Source of the DNA: Tigriopus japonicus
Taxonomy: Eukaryota > Arthropoda > Copepoda > Harpacticoida > Harpacticidae
Assembly: GCA_010645155.1 (NCBI GenBank)
Contig: CM021318.1
Location: 6,431,278 to 6,495,277 of the forward strand
Length of the DNA: 64,000 bases
Direction: 5' to 3'
The first letter of the stretch is position 1, and the number at the start of each line of letters is the position of its first letter. The notes beneath the pieces were generated by a model that saw only the letters and a program-made list of their open reading frames with translations, did not search any database and was not told where the DNA came from. Of the stretch, positions 1 to 64,000 are shown in pieces. A program made the translations under genes and the position numbers.

Positions 1-1890
1 AAAAGTCTCAGGCATTCGTATGTGCAATTTTCCAGAAATATTAAGAGAACAATTCAAACACATGTACAATGCCAAAAGTATTTCGATGTAAAATCCATGG
101 GGTTTTCTCTCAAGGTTGCATCAATCGAAATCCGAAATAAACTGCAAGTCTCAGTCTCTAAACTGTTTCTTGAAGTAGGCATGGCTTTATTTTAACAAGT
201 CATGCCCGGCTTTATTTCATTTGCACTTCCCAAATTGCAATTTCCTGCAGCAGATTTTCCTTCGGACAAAAGCTGTTGTCCGATAAACCGGAGATTGTAC
301 TTTTTGGTGGCACGACGTGAGGTAAATCGTGACAAATTCGACCAAAAATGGTTCATGGGTTGCTTCCCCGACGCATTCACATGTTTATCTTTAGGCCATT
401 TCCTCGCTTCTCAACAATCCCTGCTCTAAACCAAAGTTCCCCATCATTTGTGGGGATTTTCTCGGCTCATTTAGTGCAAAGACGGCAAGGAGGGTTTTTG
501 GGACCCCAAAAACTTATTACGACAAGGCAATGAGGATCAATCATGGATGATGTGATAATATCTTAGAACGACGCACCATCGACAATCGACCATATGGTCA
601 ATTTCCAGGTCCCTGAAGCTATATGTATTCTTGTTTCCCAGTATTGGGATTGTTTTGTACCTTAGTAATAGACATCGACATTTCAGGTGATGATAAGATA
701 ATTTTATGATCATGTCATGCAAAATATGACAACTCCTTTGTGCTAAGTGATACGCCAAAAAGGCTGTTTGTTATGTGAATTTAAAATGATACACATATAT
801 GTTTCCTAAAAATTTCAATTACCAATGGGATAGAGGAGTTAAATAGAGAAGATAATTCTTGGTGCATGTCTTCTTTTTGTGAACAAATCACTTTCTGTCA
901 CCCTAAATGTGTTACAGGTTACTTTGAATAATTAAATAGCTTGGTACTAAATATTCATCATAATAATTTCGTGTTATTTTAATGAAATTATGTCAATCTA
1001 ATTTGATAACAGCCCGTTCAAGTTTTTCAGTGATATAGTCATGAGGTCAAAACTCGAAAGTAACAAATTTGATGGCCGAAAACTTGTTTTGAAGTTTTTT
1101 TTGTGAATAGCCGCAAAGAGTCTTTGCTTGTCACTTTTAATCAAGGTCAATATTAGAATACTGGATCCAAGAATAACTCATCAAGGAATATTTGTTGCTG
1201 AACGAAAAACATTATAATAATTTTTATTAAATAAGAATAACGTCGCTAGCTAGGAACAGCATTCTAATATTCAGATTTCTTGTACTGTTATTGTTGTTGT
1301 TGTTGGAAAATTGCACTAATGTCTCGAAAAAGTTTGATTTTTTCTTCTATCCAGTTTTGCCATTAAAAATTGAATTCCCCCTGCATTTTTGACGATATTT
1401 CTAAAGTGCAATTTTGGGTTGAAAATATTGTTCAACCCTGCTTCACAAAAAGTAGTTTTGTGGTTCGACCTAAGGAATATTTTGAAGGTTATTCTGACTT
1501 AAACAGTCTTTGACCTAAAAAACAAGTAAAGATAGTTTTTTCTGCTCAGTTTTAAGAATAAGTTCCAATTTCAATTCTCACATTCTAAGTTAATGTTCGT
1601 TTTGGTTCATAGCAACGTACATAGATTCATCCCACCGCATTTTTTATGGAAACGAGTTGAACATTCCCAAAACAAGATACATCATGCCCTAAGGACTTCC
1701 ATCTAAAATTGAGCACCAGTTCAAAAATGGCTTCATCAGAACAAGTTTATCCTCCCATTTTGGGGCAACGTACAACGAAGAAAACAACGGTATTGTGGGC
1801 AAGATGTAGGATGGGCCGAAATTCAAAATACTCAGATTACCGTGTTAGCGACTAGGCCAAAGTACGATGAAGCCCTCGTACATTTTTTTC
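1..1890. other. Intergenic, nothing recognised
   Basis: AT-rich sequence without a supported exon or a repeat that I could match elsewhere in the window. Open frames here are short and lack family motifs. Confidence 0.5.
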
Positions 1891-1894
1891 TGGT

Positions 1895-2275
1895 GATATG
1901 TTTCTTTTTGGCATAGTTTTGCCATTTCGGGCCTTTTGGGTCAAAAAGCTTCTCAAAAGGCACGAGACCTAATCTCACAGTAAAATATGGCAACACTGCC
2001 AACTCAAAGTCCATCAGCAGAAAAACTACTGATTTAACTTTTATTTCCTTATTTAGGTTGTTGGGTGAAAATCTTACCACAATCAATTTCTTTGTAACGC
2101 ATGAACTCTCAGTAAAAAAATGACATCACTGACAACTGGAAACACTCCAGTAGTGGGCATTAATGGTGTTTTTCTAGTTGGATATTTAGCCAAGAATTTG
2201 CCATATTGGTCCTTGTTTATTGTGGGTTCTCGAAGAACACCTTGTCAAAAATGGAAGCACTACCAACTCAACCAT
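1895..2275 (+). repeat. Degenerate MITE-1 relic
   Basis: Shares the phrases 'gttttgccatt..ggtcaaaaag', 'taaaatatggcaacactgcc' and 'ttgccatattggtccttgtt' in the same order as the fuller MITE-1 copies near 8.6, 25.9 and 53.3 kb, but is interrupted by unrelated sequence and has no clear ends. It is an old non-autonomous DNA element by comparison. Confidence 0.5.
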
Positions 2276-2279
2276 ATTC

Positions 2280-3230
2280 TAATAATTAATAATTCTTTCT
2301 CGAACGTGTAAGTTGTTCAATATTTGGCGCAGATCCTATAATTGGTTTACCTTTGGCTGGGGTTTATCGAATGTTGAAAGATGACATACCAGATCAATCC
2401 TTCACTCTAATACAGTTCTAACCTGCCAACTCTAATTAGTGGGTAGACAATGTTTTTGGGGCTTGGACTCTTCCTTCAAATGCACTACTTTGTTTTTCAA
2501 AACTGGTTTCGGCATGGGGATGAAAAACTGCAAGGCTAATTTCAATACTTATAATGAGCACTGTACGTACATTGAGGAAAAACTGAACGAAATCGCAAGC
2601 ATCCATTTTAAGTTTAAGTCGATATTTGATTTTTTACACTGCGAACTTTGTTGATTTGCAACGAGATTTTTGGAGCAAATTTGTGAAACATTTGTTTTTG
2701 CCGAAACCCACGAGTTAATTGTGAGGTAATCGATTTTTTAAGAAATTTTACAAGTATATTTAATGGGCCAAGTTTGGTCCAAAATTGTGCCGATCGGCAA
2801 ATTTCATTGCTTCGTTGATGAATAAGTAAAGTTCTTGAAAATCAAGTTAAGTGAAGAACGTAGGAACTTTCCCAAAAGGTACCGCTTCAATTTCAACGAA
2901 CAGTTTTTTTTCCTCTGGTGAAGATTAAATTGATAGCGTTTTATGTGGTATACTCTGTAATAAGATTGCCACTGAAACTAACAAGTAAAAGCTTATGGTA
3001 AATAAAGAGCAGACGTTGAATATTGGAACATTGGAAGCCATCTACTCCCGCTAAATCAAACCACATTTTCCAAAGCGCAACGAATTGAAAGGCGTGTTTG
3101 AAATTTCGCTTTGCTGGGTGACATTTTTGCATGTCAGATTTCTCAAGTTCAACGGTGTTTGTGCGTCTACAAAATCAATCGCTTGTGGACAAAGGACACG
3201 TACACGGTCATACGGGGTCTCTAAAATGTG
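2280..3230. other. Intergenic, nothing recognised
   Basis: No exon, RNA gene or repeated unit that I can support. Confidence 0.4.
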
Positions 3231-3995
3231 GCCATTCCTAGTGCACTAAAGAAAAAGAGTACAGGCCCTTGCGCATTCGGTGTATTTGAAAGGATAAGAG
3301 AACATGATGCTAATGTATTTGTTGATGCCAACCGTCATACATCAGTTTTGGACAAACTAAATTGCCTTTGATGTTAATTAGACCTTCAATGATTTCTGCT
3401 TGAATTGATAGTTAAAACACCTTCAAGATTGTATGAAGAGCCTTAAAAAGAAATTTCATGTATGATCCATGCCAAGATTGAGCTGAGAACACTTAAAGAT
3501 CCATTTGGAGTTACTTCATCAACATTTTAGGGGCAATAGTTAGTCCAAAATTGACCTTTGCTATCTGCAAATACTTGAATATCATGGAAAGTGCGAGCTT
3601 TTGCACTAGCAGACCTGTGATGTAATTGTAATTGCAATTACATTTTCAAGTTATTGTGATAAATTTCATTTGCGACCAAAGTAATTGCAATAGTCATCAA
3701 TTACAATGCAACCCATGAAATTGAGGTTTTTCAGTTACAAACTGTAATTACATTTTTTTCTACGTGACAAATTTTTGGATCACACATTTCACCCGGATTT
3801 TTCATCATGTCTGACTGCAATTATTTTTTACCGCTACAAGGAATGGGATTCCCTGAAAATTACATTTTTCAAAATAAAGTAATTGCAATACATATGTATC
3901 AATGTAATTGTTATTAATTATATTTTCAAATACACAGGACACAGGTCTGTGCACTAGATGGCGCACTTGAAAACTCTACTCTTTTATTACAGCGC
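3231..3995. repeat. Foldback element F2, interrupted copy
   Basis: The left part contains 'catcagttttggacaaacta' and the right part its inverted counterpart followed by 'agatggcgcact'. The same units make the arms of the copy at 24833-25268. The copy is split by a 340-bp hAT-type MITE at 3610-3949, so F2 is the older insertion. Outer boundaries are approximate. Confidence 0.65.
3610..3949. mobile_element. hAT-type MITE with exact 8-bp target duplication
   Basis: Terminal inverted repeats CAGACCTGTG / CACAGGTCTG are flanked on both sides by the identical octamer TGCACTAG (3602-3609 and 3950-3957). An 8-bp duplication is the hallmark of the hAT superfamily. The interior is rich in TAATTGCAATTACA-type palindromes and carries, inverted, the LINE-tail hairpin motif seen near 50.7 kb. 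It has no transposase and so is non-autonomous. Similar AT-rich sequence recurs near 19.5, 33.7, 34.1 and 49.4-50.8 kb. Confidence 0.85.
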
Positions 3996-3999
3996 CCTA

Positions 4000-6200
4000 G
4001 TCATTCCAAGCATCATCATCATGATCGCCATACCACCCTCTGACAAAAGAGCCGAAGAATAGATTACTAATAGCTTGTATAGCGTAACAAAAGGGTATTC
4101 ATAGGCACCTTTCAGCATCTCACTCACTCACTTGCGTACGTTTCACAGTACATACTATGTTATACATAGTAGCAATAGCTCATTGCAAATTGACCTAAGG
4201 CTCAATTCAGACATTTCCAGATCATTGTCGGTCCTTAAATTCTGGTGGCCAGATTGCCTACTCTGATTGGCCGTGTACTGACTTCTCGGCGAGATTGAGC
4301 GAGGATTTGGATTTGGTTTCTAAGTAGGAAGCAAAAATGAAATGTAGTACAATCTGGGCCGAGCAATTTGCACTCGATTCTTTGAGCACTCATTGTCCGG
4401 CAATGATGACGACTCATTCGTTGGCAGATTGATCACTCCCCAGACATGCATGTGACCTATAATTCACTTGCGGAATTGGCTTCATTTTCCTCCTAACGAG
4501 AACAAAAGCGCTGGATCAATGAAAAGTAGAGTGCTCGCATGGAATGGGCAACAATTTTGAGCTACTATATGCGACAATAGTTTGGTGTTTTTCAAGGTTT
4601 GCTTCAATCTTATTTCAAAAGTTGGCCGCACGTATGAATTGAAAATAAGGTACAGACCCGTTAAAAAGTTTTTTTTTTCGGGCGAAGCCACCAAAAATTG
4701 ATTTCAAAAGTTTTAACTAATACTGTTTAATCCTCGATGTACTGAAAAGCCGTTTCAGCACTTGCAATAACCAAAAATGAAGTCATGACAACCTTAAAGA
4801 GACTTTTGACTTATCAAATTTACCAATGGTATACTATTGAATAATACTGTTCCTGTTGTTGTATAATTGTTAATAACTTAGTATCATGTGTTTATTGACT
4901 CGTTTGCTGATTTAACCCAAGGTTATTGAAACCTTGCCCACTTGATTAAATTGGTGCACATTTTTATTTGCATTGGCGACCAAAAGGTGCTTTAATAAAT
5001 TATAAATATACGATGAGTCTTTACGGCCAAATTCGAAAGTAAAAAGATATCTTTTTAGATTACAGTTGTCAAATAAAGCCAAAATGCCAATGACAAGTTT
5101 CTGCAATAATAAAGTTTTGCTTACCTTTGCTTACCTTTGAATTTGAAGGAAAACCATCCACTTTTCAAAATTTATTTGCTGACTTGCTACTGAATAGAAT
5201 CGATGCGTCAGAGTTAATCATAGGTTAATTAAACTGCAGGTTTATAAGCAATTATGTCCAAAGAAGTTTTTGATTTGATAGCTTGTGGTTTACAATCCGG
5301 ATTGAGCTTGTACGTTGTACAAGACACACTTGAATGACCCAATAATCTCTGTTCCATAATTCGGAGTATAACAATTTGTCCGTGAAGTCAACCATCTCGT
5401 CTATCAAAATTATTGTTCTCATTTTCGGTTAAAACTAACGTTCAAATGCGTCAAGTATCCATACCATATTTAATTGCCCCTGAATTGCATGCAGTTTTGC
5501 CACATAAATTCTCCTTTGATAGGTTTGAACGGGCACACCTTGTCTAGAATCCTCGCGTTGAACGTTGATTGTAGTACGTCGCTTATTCAGGGTTGGTTCG
5601 GAGAGGACATTATCAGGTTCTTAAATGATTTCAGGTTTAGCATGAAAAAGTGTATTTTAGTGTCAAAATGGAGAGTTTGAGAAATTCTCAAATACTTTTC
5701 CAGATCAAACAACTAATCAAAGGTTGTCCAAATCTGTTGACTGCACATCCAAACTGGTTCGTTAAATGTAGTATGTAATACATATGAATGTAAATGAACG
5801 TTAATGCATAACTGCATTTATAGCTGATTTATTTACATGGGATCCTATTTCTTGTAGCACTAAAAACATGGCCAATCCATAAAAGAGCTTAGAATATATG
5901 GTCTTATAAAAATAGGATGTTTATTCAACATTTCATCATTTAAAAACTGTGGATTGATATTCATATATTTTTTGTTGCTTTGATGTACAAAATCTAAGTC
6001 TAACTTTTTTGGGCCATAACATAGTTTTTAATGTGATTATGATTGTTTTTAAGACTCTTTCAGCCCATCAACATTTGAATTGTTCTTTTACAAACTTATG
6101 CAAAGATAACACAATAAAGGATACATTACAGAATATCACCCCATGTGGTGTTGTTTCAACAAAGAAAGTTCACTGGTAAATCTATTCGGTTGAAGGTTGA
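4000..6200. other. Intergenic, nothing recognised
   Basis: AT-rich, with short unconvincing open frames only. No repeat family placed. Confidence 0.4.
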
Positions 6201-6205
6201 AATAA

Positions 6206-6430
6206 GTTTGTTTGTTTGTTTGTTTTCGGGAGGCAGAATGCAGCTTCACAACTGTGATGTGGGGGATATTGCTGCTCAAACAAGAATTAATTACCACCCC
6301 ACCTTCAAGAATGACCACAGCTTTACCCATTTAAGGTGTCAAATCTGTGACTTTTGCATATAAATTAAAATCACAGGCAAGACTGGCAAGCCTGGGATTT
6401 GAACCAGGAATGTTGTGGAAAGTTGACAAA
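6206..6430 (-). mobile_element. tRNA-derived SINE-A, 5'-truncated copy
   Basis: Read on the minus strand it begins near a B-box-like GGTTCAAATCCC and runs through phrases shared with the SINE at 16337-16810 ('cttaaatgggt', 'gcaatatccccca', 'gttgtgaagctgc..tctg'), ending in (AAAC)n, seen as gtttgtttg on the plus strand. The tRNA-like 5' half is missing. It is diverged from the 16.3-kb copy and looks old. Confidence 0.75.
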
Positions 6431-7287
6431 TGCTCAACCCTTGCACTTTGATTGCTTTTCTCGGGAGTTAAACTCTATTTCTGTAATTCTCATTGAGATA
6501 TATAACGGTTCTTGACTTTTGTATACATTAGACCCAAAGACATCAATCAGGCTATAGGTTTTAGTCAACCCTGCTTTGTTTTAAAAATACTTTTTTTTTT
6601 TCAAAATTACGATTTTTAATTCTGATCAATTGAACCAAAAGATGTGAAGTCAGAGTTTCAAGGAATTCTAATGAAGTTAAGTGCACAACTTTTTTTTGTA
6701 CGAGAATTGCACTTCGTCTGACCCTTAACTTGAGTACTTTCAGCGAATTCCGTGTCCACAAGCGCCACAAATTAGTCCAATGTTGTCGCTTCTAGACGTC
6801 CAAGGTCAAAGTTTTTCTTGGATAGATTTGGAACTGTCACCTGAATCTCTGAAGAACAAAGTGCTTTAAATGGAAAGGAGTGTTTGACTTTCAGGACTTG
6901 GTAACTAACCAACCTCTTTCTTATCTGTGTGCATTGAATTTTGAGGAAGTCAGTTTCGTTAGGACCCTCTCTCTCTCTCGCTCGTTGAACTAAATGGACA
7001 AAGTGGACAAAGGTGTTCAATGATCGTGTTAAAGCATCAAAGAATCGCGCATGAATTTGAGTTGATCTTTTCAAAACAAATAGATCTAATTCAAGTCTGA
7101 ATGGACTCTCTGCACCTTGGCAAAACCAGGAAAACACTCATTCAGATCGCTCCTTTAACGCCAATCTGACCAAAGATGTACTTTGCTAAGATTTATTATC
7201 TGTCTAAACCCAGGCTTGGTTAAATTAGTTCACATTGGAGAAAAACCATCCATGGAAAGATTTATGGATAAGTGGATTTGTTAAAAT
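6431..7287. other. Intergenic, nothing recognised
   Basis: Contains a minus-strand open frame of 121 codons (6772-7137) with no motif and no splice context that I can defend. Otherwise unremarkable. Confidence 0.4.
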
Positions 7288-7605
7288 TTGTGATAGACCG
7301 AAAGGGCTCATAACCGAAATCGAAACTGAAAGTGGGTGACAATAAAATATTTGAAATATACATGTATATTTCAAATGTTTATGACAAATTCACTTTACAA
7401 GTTTAAATTGTTCACGTGTTTTATGTTGAATACGCGCAAATTTAAAAATAAAAATCAAAAACTTTAAAAAAAGTTGAAAAGTTTTTTGGATCTAAAATTT
7501 TCTTATTTTGTTTTCAAACTCCATTCTCTTTAGTGTATATCTGCTTTTTCGAAACCAAAACCGACGTTTTGGCCGAAAATGCTTTTGGTTAGTTAGAATC
7601 ATTAG
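7288..7605. repeat. MITE-3 (CCGAAA-rich), diverged copy
   Basis: Starts 'tgatagaccgaaagggctca' and ends near 'gccgaaaatgcttttggtta', the same order as the better copy at 63299-63612. Both termini carry CCGAAA/TTTCGG motifs. Non-autonomous; no coding capacity. Confidence 0.65.
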
Positions 7606-8631
7606 TTAAAATCTAACATTTGAACCTGTTTAATGGGGCTAACATGTGCTTGTAGTAAAACAAGAAATGCCATCAAACAAGAACAATGTTTTTCTTTCTT
7701 AAAATTGCTTTAACTTTAGCTTTGACAGACAGAGTTGTTATTTCATATAATCAAGCCCATATAGTTCTACTGTAAATGACTGAACTTTTAAAATGTTAAG
7801 TGAAAACATTTCTAAAAACTTAGTTGGAACATGGAGTAAATATAAAATAAAAGAAGGATGCCCAATCGTTCATCCATGGATTCTGTGTGGATTATCAACT
7901 GGAGATAGATGTTTGCGAAACAACCTTGGTCTCACCCTATAATGCATTCTTCTTTTACGGTTTACAACTCTTAACTAGTTAGAGGAATGAACCAATAAAA
8001 TGCATCCGCATATTTAGGGGATGTAGGACGACAACTTGAGACTTGAGACCCAATCAAAAAAAACGTCCAGCCGTCAGATCGCTCATCAAATCCGCGGACT
8101 TTTTTATGCCATCAAATTGTTTGGAATCCTTTGCCAAAATCTTAAATTGAAGGGGAAAACGTGTATGAAGTCAAAAGAAAAAAAAACTTAGTGTCATCGC
8201 CCACTTTTGGTTGCAATTTTCCCCCGGCCTCATGTTGTCACAGAGGTTTCATACTGACCATTACTTCAGCCAACTTCAAGGTGAGGCGTTGCCTTTGATT
8301 CGTAATTAGTGGTTTATTAAAGCAGTATGTGTGCATGGTAATAACAGCATAATTCTTTGTAGATCCGCCAGACGCCCTTATTTCCTCGAATATTTGCTGT
8401 ATGTACGTTTAGTACCACAAAGTACGGGGGCAAGCGAGCACATGGTGACTCCAATTCTCATTTCCTTGGTGTCCTAGTTGGTGTGAGGTTTGCAAAATCT
8501 TCAACCTGAGCTGTCAGACAGAAGCCTGAAGCTCCTATGAACGGGGAAACATCTTGGACAAAGTTGGTATGGACCTCTGAAACATAGGGACATATTGTTG
8601 ACATTCATGAAGAGCGTTGCAAGTACTGATG
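7606..8631. other. Intergenic, nothing recognised
   Basis: No gene or repeat placed. Confidence 0.4.
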
Positions 8632-8938
8632 GATTTCGAGTTCGTATTTTGCTATACTTTTGCCATTTTGGCCCTTAAGGGTCAAAAAGGTTACCACGAC
8701 TAAACTTCTCAAAGGGCAAGATTTACAAATCCTCAAGTAAAATATGGCAGCACTGCCAACTGGAAATCCACTCTTATTGCTGCCGATGGAACTCGAACTC
8801 GATTTAGTTCGAGTGTTGCCATATTAGTCCTTGTTTAGGTCTTTGGTCAAAAAGTTTATTACAACCCGCCTTTTTTAAGCAATTAAACTTCGCGTAAAAA
8901 GTGGCAACACTGCCAACTCGAAACCCCTCACTAGTTGC
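8632..8938 (+). repeat. MITE-1 copy
   Basis: About 307 bp with inverted ends (ACTGATGGATTTCGAGTT at the left; CAACTCGAAACCCCTCACTA at the right). The interior holds 'atatggcagcactgccaact' and 'gttcgagtgttgccatatta', shared with the copies at 25898-26190 and 53332-53640. Confidence 0.75.
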
Positions 8939-10279
8939 AAGGGTAATAGTGCACTTTAATTTGAAGAGTATAGCCATTGACGAACTGCATCTAGTGAGGC
9001 TCCTTCACCTAACTTGACATTTTTTTAAAAGCTAGTCAAATATGAGTTGGGATTGTTTACTTGTAAATCTGAATGGGCAGAAAAGACCTTAAATTGTTTT
9101 CAGAATTGACCAATTGTCTTGAAACTAACAATTAAATTTTCAAATTGAAACTTTTTTAAACTGACAAATGTTCCTTGACATGTAAATTATGTTAATGCAG
9201 CCAAATTCTGCTTGAAGAAATATTTGTTGTAGACCCTGCCATTTTTTTCTTGATACGTTCTGAAAGTGTGAATAAAGTTTCTTGAAATTGCTCATTTTTG
9301 AAAATATCACGTTTTCCTGAAATTTAGAATTTTTTTAGAATAAAATTGACCAAATGAATTATTTGTTATTCATTGTTTTCTTTTTAAAGATTTAGATATA
9401 ATAGTTAATGATATTCGTCCTTCTAAAACACGGAGAACCGATAGTAATGTTTTCTTTTTCAATTTTTTGGAGGAGGGGAAGCGCAAAAAGTGGAACTGGA
9501 AGGATACCTTATACTCTACGTAGTTTTTTTTTTTATAAAGCTGAAGAAAACAGTTTTTACGTTATGGTATACGTTCTGCCTCAATTTTAGGAGAAAACTT
9601 GGAATACTTTGGCATGTTTAGTAAAACAAAATATTTTCATGTTCAAAAAGTTTCTCATTTGTTCTGTCTGTGGAGAAAACGGATAAAGAGACGGAACTTG
9701 AATCGCGATATTCACCACGGAACCTACCATACCTTATCTTCAAAGACAGACTCGAAATCGTTCAAACTTAATCAAACTTTTTATATTGATAGAGTTATTC
9801 TCCAGTCAAGATATGTTTCGTGTTATTCTTGATGCTCCTAGTTCCTTTTTTAATATGTGAATGTGTGCTGGACTTCATTGGAGATAGGGCGAACTTGTTA
9901 AACATATTTGTTCCAACCAGTTCGGAAATGTGTCTGATTACATCCCCAGAAAAAGCTATTATTCATTTTTTGTTTAAATAAGGTGACAGAAGAGTGACAG
10001 TTTATGAATAACGGAAGCTTTCATTTTTCATGAACCATTCTCCAAAATATTTTTTTTATTGCTAATGTCACGGTTCCTTGTTTTTTTTTTGCCAGTGTTT
10101 AATGTTTTTTACGTTCTTTACTACGGTACTTGGATGGCCTTATTTGTAACTGGCCTATATCTTGTTTCTATCATCTTTTTACTCAATCTTGAGCGTGGTT
10201 TGGGATGCGCTAAGTGTTTTAGAGTTGTAATACATTCTACAAGGTCATTTCGGATATGCGTTCGAATATGTTTTTTTTT
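8939..10279. other. Intergenic, nothing recognised
   Basis: Short hydrophobic open frames caused by T-rich DNA. No family motif. Confidence 0.4.
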
Positions 10280-10345
10280 TGGGGGAGGGGGGCGGATTTC
10301 CTAATACCGCTACAAGGAATGGGATTCCCTGTAAAGAGAGTTAAT
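10280..10345 (-). repeat. LINE 3'-tail hairpin, solo copy
   Basis: Plus-strand 'ggggcggatttcctaatacc' followed by 'gctacaaggaatgggattcc' is the reverse complement of the tail after the reverse-transcriptase fragment at 50.7 kb. It is presumably a severely 5'-truncated retroposed copy. Confidence 0.5.
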
Positions 10346-11070
10346 GATTAATATAGTTTATATAATTACCGTTTATATGAAATTTGATCTACCAGTTTTA
10401 CTTCCAGAATTATTGCGAAAATAGAATTACTTTTCACAGCTTTTTTGTTGGCGTTGCTGAGACTTTTTCGCATTTTCCAAGCTGCTTAAATATGTCATTT
10501 GTCCTTTTGATTCCTTCGATAAACCTCCTGGGGCAACAATACGAATTCACGACGGTTTGAAATTGAGTTAAATGGTTCGTGCTTCTCAAGAAAGAGCTGA
10601 GTGCTTGAATATTCCGGAGTAAAATGACGTGGTCTGATGGAATTGATAATTACGTTATTGCATTGCAATCAAGCCAGGATCATCGTAAAATGCTTCTTAG
10701 CATTCTCATCGACATAAATTATGATACTCAAGGATTTTAAAGATTCAAACGCTTGTAAAATCAGATTTCAATCTGGCTTGCCCCAAAACACCAACACTAT
10801 TTTTCTATTTGATTTATCTGTTTCTGTCTTCCATTTATACAAATATCATTCCTTTTCCAATTTTTGTGTGGCTGATTGATAGTGTAAAAAATAAATTTCT
10901 CAACTTTGCATGAACGTCAAGAAAACCTTTCTCAACTTGTCTCGTAGTTTTGGCATAAAATGTCAAATAAAGGAACTCATGGGAAGAAGCATAAAGTTGC
11001 GGGCTTTTCGAAGCTTCATAAATTTGCTGTTTTTACAATCAAAGCAGGATGTTCAAGTTAAAACGGACGT
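10346..11070. other. Intergenic, nothing recognised
   Basis: No supported feature. Confidence 0.4.
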
Positions 11071-11285
11071 GGGTCCTTTAGCGAGCAGCTGACTGGGAGG
11101 TTACAGTACATAAGACTGGGAGGTCACCTTAGTAATACAGCTCCAAAAATTCCACCCTGACACAAACGTTTGACCCATTTTCGAACTTTTAAAGGTATAT
11201 TGGACATGTAAGAACAGAAATTTTGTGTATTAAAGCTCAAAGGTTGTACGTGTTTTCCATTTCATTGGCTGCGCTTAAAGGACCC
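11071..11285. repeat. MITE-2, intact copy
   Basis: 215 bp with terminal inverted repeats GGGTCCTTTAGCGAGCAGC and (reverse complement of the right end) GGGTCCTTTAAGCGCAGCC. A close copy lies at 27965-28177 with the same internal phrase 'cataagactgggaggtcacc'. No open frame; no clear target duplication. Confidence 0.75.
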
Positions 11286-14200
11286 TGAAATCGCAAACTA
11301 AGAAGTGTCTTAGGCCCTTCTGTCGCCATTTTTTCGGCCGAAAGAGACTATTGACTGCATTTTTTTCTCTTGTTCTTCTAGATTAGTTGTTTTTTTCTTT
11401 TGAAAATTTACATTTAAACTGCCGTCCTAGTGTAATGTTGATGTGTCTTTCCTAAAGGGTTCTTAAGTGTTTGGTAGTAAGTTCATATGAAAGTCGCAAA
11501 AATAGGAGCGAAAATTTAAGACGGTTTTTCTAAGTCAAATAATGTTTCCATCAACTGTGTTTTTACTTTCGTGGATAACTTTTTGGGAGATCTTTATAAC
11601 CAAGATTGTTCAAAGAAGAAATGAAAATGGGAAAATAGACAAAAAGTGGCAATGGTTGAAAAAATATTTGGATCTTTTAACTTGTAGTTTGAAGCAGTTT
11701 TTTTTCTAAAAAAGATGGAGAGCACGTGAGTGCAGTGTTATTGCATGAATAGAGGCTTAAAATTCAAAATTTTGACAAAAGCACCCAAAGCTATAAACGA
11801 AAAATTTGCAAAAATGCAAATAAATCAGAGCAAAAAGAAGATGAATGTATTTTCAAGAAATGTGCTTCCAACTTGGTGCCCTCTTCCTAAGCCTTCATTT
11901 GCTTTTATATTTTATATTATAATTATATTTATATTGCTTTTCATAAGCTTTTCATTGAGAATTTGGTTTGACTGAAGGCGTTTGGACTACTGATGGGATT
12001 TCTGAAGCTATCAAAGGCTTCAATTTTTCAAGCCAGTCTTACTCCTAATCCAGTTACCTCAAACCAAAGTAAGCACAAATCCTTCGTTTGAAATCCACAG
12101 GTATTGACAGATACGACAAACTATTGAGTTTTGAAGGACAAATGGCAGCTGTAGATGAGAAAAGGTTGTTTAAAAAATCGCTGAATTTCCGAAGAGTCAG
12201 TAGGTCCAAAAACAATAAAATTATTACACAAGATTCGTGCTTGCATACACTGGATCCTCAGCTGTGACTGAATCCTTTAAAACAACAATCAGTGATTTGT
12301 CCTTCAAAATAAAACACTTGCCCAACACAATATGTCATATCTGCTGATATCTGTTTTTAAATCACGCTCACTCAAAGTTAGGCAAGGATGTCCCTGATTT
12401 AGGTGTCCATATTTAGGGGCTCAAATTTAATGTCATCATAACCATATTTTATGTTGCAAACCCGAAGGCTTTTTGAACCATGATTACACTTAAATCGAAG
12501 TCTTCTTTTGGTAAATTTAAAATTAGGTAAATCCGTTGGCAAGTTTACAAGCGTTTAAAATTTGCTGCTTGACCCAAATTCTTCTTCTAGCTGAAGTTCC
12601 CATCAGTATTTTGGAAAGCTCTCACCCAAACGAACAACAAGTTGAGAGAGTTCAATCAGAATTGGAAGGAGGTCGTGACAGTTATGGGCGCAATGACACC
12701 GAAAAAGGACCTTCATTTTCATGGCTTAAAGATAACCAACAAAGGAGAATTTACGCAACTGGACACTTCAACTAGCCAAAACACCGTTATGATTTTGCCT
12801 ATTAGTGAAGCTTTCAGATTGGCCAGTTGCACTTCTTGGTGGCAACGTTTTTAGACCTAAATGGTATTGGTGTTTATTTAAATTTCTTAAGACTATTTTC
12901 TTCACAACAACCTCACTGCCTTTTCAGTCTTCAAATTCAACTTTATAAGAATGCATTCCCTTTCTTTTCTCTGATTTATCCAAAAAACAGCCCTATTGGT
13001 TTTCGAAAATCGTAAGTGATTAATCTGTCTTCGGCTTAAATAACAAGGAGGTTACTAATGTGATCGACTTCAAAGCCGGCATGCGCCTTTAGGTATGGAA
13101 TATTCTTCGATTGCTTACCCATGAAGGAAGGAATGGGCGATACCCTTAGATCTATAGATCTAGACAAGAGGCTCGGAATGCACTTTGGTTAATCAACAGT
13201 AATTTGCCCTGGAGCCTTAGGCCTATTCATTGTCAACAATTGTGGTTAGTTGTTAAATCCGCAACATGATCGGAATAAAATGCCCTTTTAGGCCGTGTCT
13301 ATTTTACCCCTTTCAATGGCATTCAAGCGTTGGGTCAATGGCAAAATGTACTTCAATCCAATTGCCAGAGGCATGTTATGGTTCAAAATGTCAAGAAGTG
13401 GTGTAATAAGTGCGAACACCATAGATGATTTTTTGAAGAGATTGTTATTTACTCTTTCTTGCATGTAAGTGTATTAATGTAGATCACTTTAGTCTTTTTC
13501 TGTCTTGCACTGTTTGTGCTTTATCGACAATGCTCACACAGATCACTTCTACATTTTTTAGTTTAAAAAAATCACGTACCGTAAAGTAGATTTCTGGCAA
13601 ATAAAGTTTGAGCCCAAAAAACGTTTTCCCCGTGCTATTTGCCTTTTTTAATGTTCTTAGTAGATCTTTTTTTGTCAAAAACTAGTCGAGATAAGAAAAA
13701 TTGCGCTGTGAAAACTCGTTCCAACAAGAATCCCAACATAAACCAGATCAAAATTAACTATGGCCATTTTGTTTGGAGGCTTTTAGCTTATTATTTTCTT
13801 TTCTTTCTTTTATTGTTAATTTTCTGTACTAATATGGTGATTTTATTTTTCGGTTTGGAGCTTAAAAGGCTCTGTCAAAGCTCTGCACCCTTAATTATAC
13901 CATTAAACAAATGAATTTGTGGTCTTTTTAGGTTATCAAAAGTGGGTAAATGTATGCGTTATTAAACAAACCCATTGAAAGAAGAATGACAAATGAAGAT
14001 CAAAGAGTTTCAACTTTTCATACTTTTGTGTAAATATTTGATATTCATTTTTTTGAACCGTTCTTCAATGACTTAACAAAATCAAAATTTCTGGAAGTGA
14101 CTGAACCACTTTTAATGCAAACGTCAAACGTAACTTGATACAGCCATGATGAGAGCAATTCTTCAAGCCAATCGATCCATGGGTCCTCAATGATTTTGAA

Positions 14201-14380
14201 ATTGATGATTGCATCTCACATGAGGAATTGAAACAACTTTCAGTTGACCAATCTTCTGATTATCTTCAAAATAATCTGGTTTCAATCTATCAACAGGGAG
14301 ACCCACAAATTTGGTGCTCAAAAGCTTCACATGCATTTGGAAAGTAATAACGATGTTTATTGCCATAGATCTTTGTATCG
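11286..14380. other. Intergenic, nothing recognised
   Basis: The 12536-12854 stretch has two overlapping 70-79-codon frames that could be a transposon relic, but I recognise no domain. The remainder is AT-rich sequence without repeats that I could pair. Confidence 0.4.
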
Positions 14381-14541
14381 AAAGAAGGGCTGCACATTTC
14401 ATGAAAATGAATTATAATTCAATTTTTCCCATTTTTATGCATTTTCTTCATTATTTTGGTTAATTCGCATTTTTTGGCATTTTCGTTGCATTTTTTGATG
14501 CATTTTTGGTGTTTTTTATTTGCATTATTTGTGCAGCCCCA
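14381..14541. repeat. Short hAT-like MITE (GGGCTGCAC ends)
   Basis: About 160 bp beginning 'agggctgcaca' and ending 'tgtgcagcccc', with interior repeats of 'gcattttt'. The same left end (TAGGGCTGCACAAATAATGC) opens the 1.1-kb element at 32488. Confidence 0.6.
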
Positions 14542-15671
14542 ATCATTAGACATGGTTGCATGGCATCAATTTTTGATAAGGATTAAGAGAAAGATAAGAG
14601 GTATTAATTAGATGAAGATATTGAAGACCGAGTTCTATATAAAATTAATGGACGTAGAGGTTGTCCTTTTGAAATATTGTCTGTTAAAACAAAAAGTTTT
14701 ATAACTGTTAAAAATTACAAGCAACACTTTATAATTCCAAAGGGTTGCCTATCATAGACCACAATAGCACTGGACAGTGATGACAGCAGTAAAATTTATT
14801 ATTTTTGTTCAAAAAATATGAACGCTTTGTGTGGATGTAAAACAGAATTCCTAATTGTCCTGATGACCGTCTGAGTCCTTCTTTGACGAAGTCCTCTGCC
14901 TTTACATAAAAATAATTCTCAATTTTACCTTTGCAAAGGAATCATTCAATAAGGGTGCAAATATTAGGGGTACGAAATCTGATGGGCCTCCCTGTATGTA
15001 CTGTGCAAGTAAGTTTGATTCGTGACTCTGCTCAAAACTGGGGTACGCGAAACGTTACCTATAGGCTAAACCCCCGATAATCTTCATTGACGAGGACGGG
15101 TTTATGACATTTTGGGTGGTGGTGTTTATGGTTTACGGTGGTAGCAATGAATATATTGTTCTTCAAACTAAAAGCAAACATTTTTCGAAAACGTGGGTCA
15201 AGAAGCCACGACAATTTTCGCATTTTTCGAGTTTTACGCTTGCCATGACAAAATGATCTTAAAAAAGTGTTTTGATTGTAACCCTCCTAAGTTGAGCTAA
15301 TCTGACCCTTATCTGAAACCAAAATATACACTCAAAATATTCACTTTAATCATTGAGTCTTTTGACTTTTGTGGTTATGTCAACATTGGATGAGTTTAAC
15401 GATCCAAAAATGTTAAGAAAATACCAAGTGGTTCTCACATATGACATTTCAAAGCAAATAGTTCTCTTCAAAATCACTAAAGTAAGACTATGAAATCAAA
15501 CAAAACTTAACCATGAAACTGCAAAGGAAAGCAATGGACTGAATGAAGCTTGAGCCACTGAAAACAACAATGTCAGTGGAAAAGTAACATCAAGGAAAAC
15601 AAAAGGTAGTTTTGGGTTGTCTTTCCATTGTGGGGCATCCAAGCTGTAGGTAGACTGCGCCTGTAATTTGT
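14542..15671. other. Intergenic, nothing recognised
   Basis: No supported feature. Confidence 0.4.
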
Positions 15672-16045
15672 TAGTTCATACAATTTATGGATTTATGCCA
15701 GAAGTCGAAATGAAGATTTCTCTCTTGTGAGCTGGTGCAATTATATAAATTTTGTTGCCATACAAACTTGTTTAAACTTATAATTCAATTAGATAAGGTA
15801 TGTTGGGCGACCCCCCTAAAGATGAGACATCTTGACTTTTAAAGGAAAGGAAAAAAAAACTTTTTTCTTATCAAGTTGCTTGCTATTGACACCTGTTTTC
15901 TATGTATACACGGGTTGCCCAACATACCTTATCTAATTAAATCATAAGTTCGAACAAATTTGTAAAACAACAAAATTTGTAAAATAATACCTGCTCACAA
16001 GAAATAAATCTTTTTTTTATATTATACATAAATCCAAAAATCATG
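15672..16045. repeat. Foldback element with about 135-bp arms
   Basis: Left arm 15672-15812 and right arm 15905-16045 are imperfect inverted copies. The best-conserved part is the inner end 'ttagataaggtatgttgggc' and its complement. A spacer of about 90 bp separates them. No coding capacity. Confidence 0.7.
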
Positions 16046-16336
16046 CATTGAAACGAGTTCCAAGCCCAGTATACCTCTAGTCTGGATAACCTCCGTATTG
16101 TATCATATCATTATCAGTATTATTAATTTTTTAAGAGAGTGTAAAAGTATTGAATGTACCTTTCAGTCAGCGGAAAAAATGTTGTTATAGCCTAAGTTGT
16201 TTTATTATCAAATTTTCTCACATCCAGCTTCGATTTTTAAAGTGCATCAATTTTTGAAGACAAAAAATCGACATTGTTGTCCGTTGTTTTCTTTAGAATA
16301 AAAAGGAAAAATTGCTCCTTATTAGTTGATGGGGCA

Positions 16337-16810
16337 GGGGGTGAGGCATGGCGTAGTGCGTACTGCGTCGGTTTGTCGTGCAGATGGCTGGGGTTCGATC
16401 CCGGCTGACTGCCACCCTCAAAACTCAACTCTTCGGAGTCAAAATTTAGCATTTGAACCGTCTTTCAAATGCAACACACAACTTTCCAAACTCAACTCTT
16501 CGGAGTCAAAATTTAGCATTGAACTGTCTTTCAATGCCAAATACTAGGCAAGCCCCGGTTCGATCCCGGGCTTGCCGAGTCCTAGTGACCTGTGGTATTA
16601 AGTTACATGCAGAAGTCACGGCCCTTGACGGCTTAAATGGGCGAACCTGGGGTCATTCCCGAGGGTGAGGTAAAAATTAATGCTTGCTTGTTAGCTTGTC
16701 CAAGTGGAGCGGCAATATCCCCATATGGCGGACAGCCTCTATCAGATCGCAGTTGCGAAGCTGCGTTCTGACTCCTCAACAAACAAACAAACAAACAAAC
16801 AAACAAACAA
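16337..16810 (+). mobile_element. tRNA-derived SINE-A, full copy with 12-bp target duplication
   Basis: The element is flanked by identical 12-bp copies of GTTGATGGGGCA (16325-16336 and 16811-16822). Near the 5' end lie an A-box-like TGGCGTAGTGCG and a B box GGTTCGATCC (16392-16401), the internal RNA polymerase III promoter of tRNA-derived SINEs. The middle contains a direct duplication beginning 'actcaactcttcggagtc' and a second B-box-like hairpin (16546-16580). The 3' end is an (AAAC)n tail. The flush duplication and tail indicate LINE-mediated insertion that is relatively recent. Confidence 0.9.
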
Positions 16811-17325
16811 GTTGATGGGGCAAAAAAGATGTATTTGTGTATTTGATTGAATCAAACCATAGTACTCTAAAACCCTTGATTGCCAAGGGATTAGAAACGA
16901 ACACACACAGAACTTGAACAAACTTAAAATCACGAAAGATCCGTGGCTTTTATCATTCCTTAAACGATCTTGTCTTATTTTCTACTCATTCTCAAGGCAA
17001 GATATCATCAAAAATAATATGAAAAAGATATCTTCAAGATAATATTAGCATTGTAAGAACACCTCTCCGTCTATTTTCATGCGTGAATGGAGCTTCATTC
17101 GCGCTCAAACAGGACGACCGCATGACAAACCGTTCGCTTCTCAAGAAGTCAGTGGTTCTCAAGTTGCTGCTACACTTTCGTTCGTGCATGATTCGCAATT
17201 CGCACCCTCGTTTTAGCAACACTTACCCCCACCGGCAACCATCCGACCAATCATCGATCCTAGGAAGCGACCAACAAAGCTACCAAGCCAGATCCTTATC
17301 TCGTGCTCGATTTGACATTCGTCAA

Positions 17326-17359
17326 TAAATACCTGATGCTCTATGATCATTTCATCAGT
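17326..17359 (+). promoter_or_regulatory. Core promoter of secreted zipper protein gene 1
   Basis: TATA-like TAAATA (17326-17331) lies 31 bases before the A of an arthropod initiator TCAGT (17355-17359). The arrangement is the same, at the same spacing, 5' of the paralog at 30866-30899. Homology between the two upstream regions extends back to about 17120 and includes 'cgttcgtgcatgatt', 'accctcgttttagcaacact' and 'tctcgtgctcgatttgacat'. This predicts a short leader of about 89 bases before the ATG. Confidence 0.8.
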
Positions 17360-17445
17360 TTGATCCTGGAGCTTGCTCAGTGCAGTTGGAAACAAAATTT
17401 GTTCCATCCATTTGATCTTGGATTCAAGTCCAGTCAAAACTAGCT

Positions 17446-18479
17446 ATGGTAAGAGCAGAACTGTGTTTGTTAACTATAAAAAACGGATGCATTGCAATGG
17501 GAACCAATAATATCTTTTGCAGATTAGCTCCAACTTTTTGGCCTTTGGGTTGATCCTCTTGTTGGTAGCGCCTTTCAATGAGGCGTTCTTTAACAAGGGC
17601 GGTGGTCGTCGTCGTCCCCGCATCCATTGCACTACTCACTATGAGACCACATATGTGACCACTTACGAGACCATCTACAAGCCTGAGTGCTCCACCACTT
17701 ATGAGAATGAGTGTTCCACCACTTACAAGACCGAGTATGAAACCACTTACGAGCAGCAATGCAGTACCTCATACTCAAACGAATGTAACACCGTTTACGA
17801 TACGTCCTACAAATCGGAATGCGATACCAAATACGTCCAGCAATGTTCCCCAACAACCAGCACCGTCTATGAGCAACAATGCGTGACCAGCTCTAAAACG
17901 GTGTGTGACCAATCAGGAGGAGGTGGCGGTGGAGGAGGAGGTGGATCCGGCTATGATGCCCCTTATTATCAATCAAGCTACGGTGCCCCGCAAACGCCCG
18001 TGTGCCACTCCGTGCCAACTCAATCTTGTAAACAAGTCCCCAAGCAAGTTCATAAGCAATCCTGCTCCAGCGTTCCCAAACAAGAATGTCGTCAAGTGCC
18101 CGTCCAGGTGCCTAAGCAATCTTGCAAGCAAGTGCCCAAGCAGAATTGTCAACAGGTGCCCAAACAAGTTCCTAAGCAAGTGCCCGTTCAATCTTGTCAT
18201 GAGGTGCCCAGAGAATCTTGTCATGACGTGGCTGTTCAGGTGCCCAAACAAGTGCCCCAACAGACCCCTCGGCAAATCTGCAGTGGATATGGCAGTGGCG
18301 GCGGGGGCGGCAAAGGTGGTTTTGGAGGAGGCGGTAAAGGTGGTTTTGGAGGCGGAGGCAAAGGAGGATTTGGAGGAGGTGGTGGACATGGTGGTGGACA
18401 TGGAGGCGGTGGTGGTGGCGGATATGGCCACAGCAGCGGAGGCTATGGTCCTCCTTCCTATGGTTATGGTCACAAGTAA
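17446..18479 (+). CDS. Secreted Cys/Tyr/Pro/Gly-rich protein with mirror-symmetric cysteine arms (paralog 1)
   Basis: Exon 1 ends with the ATG itself (17446-17448); a 74-bp intron (17449-17522) precedes exon 2, giving 319 residues. Residues 1-22 are a signal peptide, likely cut after NEA. Arm 1 (residues 37-129) has nine Cys spaced 20,8,16,8,12,8,12,8 and places Tyr at nearly every other fourth-residue position. A 32-residue Gly-rich linker follows. Arm 2 (162-254) is built of VPKQ-type tetrads with nine Cys spaced 8,12,8,12,8,16,8,20, the exact mirror of arm 1. The tail (255-319) is GGF/GGY-rich, like silk or cuticle proteins. I do not recognise a named family; an extracellular structural or adhesive role is inference. 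Arm 1 is net acidic and arm 2 net basic. The paralog lies 13.5 kb downstream on the same strand. Confidence 0.9.
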
Positions 18480-18612
18480 ATGGCATTCCTGACGACTTAT
18501 TTATTTATGATATAAAAGATGTATCACCATGTCAATGTGAGCCAAAATTGGACAACTTGCCACTTGAACAGGGTGTTAATGCAGCTTATAAAACAATTTA
18601 TCCATTTTCTTG

Positions 18613-18618
18613 AATAAA
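18613..18618 (+). terminator. Polyadenylation signal AATAAA of paralog 1
   Basis: AATAAA 134 bases after the stop codon; the first canonical signal downstream. Confidence 0.6.
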
Positions 18619-18619
18619 A

Positions 18620-19585
18620 TCATTAGGATGGTGCAATTTCATATTTGGCAAAAACAGGTTCTTTGTACAAACGTTGTCACTCCATTAACCTGTTTTGTGA
18701 TTTTTTGTTATCAATGTTAAGTAAAGTTAAGAAATATCAATATTAAGTAAAAGTTGTCAAGCTCTCTTGATGAAAATTGCAATACTGATCCTGATTATCT
18801 CAGAGAAGGTTTTTTCAAATTTATGTTGTTCTTTTTTCAACAGGATCCCAATTTCTACTAAAAATGTCATGGAATATCATTAGGAATTTTTCCATCATTT
18901 TTTACTCTGCATATTATGTATCAGTTTAATCCAAAACACACTTTTTGTATTTTCACTGGTAAATACAATGAAGCACTAATTCGATCAAGGACGAGGCTTG
19001 TTTTGACAATTGTAAATTTTCATAGGAGCAAATCAGTGCCAACACTCAACAAATGAAACATGCCTATGAAAGCTTTGTCTTCAAGAGGCCATAAAAAATG
19101 AGCTCACATGTTTGCAGTAAGAATTACAAGATTGGTTTAATCGTTCTGTAGAGGCCACAGATTGACAACCGCCTTTGGGGGTCAAGGCCCCACCAAATTT
19201 CAATTTGTGTAGTCTGGGCCGCATCAAACAGATGTTGGAAGGTTTATGGGCCCAAAAAACAATGATCAAAGAGCTCTGGGCCCACGAGTTCAGTACCACG
19301 AAGGCTCTCAGGACCATTATTTTAAATTTTCCATGGCTCCTGGGTCCACCTAAAATCATTCCAAGGCCCTCATGAGGGCCCTGACTCAGCAGGTTGCCAA
19401 CTCGTGGTGTGGGGTTTCATTTCTGAGATTTGAGCATACGTGTAGTTGAGTCAAGTACAGAAAAAATGTAATTAATTGCAATTGCCATAACTTGGCCGAG
19501 ACATGTAATGTTTTATAATTAGATTTCGATTTCATTTAATTAAATTATATCACATTTTCTGACATTAAAATTGATTATATTTTTT
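18620..19585. other. Intergenic; AT-rich hAT-like fragment near 19.45-19.58 kb
   Basis: Mostly unremarkable. The stretch 19450-19580 has 'taattaattgcaattgcc'-type sequence like the hAT MITE interior at 3.6-3.9 kb. 19170-19375 is locally GC-richer with repeated GGGCCC/GGCCC words, but I cannot classify it. Confidence 0.4.
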
Positions 19586-20040
19586 TGGTAATGGTGACGA
19601 TGTGAGATCCAGACGAAAGAGCGAACTAGTGTTACCAGAACTTTATGAACCAATCATGCCAAACAATATCAAAAAGTGGGTCAGATTTGGCTAGATGGAA
19701 GCAAATTGTTACGGTCATGCTTTGGCATTTCAGCAAACAAATTTGAAAACCAAATAAGTAATGATTTAAAGCAATTCAGATGTTCTACATAGCATACTTT
19801 AATTGCAAGAAAGAATTTCACATCAAAAATATTTATTGGACCAATGAAAATTTTCCTTTGGGTACTATCTTAAGACGTTTTTTCTTCTGTATTGAAAGTG
19901 GAGCATATTTTAAATGAAAGGTAAGTGTTTTCTGTATATTGGCATTTGCCATTATTTAACTTGAAACTACTGATTTTGCAATATCTGGCAACACTGCCTT
20001 GTTGTTCTTTCGTCCGGACCTCACATCGTCACCATTACCA
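19586..20040. repeat. Inverted-repeat element with about 35-bp ends
   Basis: Left end TGGTAATGGTGACGATGTGA is matched in reverse complement at 20005-20040, with the inner parts ('agacgaaag' / 'ctttcgtc') also paired. About 455 bp, non-coding. Target duplication not evident. Confidence 0.65.
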
Positions 20041-20980
20041 ATTTTTGTTCATCCTTTTCAATCTTTTGCTTTGGCAAAACAATGAAACAAATACATTTGA
20101 TACATTTGAGGAAATAACGGACCAACTAATATTTTACAGTGACAAGTAAAGTAATGTTTAAACAAAACCAAAAGCTTTTGAACGGACTAAAATGTCAAAA
20201 TCATTACTATGCCATTAATAACAAAACATTTTTTTAGGACTTTCACATTTCAGTAGACAAGAAAAAATGTTTTGAGAGACATCTGAAAAATTTGCTCTCA
20301 TAAAACCTTACATCAGTATCTCAGTTTCAATAAAATGAAGATTTGAAGAATGAACATGAATGAGGACATTTTCATCGGTTTTCTTAAATTGACCCTTGAA
20401 ATCAGGGAATCAGGAAAAATAATCTTGAGAGGCAAAAGATATAATACATAACATTTTAAAATTGTTGACAGATGTACAAGTGACAGAATACATTGCTTAT
20501 GAGGGTTCCAAGTTCTAGAGCTGTGCATCAGATCCGACCGGTCCCCAAAATTCAATCAGAACCTGACTTTCATAATCCGAATCCGAATCCGAATCCAACA
20601 TCTTCCAATCAATCCGACAGCATCCGAATCCGAAAATTTGCTGCTCAATCCTAACGAATCCAAATCCAAAAATTTGTTGCCCAATCTGAACGAATCCGAA
20701 TCCAAAAATTTGTTGCCCAATCTGATGAAATCCGAATCCGACAGCCTCAAATTAATTCGAACTAATCCGATTCCGAAAATTTGCTGCCCAATCTGAAAGA
20801 ATCTGAATCCAAAAATTTGGCGCTTAATCCGAAAAAATCCGAAAATTTGTAGGTAAATCCGACATTAATGCGAAAATTTTCGCTCAATCTGACTTGATTC
20901 TGATTACTTTTTTTGGCCTATATTGGAAGAACCATCACTATTTCAACTTAAGTAGATGACTAGTAGGGCCCTGCACAATG

Positions 20981-21242
20981 TTTTTATCTTTTTATTTTTT
21001 GGATTGTTGATGTTAGGGTCGGAGAGTTGAACATTGCCCGGCCAGCGGAGCCAGCCATCACATCGTCCAAATATTTCCGATAGGCAATTTCAAGTCCAGT
21101 ATCAGAATGGTTATCCGTCTGTGGGTGTGGATTTTACGTCTATAAGTTTCCTTGAGAAAGGTTGGGAAGGATAATCGAACCCGGGACCTCTCACAGTAAA
21201 GGAAACTGCATTAACCACAACACCACGTCTCCTCCCAATATA
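20981..21242 (-). mobile_element. tRNA-derived SINE-B, full-length copy
   Basis: Minus-strand reading: a tRNA-like head with GGTTCGATTATCC as B box, then 'cctttctcaaggaaac', 'gaaattgcctatcgga', 'gatgtgatggctgg', and an A-rich tail (plus-strand T-rich at 20981-21003). The same order is found in the copy at 49455-50150, which is split by a foldback element. It sits inside the hAT-like element. Confidence 0.75.
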
Positions 21243-21470
21243 TAAAATATTTTAAAATGTTTCCCCACTTTTCACGATTTCTTTAATATTTTGGCATTTT
21301 CTAGGCAAAAAAAAATATTTTCAGGAAAATTGGAATGAATAGTCGGGCAGAGTAGGGCATACACATAATGAACCAAATTTGATGAAATGTCTACAAAAGG
21401 GCATTTGTACTAAAATTACACATTCACAACCATAACATCAATATGATATTTACAAATAATATGTAATAAC

Positions 21471-23060
21471 TAGGGACAGGGGTTTTAGACGAATAAAACA
21501 GTAAAAACAAACGAAAAAAGACGCTGAGAATTGCCTGATTAGACGAAAAAGACGAACAGAATTGACCAATTAAACGAATAAAAAACGAATAAAAGTTCAC
21601 ATAAGACAAAAAAACGAAAAAAAAATGCTTATAAGACGCAAAAATTGAACCAAATGGATTTCCCAAAAGGGCAAATGAAACGGTTTGACAAGAAGGAAAA
21701 CAACTTAAGTGCCCGTACAACCCACACCCAAGTGACAACTACACTATACAAGTGGGCACCATTCGCGCAAAGCGCGAGCCCTTAGCATGGACAAGTGGCC
21801 ACCATTCGCACAAACCGCGATTCCATAGCATACAAGTGGCCAACATTCGCTCAATGCATAACCCCCTTAGAATGGACAAGTGGCCACTATTTACGCAAAG
21901 CGCCACCCCTCAACATGGACAAGTGGCCCCAATTCGCGCAAAGCGCGACCCCTTAACATGGACAAGTGGCCACCATTCGCGCAAAGTGCGACCCTTTACC
22001 AGTGGCAAGTGGCCACCATTCGCGCAAAGCACGACCCTTAAACAGTGACAAGTGGCCACCATTCCTTCAAGGCGGGCCCTGTACCACGGACAACTTTCCA
22101 CTCTTTGGACCCGGTCCGCGGCTTCCACAGGCTCAGGAGACAAAAACCGTTTTTACAACTCATACTCGGAATTTTTTTTGCAATAATATGGCTAAACCAT
22201 TTTTTCTTGAAATTTTTTTCACCGACACACTTGGCGCAAAGCGCCACATCCATTGGTGCGAAGAGCCACCGCTGGGGCCTAGATGGCGAAGCCAGCTAGT
22301 AAGACGTAAAAGTCGAACCAAATCGATGCCCCAAAAGGCAAATGAAACTATTTTATAAGAAAGAAGACGAATGAAGTGCCCGTACAGACAAAAAAAGACT
22401 TTTGAAACTGCATCCACAGACTAGATGATACCGGGGAAAAATCTGTCTGCTTTTGCAAGAACGGCGAAATCTAGAAAATTTTAAAAGGAAAGTAATTGAT
22501 CGGCAAAAGATTTTTTGTAGTACATATGCCAAATAAAAACCAATAGTTCAAAACTGCCTCTTTTTAAGGCGTGTTTTCTGTTGAGCTGAAGTCAGATCTG
22601 CAGATACATTGATTGTTCTCATAACCAGAAAGCTTTTTCAACCCAAAGGTAATCTTTTCTTTCTGTGTCTGTTGAGCAACACTACTAGTGCAAGTTAATT
22701 TTTAAGTGCGGATTGTATTTTGTTGATGCAAAACCGCAACTGACAATCATACTATTACTTTGGCTTAAGCTTTGGCGTTGAACTTTCTTTGAAGTTATCA
22801 TTTGCTTGAAAAAATGAAAACAACGCTTAAAGAGCTTGAAATCCAAGCAAACCCAAGTTTTTGGCCCATCAAACGAGTAAAGACGAATAAAATTGCCTGA
22901 TTAGATGAAAGAGACGAATGAAATCCAAATAAGAAGTAAAAAATTTCGCGACAAATGAAGGTAAAAAAGACCAAAAAATTAAAAAAAAAAATGAATAAGT
23001 TTATTCGTCTTTATAAGTTCGTTTAGACGTCGTTAAGACGTTTACAGGTTCTTGCCCCTA
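21471..23060. mobile_element. hAT-type element with TAGGGACAGG ends
   Basis: Left end TAGGGACAGGGGTTTTAGAC; the right end in reverse complement reads TAGGGGCAAGAACCTGTAAA. Flanking octamers GTAATAAC and AAAATAAC agree at 6 of 8 positions, fitting an aged 8-bp duplication. The interior has many 'gacgaataaaa' units. Inside, a segment of about 580 bp carrying a minisatellite is bracketed by direct repeats of about 85 bp (21638-21722 and 22305-22388). A second family member is at 28182-29067. Confidence 0.7.
21740..22090 (+). repeat. Minisatellite, about 43-bp unit, about eight copies
   Basis: The unit reads approximately 'acaagtggccaccattcgcg' then 'caaagcgcgaccccttaaca' and a few more bases. 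Many units contain CGCGCAAAGCGCG, a short palindrome. It produces long open frames on both strands that are not genes. Confidence 0.85.
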
Positions 23061-23590
23061 AAAATAACAAATAGTTAAAAAATATAGACAAAAACTGCGC
23101 CCGCCATCAGATGAGTCTAATTGAAAATTCTAGCTTTAAATCAGTCTGGTTTCAAGCAGGCTTCCAAAAACAACCCATTACATTAAACTTACCAAAAATA
23201 TTTGGGTAAATTGGTGTAAACAGAAAAATTACTTAGTAGTGGATGGCTATTACTACATACTATCAAATACTATTATATATTTGGTAAAATATGAAATATT
23301 CAAAGTCCTTGTAGAGTCTTTAAAAATATCAAAGTGGAAAGCCGGAAATTGCATAAGGTTTCAAAATGGAAAAGTAAACTAAAAAGTTTGGATTGGTTTT
23401 GGATTATGTAGGATAGATTTGAACAAATTTTTTGCATATCCGAATCCGACAAGCTTAGACGAATCCGAAAATTCGCGCTAAAATCCGAACAAATCCGAAT
23501 CCGAAAATTCTTGCGTCAATCCAAATCCAATCGGATTTGTATCCGATTGGTTCCGAAAAGTCGTATCCAATGCACAGTTCTAGTTCCAAG

Positions 23591-23697
23591 ACAACTCGAC
23601 CCAGCAGACAACTCGACACAGCGGACCACTCGACCCAGCTGACAACTCAACCCAGGACAACTCGACCCGAAAGACAACTCGAACCAACGGACTAGTT
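23591..23697 (+). repeat. Minisatellite in foldback arm, about 17-bp unit
   Basis: About six units of ACAACTCGACCCAGCAG with variants. Inverted counterparts lie in the right arm (24600-24716), making this the outer arm of foldback F1. Confidence 0.85.
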
Positions 23698-24832
23698 CTT
23701 GTCCAATAGACATGTTTTCTTTTTCCGGTTGTCCGTTGGGCCAAGTCAAGGAGGACTGTATTACATGGAGGGGGACCAAGCAAGGGCGCGTTACTGCGTT
23801 GGTGTGAATTTTCCTGCGTGATAGCTTGGAGTTAATGAAGAAATGTAAAATAATTTGGATTAAGGTCATGTTATTGACATAAGTCATAAAACAAAAGTGT
23901 ACAAAGACTCAATGAGCAATCATTTGAAGCCCAATTGATGTATCTAAAAGAATTGAAATTGTGGTATTTCATTGTATGACGTCAAATATCTTCTAACACC
24001 TAATCTACTGACTTGCTTTTTGATAACGAATGTCCATCTTTTGTTGAAAGCAACATTGTTTTTATCATTGAGATAGTTCTAGGGCATTCTTCCCTTTGAA
24101 CAATGATTTAAATGTTCTTCTCTGTCTTTTTTCAGCACTTAATTGGGGTTCTAAAGACAAAAGAAGATTGTAAAATGTTGAAAATAGATACAAAGAAGAC
24201 TTTTTAGCATTCTACAAAGGGACAAATGCCCTTAAACAATCCCAATGATAGGAATCATGTTGCTTTCAACAAAAGGTGGACAATCACAATCACAAAGCAA
24301 GTCAGTAGATCAGGAGTTTGAAGAAATTTGACTTAACACAATGAAACTACACAGTCTTAATTCTTTGAGAGACATCAATTGGGCATCAAATGATTGCTCA
24401 TTGAATCCTTGTGCACTTTTGTTTTATGGCTTATGTCAATAAAACGACCTTAATCCAAATTATATTGCATTTTTTCATTAACTCCAAGCTATCACGCAGG
24501 AAAATTCACACCAACGCGGTAATGCGCCCTCGCTCAATCCCACTCCACGTAATACAGTCCTCCTTGGCCAAGTTTGTCCTGGGTTGAGTTGGGTGGATCA
24601 TTTTAGTATTACTTCCCTCAAACATTCGTAGAATGTAATTCTTTATTTTGCGCCTGTTAAAGTTGGACCGAGTTGTCCACCGGGTCGAATTGTCAATTGG
24701 GTCGAGTTGTCCTGTCACTGCTTATGAATTATGACCATATATGAAAAATATAATCATATTAGTATTACTTCCCTCAAACATTTATAAGGTGTGATCATAT
24801 TTGAGGAATAGTTCAGAGCACTATCATAACTA

Positions 24833-25268
24833 ACAGAGTACGGTCATAAAGTGCGCCATCTAGTCGATTTCATGCAGCAACAGCTCGCAGTTCCCATGAT
24901 TCACATATTTTTGAAGATTGCAACGGTCAATCATCAGTTTTGGACAAACTAAAGTATCTCAAATGTTGACTGAGTATTGTCAATGGACCTGTGGTGTTTT
25001 TTGTTGAAATTATTGGTAAATTCCCTTTCAAATTGGCACGGAAATCTGACTATTGAAAAGGTAATTCAGGCATGATCTATGCCAAAATTCATCAGAAAAA
25101 CACTTTAAGTTCTATTAGGAGATCCGCCATCAACATTTTAGGCACTTTAGTTTGTCCAAAACTGATGAATGACCGTTGCAATCTTCAAAAATATGTGTAT
25201 TATGGGAATTGCGAGATGTTGCCACATAAAATCCACTAGATGGCGCACTTGATGACCGTACACTGTTA
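24833..25268. repeat. Foldback element F2, intact copy
   Basis: Inverted ends TAACAGAGTACGGTCAT / ATGACCGTACACTGTTA continue inward through 'agtgcgccatctagt', 'tttttgaagattgcaacggt' and 'tcagttttggacaaactaaa' and their complements, about 120 bp per arm. The loop is about 130 bp. The diverged, interrupted copy is at 3231-3995. Confidence 0.75.
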
Positions 25269-25896
25269 TCATTGTGCTCTAGAATAGTTTGTCTTTTCCC
25301 TATCATATTCATAGTCCACAATTTCTGTTTAATTTATAGTTTGTAAATTCCTTGTATTCAACCAAAAGTCTTCTCCTAATAATGCGATGTAAGCACTGCC
25401 ATATGGGCAACACTTAGGTTTTTCCGAAACACGGTTCAATAGACACCGCGCCCATTCTGGCTTTCTTTCTTGTTTGATTCTGAATGTTCTGTAGAGTTAA
25501 ATGCACATCTTTTTATAGTTTATCGAAATTTTGGATACGTCTTTTAATTTTCCTATTTATTGTTTATTGTTGAGTCCACTCAAGCATCGTCAAGATGAGA
25601 TAGAGTATTGGATAGAACCGGGATAATGGATAGTCCAATTAATGATGAATGAAAATTTAGAACAAGGTCAAGAAAATGAAAAGATCACAAGCGATTAATC
25701 AAGAAAAGTACTACATGAATACAAAAACATCCACTAATTAAAAGACTTGATTGGTCAGGCCTTGCTTGAAGGAACTCACGGTTCGCACACTTCTGAGAGC
25801 AAGGGGTAAGACGTTCCAGAGACGAGCCATTCGAATAAAATCGAAAAAACGAATTTCCGGTGCCATTTTTTCAAAAAAAAATTGAAAGGTAGAGTC
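25269..25896. other. Intergenic, nothing recognised
   Basis: No supported feature. Confidence 0.4.
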
Positions 25897-25897
25897 T

Positions 25898-26190
25898 ACT
25901 GATGTGTTTTGAGTTGGATTTTTGGCAGAGTTTTGCCATTTTGGTTTTTAGGGTCAAAAATCTGACCACAACTAAACTTTTCAACAAGCAATAGACCTTA
26001 TAGCACTGCCGACTCGAAATCCATTTTTATAACTATCGATGAAATTCGAAATCGAACTAGTTTGAGTGTTGCCATTTTGGTCCCTGTTAGGTCTTTTCAA
26101 AAAGTTCAATACAATCTGCCCTTTTTAACAGCAAGAAATTTCCGAGTTTAAACTGGCAGGACTCTTGGTTCGAAACACATCACTAATAGT
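25898..26190 (+). repeat. MITE-1 copy
   Basis: Begins 'tactgatgtgttttgagttg' and ends 'ggttcgaaacacatcacta', inverted ends in the same form as at 53332-53640. The interior is shared throughout. No coding capacity. Confidence 0.8.
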
Positions 26191-26740
26191 AGTCCGCCTT
26201 GACTCTACGTATATCTGGCAAAAGCTTTGGAGTCCTGCAACCTCACATGAGAGGTTGCAGAACTGGAGTCACCAATTTACGTCAAAAAAAGTATTTTTCT
26301 CCCTCCGATCCACCTTTGCTTAAAAGCATATTCTTTATCTCCAGAACCGCCATGTTTCTGAAGTATTTTTATGACTCGCAAGTTTTCTATTCCCAAACCA
26401 ACCTGTACAGTACAAAAAGGAGGAGGTCACAGAAATTACCAAAACACGCTATTTCACAACAGTTTTGAAAATTGCAAAGTTGTGGAAAATCTTCGGGAAA
26501 TTTAATTCAAATAAAAGAGGAGAGTTTTTTGAAGAGGTCAAGAAAAGTGGTTATTTAAATCTGCAAATGTTATTGTTGAAATTGGACCATTTAAACTTAA
26601 ATTGCTCAGCTCCTAATTAATAAATTTTGATTTCCTTTCAATTCACCCGACAACTTAATGCATTGATGTTCTTTAAATATGCGCACAGTCTTTTCCACAA
26701 ACGAATCTCGCGGTCGGAAGATCTTTTTTTACGTCACTAG
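26191..26740. other. Intergenic, nothing recognised
   Basis: An open frame of 89 codons starting at 26199 has no motif that I recognise and begins inside a repeat flank. Confidence 0.35.
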
Positions 26741-27170
26741 TTATGACTCTCAGACAATGGAGGTTGTGATGTTGAGCAAATATCGTCCATGAGGGATTTA
26801 GGAGTTGTCATCCAAGATGATGGAAAGTTTGATGAGCATATCCAGTTAAAAGTGGGGTAGGCATTTCAAACATGTGGCTGGATCTATATCACTTTCAAGT
26901 CCAGAGATAGAATTACGATGCTAACTCTGTACAAGTCGATTGTTCAGCCTCATCTTCCAATGAGTTCGGCAGATTTGCAAAAGGTCGAGCAGGTTCAAAG
27001 ATATTTTAATAGGAACATCTCAGGAATGACAGGAGTCTCGTAGTAGGAGAGACTCCAGAAGTTAGGGTTGTACAGTACTCACAGAAGATATGAAAGGTAT
27101 CTGATATTGTATGTCTTCAAGAGCATTCATGGCTCTCTCCTAACCCACGATTTGAGGTCAGCTCTATGTT
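26741..27170 (+). pseudogene. Non-LTR retrotransposon reverse-transcriptase C-terminal relic
   Basis: One continuous frame (interrupted by three in-frame stops) reads like the region after the catalytic domain of jockey/CR1-type reverse transcriptases: MRDLGVVIQDDGKF, then FKSRDR and LTLYKSIVQPHL, then DLQKVEQVQRYFNRNISGM, then ERLQKLGLYS and LYVFKSIHGSLL. The spacing and order fit that family. Stops are single-codon changes without a frameshift, so decay is by point mutation. The catalytic FADD-type part is not present upstream. Confidence 0.8.
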
Positions 27171-27554
27171 GAACTTTTAAATCAACCAAAGCTCGATTTT
27201 CATAGTATACTAATTAGTAAGCTTAGAAGACAAAAAAGGACATCTATACTCGCCTAAACAGTTCATACTTCCTCTAAATTTTTGTTGGTCACAAAATTTT
27301 GATCCTCAAACATTTCTTCCGAATCCAACATAAAATAAAAAAATGCCTTGTTGTTCCGCTGCAAATGGATTACACTGAAGAATTCTTTTTAACGTTAGTG
27401 CTGTTTGTGGCTCCATCGGACAACTTGATATTTCTTTGACTTCTATTAATTGCTGGCGTTAAAATTTCTACTTTAATTGCTGAAAGTGCTAGAAAGCCAT
27501 CCACCTGGGTGACCTAAAAAGACTTGAGAAGAAATTTGAAACAAGAACTAATGT
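27171..27554. other. Intergenic, nothing recognised
   Basis: No supported feature. Confidence 0.35.
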
Positions 27555-27964
27555 CATTACTGCCAAAAGAGAAACCAAACCGAAAGTTGCCGCCAAAAGA
27601 GGGCTTAACTGATACCGAAACCGATATCACTTGACTACAAAATTATATGGATTCATAATTCACCATGAAATTGTGTTCCTGATGTGTTTGAAGTTGATAA
27701 ATTATTTTTTTTTACTTGGAAAAATTCAAAGATTTTGTAAACAAGAAAATCTTAAATTTTTCTTTCAAACTCCATTCTAGCAGTGCGTGCCTGCTACTGA
27801 TGTGCTTCGAGTTCGCTTTTTGGAATAGTTTTGCCAGTTTGTTCCTTTGGGGTAAAAATCTTTCCTCAACTAGATTTCTTAAATGGCAAAAAACACCCAA
27901 TCTCCTCGTAAAATATGGCAACATTGCCAACTCAAAGTACATCAGTAAACTACTTATAGTTATT

Positions 27965-28177
27965 GGGTCCTTTAAGGAGCAGCTGACTGGGAGGTCACAG
28001 TACATAAGACTGGGAGGTCACCTTAGTAATACAGCTCCAGAAATTGCACCATGACACAAACATGTGACCCATTTTCGAGCTTCTAAAGGTATATTGGACA
28101 ATTTAGAACAGAAATTTTGTGCATCAAAGCTCAAAGGTTGCACGTGATTTCCATTTCACTGGTTGCGCTTGAAGGAC
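27965..28177. repeat. MITE-2 copy inside MITE-1
   Basis: Starts GGGTCCTTTAAGGAGCAGCT and ends 'ggttgcgcttgaaggact', matching the copy at 11071-11285 along its length with few differences. Confidence 0.8.
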
Positions 28178-28181
28178 TCAA

Positions 28182-29067
28182 TAGGGACAGGAACTTTAGA
28201 CGAATAAACGTATTCGTCTTTTTTACCCTTATTCGTCGCGACAAATTTATTCGTCTAATTTGGATTTTATTCGTCTTTTTTCGTCTAATCCGGCAATTTT
28301 ACTCAATTTTTTTCGTCTGATTAGTGAAAAATGGAACAATTTCTTGGATTTTAAGTTTTTTTCTCAAATTTTAAATTAAGTAGACACTTCCAAAAAAGTT
28401 CAACGCCAAAACTTGGGCCAAAGTAAAAGTTTGATTGTCAGTTGCGTTTTTGCTCGAACAAAATATGATCCACACTTAAATTTTAACTTGTAGGGTTTCC
28501 TGACAGACACGGAAAGAAATGGCCACTATTGGTTTGAAAAAAGCTATCCGACTATGCGAACAATTAAGTGTCAGCAAATTTGCCATAAAATATTGCTCAA
28601 CTAAAAACGTTGAAAATAGGGCGATTTTGAACTCTTTTTGAACAGGTTTTTTTTTTAATTGATATTTACCACTGACCATTTCTTGCTCATTTGGCACTTT
28701 TCCTTCCTTTCTTTTGTATATTTTGTCGTTTTACACAGAGCAGGTGTTTCCCCTCAATTGGGACACACTTTTCGTCTACTTTATGGGCAGCAGTTTAAGG
28801 CTCATTGTAACCTCTTTACAGGCAATTCGTTAGTTTTTTTTACCGTGAAAGACAGTTTTTTTTTTCGTTAAATGAAGCCTTTTATTCGTCTTTTTTCGTT
28901 TCATCGGGCAATTTTATTCGTCTTTTTTCATTTAGTCGGGGAATTTTATTCGTCTTTTTTCATTTAATCGGGGAATTTTATTCGTCTTTTTTCGTCTAAT
29001 TGGTAAACTTTATTCCTCTTTTTTCGTCTAATTTGACAGTTTTATTCGTTTAAACTTCCTGTCTCTA
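28182..29067. mobile_element. hAT-type element with TAGGGACAGG ends (second copy)
   Basis: Left end TAGGGACAGGAACTTTAGAC; right end in reverse complement TAGAGACAGGAAGTTTAAAC. Same family as 21471-23060. Flanking octamers do not match, so either the duplication is lost or the left neighbour was deleted. No transposase. Confidence 0.7.
28860..29065 (+). repeat. Minisatellite, about 32-bp unit
   Basis: Five to six units of 'ggggaattttattcgtcttt' continuing 'tttcatttaatc', within the right end of the hAT element. Confidence 0.8.
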
Positions 29068-29235
29068 CTTATAAAACAACCTTCCTTTTTGAATAGGAAT
29101 TAAACTTCGAGGCAAAAATGGCAGCACTCCCAGATCTCTAAACCACTCTAGTCTGTACTTCAGAAGCACAACCGAAGCCTAAATCGAGACCAAATTTTCG
29201 TCCGAAAGCGCGTTTGGTCCTTCACTACATGACAG

Positions 29236-29708
29236 TGATGTAGGGCTCTTGAGACCATTTAGAAAAATTGTTTATACTTCATTGTTTAAATCATCGAGCA
29301 TTAAATTGATAATATATTGTAGGTTGAGCAAAATGAAGGATGTAATCCTCAAGTATATTTACCATATTTAAGTCGAACTTTTTCAGAGTAATCACCCACG
29401 TTATGTTCAAGGACCATACTAAAAATCCATTTTCTGAGACTCTTCCATATTGCACAGTACGCCACATAATTAGTTCAGGTATCCTTATTCAGGTACTTGG
29501 AGTTTACTAAAATCAAGTTTGATTACCATTATTCAAATTTAAATACAATTAGGCAATCATCTGCATTTGCGTTATGTCAACTGCGCTAAATTTCCTAGGT
29601 AATTCGTTTTATATTTAAACTTTTAGCTTTCACTCTTTGGTGGAAGAATTACCGCTACCATGAATCTTAAACGACAAATAAGTTACTCATTTTTTGGTTG
29701 ATGGTGTT
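29236..29708. other. Intergenic, nothing recognised
   Basis: No supported feature. Confidence 0.4.
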
Positions 29709-30360
29709 GCAATGGGGGATGCAGGGGGAGGTTTGAGTGATCTCTTCAAAAATCTTATCGCGGGCGGATGAAAGAAGAGAAAAGGCTTGTTTGGCAACAG
29801 TGGGTGGCTCGTGAGAATTTGGGCAGTTTAAGGCTTTTCGCAATTTACAGACCGCCCTTGCGAATTAGATGCCATGAAAAATGTCGAATTGCAAGTTTGA
29901 ACACCTTTGGTTAGGATTTTGGAATAAAATGCACACTTTATTGGCTCGTTCTTGCACGAGAAAATTCTTAACAAAAGGCCACTTTTTGGGTAAGTAAAAG
30001 TGTAAGTGATGTTATAAGCACTGATTTGTATTGTAAAGCTCCAAAACCATCATGGTATCAAACAAAATGCCGTTTTTTGTACGTGTTTCTCTTCAATATC
30101 AAAGGTCTTTTTTAAGTGCTTGCCATTTTTTGATCAAAAGAATAATTTTGCAAATTCTTACAAAACCGAGAGTCAAAATGTCCAAACTGGCAATTCGACA
30201 ATTTTTGTAGCATCTAAGTCATAAGGGCGGTCTGTAAAACGCGAAAACCCTTGCACCGACCAAAATCTTACATTGACGAACAAGCCTTTTCTCTTCTTTC
30301 ATCCGCCCGCGATAAGATTTTGAAGAGATCACTCAAACCTCCCCCTGCATCCCCCATTGC
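29709..30360. mobile_element. 652-bp element with long near-identical inverted ends
   Basis: The first about 84 bases (starting GCAATGGGGGATGCAGGGGG) recur inverted at the right end with essentially one indel and one end mismatch. Weaker inverted matches continue inward to about 29900 and 30175. The high identity of the arms suggests a young insertion. No coding capacity beyond a 69-codon frame reading through the arm. No obvious target duplication. Confidence 0.8.
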
Positions 30361-30865
30361 CGAAGATTTGGACAAGGGCTCGTTTTTGATATTTGTTGTA
30401 CCTAATAAGGGTTTAAATTATCTCTCAGTTTTGTCCTTTTGGAAAATAAGCTTAGTGTGAATCAACTGGACTTCGCGCAATCGAGATCTTTCAATTTTGC
30501 AAATTTCTGCTATACACCCTAATTCCCTTTAATCTTACCTACAAATTGCTATATTTCAAAAACCTTTCTGAATTCCATTTTCTCAATGAGCCAAAGCCTG
30601 TGAAACCACCCCAAGCATCAATAATGCTCTAATAGTGTTTCATTGGAGGGTAAAAACCATGAAGCCATGACGAACCGGTCAGTTCTTAAGAAGCCAGTCC
30701 CACCCAAGCTCTTGCCACACTTTTGTTCGTGCATGATTTGCAATTTCACACCCTCGTTTTAGCAACACTTGCTACCAACCACCGTCAAAAACAGGGGAAG
30801 GAAGGAACTAAGCGAGCAACCATGCTGCCAGATCTTCATCTCGTGCTCGATTTGACATTCGTCAA

Positions 30866-30899
30866 TAAATACCTGATGCTCTTTGCTCTTTCTATCAGT
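30866..30899 (+). promoter_or_regulatory. Core promoter of secreted zipper protein gene 2
   Basis: TAAATA (30866-30871) and initiator TCAGT (30895-30899) are spaced as in paralog 1 (31 bases to the A). The surrounding sequence 'gacattcgtcaataaatacc' is identical in both genes. Predicted leader about 88 bases to the ATG. Confidence 0.8.
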
Positions 30900-30984
30900 T
30901 TGATCCTGGAGCTTGCTCGGTGCAGTTGGGAACACATTTCTTTCCGTTCAATTGATCTTGAAATCCAGTCTAGCCAAGGCAGAT

Positions 30985-32282
30985 ATGGTAAGACATGAAC
31001 TCAATCTCTTTCTCAAGGTCTTGGACTCTATTCAATGTTCTTCATTTGGTGCGCTAATTGAATTTGAACAATTGAATGGAAACTTTGTACAAAGTTTGAT
31101 TGATTGATTGAGTTGTCTCGTGCAGGAATCATTTACGAATCGTGACATTTAAGAGGAACTGTTAGCTATAAAATTGATTTAACTCAAGCTATCCCATGCT
31201 TTACAACACTTTACAACAATTTTATCACTATGGAAAAGTTCAGACTGACATTCCAGGGAAAAACTGACCAGAATCTGTTTTTGCCAATCTGACATTTTTC
31301 CTAGCATTTCCAACTTGTTTCGTCGGAAACTTAACAACATAACCTTATCTAGAGGGACGTTGGTCAAGGTTTCAAAAATAAAGTACGGTATTTTTTGTTT
31401 CCTTTATAGATAAGCTTAAAACCTTTGATTTTTGGGCTTGTTCTCTTCTCATGGGCGCCTTTCAATGAAGCCTTGTTCAACAAGGGTGGTGGCCGCAGCC
31501 GTCCTCGTGTCCATTGTACAACTCACTATGAAACCACATACGTGACCATTTATGAGACCATCTACCAGCCAAAATGTTCAACCACTTATGAGGATAAGTG
31601 CTCCACCACTTATGAGACAGAGTATGAGACCACTTATGAGCAGCAATGCAGTCTCTCTTACTCTAACGAATGCAACACGGTTTACGACACCTCTTACAAA
31701 TCTGAATGTGAGACCAAGTACATCCAAAAGTGTACGCCTACCACTAATACTGTCTATGAAGAGCAATGCCTCACAAGCTCCAAAACTGTATGCGACCAAT
31801 CTGGTGGGGGCGGTGGGGGATCAGGATATGACGACCCTTACTCTTACGAATCAAGCTATGGTGCTCCCCAAAAGCCCGTGTGCCGGTCCATCCCAACTCA
31901 ATCCTGCAAACAGGTCCCCAAGCAAGTTCACCAACAATCCTGTTCCAATGTTCCTCAACAGGATTGTCATCAGGTGCCCGTCCAGGTGCCCAGACAAGAA
32001 TGCAAGCAAGTGCCCCATCAAAACTGTCAACAGGTTCCCAAACAAGTTCCCAAGCAAGTGCCCCGGCAATCTTGCCGAAAGGTGCCCAGGGAATCTTGTC
32101 ATGACATAGCTGTTCAGGTGCCCAAACAAGTGCCCCAGCAGACCCCTAGGCAAATCTGCAGCGGATATGGCAGTGGCGGTGGAGGCGGCAAAGGTGGTTT
32201 TGGAGGCGGAAAGGGATTCGGGGGAGGCAGTGGGGGTGGCGGTGGATATGGTCCTCCTCCCTATGGTTATGGTTACCATTGA
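30985..32282 (+). CDS. Secreted Cys/Tyr/Pro/Gly-rich protein with mirror-symmetric cysteine arms (paralog 2)
   Basis: The ATG (30985-30987) is again directly followed by an intron, here 422 bp (30988-31409). Exon 2 (31410-32282) completes a 291-residue protein. Signal peptide 1-22 (cut after NEA), arm 1 at residues 37-129, linker 29 residues, arm 2 at 159-251, Gly-rich tail of 40 residues. All 18 Cys and both spacing series are identical to paralog 1, while the linker and especially the tail are shorter. The two off-pattern positions in arm 2 (His and Ala instead of Pro) and in arm 1 (Thr and Ser instead of Tyr) are also conserved. The differences show that selection holds the arm register rather than the Gly-rich parts. 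Function is not known to me; see paralog 1. Confidence 0.9.
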
Positions 32283-32421
32283 AAATCAATTTAACGCATC
32301 TATTTATTTAAGATATATAAAATGCATCACCCTGTCATAATGTCGCGTAATTGCTCAAACCTAGTCAAGTGATTAGGGACTCTGATGACATTTGCAATAT
32401 GTTTTACTACTGCTTTTTAAA

Positions 32422-32427
32422 AATAAA
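32422..32427 (+). terminator. Polyadenylation signal AATAAA of paralog 2
   Basis: AATAAA 140 bases after the stop, at a distance like that in paralog 1. Confidence 0.6.
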
Positions 32428-32487
32428 CACCATCACCTCAAAAAATTCATCCTACAAAAGAGTTGTTTTTGGTAGGTGTGTGGTGTG

Positions 32488-33585
32488 TAGGGCTGCACAA
32501 ATAATGCAAATAAAAACGCCGTAAAATGCATCAAAAAATGCAAAAGAAAATGAAAAATTGTGCACAATTGAGGAACATTTGGACTAAATTAGATATCATT
32601 TGTTGAATTAAAAAAAATGAAAGGTTTGACAATTGTCAAAGAGAAACCTTTAAAAATAGAAGTTTTCCCCCATGGTGCTCAAAATGTCCTTCTTTTCCTT
32701 TCTGGCAATATATCTTTCAACCAATCAAGGAATTGTACTTGAGGTGTGAATTGATGTGATTGGTCCATTGACTTCTATTAATGCTAGACGGAGTGTAAGC
32801 CTAAAAATGCTAAAACTGTGTCTCCAGTCGCCAACTGTTGAGCGGACAAAAGTGCGGGAACATTTGAAATGAGTGACCAGGCAAATGTCAACTATGAAAT
32901 TGATGAATCAAAGGGGAAATTGAGTAATAGTTTTGGGTCATTTTTCGGTATAGCTAGTGGTCACTTTCTCTGAAGAACCGAAGACGTCACTAAGTGACCA
33001 TACCTTGGATTTGAATACTTCAACTTGGAACTTTTTTGCCAATACATTGAATAAGTCATTGGTAGGAAGAACATAAATTTAAGCTTCTGCGTTATGTAGG
33101 ATTGATCAAATGCATATATGGACAAAAACTAACTTGTGGCTTCAAGAACAAGTTTAAAAAAGTTAACAAAGTGAAACACTAACTGTCCGCTCAACAGTTG
33201 TGATGGCGACATTTTCCTCATAAATTCAACGCAGCCAGACTAAAGCTGGCACGCTATCTAGTGATTATAATTGATCTAAGGATTGGTCATGAAAACGTTA
33301 GCTGAAAAACAATTTCAGCCAAGCATTCCAAAGGGAATAAGAAAGAAAAGTTGTTAAATTTGGAGAAAAATGTCAAAGGCAAGAAAATATTAACGTTCTC
33401 TAAGAACCATTTCTGGAAAAAAACACATAATTTTGACAGTAAGGCCAAAAATGTAATTAAACAGAAAAAAATGCCAGAAAATGCACCGAACTTCAATAAA
33501 AGCGCCAAAAATGCATCACAACCAAAATAATGAAAAAATACAAAAAAATGGAAAGAGTGAAATAAAATGCAGTTTCATGAGCCCT
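32488..33585. mobile_element. hAT-like element (TAGGGCTGCAC left end) with a nested inverted repeat
   Basis: Left end TAGGGCTGCACAAATAATGC; the right end in reverse complement starts AGGGCTCATGAAACTGCAT. A(G)AAAATGCA-type words are frequent near both ends. Inside, 32828-32860 and 33180-33215 are inverted copies ('ccaactgttgagcggaca'), suggesting a second element nested in the first. No transposase seen. Confidence 0.55.
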
Positions 33586-34250
33586 CTTGACGTGAGATAC
33601 TGCGAAAAAGGTGGGCAGCCATTGGAGAAGAAACTACATATGTGCCCTAGGCTGAGATGAGAAATAATTCTAATCGTTATTATAATTACGTGAGTTTAAT
33701 TAAAAACATTAATTACAATAAATGAACAAATACTTTCAAACAGTATTACTTCAAACTGATAATAAGGTCTATTGTCTTTACAATCAAGATAGGCACACCT
33801 AAGCCATATAGCGTTTATTATCACTTGTTAACCATCAGAGGTCATTGAAGCTTAAAAATATCTCTTTGCGATCCAAGAAATCTACTTTCCTCAAGTGGGA
33901 AAAATATTGATTAATGCGTCATGTTCTAAGAATAATGGCAACAACAAAACACGTTCAAAAGCATCTGGTTTTGCTGTAACTCTGCTTTATTTTAGCCTTT
34001 CAATACATTTAATACATGGCAGGTGGGTCCATTGCAACCTGAAAGTAGAAAGAATTTCTTGGCTTTGAATAAGCAAATGTGACATTACAATTTGAGAAAA
34101 CATGCTATTGTCACATAATTGACATGTATTTGACAAGTAACTGTAATTGAAGTTAATTATATTTTTGACTCTGTGATTGCGATTAATTACATTTTTTCAC
34201 TCAATAAATTGAACCTTAAGTTAAAACTGAGTGCTGAGTAACTGAACTGA
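33586..34250. other. Intergenic with AT-rich hAT-MITE fragments
   Basis: 33660-33740 and 34080-34255 contain 'taattacaataaatg', 'gattaattacatttttt' and a terminal 'acacagacct', similar to the MITE at 3610-3949. Otherwise unclassified. Confidence 0.45.
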
Positions 34251-34251
34251 C

Positions 34252-34470
34252 ACAGACCTAAACAAGGACCAATATGGCAACAATCGAACTAAATCGAGTT
34301 TGAGTTCCACTAACAATGGACTTCGAATTGGCAGTGCTGCCATCTTTTATTGTGAGATTAGATATCTTGGCCTCTGAGCAGTTTACTTTGGGTAAACTTT
34401 TTGACCCTAAAGGACCAAAATGACAAAACTATGGCAAAATTCGAATTCAAAATCCATCAGTATGTGAAAT
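34252..34470 (-). repeat. MITE-1 partial copy, minus strand
   Basis: Contains 'aaggaccaatatggcaacaa', 'ttggcagtgctgcca' and 'gaccctaaaggaccaaaatg', the reverse complement of MITE-1 sequence. Right end at 'ccatcagta'. Confidence 0.7.
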
Positions 34471-35203
34471 GACTTCTTGGGAAAGATACAAGATCTTAGT
34501 CATTTTTTTCTTGAAGAGGATTTCTCAAAAGGCACACTTTTAAGCCAAGTTACAAGGTAAGCGGCCTAAGCATGGACTCCTTAAAAGTGTTCTTTGCATA
34601 GTAATTTTGTACTGAATTTGCTTTTAGTATTTCCCTATCGGTGTCCTTGGGAGGGCTGAGATTATAGTAAAGGTGAGGAAATAGGAACAGTTGGTAGTGC
34701 CTTGATCTTGTCCTTCAAGGGGGGAGGGAAGAATTTTAAGGTTAAAATGATCGGCCTCATGTCCCTCCAAGCCTTGATTTAAAAGGTTTGCCGAATAAAA
34801 AAGTTTATGAACTTGAATTTGAAACACACACCATTTATGTAAAAAACGCCAAAGTCTACACTTGACCTACACTAACCTACACTTATTGTTTTTATCAACC
34901 ACCTCCAACCGCATGTTTCACCAACGGTAATACAATTTATTGACAAAGAAAACTACATTTGGATCATTCATTCAACGTTTTCGCTATTACAAAGGTTTGT
35001 GAATGAGTTAGTGTTGTTGAATAAATTACATCATATCCTTCTCTTGTTCGAGTTGTCCTTGTTTATTACACAGACTTCAAAGAAAACACTGAAAACTCCA
35101 TTATACTTGTAAGGCAATTTTCACAAATAAAGCTAATTATTGAGTAATTAATATGCACATGGCCATAAAGGATAGTGTAAAGTCATTCTGTACACAAGTC
35201 TTG
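34471..35203. other. Intergenic, nothing recognised
   Basis: No supported feature. Confidence 0.4.
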
Positions 35204-35660
35204 GGAAAATCCAAGAAGCACTAAATTTCTGGAGTGGAAAGCTAACGATGAAATGTTTTATTTCCAGTAGGATCAATACAATTGCATTCTTTTGCAAACA
35301 AGACCTTGCATGTATTGAGTAGACTGCGCATTTCAATTTTCAGCTCAATCGAATTCCGGAGTGAAAAATTATGCCTTCTCCCACTTTTGTACTGAAGAAA
35401 GCATAGAATGATTGAACTCGTTCTTCTGTGGTAACGCTATTAACAGAAAGGGCTAGCTCGTTCATTCTCTGTAGGATTTGCACTGTGCTTTAAGAAACCG
35501 TATCTTTTCACTCTAACGTTCGAATGAGCTGAAAATCGAAACATGTATTCTTGTCAATGTAGGCAAGGTCTCATTTGCAGGCGACCGTAATTAATGTGTT
35601 CCCACTGGAAATCATAATTCTTCTCGCTCGCCTCCCAGTCCAGAGAAATTCAGTGGTTTT
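35204..35660. repeat. Foldback element F3 copy
   Basis: Imperfect inverted arms including 'gcattcttttgcaaacaaga' on the left and 'aggtctcatttgcag' on the right, and 'tttcagctcaatcga' against 'tcgaatgagctgaaa'. Same family as 49563-50011 (intact with target duplication) and 52365-52625 (half copy). Confidence 0.7.
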
Positions 35661-35780
35661 TGAAAAATCTCTTTATATCATATATGCGTGCTTATTGTTA
35701 TCTCGCAACTTTGGACGACTTTGATCACGCAACTTATCCAATTACAAAATGACGAGTAAGAATTACCTGCAATGCCAAAC

Positions 35781-35812
35781 ATAAATACATTGCCTGCCTA
35801 AGTGTTCTCAGT
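35781..35812 (+). promoter_or_regulatory. Core promoter of the GT11 gene
   Basis: ATAAATA (35781-35787) lies 28-29 bases before the A of initiator TCAGT (35808-35812). The ATG at 35819 is only 9 bases past that A, an unusually short leader. The layout matches the promoters of the two zipper genes. Confidence 0.65.
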
Positions 35813-35818
35813 TACAAT

Positions 35819-37578
35819 ATGATGAAGGCATGGGATGGTCTCACATTCCCATTGGTGATACTGTTTTTCTTGATTGATGTTTCTGGAGTGTTGTCGACAG
35901 ATTTTTGTGAAGCTGACAGTTGTGCCTCTGAAGAAACACAATGTGAACATTTTAATCCACTTACATTTTCTCCATCAAATCAATCTATATTCCTTGTGGC
36001 TGCCAAAGGCAGACTTGGAAACCATCTAATTGCTCATGCGCTTTCAATATCTATTGATAAAGCTATCGGTATCAAGCCATACCTTTCCCAAGAGACTCAT
36101 GATTTCTTGTCACAATATTTTGAGGACATTCAAGTGCCAATTTTGCAGGATAAATTCTGTAATTGGAACGAAATCAACTTCAAAGTGTTTAATAAAGGAG
36201 TTGAGGATCTCATAAGTAATCCAACCTTAAGAAAAGGTCATCTTCTGGATCTGTGGTCAACTGGTTACATGGTAGGGTGACTAAATTGTGCAATTCTAAA
36301 ACTTGATAAAAATTTCCCCAACCTATATTTCAGACAGATGCTACTGTGTGTTGTCCTGCTCAAGAAATGTTCCATTTCTTCAATCAAAATGGCCTTTCCT
36401 CGATTCGCCAAAATCTCAGGTTCAGGCCAAAGTTTAAAGATTACGCAAATGATTTCAAGATGCGAGCCGCAGCCAAAAAAAATATTCCCGTGAACAAAAT
36501 CACATTTATAGGCGTTCATAATCGTCGAACAGTAAGATCAAAAGCCAATTCCATAAAAGAATATGCACTGTTACCTTCTATGCTAATTTTTATTTTAGGA
36601 TTACATTCCTTACATGCAGAAGATGTTCAAGATGGAGAACCCATACAACAAGAAATTTTTCTATCATGCAATGGAATATTTTCGAGAGGAATATGACAAC
36701 GTAGTGTTCTTTTTCGTGTCAGATGATATGGAATGGGGGAGGAAAAATATAAAGAACAAACATAAAGATCTCTATTTTGTGGGTAAGTTTTCGCTCCAAG
36801 AACTTTTTTTATGATCACAAAATTGGTTGAAATAGGAAATTTGAATAAATATAATAAAAAAAATTACGAAAAATGTAAAAAAAATGATGTTTTCCAAACA
36901 TGATGAACGAAGTTATTAAACCATGTGATTAAGAAGTTTACACACCTACAAAAGATGAACAATATGAATAATATAAAACAGATGTCTAAACATATTTTTG
37001 AACAAAAAACAGATGATAAATGGAGTTCAGACCATTAGAGGAAAAAGATTATAAAAGCATTAAATCAAAACATTAGCCCGATAAAAGTGATAGGAGGAAT
37101 CTTAAAATTGATTGAGCACGTTCATTAAATTGTAACTCTCAAATCATGGACCAACATTGTTTTTAAACATACAATTTAGAAAATGTGCCTAAAAGTGGTG
37201 AATATTGAATTGAGTGAAAAATATAATTCAAAGTAGTAGAAGTAAAACCACTCTTGAAAATATCCAGTTTGTCAAGACAAAGTGTTTTATGAGTATTTTT
37301 GTCCTTATAGAATAATGTTCATTTAAATAAAATCGACCAAGAACTAAATACGACTCTTTAATCAAATTTTTACAGGGCAAGGCGATACTGATTCCCCCGA
37401 TGCAATTGGATATGACTTGGCTTTACTTGCTTCATGCAACCACACAATCATCACTTGGGGATCATTCTCTATGTGGGCTTCCATACTAAGTGGTGGAGAA
37501 TATTACTCAGAATATGGTGTGATTGTTCCCGGAGATATCCAATATCCAGAGAAGAAAAGGAAGAAATTCCGACACTAA
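35819..37578 (+). CDS. GT11 alpha-1,2-fucosyltransferase-like protein
   Basis: Four exons: 35819-36271, 36334-36531, 36599-36782, 37376-37578, giving 345 residues. GT11 enzymes transfer fucose from GDP-fucose to galactose or related acceptors in the Golgi lumen. Seen here: a hydrophobic N-terminus (about 9-24, signal anchor or signal peptide), GRLGNHL at 64-70 (the family's N-terminal GRLGN motif), HNRRTDY at 213-219 (the HxRRxD GDP-fucose motif, created across an exon junction), VSDDMEW near 257-263, and the C-terminal NHTIITWGSFSMWASILSGG near 300-319. Length and motif order are normal for the family, so it looks intact. Acceptor specificity cannot be read from sequence. A second ATG directly follows the first. 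It is followed after 105 bp by a sulfotransferase gene on the same strand. Confidence 0.92.
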
Positions 37579-37602
37579 CTTTGTCAAACCCTTCAACAAC
37601 GA

Positions 37603-37608
37603 AATAAA
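37603..37608 (+). terminator. Polyadenylation signal between GT11 and sulfotransferase genes
   Basis: AATAAA 25 bases after the GT11 stop and 76 bases before the next ATG. The whole 3' end of one gene and 5' end of the next must fit in 105 bp. Confidence 0.65.
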
Positions 37609-37661
37609 AACAAAGTACTTAGTTTCACGCAACCTCTTCAAAGACCTGAGGGTTACTCATG

Positions 37662-37676
37662 ATTTTTTTACTTTAG
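37662..37676 (+). promoter_or_regulatory. Splice-acceptor-like sequence just before the sulfotransferase ATG
   Basis: A T-rich tract ending TTTTTTTACTTTAG, with its AG at 37675-37676, stands 7 bases before the ATG. No TATA or TCAGT initiator is visible in the gap. The site could be a spliced-leader trans-splicing acceptor or the acceptor of an unseen 5' exon. Confidence 0.45.
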
Positions 37677-37683
37677 TGCAAAA

Positions 37684-40199
37684 ATGACGGTATTTTCAAT
37701 GGATCAGTGGTTCCTTGATCTTGGAACTGTTTCACTCAAAAGAACGTGTCTTAGGTGTTTCACTTATGTTTTATTGGTGTTCAGTGTTTTAATATTAGTC
37801 ATCAAGTCGTTGGAGTCGAACTATAACCAGTTTCAAGCCAGCAATAATCAAACGGACGAGAAAGACTACGAGTTTCTAAGACAGGAATTTCGCGCTAGAA
37901 ATGAATATTTAAGCCAACAATGCCAAAAGTATCCTCATTTAATCCCTTTTAAGCCGTTAAATCAAGCTAAATTCTTTTACCTGAAACAACCGGATGTGAT
38001 GGTTTGTATGATCCCCAAAGTTGCAAGTACATCACTGTCGTCATTTTTAATCCAATCCCACCAGCATTTTAAAACCCGTAAGATCTAGCATTTCTTTAAC
38101 TTGAACTTGGGTTTCATTAATCTCTATGTGTGTGCAGATAATGGGTTGACCAACATTGGATTTCCAACGGGGAGTTTAAATGACTCCTTTCACGATACCT
38201 ACAAAATCATGGTAGTTAGACATCCGTTAGAGAGACTTCTCTCAGCGTACCTCTACATTTTTGTCAAAGAAGTCCGAGGTAAGTGTTTTGGATCAAAGAC
38301 TGTAACACTTTGGTTAAAACTTATCAATAGATGAGTAATATTATATATATCATATTATAAACAATACCAACTTGAATACTCTTGGTTAAACCAAGGATGA
38401 CTTAAACCAGGATTACTTTCAAAATGCACACTGAGTCCGATTAGTGCAATGAAAATTCAACGGAAAAACATATTTGTTGCAAAAACCCTCACATTTTAGT
38501 ACAATGATTGGACCCAGCGTGTATTTTTGAAATTCGTCCTGAAGAACAGTGGCTCTTAGTTAAACAAGTACTACAAGGAAACTAAATTTCACTTGGGGTC
38601 GTCTGAGAAGCCTGAGAACCTTAAAAAGACCCAAAAGAGGAGATCTCTAAATACAAAACATATGACCTATAAGTGGTGAAACTTATTATCATCCCTTGTA
38701 AAAATGATTTGGTCGGCAAACATAATTCAAAGATGGGGAATTTCCACTTCTTTCAGATGACTTGAAACACACCAATATGTATTCTAATTTGACTCATCTG
38801 TTAGCCACTCATTATCGGGGATCTCATTCATGGGATGAAAATCCCCTCCTCACATTTCCTGAGTTTGTCAGATTTGTCGTCAATGGAACCAAGGAACACA
38901 TTCAAGGTACAGTTTAAAGGTACATTTTAGTTATAAGTGGTCAATGCTACTAATAATGTGGCATTATTTCACAAGTGGGCGAAAACCGGTGTCGGTGTCG
39001 AGGGGTCGACACTGACTTTTCCGGTTTGCAGTGTCAGTGTCGACACCTTTCAGGTTTCGGGATTTTTTTCAAATTAAAAAAAAAATACTACAGTAACACT
39101 TTCACTGCCAGTGTCGGTGTCAGTGTCAATGTCGACTTTGATGATTCGGCCAGTATCGGTGTCGGCGTCGGTGCCAAAAATGCCGTTGTAACGCATCCCT
39201 AGTCAATGCTTCAAATTTTCTTGTTAGCCCTGTTGGGTCAGAGCAAGGATCACTAAACACCTGGATGCCTCGGCTACCGGCAAAAGCCATTTTTTCGAAT
39301 TTTGTGTTAGACAGAGAAAAATCTTATCAAACCAAGTGTTTGATTGGTAATGCAAAGCTCACATGCTTAATTTCAACTTGATCGACTGAAACTTGTGGCA
39401 GTTAGAGTAATTTGAAACGTAGAGCATAGCGCGCTCTTCCGACCGAACATTTGCACCTACAATCGTCCAAAAGGACGATTGTAGGGTCAATTTTTCTCTC
39501 GTTTCCGTGCGTATGTATTGCGACTGTAGCAAATTTAGAAACGTTGTTTCTCGTGGATGCAGTAATGTACCATGCTGAAATTCAGCAAACGACATCCCTA
39601 TATGATTGTTTAATCATTCTTATCAAAACAAAGTCATTTACTTGAATGGAATTCGATTTATAAAAAATCCACAACTGAACGCTTGAGCGGAGGCTTCCAT
39701 GTCTTACGATTTCCTTGGTCAGAGTGACAGACGTTCACTTTTTTTCAGGTTCATGGGACGGATTATCGGATGGAGGGTTTGTGTTTCATCCAAATTTAAA
39801 CTCTCATTGGGAACCTTATTGGAAGATATGCAGCCCATGTCAGACCATGAACCATCCCAACATTATTCTTAAGTTGGGCAAAAACTTCAATCACGAGGCA
39901 AGGCACTTAATTAGTAATTAAGCTTAAGAAAAAGCTTAAATTGTTTTAACTGTTAACTTCAGATCCAATATGCGTTCAAGGAGAGTGGAATTTTGGAACT
40001 GTTTGCTCAAAAGGTGCATCCAAAGTTCCAAGGAACACTTCAATGGAAGAATTCTGGCCACCGAACAGAACTATTGGAGCAATCTTACTTTTCTCAATTG
40101 TCCAAGGCCGAAGTTCTTCAACTATACCATGTCTACCAGATTGACCATAACCTCTTTGGATATGACATCGAGCCATATTTATCGTTTAGTCATGAATGA
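37684..40199 (+). CDS. Carbohydrate sulfotransferase, HNK-1/chondroitin type (Sulfotransfer_2)
   Basis: Five exons: 37684-38077, 38138-38278, 38757-38906, 39749-39897, 39963-40199; 356 residues. The family moves sulfate from PAPS onto glycans in the Golgi. Seen: a single membrane anchor at about 24-41 (type II), the 5'-phosphosulfate loop in CMIPKVASTS (108-117), the 3'-phosphate motif in VVRHPLERLLSAY (157-169), PLLTFPEFVRFV, the HWEPYWKICSPC segment, and a C-terminal YxxDHNLFGYD. Length is typical. The exon 4 donor is GC rather than GT (39898-39899); using it keeps the frame and the family alignment. Introns 2 and 3 hold repeats. It is tightly packed between the GT11 gene and the convergent GT10 gene. 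Which sugar is sulfated is unknown. Confidence 0.92.
38393..38545 (+). repeat. Intronic inverted-repeat element (TCCGAcCCAGT type)
   Basis: Lies in intron 2 of the sulfotransferase gene. It matches 53160-53305 in the opposite orientation ('tttgttgcaaaaaccctcac', 'ggacccagcgtgtatttt'). Confidence 0.65.
38975..39205 (+). repeat. Intronic GTCGGT-rich repeat ending in CATCCCTA
   Basis: In intron 3 of the sulfotransferase gene. It has clustered GTGTCGGTGTCG units at both ends, an A-rich middle, and a right terminus 'aacgcatcccta' that looks like a hAT-type end (TAGGGATGCG in reverse). The left end is unclear. Confidence 0.5.
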
Positions 40200-40229
40200 G
40201 AGGCGGTGGATCATATTTTAAAATCAGCT

Positions 40230-43200
40230 TTAATATTTATCCCCTGTCAACAGGGCTTTCACATCATTTTTGAAAAGTGAGTAAACAATGCCAAAAAGTA
40301 GAATAAAACAAAAGGTGCCCAAAAGAAAGACTCCCCTTAGGTATTCATCAGAGCCTATTTTCCAGCTGGCCCAAGGAAGACTCTCAGAATGGAGACATAC
40401 TTCGACTTGATCTTGGAAAAACATCCATTGAACAGGGTTGGCAACCACTTGGTGGGATTGCGTTGGTTCATTCAGCCTTTTACAAAGGTTACAGAAACCG
40501 GATTTCTGGAAAAAAATCATTGGAATAATGGCCTAGCAGTTTATTTGAAGGGTTTTCAATTCCTTTAAACTACATACAGTTGCTTGATGCTTTCGTGGGA
40601 GAAAAAATGGCAATATAAACAAAGGAAGTTGGGCCACCATAGCATTACTTTTTTCCACTAAAATGAATCTCTGACAGGTTTGGCTACTTAAAGTTAGATT
40701 CGGTTATTTTAGATAAACTTTATTAGAATCTTGCAACTTGGCTTTTTTATGCATGCAAAAATAAGAGTTTTTGGCGGTTTCTTAGAGATTCTATGCAGGT
40801 TATTTTTTTACTTACAATAAAAACAAATAGCATTTGTTCTACTTTTGGCGTTTTTAAATTTTTGAGTTCAATCGGTAAAAATTTTTAGAGTGAAGTAGCT
40901 TGACGTACAATTTCGCTTAAAAAGGCCCTGAAATACTTACAATATGTTGCGATACAATGCAAGGACACAAAACCCGGTATTTTGCCATTTTCTCCAACTA
41001 GTTCAACCTTTTTCGTTACCATTTCGCCGTTTTTAATTATTTTCCTGTTCATTTTCTTCTTTTCCTCTTTTTCTAATTTTCCTCAAATTAAAATCCGCCC
41101 CTTAGTCATTTGTCATACCAATTATTGGGAAGAGCTGAAAGATCTCAAATTGTTAATAATTGAGCAGATTTTTTAACAAAATTGAAATTTTGATTATTGA
41201 GAAATAAGGTTTCCTCATGCTCACCCAACTAGAATATTGCGACACCAGGTAATGATCCTTCCACCAAAAATATTCTAGATACTTGTCCGGATTATCATCC
41301 AATTCCAGAAGATAATCGGCAAGATCTTGAGGGTTTGGAAATTCCTTGGCGTCAATGACAGAATGTGGGGGAACAATATCAGCATAATTTGCTCCTCCTA
41401 AAACAAAAGTTTATAGATTGAAAAAAAAAACCACGACCACAAGAAGATATTGCATACCCAAGACAATTGGAACAATGTCTTTTGACAGAATTGAGAACAA
41501 CTTCTCTGTGACATAATCAGAGCATAAAGCATTTTCGAAGCTTAAGTAGAATTTGTATTTATTGTAGGCGTTTCTATCACAATCTGAGCCTCTCTCGCAT
41601 CCAGACATTCCACAAGATCCATAAATATCCACCTAAAACGATTCATGATCCATGTTAATATGCAAAATGTTTTCTCACCTTATCATCAGCGTTGGTTTTG
41701 AATCCTTTCAATAAAATTAAATGACAATGGAGGTGGATGTATCCTTAGCATTGACGGCTATTCCATGAAAATGACTTCCTTTTAACAAGGGCTCGGATAA
41801 AGTTGTTATTTTTTGGTCTGAAGTTGGATTTTTATCAACAAAGTTGCAATTACTTTTACCAAAAGTTTCAGTTGATTTGACGAAAATTGGTAAAAGTTCC
41901 TGTTATTTTGGAAATAAAATATTGCTTTTCGCCGTAAATTTGAGAACTGGCCTGAAAATGTCAAAATTGGCCGAAAGTATCATTTTTAAAATGTAATATA
42001 ACAAATTCTTCAAAAATACAAAGAAATGAAAAATCTTAAATCTGAGTGTACATATAAAAATCCAAGGATTAATCGGGCCAGTATTTTTCGTTTTCAAGTT
42101 AGGGTCGATTCAGTAACTTTTCGGATCGGATCAGTTCAATTCCAAACCAAATCCAAATTTTGGATCCGGATTGGTGCGAATCCGGATCGAGGCGGATCTG
42201 ATCAGTTCCGGTTCATGCAGTGTCTTAGAAAGATTTTCTAACATCACTACGCTTGTTATCACGATTTTGCACATCAATGACAATTTTTTTAGAAAAAAAA
42301 TAAAAATCCTAAACTAAATATTTTTTGAGAGAAAATGTAAAAAATTGGCAAAAAAGGTAATCTTCAGCTTCCAAACCATACCTTAGAGGTCTGTTTCGAC
42401 AATAGATCGGTTCCTGTTTTTCTATTCGAATCGATACTAAGCCGGTTCATATCTGATCCGGACCCATCCCTACTTAAAACTCTGTTTTGCTATGCACTGA
42501 TAATCACAAAAATAGCAAAAAATACTTCTTATGTGGTGAGTGCTTTTGAAATGTTACATTCCAACAGTTTTTGATTGAATTACAATGATGAATGCCGAAA
42601 AACACCAAAAGTTGCAGTTTGTTGTAGAAAAGTTGCTAAATTTGACCAAAACATCAAAAGTTTGCGACTTTGTCCGAGCCCAATTTTAACGTAATAGTAA
42701 CTTCCTTACCTGAATGTACTTCAGTAGCTCCATAACATAGGCTTCTCTGAGGCTGTTGGAATGACAATTCGAAACGAACCAGAGAACCAAACCCGGACGC
42801 TCTGAGGCCGATTTCAAATTACCCGGAAGTCTGAAACGATATCTTTAAGACTACTTGAAACTTCTAAAGTAAAATCATGCTTACTTGTCAGGATCGAAGA
42901 TACTTTGTAAGGCATCCACGTCTAGGGTGTCTGTTTTCGGTTGAACAAATCCATAGGGACTGAACACATCACTGTCCGTCCGATAAGTCATGGTCCAATT
43001 GAAGAAGTTCTTGAGCTTGACATCCCAAACATTGGATGGAAGAGAAAATGGAGTCTCCAAGTAAAACATCACAAATCTGTAATGCATCACTTATGATAAC
43101 CAAAGAGTCAAATGCTTTTTATAGTTAGATTACTTTTGATTGGCGGATCTTTTGGCGTAGAAATCTTCATGATCGACTTCATCAACGTTGCCCAAATGGA

Positions 43201-43969
43201 AGAGGATGCTATCAAACATGGATATATTCTCAAACATACTCCGATCATTGGTCAGGAAACAATCCTGAACCTCACATCCGAGCTTTTGAAAGGCCCCTCG
43301 ACCTTCATCAAGATCCCAATCATCTGATCTGTAGAAAAAAAAACTTTTTAACAAAATTTAGAGAAGCCCATGGGAAAGAAGCGTCAACACTGTCAAGTTA
43401 TTTGGTTGTTTTGAAGCTTCTATTGTTGTCACCACCATCAATCAGGAAGTTCAACTTAAAATAAAAGTCAATTTTGCAATCAGTTAACAACGATCATACC
43501 AATAAGGATTAATCTAGTCATTGGATAACAAAATGAGATGGATTCAAGCCCTTCCATGGATATTTTTCGCTCAAAGGCTCCTTTTTGCTATATTTTTTTT
43601 CTCTTGCACTTCTTGATTTTTTTGCCTTTTTAAAGCTTCATGCTATGATGACGCTTCTTTCCCATGAGCTTCTGTAACAAAACCTAAGCTAACTAACCTT
43701 GATTTATTTATTACAATATTATGTATAACGAGTAAGTGCATTATCATAAGGCTTACATTAGTTTGGTCCACTTTTTCTTACCTAAAGAAGGTGGTATAGA
43801 GCAAAATCGTCTTGAGTCCTTGCGTCACATCGGGGCCATTTACGACAGATTTCTTGATATTCTTGAGCCCGCCGGTCTTCGGGAAGGCTATCCACAAGAC
43901 AATTTGGAACGATCCCAAGATCAAAAGAACCACTCCCAAAGCAAAGAATCGCTTGACAACGCCTGCCAT
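40230..43969 (-). CDS. GT10 alpha-1,3-fucosyltransferase-like protein with a second, C-terminal membrane segment
   Basis: Seven exons on the minus strand: 43782-43969, 43134-43328, 42885-43076, 42710-42830, 41458-41632, 41225-41397, 40230-40505; 439 residues. GT10 enzymes add alpha-1,3/1,4 fucose from GDP-fucose in the Golgi. Seen: N-terminal anchor about 8-29, NWTMTYRTDSDV at 154-165 with SPYG after it, WFVSNC and the following R-EAYV, VDIYGSCG, the GDP-fucose motif YKFYLSFENALCSDYVTEKL (258-277), VPIVLGGANY, and the C-terminal CNLC. Family length is usually 350-450. The odd feature is a further hydrophobic span at about 406-425, after the catalytic domain. Introns 1 and 4 contain repeats. 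The stop codon faces the sulfotransferase stop at 30 bp. Confidence 0.92.
40302..40307 (+). terminator. Possible polyadenylation signal of the sulfotransferase gene
   Basis: First AATAAA after the stop. It lies inside the last coding exon of the opposing GT10 gene, so the two transcripts would overlap. Confidence 0.45.
42060..42475. repeat. Intronic GATCCGG-rich element
   Basis: In intron 4 of the GT10 gene. Units like 'ttggatccggattggtgcga' on the left and 'ctgatccggacccatcccta' at the right end (reverse complement TAGGGATGGGTCCGGATC) suggest a hAT-type MITE. The left boundary is uncertain. Confidence 0.5.
43364..43677 (+). repeat. MITE-4 copy in GT10 intron 1
   Basis: Inverted ends (AGAAGCCCATGGGAAAGAAG / CTTCTTTCCCATGAGCTTCT). 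The interior is shared with 45412-45759 ('aatcaggaagtt', 'cccttccatggatatttttc'). Confidence 0.75.
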
Positions 43970-45411
43970 TGAATCACCATCTTAGTGCAACAACTTCTGG
44001 CAACTCACACCGACTAATGATTCTTTTTTCATAAGTCACAGCGTAGTTAGTTTTCCTGTCTCCAATGAACCCGCCATCACCTTCTTTGTAGCACCTCGCC
44101 TACTACAGTACTTCCCCTGTTCAATTCAGCAACATTTTGACGCAACCGTTCTAGAGAGAAAGAAAGAAAGAAAGAAGAGTGAAGTTGCCATGGATGGGAC
44201 AACACTGGAAAAAGAGAGAGAAAGAGAGCTAGGAGGTTCTTTGCTCAATACTGTGCATGGCTATGCTTTGCTCCTACGGTGGTTGTACCAACAAGAAAGC
44301 CATCAGATATGGTTTGTGGGTAGAAATGGGCAGATCTGTTGGGAAAAGGAAGGATAACATGCTTGAAATTTCTACTAACAGAACAGATGATTTTTGGTCC
44401 AAATTAGAGCTGTGCATCGGATCCTAGAAATCGAATCAGAACTTAATATGAGTGTTAATTTAGATAATTTGTTATTTTTTTATTTATTTGCAAGACATCC
44501 CTTACCTTGTGAAGATAACAAAAACAGTTCATTTTAGATACTATTTTTGGTTAATTGTTTTTGTGAGTGGATTAAAATACATAAGCCAAATAACAACAAA
44601 AACATTATTAAACAGGTGTGTGGCTCAAATGAGAAATATGAATATCATATTGAAAGTTTACCCATTTACAGGGAATTCTATTCCTTGTAGAGATAATAAA
44701 AATCCGCAACCAACTCAAAAAAAATCGTGTTGGACTTTTTTTCTGATAGAGGCATCCACTCACTCAAGTAAAGAAGTGAAAACAAGAGTGTAAAAAAGTA
44801 AAATAGGTCAAACAGTTTTATATGGGCATCTAATTAGGGTATACATAACCGAAACACTTTGAACAAAAAGTTTCATATTCCTATAAAGAAAGGTTGGTGC
44901 TTCAAAAATTCACCAGTAGCCAATATTTTTACGATATTGTTAAGTATTTGTAGAATCAAAACACATAATTAAAAATTATAACTTAAATGATAATTTTAAA
45001 AACATAAATTAAATGAATGTAAGCTTTGCAAACTTTTCGTTTTTATCAAATATCATAGTTTTTCTCTAGCCGAAGAAATATGTTTGGGCATAGATTTTAT
45101 CATCATAATTGAAAAGGCTCTAATACATTGTTAAAGTAGTTGCACGATTTAATATAATGTGCCAAAAGTTAATATTTCATGTTCCCTATACAGGTTAAAA
45201 TGCGATTTTATTGGAGCAAGTTGGATTCACTCTCGCGAAAGCTGTGTTGGACAAATTAAAAACAAACAAACCCTGTTGAGAAAGCAGCATGACGTGAGTA
45301 GAGCCTTACACCTGAATTGAAATCCATTAGTCACATAGTGTATGTGGTTTATATTAATCAAATCATCGACATAAGCATAAGCACTAACACGCTAGAGACT
45401 TGTTCAAATTA
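43970..45411. other. 5' flank of GT10 gene and repeat fragments
   Basis: No TATA box was found next to the GT10 ATG. 44158-44180 is a short GAAA microsatellite. 44406-44445 repeats the left end of the hAT-like element at 20516. 44500-44540 and 44668-44705 carry LINE-tail-like 'ttccttgtagagataataaa' with 'aaaaatccgc'. The rest is unassigned. Confidence 0.45.
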
Positions 45412-45759
45412 AAGAAGCTCATGAGAAAGAAGCGCCGACACAAACAATTTGTTTGGCTTTTTCGAAGCTTCAAATGTTGCCGTTGTTGTTGCCACCGTCA
45501 ATCAGGAAGTTCCACTTAAAATGAAAGTCGATTTTGCAATCAATTTACATACCATCATGCCAGTAAAGATTTATCCAGTCATTGGATCACAAAAAGATGA
45601 ATTTAAGCCCTTCCATGGATATTTTTCGGTCATAGGCTCCTATTTGTTGTATTTTTTTTTTTTTTGCTCTTCCTGGTTTGTTTTGCTTTTTAAGGCTTCA
45701 TGATAAAGCCACTGTCGCTAGTGTTCTAACGACGCTTCGTTCACATGAGCTTCTGTAGT
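45412..45759 (+). repeat. MITE-4 copy
   Basis: AGAAGCTCATGAGAAAGAAG at the left and CTTCGTTCACATGAGCTTCT at the right are inverted ends. The interior matches the copy in the GT10 intron. Confidence 0.75.
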
Positions 45760-47012
45760 TCAAACTAAAAAATTTGGATAGAAAGAGATAGAAAAAGGAC
45801 AAGAGTCAAGTAAAATCTGCTTTCTACGTACTTTAATACCTTGGGCTCCAAGAACACTGAAGAAAATTCGGAAGGTTTCCCTTGATCATTTAAAAAATAA
45901 ATTCGTAGAGCTTGAGCCTACTTCTGCAACATTCAACATATAATATTAGGCAGAGAAGCCTTAATATCAAGCTCTATATTCGGGAAAGAATAATAATTAA
46001 TCCTACGGAAGTACGGGTAACTTGAGAACAATAATTGGTTCTTTTTTGCAAAAGTAACGGGAATGCCATTTCAATTTAAACTTTAAACTCAGGTAGGCCT
46101 CACTACTTGCAAACTGGTTTTCTTTTTCATCATTTCCAAAGCCTGAAATTGACTTTTTGGAGAAAACATGGCAAAAAAGCCAATCAACATTGACATAAGA
46201 ACAAAAATATTTCAAAGACCAATACAAATAAACATGAATACTGATTTTGTAATGAAGTGAGTATGCATTGATAGTTGGGACCTTTCATTGACAACATTTA
46301 GGCAAATATCGAATGAATAAGAGATACTATACTTAAATGATCTAACCCAGACACTCAATTAATCATTCACCCTAGATTATGACTTTTTACTCCGTGAGGT
46401 GTCTTTGGAATCACATGAAAAAGGGACTGATTTTCCTCAACCTATTGAAAAAAACTTGAAAAACTTCTGCTAAGAACCGAAATATACTTTTCCTGAGAAA
46501 ATGAAACGAAGTTTATATTATTTCATGCAATGCCCCATTCTCAAACAAAATTTTTGCTCTATTTGTTTTTTGATGCAAGTTCCTGAAAGAGTACAAGAAA
46601 TGGTTTTGTAAACTAAACTTTAAGACCAGAATGACAGAATTTCATTGGCTCCTTTCTCATACAATTATAATAGATCCTTGGAACTGTTTTGGCCACTTCT
46701 ATCTATTGAGTCTATTCCTTTTTTCAAGTAATTGTGAACAGTTTTGAGGCCGCAATCACCACAATGTTACATCGGCGCCGTTTATCAATGGCGCCATCTA
46801 TTTTTCCAAGAGTTCATGAAGCTCCATCTGGCTTGATTTAGAGAGCTTGATTGAGAGACAGTTGTTGCAAGTCCAAGTTCTGCCAATATCATTGAGATCT
46901 ATTCCATTCGTGACAATATTATTAAAATGCATTCTTGAACGTGACCATTTGTGGTGAGAAAATAAAGTTTTAGAAGAAATAAAACTTGATCCCAAAGCAT
47001 TTTAATCTTACG
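45760..47012. other. Intergenic, nothing recognised
   Basis: No supported feature. Confidence 0.4.
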
Positions 47013-47020
47013 CCAATGGG

Positions 47021-47760
47021 TAGGGGTGCAGATTTCTGGCAAATGAAACTTACCCTTTAGGCCCCAAAAATGGCAAATAAAAGCGTCCAAATTGGCAAAT
47101 AAACAAAGAAATGGCAAATAAACAAAGAAATGACATATAAACAAAGAAATGGCAAATAAACAAAGAAATGGCAAATAAACAAAGAAATGGCAAATAAACA
47201 AAGAAATGACATATAAACAAAGAAATGGCAAATAAAATGGCAAATAAACAAAAAAAGTGGTAAATAAAATGGCAAATAGACACGAAAATTTACCATAATA
47301 TAACAAAACAGGCCAATAAATTTGGAAAATGAGCATTATGTATCACCAACAAAAATGTGGAATGCAATTATATGAACATCTAAGAGGAAAATATTATTTG
47401 TTGAATAATCAATATATCCTTTAAACGAAACATTTTGGGCAAATTTTCTTCCTATTTTTGAACAAAAAAACGATTTGTGTATTGATTTGCACAAAAACCG
47501 ACAAATGTTGCATTTATTTGCCCTAAAACTGACAAATATTGCATTTAATTACCCAAAAACTGACAAATTTTGCATTTAATTACCCAAAAACTGACAAATT
47601 TTGCATTTTATTACCCAAAAGCTGACAAATTTTGCATTTAATTACCCAAAAACTGACAAATAAAAATTTAAAAATGGCAATTAAACTTTAAAAGGTAACA
47701 AATAGCAAATAAACATGTTTTTGGGCATAAAATCTTATTTGCCTGAAATCTGCAACCCTA
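47021..47760. mobile_element. hAT-type element with exact 8-bp target duplication and two minisatellites
   Basis: Ends TAGGGGTGCAGATTTC / GAAATCTGCAACCCTA are inverted with one mismatch and are flanked by identical CCAATGGG octamers (47013-47020, 47761-47768). Inside are a 19-bp tandem array (GGCAAATAAACAAAGAAAT, 47068-47277, about ten units) and a roughly 31-bp array ('tttgcatttaattacccaaa', 47500-47665). Every unit contains GGCAAAT or TTTGC words also present in the terminal repeats. No transposase. Confidence 0.85.
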
Positions 47761-47762
47761 CC

Positions 47763-48430
47763 AATGGGACATGTAAAAGGTTGCTTACAGTGAGCGCTTC
47801 AAATCATACCGCTAGCGGTAAAACAGGGCCATTGGCTGTGTTGAGTTGCTCAGCCCATTTTGGCGAATCCAAGTTTTTTTTCCCCATTTAAGCGTCCATT
47901 CGATAATTCCAGGTCTTTGGAAACGATCTATATTTTACATCTTGATACCTTTGCTTACACCTCATTGATTAAATACTCATGTTATTTGCTGTATACTGAG
48001 ACATATAAAATCATAAAATACTAGAAAGAAATATTGAAAATTATTTCATTTCTCTGTATGAGCAACATTTTGGAAAATTGATTTGATTCTTTGGAATCCA
48101 CCGAACAAATCAGCATCTTTAATTAAGTTTTTGTTTGGATTAATGTTAAGTCCTCTTTTTTCAATATCACAATACTTGCCTAATCATTTGCCTAATTCAT
48201 TCAATCGCCTTAAAAATAGATTTTGCGTATTATTGACTCAACTCGAGCCAAGGCTTCTTTGCGTGAAATTTTGATCGTTTCCAAGGTCCTGCAAACATTG
48301 AATGGACGCTTAGATAGGAAAAACTTGGATTCGCCAAAATGGGATGAGTAACCCAGTACAGCCAATGGCCCTGTTTTACCACAAGCGGTATGATTTAAAA
48401 CGCCCACTTGAAGCAACCTTTATTTATCCC
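47763..48430. repeat. Foldback element F4
   Basis: Left arm 47763-47930 and right arm 48260-48430 are inverted: 'gtaaaaggttgctt' against 'aagcaacctttat', 'gccattggctgtg' against 'cagccaatggccc', and 'ttggcgaatccaagttttt' against its complement. The neighbouring hAT element inserted into its left tip. A tiny related pair of ends is at 52253-52325. Confidence 0.7.
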
Positions 48431-49346
48431 CATTACATTTGAATTGATGTGATGAACACCTCATCTCCACCTCTACCATATCAAATATTTTTATTGCAAT
48501 CACTTTGACCAAAATGCGTCGCAGCAATAATAATTAAGGGCCTTGTTGGATAGAACAAAGAAAAGACAAAGGCCCAAAATTACCTATGGCATGTAGCTGA
48601 TGGCCAGCAATCGCGGTACTTTCGTTGATTTTAAAGCCCACCACTTTGGGCTGCTCCCAAAAAATCCCTTCATCCGCTGGTTCCAAAAAGCTCATTAATT
48701 TGACTTAAAATTTTTATAAATAAGATTCTTAATCAATCAATTAAAATTTCTATTTCGGTCTGAAGCCTGAAATTGCGGGGGTCAGCTATTATCTCTGGGG
48801 TTGTAAAACATAGATAAGATAAGAAAATCTATTATGTTTTGGTAATGGAGTGTCAATGTCTTGGAAGTGTTTGTTTGACCATTGCAAAGATTGCCAGGTT
48901 AACTTTTGTGTCTAAACATGGAGAATTATGCCTTTGACCAAAATGAGATTCAAGATCACGAACCTCATGTACAACATAAAGCACTACCTCAGGTAAGGAA
49001 TTCGGCGAATCCCAACAAAGTGTAAACAGTTTTAAAAGCAAAAAGTTCGTTAGCCAAAAAACTGTTGATAGCTCATATTTTTGTGACTTGTCGACTTCAC
49101 ATCATAAATGCTAGGTTTTACAAAAAAGCATCATAAGATGCAAAAAAGCTTTCAAATATTGAGAGTATTTTTCAATATAATTCATTGGCTGATTCTTGGT
49201 CCCTATTATGCAGGATTGCTTTCATCTCATATGGCCGGGTTAAAGCAATTTCTTTAGATCAAAACACATCACATCCAAGCAAAACCATAGAGTTCCACAG
49301 AGGAGAGATAAATTACAAGCTGTGTGGGTGATTCAGGGTTAGATAT
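48431..49346. other. Intergenic, nothing recognised
   Basis: No supported feature. Confidence 0.4.
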
Positions 49347-49454
49347 AGACCTGTGCCAATTGCTTTTAAAAAGTAATTAAATACAATTACTTTATTTTTA
49401 AACGTGATTAATTACAAGTACAAGTACTTTCAAAAAATTATTAAATATTTGAGT

Positions 49455-50150
49455 TGGGGAGGAGAATTGGTGTCATGGTTAGAGCAGTTTCCTATACTGA
49501 GAGAGGTCCCAGGTTCAATCCTCCTCCCCGACCTTTCTCAAGAAAACCTTTTGACGTTAACCAAGAAGCACGGAAATCATGGAGTGGGAGGTTATCAATG
49601 AGAATTATGATTTCCAGGAGAAACGAACCATTTGCGTTCTTTTGCAAATGAGACCTGGCTTGCATTGAGAAGAACCTGTATTTCGAATTTCAGCCCAATC
49701 GAATGCCGGAGTGAAAAGTTATGCCTTCTCAAACTTATGTACTGAAGAGAGCATAGAATGAATGAACTCACCCTTTTGTGGTAAAATAATTACCACAAAA
49801 GGGCTCGTTCATTCATTCTCGGTAGGATTTGCACTGAACTTTGAGTGAGCATAACTTTTGTCTTCGACGTTCGATTGAGCTGAAAATTGAAATACGAATT
49901 CTTGTCAACATGTGCAAGGTCTCATTTGCAGGAGAACGTAATTGAACTGTTCTTACCTGAAATCATTATTCTCATTGCTAGCCTCCCACTCCATGATTCC
50001 AGTGCTTCTTGCGTTAACCCATACTCACACACGGAGAACCGTTCTGTTACCGTCCATGAAATTGCTTATCGGAAGAAATTTGGACTATGTGATGGCTGGA
50101 TTTGCTGGCCCGGCGAGGCCCAACCCTCAGACCCAAGCACTAAGAATAAA
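49455..50150 (+). mobile_element. SINE-B copy split by a foldback element
   Basis: The first half (49455-49562) has a tRNA-like head with B box GGTTCAATCC (49512-49521) and 'cctttctcaagaaaacc'. The second half (50012-50150) has 'gaaattgcttatcggaag', 'tatgtgatggctgg' and an A-rich end. The same order is uninterrupted in the minus-strand copy at 20981-21242. Confidence 0.8.
49563..50011. mobile_element. Foldback element F3, intact, with 8-bp target duplication
   Basis: Two inverted arms of about 215 bp meet at a perfect hairpin (CCCTTTTGTGGTAA and its complement around 49770-49803). The flanking octamer CGTTAACC is identical on both sides (49555-49562, 50012-50019). The duplication disrupts the SINE, proving the insertion order. 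No open frame of note. Confidence 0.85.
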
Positions 50151-50477
50151 AAAATACATTAAATTACTTTCAATTACAATGTTTCTCAAACTCAACTTGG
50201 TCTCAATTTGTTTGCAAGGGCAAAATTTAAGAGATGCACAAAAAGCTGTTTTACGTAGGATTATTTTATTCACACCCAGAAATATATTCGAAATTTGTGG
50301 ACAAATCAGTGAAATGCATAATCTCAAAATTTGATATTGAGGTGAAAATGCAATTGTAAATTTTTAATTAAATATCACAAGTACATGGCCTAAAATGTCA
50401 TTAATTACAATTGCTTCGAGTGAGAATGTAATTAATTACAATTACTTCGAGTGAGAATGTAATTAATAACAATTACT

Positions 50478-50760
50478 TTGAGTTCAAATGTAATTTTGCC
50501 TATTTGCCTTCGTCGGGAATATGTAGGAGCTGATCGTCTAACAGCATTTAAGGCAGGATTGGACAAATTTTTAAACACTATTCCTGACCAACCCACTATA
50601 CAAGGGTTGTATAGATCTGCCAACAGTAACTCATTGGTAGATCAAATTTCATATAAACATTAGTTTTTGAAACTATATTAATGATTAACTTTCTTTACAA
50701 GGAATCCCATTCCTTGTAGCGATATTGAAAAATCCGCCCCCCCCCAAAAAAAAAAAAAAT
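50478..50760 (+). pseudogene. Non-LTR retrotransposon 3' end (C-terminus, hairpin and tail)
   Basis: A frame ending near 50663 reads FKAGLDKFLNTIPDQPTIQG and then SANSNSLVDQ, which resembles the extreme C-terminus of jockey/CR1-like reverse-transcriptase polyproteins. It is followed by a perfect hairpin ACAAGGAAT-CCC-ATTCCTTGT (50698-50718), then 'agcgatattgaaaaatccgc', a C run and an A run. Such a terminal stem-loop and short tail are typical of LINE 3' ends. The rest of the element is absent (5' truncation). Confidence 0.7.
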
Positions 50761-51179
50761 TGCTATGATAACATTGAAATGTAATTGCAATTAGATAATT
50801 GTAATTGAAATAACAATTGCAATACACGTCAAACTAGCTACCAATTCTGCGAGATTTTTTTCGAATTTTTCCCAAATTATGAAGTTTTTAGGGTGATTTT
50901 ATTAATAAAATTTGCATGTGGGGATTCCTAGAACACCTAAAATATCTGGGAATTTTTGTTCTGACCAAAAAATATAACTTTCTATGAAAAAATATGTTGA
51001 GACATTTTGGCTCTTGAGATAGCTCCACAAGTCTGCATTACTTTACCTAATTGGTTTTAACCAATGAACTCAAAAATTCACTTTGTTTAACTATTACAAC
51101 ACTTATTCACACGCTTCCCTCAAACCGAAAAAATGGGCCAAAATTTTCAAACTATTAAGGAATTTTTATCAACTTTCAG

Positions 51180-54100
51180 ACTGCAACACCCCTGGCAATA
51201 AATCGAGGCAAAAAAGGTCGTACCACCTCATTAACTGTTCAAAACGAGCAAATTACATTTTCTTGGGAAGGCATCACCGTTCAAACTTCGAGTTCAAATA
51301 ATCGGTGCTTTGGTTTTAAACGGCGACTTGTTTCCGAACCCAAGAAAATATTGAAAAATGGTGACTAATCATTTAAAGCTTTCTCCTTAACCAGCCGAGT
51401 ATCTAAAATTGCATTATTTGGTTTTTCAAAGTGAGCGGTTTTGTTAAACCTGGTCAGTTAGTAGCCATTATGGGAGCCTCAGGAGCCGGAAAATCAACCT
51501 TAATCAACTCTTTGACTTATCGCAATTTGAATGGATTGGAGGTAATTTGCTTTGTTTTCCACTTTAAAAAAGACTCCATTGATACTGAATTCAATTCTAG
51601 ATAATATCTGGAACTAGATATGCTAATGGGGTTGTAGTGAACCCAAACTCATTGACCGCTGTTTCTGGATATGTTCAACAAGATGATCTTTTCATTGGAA
51701 CGTTATCAGTTCGAGAACAATTGGAGTTCCAAGCTTTGGTTCGAATGGAAAGTCAAATCCCCAAATCAACCAGGATGGAAATGGTTGATGCTGTAATCCA
51801 AGAACTAGGTCTAGAGAAGTGTCAGAATCAAATCATTGGAGTACCTGGAAAATTGGATGGAATCTCTGGGGGAGAAATGAAGCGATTGGCTTTTGCATGT
51901 GAAGTGTTGACGAATCCATCTCTGCTTTTTTGTGATGAACCCACAACTGGACTGGACTCATATATGGCCCAAAACGTGGTGCAAGTTCTCAGGTCTGTAC
52001 CTTGTTAGTTCCACTTATTCTCTTGACAAAAGCAAAACAGCTTAAAAACTTTTTGAAGTGATCACCTGTTTATTTTGACAAGCTAACTGCTTTTGAATGG
52101 GCTGAAGCCTGACCTCGTCTCAATCATAGGTCAAGGCATCAACCACGGTATTACTTTCTAGACTGATATAGTATTATTCAAAATTTATCCTCTTTACTCC
52201 CATTCAAGAGAATGTGTTACATTTTACAGAAGGTGTGGTTTATGTGACAAAGAATGGGACATGACAAAGGTTGACTGTTGAAGGTTAAACGCTCATTTGC
52301 GGCAACCTTTGTCATGCCCTATTTGTATACCAATTTTTAGTGGCTGACCAAGTAGATTCTTCTTCTAGTTGCATTGAATGCCGGAGTAAAAAGTATGCTT
52401 TTTTAAGCTTATGTACATGTACATGAGAGCATGGAATAAATGAGCTTTTCAGTGGGGTTTGCACTGAACTTTGACACAGCACAACTTTTGACTCCGAATA
52501 TATATTTTAGTCGACATAGGCCAGGTCTCATTTGCAGAAGAACGTAATTGATTTTTTTTTCTCCTGGAAATTATGATTCTTTTCGTTAGCCTCCCAGTCC
52601 AGAGAAATTCAGTTGTTCTTGACAGAAACAACGAAATCAAAAATTAGGATCAAAACAGAAGTCTTAATAGTTTTGGATATGAAAAGGGAACAAATCAAGA
52701 AAAAACAACTTCATGACTAACTTAGTTTTGGACTGCTTTGCATTCTCAACATTTTGGAGAGCACTTATGCGTAAAAAAGGGTCCAAATTTCGAATTTTGA
52801 ACTCCTGTTTTATTTCATTTAATTATGGTTTAGACGAAGAGGTTGTTCAACACTTTTTAATTCTTTTCGATTGTCAGCATTTTAAGAACTTTGGCATTAT
52901 ATTGTTTGTAGAAATCAGAATTTCTTCTTGTGTAAGATAACAGTTGTAAATAGACTAAAAATGTAAATGACAAGAAAAAATAAACATTCTAAAATCATAA
53001 CACTATGAGTTCATGCTTAGTAGTGGCTATTTATAAACATTATTCAAAAATGACCCTGGTATGTCTCCAAGGGTTAATCAATGGGGCTTCAAAAGTTTAA
53101 AAGATTTTCTCTCTTGAACCTGTTTTACTTATTAATTTTATTCGGGAACTATTGTACTTCGGGTCGGGTCGGATTTCAAAAATACATACTGGGTCCGATC
53201 ATTGCACTAAAATGTGAGGTTTTTGCAACAAATATGTATTGTTTCGTTAAATTTCTATTGTACTAATCCGACCCAGTTTGTATTTTGAAAGTGGCTTGAG
53301 CCATCCTTGCATTATTGTATGATGTCTAAACTACTGATGTGTTTCGAGTTGGATTTTTGGCAGAGTTTTGCCATTTTAATTTTTAGGGTCAAAAATTTGA
53401 CCACAACTAAGCTTTTCAACAATCTAAAGACCTTATCTAGCATAAAATATGGCAGCACTGCCAATTCGAAATCCATTTTTTTAACCATCCATGGAACTCG
53501 AAATCGAACTAGTTCGAGTGTTGCCAAATTAGTCCCTGTTTAGGTCTTTTCAAAAATTTCTATACAACCTGCCCTATTTAACTGCGATGAACTTCAGAGT
53601 CAAAACTGGCAGCACTCCTGGTTCGAAACACATTACTAGTCTAAACACCGTTCTAATTTTGACATTTCAGAGCTTTGGCTGCCAAAGGCAAAACAATTGT
53701 TTGCACCATTCATCAACCAAGTTCACAAGTATTTGCCTTATTTGATCGGATCCTTCTTATGGCAGAAGGACGTTTGGCCTACATTGGGGATTTGGCCAAG
53801 GCAGCCATGTTCTTCGACAGGTATCTATTACAAAACAGCAACTGAATTTCTTTCACATATAACACCAACTGATCTTGAAATTCCTAGGATCGGTCTGCCT
53901 TGTCCAGATATGTACAATCCTGCCGATCATTACATTCACGTTTTGGCAGTAACTCCAGGAAAAGAGGATGAATGTCGGACAAAGGTCAAAGAGATTTGTG
54001 ATCTATTTGAGAATTCACTTGAGGGTGAGACATTGCCGTAGGAAAAAAGGGTTCGATTTCTTATCTGAAAAGCCGCTCTTCAATAGGGAAACATGTTTTC

Positions 54101-55641
54101 AACGAGGTTCAAAATCAAAAGAACAATGTTGGCTCAATTCCAAACCTTGGAAACGGTAATGAATCTGGAAAAGTCAGTCCATATCGAGCCTCATGGATGG
54201 AACAATTCAAGGCACTTCTGTGGAGAAGCTGGTTATCTGTTATCAAGAATCCCAGTGTGACCAAAGTTCGATTCGTTCAAACTTTAGTATGTATTCACTA
54301 TCAATTATTTGCTTGAAAAAGTGTTACTATGTTTCTATTTTATCTTTCAGCTGATCAGTTTGGTTTTGGGTTTGATTTATTTAAATCAAGAGTTGAGCCA
54401 AGAAGGAGTGATGAACATCAATGGAGCATTGTTCCTTCTTTTGACCAACATGACTTTTATGAACTTATTCACTGTTATGAACGTAGGGGTTCATTTTGCT
54501 ATTCTTAATCTGATTCTTAAGATGATAACGTTTAAAACTACAGTATTCCTTTAGGTGTTTTCCATGGAGTTGCCAATATTCTTGAGGGAGCATTTCAATG
54601 GAATGTACAGAGTGGATGTTTATTACATTTGTAAACAATTGGCCGAACTTCCTGTATTTCTGGTCTTTCCCATATTGTTTGTCAGTATCTATTATTGGAT
54701 GGTGGGACTCAATCCTTTGGCAGGACGATTTTTCGTAACCATGGCAATTGCTACACTTTTGGCTCAAGTGGTTATCAGTTTTGGTAAGCACAAATTTAGA
54801 TGTTCTTCTTCAAGAATCAAGGTTTAGGCTCTTAAAATAAGTGTTTCTCCTACTTTCGTTTTATGACAGCAAGATTCAATGAAATAAAGAACAAAATTTT
54901 TAATAACATAACATTTGAAGATTGGTTATTTTATTATAAGCTGAAATAATCGTAATACTGAATTGATGCTAATCTAATCTATTACTTCAGTTTCTTATTT
55001 CAAAAGGAAACCTTTGATTTAATGTTGTTTTCTTGAGATGCCACCATTAGTTAATGGCTTTTTGACACTAACATTTTCATTGCGAACACAACGACTTTCT
55101 AAACCAATTCATTTTGCAGGATATTTCATCTCCTGTGTAACTCCAAGTTTGTCTGTTGCCCTTGCTTTGGCGCCTCCACTCACTATTCCAATTATGCTCT
55201 TTGGAGGGTTCTTCTTGAACTTTGAGTAAGTGCGAATAGTATACAAGCGTACTTTGGAAATCATAAACTCTTATACAAGAGATTATCTTCTCCAGGGCTA
55301 TTCCTAAATGGTTGGGATGGCTTCAATATTTATCGTGGTTCAAATACGGAAACGAGATATTGGTCATTAACCAGTGGAAAGGAGTCGCTCTGAATTGCAC
55401 TGAACGTTGCAACTTCGAGACAGGTCAAGATGTAATCGATTTTTACAACTTTAACGAGGTGAGTGATTTGTCGAATGTAACTTGAAAACACCATTTTGCA
55501 CCGAAAAACAAAAGATGTTTTCCCCTCTCATTTTAGGACAATTATGGATTTGATATCGCCATGTTGGTTGTCATGACAATCCTGTTTAGGATTCTGGGCT
55601 TTTTGGCTCTTTTAGCCCGGACCTACCAAAAACAAATATAA
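51180..55641 (+). CDS. White-like ABCG half transporter (first coding exon not certain)
   Basis: Eleven exons found: 51180-51360, 51432-51541, 51601-51992, 53671-53820, 53888-54024, 54087-54286, 54351-54482, 54555-54783, 55120-55225, 55296-55458, 55537-55641; 634 residues plus a missing N-terminus. Numbering from the first exon found: FSWEGITV, Walker [10 protein letters not shown] (75-83), Q-loop near 122-124, signature ISGGEMKR (185-192), Walker B LLFCDEP (205-211), switch His in TIHQPSS (His242), then about six membrane spans ending [12 protein letters not shown]. The segment GYFISCV...FGGFFLN strongly recalls insect White, which as a heterodimer moves pigment precursors into granules; the substrate here is inferred. 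A weak candidate first exon is 51064-51084 (ATG, donor GTTTAA, in phase). Intron 3 (1.68 kb) is full of repeats. Confidence 0.9.
52253..52325. repeat. Short inverted repeat in ABCG intron
   Basis: GGGACATGACAAAGGTTG at the left pairs with CAACCTTTGTCATGCCC at the right. It resembles the ends of foldback F4. Confidence 0.6.
52365..52625. repeat. Foldback F3 half copy in ABCG intron
   Basis: 'aggtctcatttgcagaagaa', 'gaaattatgattcttttcgt' and 'agcctcccagtccagagaaa' match the right arm of F3 at 35204-35660. The left arm is reduced. Confidence 0.7.
53160..53305 (-). repeat. Inverted-repeat element in ABCG intron
   Basis: The reverse complement matches 38393-38545. The ends carry 'gggtcgga'/'tccgaccc' motifs. 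Confidence 0.65.
53332..53640 (+). repeat. MITE-1 copy with visible ends
   Basis: Inverted ends TACTGATGTGTTTCGAGTT and (reverse complement) ACTAGTAATGTGTTTCGAAC are flanked by the direct repeat CTAAAC on both sides (53326-53331 and 53641-53646). This is the best-bounded copy of a family seen at least six times in the window. It lies 30 bases before exon 4 of the transporter. Confidence 0.85.
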
Positions 55642-57424
55642 AAAAATCATTTAACATATTGTGCTATGATGTACTGTTATATCCCATCAAGAAATGAAAG
55701 ACCTGTATCAGAGGTTACATATTATCTCATAATTCCAGAACGGTAAATTAAATTTCTGTTCCGAGGAAATGGCTTGAACAGGTATAAAAGCTAAAATTTT
55801 AGAACGGCCAATGATCAATTTTAACGACTTTTTGTGTACTGGGATAAAACTTTATTCTGTAAAAAATAAGAAGCGGCAAATGTGGTCTTCAAAAAAATAT
55901 GTTTTTTGGCCACAAAGGCTGTTACAGAGTTCTTGTTAAATTTCTGCTTGCTTGTCAGTAACATTTTAACCCCATCATGCTTCTTTAGATTGGAACACCG
56001 GTCTGGTAATAACTAGAGCTAGGCACGGATCACTAGAAAATATGGATGTTGAACAAAATTTGATTTTAGCTTTTGGTGACCCCAAGTGGGCCGATGTACA
56101 AATCAACACATTACAGCCTTAAAAGATAAAATAAGCATTAATTTTTGCATCAATATAATCTAGTTCTTCAACTATGGTTTCATCTTACACCTTTGGATCT
56201 TTATTTTCCTTTACTAACAATCATTTGGCTTAAAGTATAACATTTCTAAGTTTTAATTTGCATATAACATGCGCAATTGTTAAGAGTGAATTAAATGAAA
56301 TGTAAAAGATATGTATCAAGTTTTAGAACCACTTAATGATGTTGATGTGAAAAAAAGTGCGTAAACATCCATTTGATGACTGCCAAATACATTTCAAAAT
56401 TTAGTTCATGATTTAGAGTAGAAGTCTAGTTCAAAATTTCGCGCCCTTATGGTCTGCTTTGTTGCCTCTCCAGCTGTAAGTCTTGAGTAGGATAAGTTCA
56501 GAAAAAACCTGAGATATTTTAAAAAAGAGGTGCTAGCCATTTTCTTTTCAATTTAATGTCCAATGATTATTTCATTTCTATTCATGGATTGAAATTATAA
56601 AAGTAACCAATGGCCATTTACATCAATTGAGGTTCAAATTTATTTGCAAACATTATGCCACTCTGGTTCCAAATTCAATCAGTCAATAATGCACTGTGCA
56701 TGCATAGTGCATGGATAAGTATAATCCGATGCAACCCTGTTTGGGGCGCCGTGGAGAGCAAGGTCTGCCAAGGTCCTCACCATTCCGTCAAGGCCATAAA
56801 AGTTGCTGTGGACCTGAGTGGAATGACATAAGCGTGGACTTCGTGTAAAAGGTGTTTTTAATGTTCCAACTGTATCAAGACTAATGGAGGACAATTGAGA
56901 TGAAAGGTAGACACACATGTCGCAAAACTTGCCAACAATTTTCAGCTCGATTGAACAAGAAATAAAGCTGCATAAAAACCGAGGAGTGAAAATTGGTTCT
57001 TCTTGACAGTTTTTTATTTATACCCTACATTTGATTTAGGTTTTATGGCCTAAGATTTGGTTGAATATTCAACTTAGAGTTGCAATCATATTCTTTTGAT
57101 TGGAGCTGTGGTTTTCTAGTTGAGATTCTAATCCATCAATGTAATTTGCCAGGACAAAGTGACCAATTATTTACTTCCCACGCTGAACATTTTACCAATT
57201 TAGTTCGACAATTCCACTTACAACGGTCTTGAAAAATTGCAAAAGCTGAGATTTTAACAATATTTTTTTGGAAAGATCATTTCATGAAGATTTATGAAAT
57301 AATTCAATGAAGAACAGGAATTTTCCCTTAGTTTTGGAAGAGAAAGCCCAAATATTAAAAAAAACTGCTCGGAACAGCAAAATATTCAAAGTAAATATTT
57401 TTATATTTAATTAAATAATTTCGG
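55642..57424. other. Intergenic, nothing recognised
   Basis: 3' flank of the ABCG gene without a canonical AATAAA close to the stop (ATTAAA near 55750 may serve). No gene or classified repeat. Confidence 0.4.
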
Positions 57425-57851
57425 CCGCTCTAGCCATCACTCTTTCACCGACTGGCTTCAAGTTTGAGAGTAGTCTCCTCCCTTTCATGAGCTGGGACTC
57501 CATCTTCTCTGTGAGGAAATGCCTCTTGCACAGCTTGTAAAAGGAGGGATTTAAGTCATTTTTCACCGCCCCAGTTACTTGTTATCTGTGTGCTCTTTGC
57601 CTCTTAGCCATGATGTCATTGGGGTCCTGGGATTGGCCTTGATGAAAATTTTGAGGCCTGCCACAACCTGGGATTGAGTTTTCTGTCACTTCTTTGCTTA
57701 TGAGCATTCTTACCAGTCTTCCTCTGGTCCTTTCAGGCCTTGAAAATCCTCCTAACAGTCCTTAGGAGTAGATCAAGAGCTTGGCAATGACAGGGGCCTC
57801 GTGGCCCGCGTGATCAAGTTGGATTATGGTGGTTCCTCTTTCTTGCTCCAT
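57425..57851 (-). pseudogene. IS630/Tc1/mariner-type transposase N-terminal relic
   Basis: Minus-strand frames, starting at an ATG at 57851, read MEQERGTTIIQLDHAGH..PVIAKLL, then after a frame change GRPQNF and IKANPRTPMTSWLRGKEH, then NPSFYKLCKRHFLTEKM and RRLLSNLKP. This order fits the paired helix-turn-helix and linker of mariner-like transposases (TTIIxLxxAG, GRPxxx, NPRxSMxxLA, LT-KM..R...LL). There are frameshifts and stops, and the DDE catalytic half is absent, so it is dead and truncated. It is GC-richer than its surroundings. Confidence 0.7.
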
Positions 57852-58600
57852 GTTTGGATTTGAAGCTAGTGCAAAATTTTCTAAACGAAACTTATTCTAG
57901 AGACTTAACCTTGTAGCCTAACGGAAACAGAAAAATGATTTGGAGCACTGGACTTGAACCTACATTAGCTTAAGGATTGGCCAATTTATCTGTTCAACCC
58001 TATACTTTATTACCTGGGCCTAGACTTAAAAATATGCAAGGAGTAGTGATGTTCCCCCTAGGTTTTAAGGTCTGAACAAGGTCAATTTGCTCTGTTCACA
58101 AGCTCCTGTTTTCGGTTTGAAGTCGATGTAAATAAAATATTGGGAACAATAGCATCAAGAAATGCAAGTTGGCAATGAAACAACTATAAAAAGGTCCGTT
58201 ACAAATCAAGGCGATATATAAAAAAAGATGCAAAATGTTTTTTCCGCTCCGAAAATCCCAATCAGAAAGAAAGACTAGATTTTTGAGTTCTCATTATTGT
58301 AGACAAACAAAGAAACGATTCCGAATGCAATAATGAAACGTAATGGCTGAAGAGCAATTGTGAAAGAAGTTAAGTTGCAAAGTTAAAAATCTCAAACGGG
58401 CCTAAAATATTATCATCTTCATAAGAGAGCTCCAACACTTTAAAAAAAAGCCAGACTGAATTAAAGATTAAATATTATCAACTGCTTGCACAACTGTCGT
58501 TTCACCAATTTGGTTAGGTCATCATTTCATGTTTCTATAATTGGGGATCCTTTTGAGTGCATTATTATGATCCCTGCCTTTGCATAACCTTAAATCGGCA
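57852..58600. other. Intergenic, nothing recognised
   Basis: Upstream flank of the peroxidase gene; no repeats placed. Confidence 0.4.
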
Positions 58601-58608
58601 TTTTTCGC

Positions 58609-58641
58609 TATAAAAGCAACTAAAGGCTGAGGATGTTCATC
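58609..58641 (+). promoter_or_regulatory. Core promoter of the peroxidase gene
   Basis: A canonical TATAAAAG (58609-58616) stands 30 bases before the A of GTTCATC (A at 58639), a plausible initiator. The ATG follows 19 bases later at 58658. Confidence 0.7.
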
Positions 58642-58657
58642 AAGTCCATTTCGAATC

Positions 58658-61461
58658 ATGGCTTGGAAGCAATTGTGCCTCGTCATTGGGTTATTGGCCT
58701 TGATTGGCCTCACCGTGGGTGTGAGTATTCGAGAGGCCATTGCCAAGGCCGATGCCGAGTTGGCCGCAGAGAAGCGAATGATGAAGACTGTGCACAAACC
58801 TTCAAACCGAGACAGCCGCAAAGGCAAGAAGTACACACGAGAGTAAGTTCCTGGTTTCTGTCGTCTTTGGCCTCAATAGGCCATGATTATCTTTCAAGTA
58901 TGCTTGGGTTAACTACATTGGCATTAAAGTCAATTAAAATGAACTCTTGATTCATATATAGATCAAAAGCTATGGACGCCCGGAACCGATTGGTGAAAAG
59001 GAGTGCTGATATGTTGAACATGGACAAGTTTATGTCCGAGGACATGCTTATTGCCAGCATTGAAGGTACAATGAAAGAGATGTTCAACTCCGGAGGCGTT
59101 CCTGGAGGCATGGCCCAATCCTGCCCTCACTTGCCGTTGGCCAATTTTGCTTGCTCACCCGAGGCTGAGAACCTGGAATGTGATCCCACAAAACCCTATC
59201 GAACCATCACTGGCATCTGCAATAACGTGAAACACCCATTATTTGGAGCTGCCAGCACGGCCCTGAAACGCCTGATCCCGCCAGCCTACGCTGACGGAAG
59301 AGGACAACCCCGAGGCACTCGCTTCTCAGCCTTGGCCAATGACTTCAGTAGGACTAAGCACCTGATTGGAACTTGATTTTAGACGAGGGAATGAACATTA
59401 TTTTGACTATTTTTCAACTCCAGGTCTGAGCAGCTTTTCGGGTTTGGGCGGGTGTGCATCCAACCCGGCAGCTCTCCTACCCAACCCCAGGTTGGTGAGC
59501 ACAAATTTCCATCCAGATGCCGACAAACCCACCAATGAGCTCACACACATGTTCACACAATTGGCCCAATATCTGGATCATGACATCTCGATTTCTCCTG
59601 AAATTGAGGCTGAAGAGTGTTGTGAGCATTTTACAGATGAGGAATGTTTCCCCATCTTTGTACCTGCCAGCGACAATTTCTTTGGCGTGGATGTCAGCCG
59701 TCCGAGTTTTCCATTTGGCCGATCCTTGTTATTGGAACAAATGGATCGCTCCGTCTTGTCTGACGAAGCATGGAGGTAAACTAAGAGAATAATAATCTCG
59801 CGCAAAGAAGGATGTTAATCTTAACATGGGCCTGGATTGCTTGCTCTCTGTAGAAGTATGGTTCACAACGTCACGCAAATGAGAAGTCAGAGCAGCGAGG
59901 AAGATGGGTCCTCCGAGCACCCAGCCACAAATGGTGAGGTCACTTGTTTAGAGCTCACTCGATCCACAGCTTTTTGCGAAGCCATCCACAAAGGTCCTCG
60001 CGAGCAAATGAATGCAGTGACGGCCTTCATTGACGCCTCCAACGTGTATGGGTAAGCAACCGTTTTTACCGTCTCATTAGCAATAAGGAGTAACATTTTC
60101 CTGGCTTGTCTACTTAACTGTTGTGCCCCTTGTTAGACTGCTTAGAATTTCAATTGACACGAAATCCAATTGCTTTGTTTATATACGTAGATAAGCCCTT
60201 GCATAAGCGGTGAAGCGGACAAGCCACAAAAATATCAGTCAAGATGTCCCCCCCAAGAATGTCTGTTGAAGCAATGAATTGGTAACCATTTGTCCCTTGC
60301 AGATCCTCAACTGAATTGGCGTCCTTGCTAAGAGACGACTGCGATGGGCTCTTGAAGGTCACCAAGACCGAGACTGGAAAAGAATTACTGCCTGAGATCG
60401 AGTTTGATGAAGAGCTTCAATTCTTGGCCGGCGACAGCCGCGCAACGGAGATGGGAGCCCTCGCAGGAATGCACACTATTTTCGTGCGGGAACACAATCG
60501 AATTGCCAGGGAACTGAAAGATCTGCAACCAGACTGGGATGATGAGGCTTTGTACCAAAACGCACGACGCATTCTCACTGCAGAGTGGCAAAATATCGTG
60601 TTTGGTGAATTCCTCAGTGCCATGCTCGGTGATGATTTGGTGACTGACATGGACCTGGGAACCTCGGGAGACGCAGCATACGATTCATCTGTGGATGCCA
60701 CTGTTGCCAATGGGTTCTCCACGGCTGCTTTCAGATTTGGCCACACCATGATTGAAGGTCTCATCACCATCTTCTCATTGCAAAATCCCCCAACCGAGGT
60801 GGGCACCCTCGAGGTCAAGGACACCTTCTTTGATCTCACACAGTATCTGGCTGACCAAGGACTGGGAATGGAAAGGCTTTTGAACGGTTTGATGAACCAA
60901 GAGGCCCAGGCCTATGACCGTTTCCTGGCTGATGATATCACAAACTTTTTATTTCAAAACAACAACGACGGCATTGGACAAGATCTTGCGGCAAGAAACA
61001 TTCAGCGAGGCCGAGATCACGGCATCCCTGGATACAATGATTGGAGAGAGTTCTGCCACCTGCCCAAAGCGTGCACATGGGCTGACCGGCCAGCAGAGAT
61101 CTCGCAAGAGAATTGGGACCAACTTCGAAACACCTACGCCAATCCTAGTGATATTGATCTTTTCGTTGGGGGGCTGGCTGAAAAGTCGTTTAAGAATGGG
61201 GTTCTGGGCAGAACGTTTAGCTGCATTGTTGCGGATCAATTCAAGCGATTGAAGTTTGGAGATCGATTCTTCTTTACTAATACGGCTGGTCCCAATCCAT
61301 TCAACCATGCTCAGAAGGACATGCTGAGGAAGCGGAATTTGGCCGAGATCTTGTGTGACAACACTGACATTGAAGCCCTCCCCAAAATGGCCCTGAAACG
61401 GAACTCTCCTCTCCTGCATTGCAAGGATGCGTTCCAATTGGACTTGAGCGCCTTTGTCTAA
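58658..61461 (+). CDS. Secreted animal haem peroxidase (peroxinectin / chorion peroxidase type)
   Basis: Five exons: 58658-58842, 58962-59347, 59424-59775, 59854-60051, 60303-61461; 759 residues. Animal haem peroxidases oxidise halides, phenols or tyrosines with hydrogen peroxide; insect and crustacean secreted members act in chorion hardening, adhesion or immunity. Seen: signal peptide about 1-22, a basic propeptide-like stretch, YRTITGICNN at the start of the catalytic domain, QYLDHDISISP with the distal haem His (His243), REQMNAVTAFIDASNVYG, MHTIFVREHNRIA, proximal His in FRFGHTMIEG (about 521), and ARNIQRGRDHGIPGYNDWRE near the C-terminal part. All expected catalytic motifs are present, so it should be active. 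The start was chosen because it gives the signal peptide and fits the TATA spacing. Substrate unknown. Confidence 0.93.
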
Positions 61462-62284
61462 CTTGAGCAAATGGAAACAATCATACCGCACGAGAATGAC
61501 GATGATGTAGATCAAGAAACTCCCAGAATCTTGACTGCTCTTTGCGTCTTGATTATGAGACTGCTACAGATCAATATTTCAGCGTGAACATGTGTAATGT
61601 AAAGAAGCAGAACTGAGTTTATTATGAATAAGATCAAAGCTAAAGCATTTAAAACCTGCATTGTTGTTGCGACTTGATTTTAGAAAGCATGGCTGTTTAA
61701 TCAAATGGCTCAATAAGCAAGGTGTTTTCTGCTCCTTCTCTTGTAGTTTATAGACCAGAGATAAGCTACCTCCGAGGTAGGAGATTAACAGTGCTGCCAT
61801 TTTTGATTTAAGGTTATGCCTCTTTTCTCTCAAAACATCTGCCTGTGGGAAGCTTTCTTACACAAAAACCTAAGCTAGGACCAATAATAAAATACGTTGG
61901 TAAAAACCGACTTTGAAACACAACAGTTCTAACTAATGAGGTGAGTTTTTCAAACGTCCTACTTCGGAGGAAGCTACGATTTAGCGGATAATAACTTGGA
62001 AGATATCAAACTCCGAACTCAATTTACAGTCGACCGTAATTATCATGTAGCTCCTTGATACGAAGCTACAAGGTAACTATTTATGAACTAGCTACCAGCT
62101 ACTTCATAGATCTTTAAGAAATTCAGCTCATTAGTCAAGAACGTAATGGAATAGTTACTCCATAAGCATCATATCATGTATAATAACATATAAGAGAAAA
62201 TGAAAAATATCAAAATAAATTGATTCTCAGAGTCAAGAAATGGCAGCACTGCAAACTTGAAACACCTTGACGATAGTTACCTCC
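61462..62284. other. 3' flank of peroxidase gene; minor repeat fragments
   Basis: A possible AATAAA lies at 61886-61891. 62220-62272 ('agaaatggcagcactgcaaa') resembles the right end of MITE-1. GTAGCTAC-like words recur at 61755-62095 but I cannot define an element. Confidence 0.4.
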
Positions 62285-62750
62285 GAGCAAGGAGGACTGT
62301 ATTTACTTGGAGTGGGATCGAGCGAGGGCGCGTTACCGCGTTGGTGTGAATTTTCGTGCGTGATAGCATGGAGTTCATGAAGAAATGCAAAATAATTCGG
62401 ATTATGGTCGTTTTATTGACATAAGTCATAAAACAAAAGTGCACAAGGATTCAATGAGCAATCATTTGATGCCCAATTGATGTCTCTTAAAGAGTTGAAA
62501 TTGAGTTCTTTCACTGGATTAAGTCAAATATCTTCAAAGTCCTGATCTACTGACTTGCTTTGTGATAGTGATTGTCCATCTTTTGTTGAAAGCAACATGG
62601 TTTTTATCATTGGGATTGTTTAAGGGCATTTTTCCCCTTGTAGAATGCTAAAAAATCTTCTTTTTATCTTTTTTCAAGATTTTACAGTCTTCTTTTGTCT
62701 TTAGAACCCCAATAAAGTGCTAAAAACAAAGACAGAGAAGAACATCTGGA
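62285..62750 (+). repeat. Foldback F1 single-arm copy
   Basis: 'aaggaggactgtatttactt', 'gcgttggtgtgaattttc', 'aagtcataaaacaaaagtgc' and 'cttgctttgtgatagtgatt' follow the order of the left inverted arm of F1 at 23740-24160. The right arm and the ACAACTCGACCC minisatellite are absent. Confidence 0.75.
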
Positions 62751-63298
62751 AACATCACTAAGTTGTTGGTTTATGAATTAGGGTCAGACTTGCAAAAAAA
62801 AATTGAGTCCAGAGTAAACAAGTAGATGCACTTTCTGTATTTAAGGCGCCCAGATTCAGTTTGAACAAATTCAGCCAACAGATGTCGTGGCAAGGTTGTG
62901 AGTCTTTAGATATATCATATCGGCCCAAGCCGTCTTTGCCTCACCCCATCTTTTACTAACAAAAGGCATTCCTATCCATCCTGCTGATTGTTTTTTTCCT
63001 TTTTGAACTATAGCTCTTTTATGTATTATATTTTAGCCCGTTCTGAACCTACTTACACTCAAGCATACTTTAACAAGAATGTTATTGTTTTATTAGTGTG
63101 GGCACCTTGGTTGACCTTGAAAGCAAATAAACATTCTTTTTAAGTTTTTTACTCTCCTTTTTTAATTTATTGTGGACATATACCTATATACTCCACTACC
63201 TTTCATTTATATTATCGTGTTTACTCATGCATTTCCATTCAACCTGTACTCCTAAATCAGCCAGAGTGGCTCATAACAATAAGGACATTAGATAAAAT
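62751..63298. other. Intergenic, nothing recognised
   Basis: No supported feature. Confidence 0.4.
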
Positions 63299-63612
63299 TA
63301 GTGATGGACCGAAGGGCTCATAACCGAAACCGAAAGAGGGCTTAACCGAAACCGAAACCGAAAGCAGCTGATTACAAAATTGTTCAAATGCCAAAATCTG
63401 CCTTAAAAATTAGAATCCTCATGTGTTCAATGTTGGGTAGTTGCAAATTTTGAAGAATCGGAAAACTTAAGTTTCAGAGGTTTTTGGACCAAATTTTTTT
63501 TGATTTTGTTCTCAAACTCCATTTTACATAGTGCTTGTCTGCTTTCGGTTTCGGTAGGCATAACCGAAACCGAAACCGAAATTTCGGCCGAAAGCACTTT
63601 CGGTCCATCACT
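63299..63612. repeat. MITE-3, intact copy
   Basis: TAGTGATGGACCGAAGGGCT at the left and the reverse complement TAGTGATGGACCGAAAGTGC at the right are inverted ends. Runs of AACCGAAACCGAAAG lie next to both. No target duplication visible. Copies at 7288-7605 and, broken, at 27555-29235. Confidence 0.85.
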
Positions 63613-63872
63613 AGTGATGGACCAACCGTAAAGTCAGGTGTATGAATTATTTGGTTGCATACAAGAGTACTGTTAGATGTGTGGGACCTCAAGGATTTCA
63701 GCCCATTTAAAATCACCTTAGGTTATTGGACATATATGGGACATATAAGGGGTTAAAGAATGCTGCCAATCCGGCCCAGATGCAGGCTGCCTAGGACCAA
63801 AAATGAAGCTAGCAAAACACAACAAACTTGTAAACAAACTTGAAAAAGCTAAGTAACATCACGACTTTCAAC

Positions 63873-64000
63873 ATGAACTACCATGATAGAGCCAGGTGTG
63901 GGCTTTGTATCATCTGCCTGGACAAAGCTTCGATTGTCATCACCTCCAACAACTTTGAGGACACCATTGGCAACTTATTTGTGGAAAATTACTCCGTCAG
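63873..64000 (+). CDS. Possible first exon of an unknown gene, cut by the window edge
   Basis: An ATG at 63873 opens 42 codons without a stop to the end of the window. The start contains RARCGLCIICLDKAS, with three Cys spaced 3 and 3 apart, a pattern that could begin a zinc-binding domain such as a ZAD or a CxxC motif. I cannot identify it from so short a piece. It could equally be part of a retroelement, since the preceding sequence shows no promoter. Confidence 0.3.
   Translation, partial: MNYHDRARCGLCIICLDKASIVITSNNFEDTIGNLFVENYSV

Follow-up and report, generated by a model that had tools for sequence, protein, structure and literature searches.

The window, a stretch of 64,000 nucleotides of Tigriopus japonicus DNA, carries two copies of a gene encoding a putatively secreted, cysteine-rich protein. 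In the first copy the start codon is predicted to lie on an exon of its own, spliced to a second exon that completes a protein of 319 residues. Exon 2 encodes, in this order, a hydrophobic N-terminus that by eye resembles a signal peptide, a first arm, a loop, a second arm and a Gly-rich tail, followed by the stop codon. The following features were assigned:

17446..17448, plus strand: coding part of exon 1, the start codon ATG, adjoined by a GT donor (inferred splice ATG/GTAAGA ... CAG/ATTAGC)
17523..18479, plus strand: exon 2, the remaining codons of the 319-residue protein with the stop included (inferred splice)
17628..17906, plus strand: arm 1, 93 residues with 9 Cys, Tyr-rich and acidic (strand 10-103 of the folded piece in the model)
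17907..18002, plus strand: Gly/Tyr-rich loop of 32 residues, the putative hairpin turn (low pLDDT in the model)
18003..18281, plus strand: arm 2, 93 residues with 9 Cys, Val-Pro-rich and basic, its Cys spacing mirroring that of arm 1 (strand 136-229 of the folded piece in the model)
18282..18476, plus strand: C-terminal tail rich in Gly, Lys, Phe, His and Tyr
31410..32279, plus strand: second gene copy (exon 2 minus stop), with the same 18 Cys and the same mirrored intervals

The Cys intervals were recomputed and are 20, 8, 16, 8, 12, 8, 12 and 8 in arm 1 and 8, 12, 8, 12, 8, 16, 8 and 20 in arm 2. The second series is the exact reversal of the first, as the original prediction had claimed, and the Cys codons span 17628 to 18279-18281, which also agrees with it. 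Its reading of every fourth residue was reproduced as well: arm 1 shows Cys or Tyr with one Thr and one Ser as exceptions, and arm 2 shows Cys or Pro with one His and one Ala. The Thr exception faces the His exception; additionally, the Ser faces a Pro and the Ala faces a Tyr. The opposite charge of the arms, with 13 acidic and 5 basic residues in arm 1 and 4 acidic and 13 basic residues in arm 2, is present in the window protein but does not hold generally. The combination of a net acidic arm 1 and a net basic arm 2 is common but not a rule: 11 of 19 copepod-type proteins have it, as does one of six bacterial ones (P0153, by a margin of one residue).

The second copy lies about 14 kb downstream of the first on the same strand. 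The two copies differ at 14 residues per arm (28 in total), four of which are mutually facing, and no difference falls on a Cys or on any other every-fourth register position. A long ORF at 60286-61458 was recognised by eye as resembling an animal heme peroxidase; to tie it to Tyr cross-linking is speculation.

The chance of the exact reverse order in the window protein is 10^-2.9, given the arm's own interval set, and only about 1 in 12 if every second interval is granted to be 8. Because of these values the window protein alone is suggestive. It is the mirror in the family as a whole, beyond this single protein, that is decisive.

Cysteine spacing is mirrored across a protein family

About 30 separate related loci were found in the 195-Mb genome with three queries at E up to 0.001 (our count). 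The number of successive Cys intervals that are equal between the arms, counted outward from the loop, was used as the mirror score. Among 22 proteins of this genome, 12 show a full mirror of the shorter side, four match in all but the outermost interval, one contains a bulge (L033), one (L034, assembled later) has 11/11 Cys facing Cys, and four fail or are uninformative. Full mirrors were obtained for the window protein, L009, L012, L015s and L017s (8/8 each), L020 (10/10), L029 (13/13), L025 (21/21) and L011 (41/41), and also for L028 (8/8, open part only), L021s (7/7, last exon not found) and L024i (6/6, inner part only). The outermost interval alone is unmatched in L010 (33/34), L013 (34/35), L016s (26/27) and L022, the longest member, in which 72/73 intervals are mirrored over 594 residues. 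In L033, 32/60 intervals match up to the bulge, beyond which there is a stretch where most intervals match once more. The database protein P0002 matches in 4/4 intervals.

The exact mirror test was failed by L023 (2/9) and L026 (2/3), yet the series 16, 8, 16, 8 recurs on both of their sides. L030 (6/14) consists of two tandem hairpins, one with 8 Cys pairs and one with 7, and each has two mismatches; its gaps are nearly all 8, so that the test is uninformative. It is a 400-residue ORF, and the first five register pairs read YP QT YP TT YP versus YP QT YP QT YP. L014i, an incomplete gene model, scores 7/10 around a wrong centre and 5/5 around the true loop. L018, L019/L035, L027/L037, L031 and L032 were fetched and left unscored as whole proteins; L031 and L032 gave partial runs of 3/5 and 3/3.

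The chance of the mirror order is 10^-13.7 for L010, 10^-12.8 for L022, 10^-11.8 for L016s, 10^-11.4 for L033 and 10^-10.0 for L011; these probabilities are conditional on composition, with the hairpin centre picked to maximise the run, and the paralogues are not independent. The original prediction had named a spacing change confined to one arm as the observation that would speak against it. Such changes were sought in the homologues, and most of the scored members change in mirrored pairs instead. Between members, an interval of 12 becomes 16 in both arms, or a Cys pair is added. Irregular intervals are mirrored as well: an interval of 6 matches one of 6 in L029, an 11 matches an 11 in L033, and the L013 and L022 caps repeat 4 and 6 on both sides.

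Several further features of the family were noticed. The longest ORFs scored, L022, L033 and L011, lie within 40 kb of each other (G000:C4:9177588-9214919) on the window's own contig. An end cap outside the ladder is, by eye, common to L013, L016, L022 and P0109. On the N-terminal side it comprises an EPEC-containing Cys cluster (intervals 20, 12, 6, 4 in L013 and L022), and on the C-terminal side YWCKVC or YWCKIC (intervals 4, 6, 3 in L013, L016 and L022). In L025 a short Cys-rich stretch ahead of the ladder looks WAP-like by eye.

At E up to 0.001, two protein database searches returned 107 and 90 relatives. P0065 from the salmon louse Lepeophtheirus salmonis has 8/8 intervals mirrored, and P0016, which shares 78% identity with L020 over 112 residues, is labelled TCALIF_09650, a tag that presumably denotes Tigriopus californicus. 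At least 70% of the Cys are paired in one antiparallel register in 76 of the 137 database relatives that have 12 or more Cys, versus 5/137 shuffled arm-2 controls (mean of 50 shuffles each); part of this census is weak evidence, because uniform gaps of 8 pair trivially. We suspect that the 61/137 proteins below the 70% mark include tandem hairpins as well as pieces cut by introns or limited to one arm. Some of the database matches carry precomputed Pfam accessions.

Some of the database relatives are found on long, bacterial-type contigs. When bacterial and archaeal genomes were scanned for the P0148 group with two short peptide patterns, three loci were obtained, each from Bacteriovoracaceae or Bacteriovorax. 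A profile of 14 presumed-bacterial sequences matches 55/191 genomes of the phylum of the Bacteriovoracaceae; this profile includes the C-terminal domain, and among the matches in those 55 genomes the mirror was scored only in five genes. These five genes, from three Bacteriovoracaceae genomes, have intervals of mostly 8, 9 and 10, which are mirrored in 14/15 cases in L038, 13/14 in L039, 8/9 in both L041 and L042, and 6/8 in L040 (the same gene as L043). The first unmatched interval is 11 versus 13 in all five genes, and the mismatches are confined to the outermost one or two intervals. One interval of 9 that is present in L038 is absent from both arms of L039. In L038-L043 the hairpin is followed by a further beta-rich C-terminal domain, which is weakly Ig-like (TM at most 0.42 of target among the matches listed). 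No constant partner gene was seen when the neighbours of L038, L039 and L045 were read by eye.

Facing residues, predicted fold and register

Residues at facing positions were analysed in 17 proteins, namely 16 from the same genome and P0002; L023, L026, L014i, L033 and L030 were left out, and L034 came later. If Cys occupy the non-hydrogen-bonded sites of an antiparallel pair, the odd positions are hydrogen-bonded and do not accommodate Pro. The paired arms of the 17 proteins contain 388 Pro, one of which lies at an odd position. In arm 2 (n = 343), 329 Pro are at position 0 and 14 at position 2 modulo 4 from Cys, and the odd positions are free of Pro; in arm 1, 44 Pro are at even positions, alongside the single odd one. 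Among 61 non-redundant database relatives, chosen for Cys in one register and evaluated over even-length intervals up to 24 only, Pro accounts for 0/5,082 odd residues versus 597/3,934 even ones. This proline rule is, like the mirrored spacing and its co-variation, a direct observation. Pro is all but absent from what would be the hydrogen-bonded pair positions of the ladder, as is characteristic of a two-stranded antiparallel beta ribbon.

Facing Pro-Pro pairs are absent from the 17 proteins, compared with 13.6 ± 2.0 expected from within-protein shuffling, and 0/20,000 shuffles were as low. Tyr/Phe-Pro facing pairs number 172, versus 151 ± 3.1 in shuffles. The 21 register Pro of arm 1 in these proteins face Tyr, Phe, Asn, Gln, Thr, Met, Leu or Asp. 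When the partner was slid along, they faced Pro in 11/21 cases at -8 and in 16/21 at +8, and in 2/21 at -4 and 1/21 at +4. The count is low at -4 and +4 too, so at one register step the true position is not alone in showing the avoidance; presumably, the places reached there are often Cys. One Pro-Pro pair occurs in L033, and the database set contains 12, versus 40.1 ± 3.7 expected; seven of the 12 are in P0110, which is probably a single-arm piece.

The facing of Tyr and Pro, claimed in the original prediction, was upheld, and it occurs in both directions in L034. The register pairs of this protein are YP YK TP PY YP PI YP PY YP PY PY, so that Tyr and Pro alternate in both arms and face each other four times in each direction. 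Tyr itself proved dispensable: in the long members Asn faces Pro.

The structure of the arms was predicted with AlphaFold2, with the models of single chains read at the level of secondary structure. The window arms folded together with two relatives gave strands 10-103 and 136-229, of 94 residues each, with a block pLDDT of 80-93; the mean pLDDT was 78.2 and 77.1 in two of the five models and 43.5, 37.7 and 30.3 in the other three, and pTM was 0.26. The strand ends sum to 239, which is the Cys-pair sum. The monomer prediction called for by the original prediction thus yields two strands with matching ends. For the bacterial P0136 with seven relatives, strands 71-193 and 200-324 (123 and 125 residues) were predicted with modest confidence; the five models scored 60.6 to 70.4, with ladder block pLDDT means of 48-80 over residues 101-280, and the inner strand ends sum to 393, like the 12 Cys pairs of this protein. 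The sequence mirror, the co-variation of facing positions and the models all point to two antiparallel strands with constant i + j, as a ribbon requires, and the two-stranded ribbon fold is a strong prediction. A Foldseek comparison with PDB and the viral models of BFVD, followed by a second look with VIA, gave no close fold, which does not prove that the fold is new. In BFVD the best match combines an E of 9.9e-11 with a TM of only 0.29 and an rmsd of 71.6, and none among the matches listed exceeds TM 0.30.

In the true register the window protein has 9/9 Cys pairs, compared with 5/9 in its best slipped register. Slips leave a fraction between 0.40 and 0.88 of the pairs intact across 19 proteins, and L022, where a slip of 8 keeps 64/73 pairs, has the weakest code. 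When arms of paralogues from different spacing classes were cross-paired, the fit was at most 0.82, as against a self-fit that is 1.00 by construction, the arms having been cut to the matched span. One spacing is common to L012, L015 and L017, and the incomplete L021 fits them at 0.89; the window copies share another. Parallel pairing also fits L012, L015 and L017 (8/9 each), L021 (8/8, incomplete) and L020 (10/11), because the inner spacing of these proteins is nearly palindromic. The uneven spacing may serve to fix the register and to distinguish paralogues from one another.

Proposed structure, alternatives and known systems

We propose that the window protein is a secreted structural rod and that, with high probability, its arms pair antiparallel into one stapled two-stranded beta ribbon. 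Residue i of arm 1 would pair with the mirrored residue of arm 2, giving an uninterrupted ribbon about 93 residues long. The Cys would occupy non-hydrogen-bonded pair positions, which in antiparallel sheets are sterically favourable for cross-strand cystines, and the nine facing pairs would form disulfides as nine rungs. At the rungs between them, Tyr (or Asn) of one arm would pack on Pro of the other. Pro would be tolerated solely at non-hydrogen-bonded positions because its missing NH points outward there, and at this outward edge it may stop the ribbon from joining further sheets. The gaps of 8, 12, 16 and 20 would act as a register code that allows full alignment in one register only. As to function, we lean towards a structural rod or spacer of an extracellular coat or secretion, judging from the secretory-looking N-terminus, the repetitiveness, the absence of any recognised domain, and tails rich in Gly, His and Tyr. 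More broadly, we favour, with reasonable but limited confidence, the view that uneven mirrored Cys spacing is the register code of stapled two-stranded beta ribbons in crustaceans and Bacteriovoracaceae, with strands of up to about 600 residues and as many as 73 facing Cys pairs per chain, and that many genes have their own code, although a few have one in common, which would set the register of their own arms and disfavour partners with another code.

The same ladder would result if arm 1 paired with arm 2 of the next chain, giving head-to-tail fibres or swapped dimers. Covariation at facing positions is blind to whether pairing is intra- or intermolecular, and long loops do occur, with 103 residues in L022, 154 in L029 and 169 in L034. 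Nevertheless, intermolecular pairing is unlikely, given that 9/19 members (L012, P0002, L010, L015, L017, L021, L020, L025 and L033) have short, turn-like loops of 8-15 residues between the innermost Cys and that single chains yield two long end-matched strands with AlphaFold2 in two distant members. The hairpin loops of L013 and L022 (2/19 proteins) contain the motif RWKR, which we take to be a furin-type site. This suggests that loops of this type may be cleaved after folding, as in proinsulin, so that two chains would derive from one that had folded as a single chain, which also argues against intermolecular pairing.

A ladder without disulfides, in which the Cys are free or bind Zn or Cu and the mirrored spacing reflects metal sites between the arms, is considerably less probable still. 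Facing Cys could be ligands, and the His-Gly-rich stretches that adjoin several members could bind metal as well; however, the N-termini look secretory, the facing Cys would occupy the textbook place of a cystine at non-hydrogen-bonded antiparallel sites, and a rung offers only two thiols, fewer than expected of a typical metal site. We give hardly any credence to a mirror that arose by chance or as a by-product of repeat duplication, with no pairing of the arms. The arms do consist of 8-residue repeats, in which accidental likeness is possible, and the order in the window protein is at best as improbable as calculated above, but mirrored irregular intervals recur in proteins of quite different spacing and in bacteria, and the facing positions other than Cys co-vary as well. 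Two duplication routes to the mirror were rejected by reasoning: direct duplication would give the same order rather than the reversed one, and inverted DNA duplication does not yield Cys for Cys.

If the antiparallel stapled ribbon is correct, the architecture can be read off the primary sequence much like base pairing off that of an RNA, with the two halves carrying complementary position codes. It would explain how a repetitive sequence finds one register among many, and these would be the longest cystine ladders known to us. Design rules for stapled beta rods would follow, namely Cys opposite Cys, Tyr opposite Pro, hardly any Pro opposite Pro, and Pro at non-hydrogen-bonded sites only. Many Cys-rich proteins of crustaceans and Bacteriovoracaceae that lack annotation would also be given a fold at once.

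The statement in the original prediction that no described family has this design is borne out by the Pfam, NCBIfam and PDB sequences and open-licence PMC papers searched. The window protein matches no Pfam family at E up to 1 and no NCBIfam family. Among the relatives scanned with Pfam and/or NCBIfam, only P0007 scored above a cut-off (Mucin-like, 31.3 versus 28.7 bits), in a tail behind the ladder. Two PDB sequence matches at E up to 0.002, one a Gly-linker match and the other a Pro/Gln-rich stretch that lacks the Cys and aligns with arm 2, were judged compositional. Among open-licence PMC papers, searches for the design, its sequence motifs or likely nicknames found none that describes it.

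Several known systems share single features with the ladder proteins. Rebers-Riddiford cuticle proteins (PF00379), of which the same genome has 146 matches, are also secreted and have Gly/Tyr-rich low-complexity parts; the window protein, having no Pfam match, has no PF00379 chitin-binding domain. Keratin-associated proteins and cornifin/small proline-rich proteins likewise contribute Cys- and Pro-rich repeats to structural coats. We know of no mirrored two-arm architecture in either group, and a cornifin match in the relative P0117 is far under the cut-off (13.9 versus 34.8 bits). Theta-defensins are 18-residue cyclic peptides with three rungs. In them, cross-strand cystine rungs join two antiparallel strands, as the putative bonds would do here. 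Unlike theta-defensins, the ladder proteins have an open chain, between 5 and 73 facing Cys pairs and non-uniform mirrored spacing; the window protein, an open chain of 319 residues with nine facing pairs, does not have the short cyclic three-rung backbone. Very long beta hairpins are also formed by pore-forming proteins such as lysenin, the aerolysin family and the translocase pores of binary toxins, and the solved structures among the Foldseek matches listed are mostly hairpin stems of pore-formers, whose hairpins show weak geometric similarity, together with phage tail and collar proteins. The beta hairpin as such is old, and a sequence-coded, cystine-type ladder of such length is, as far as we have searched, new.
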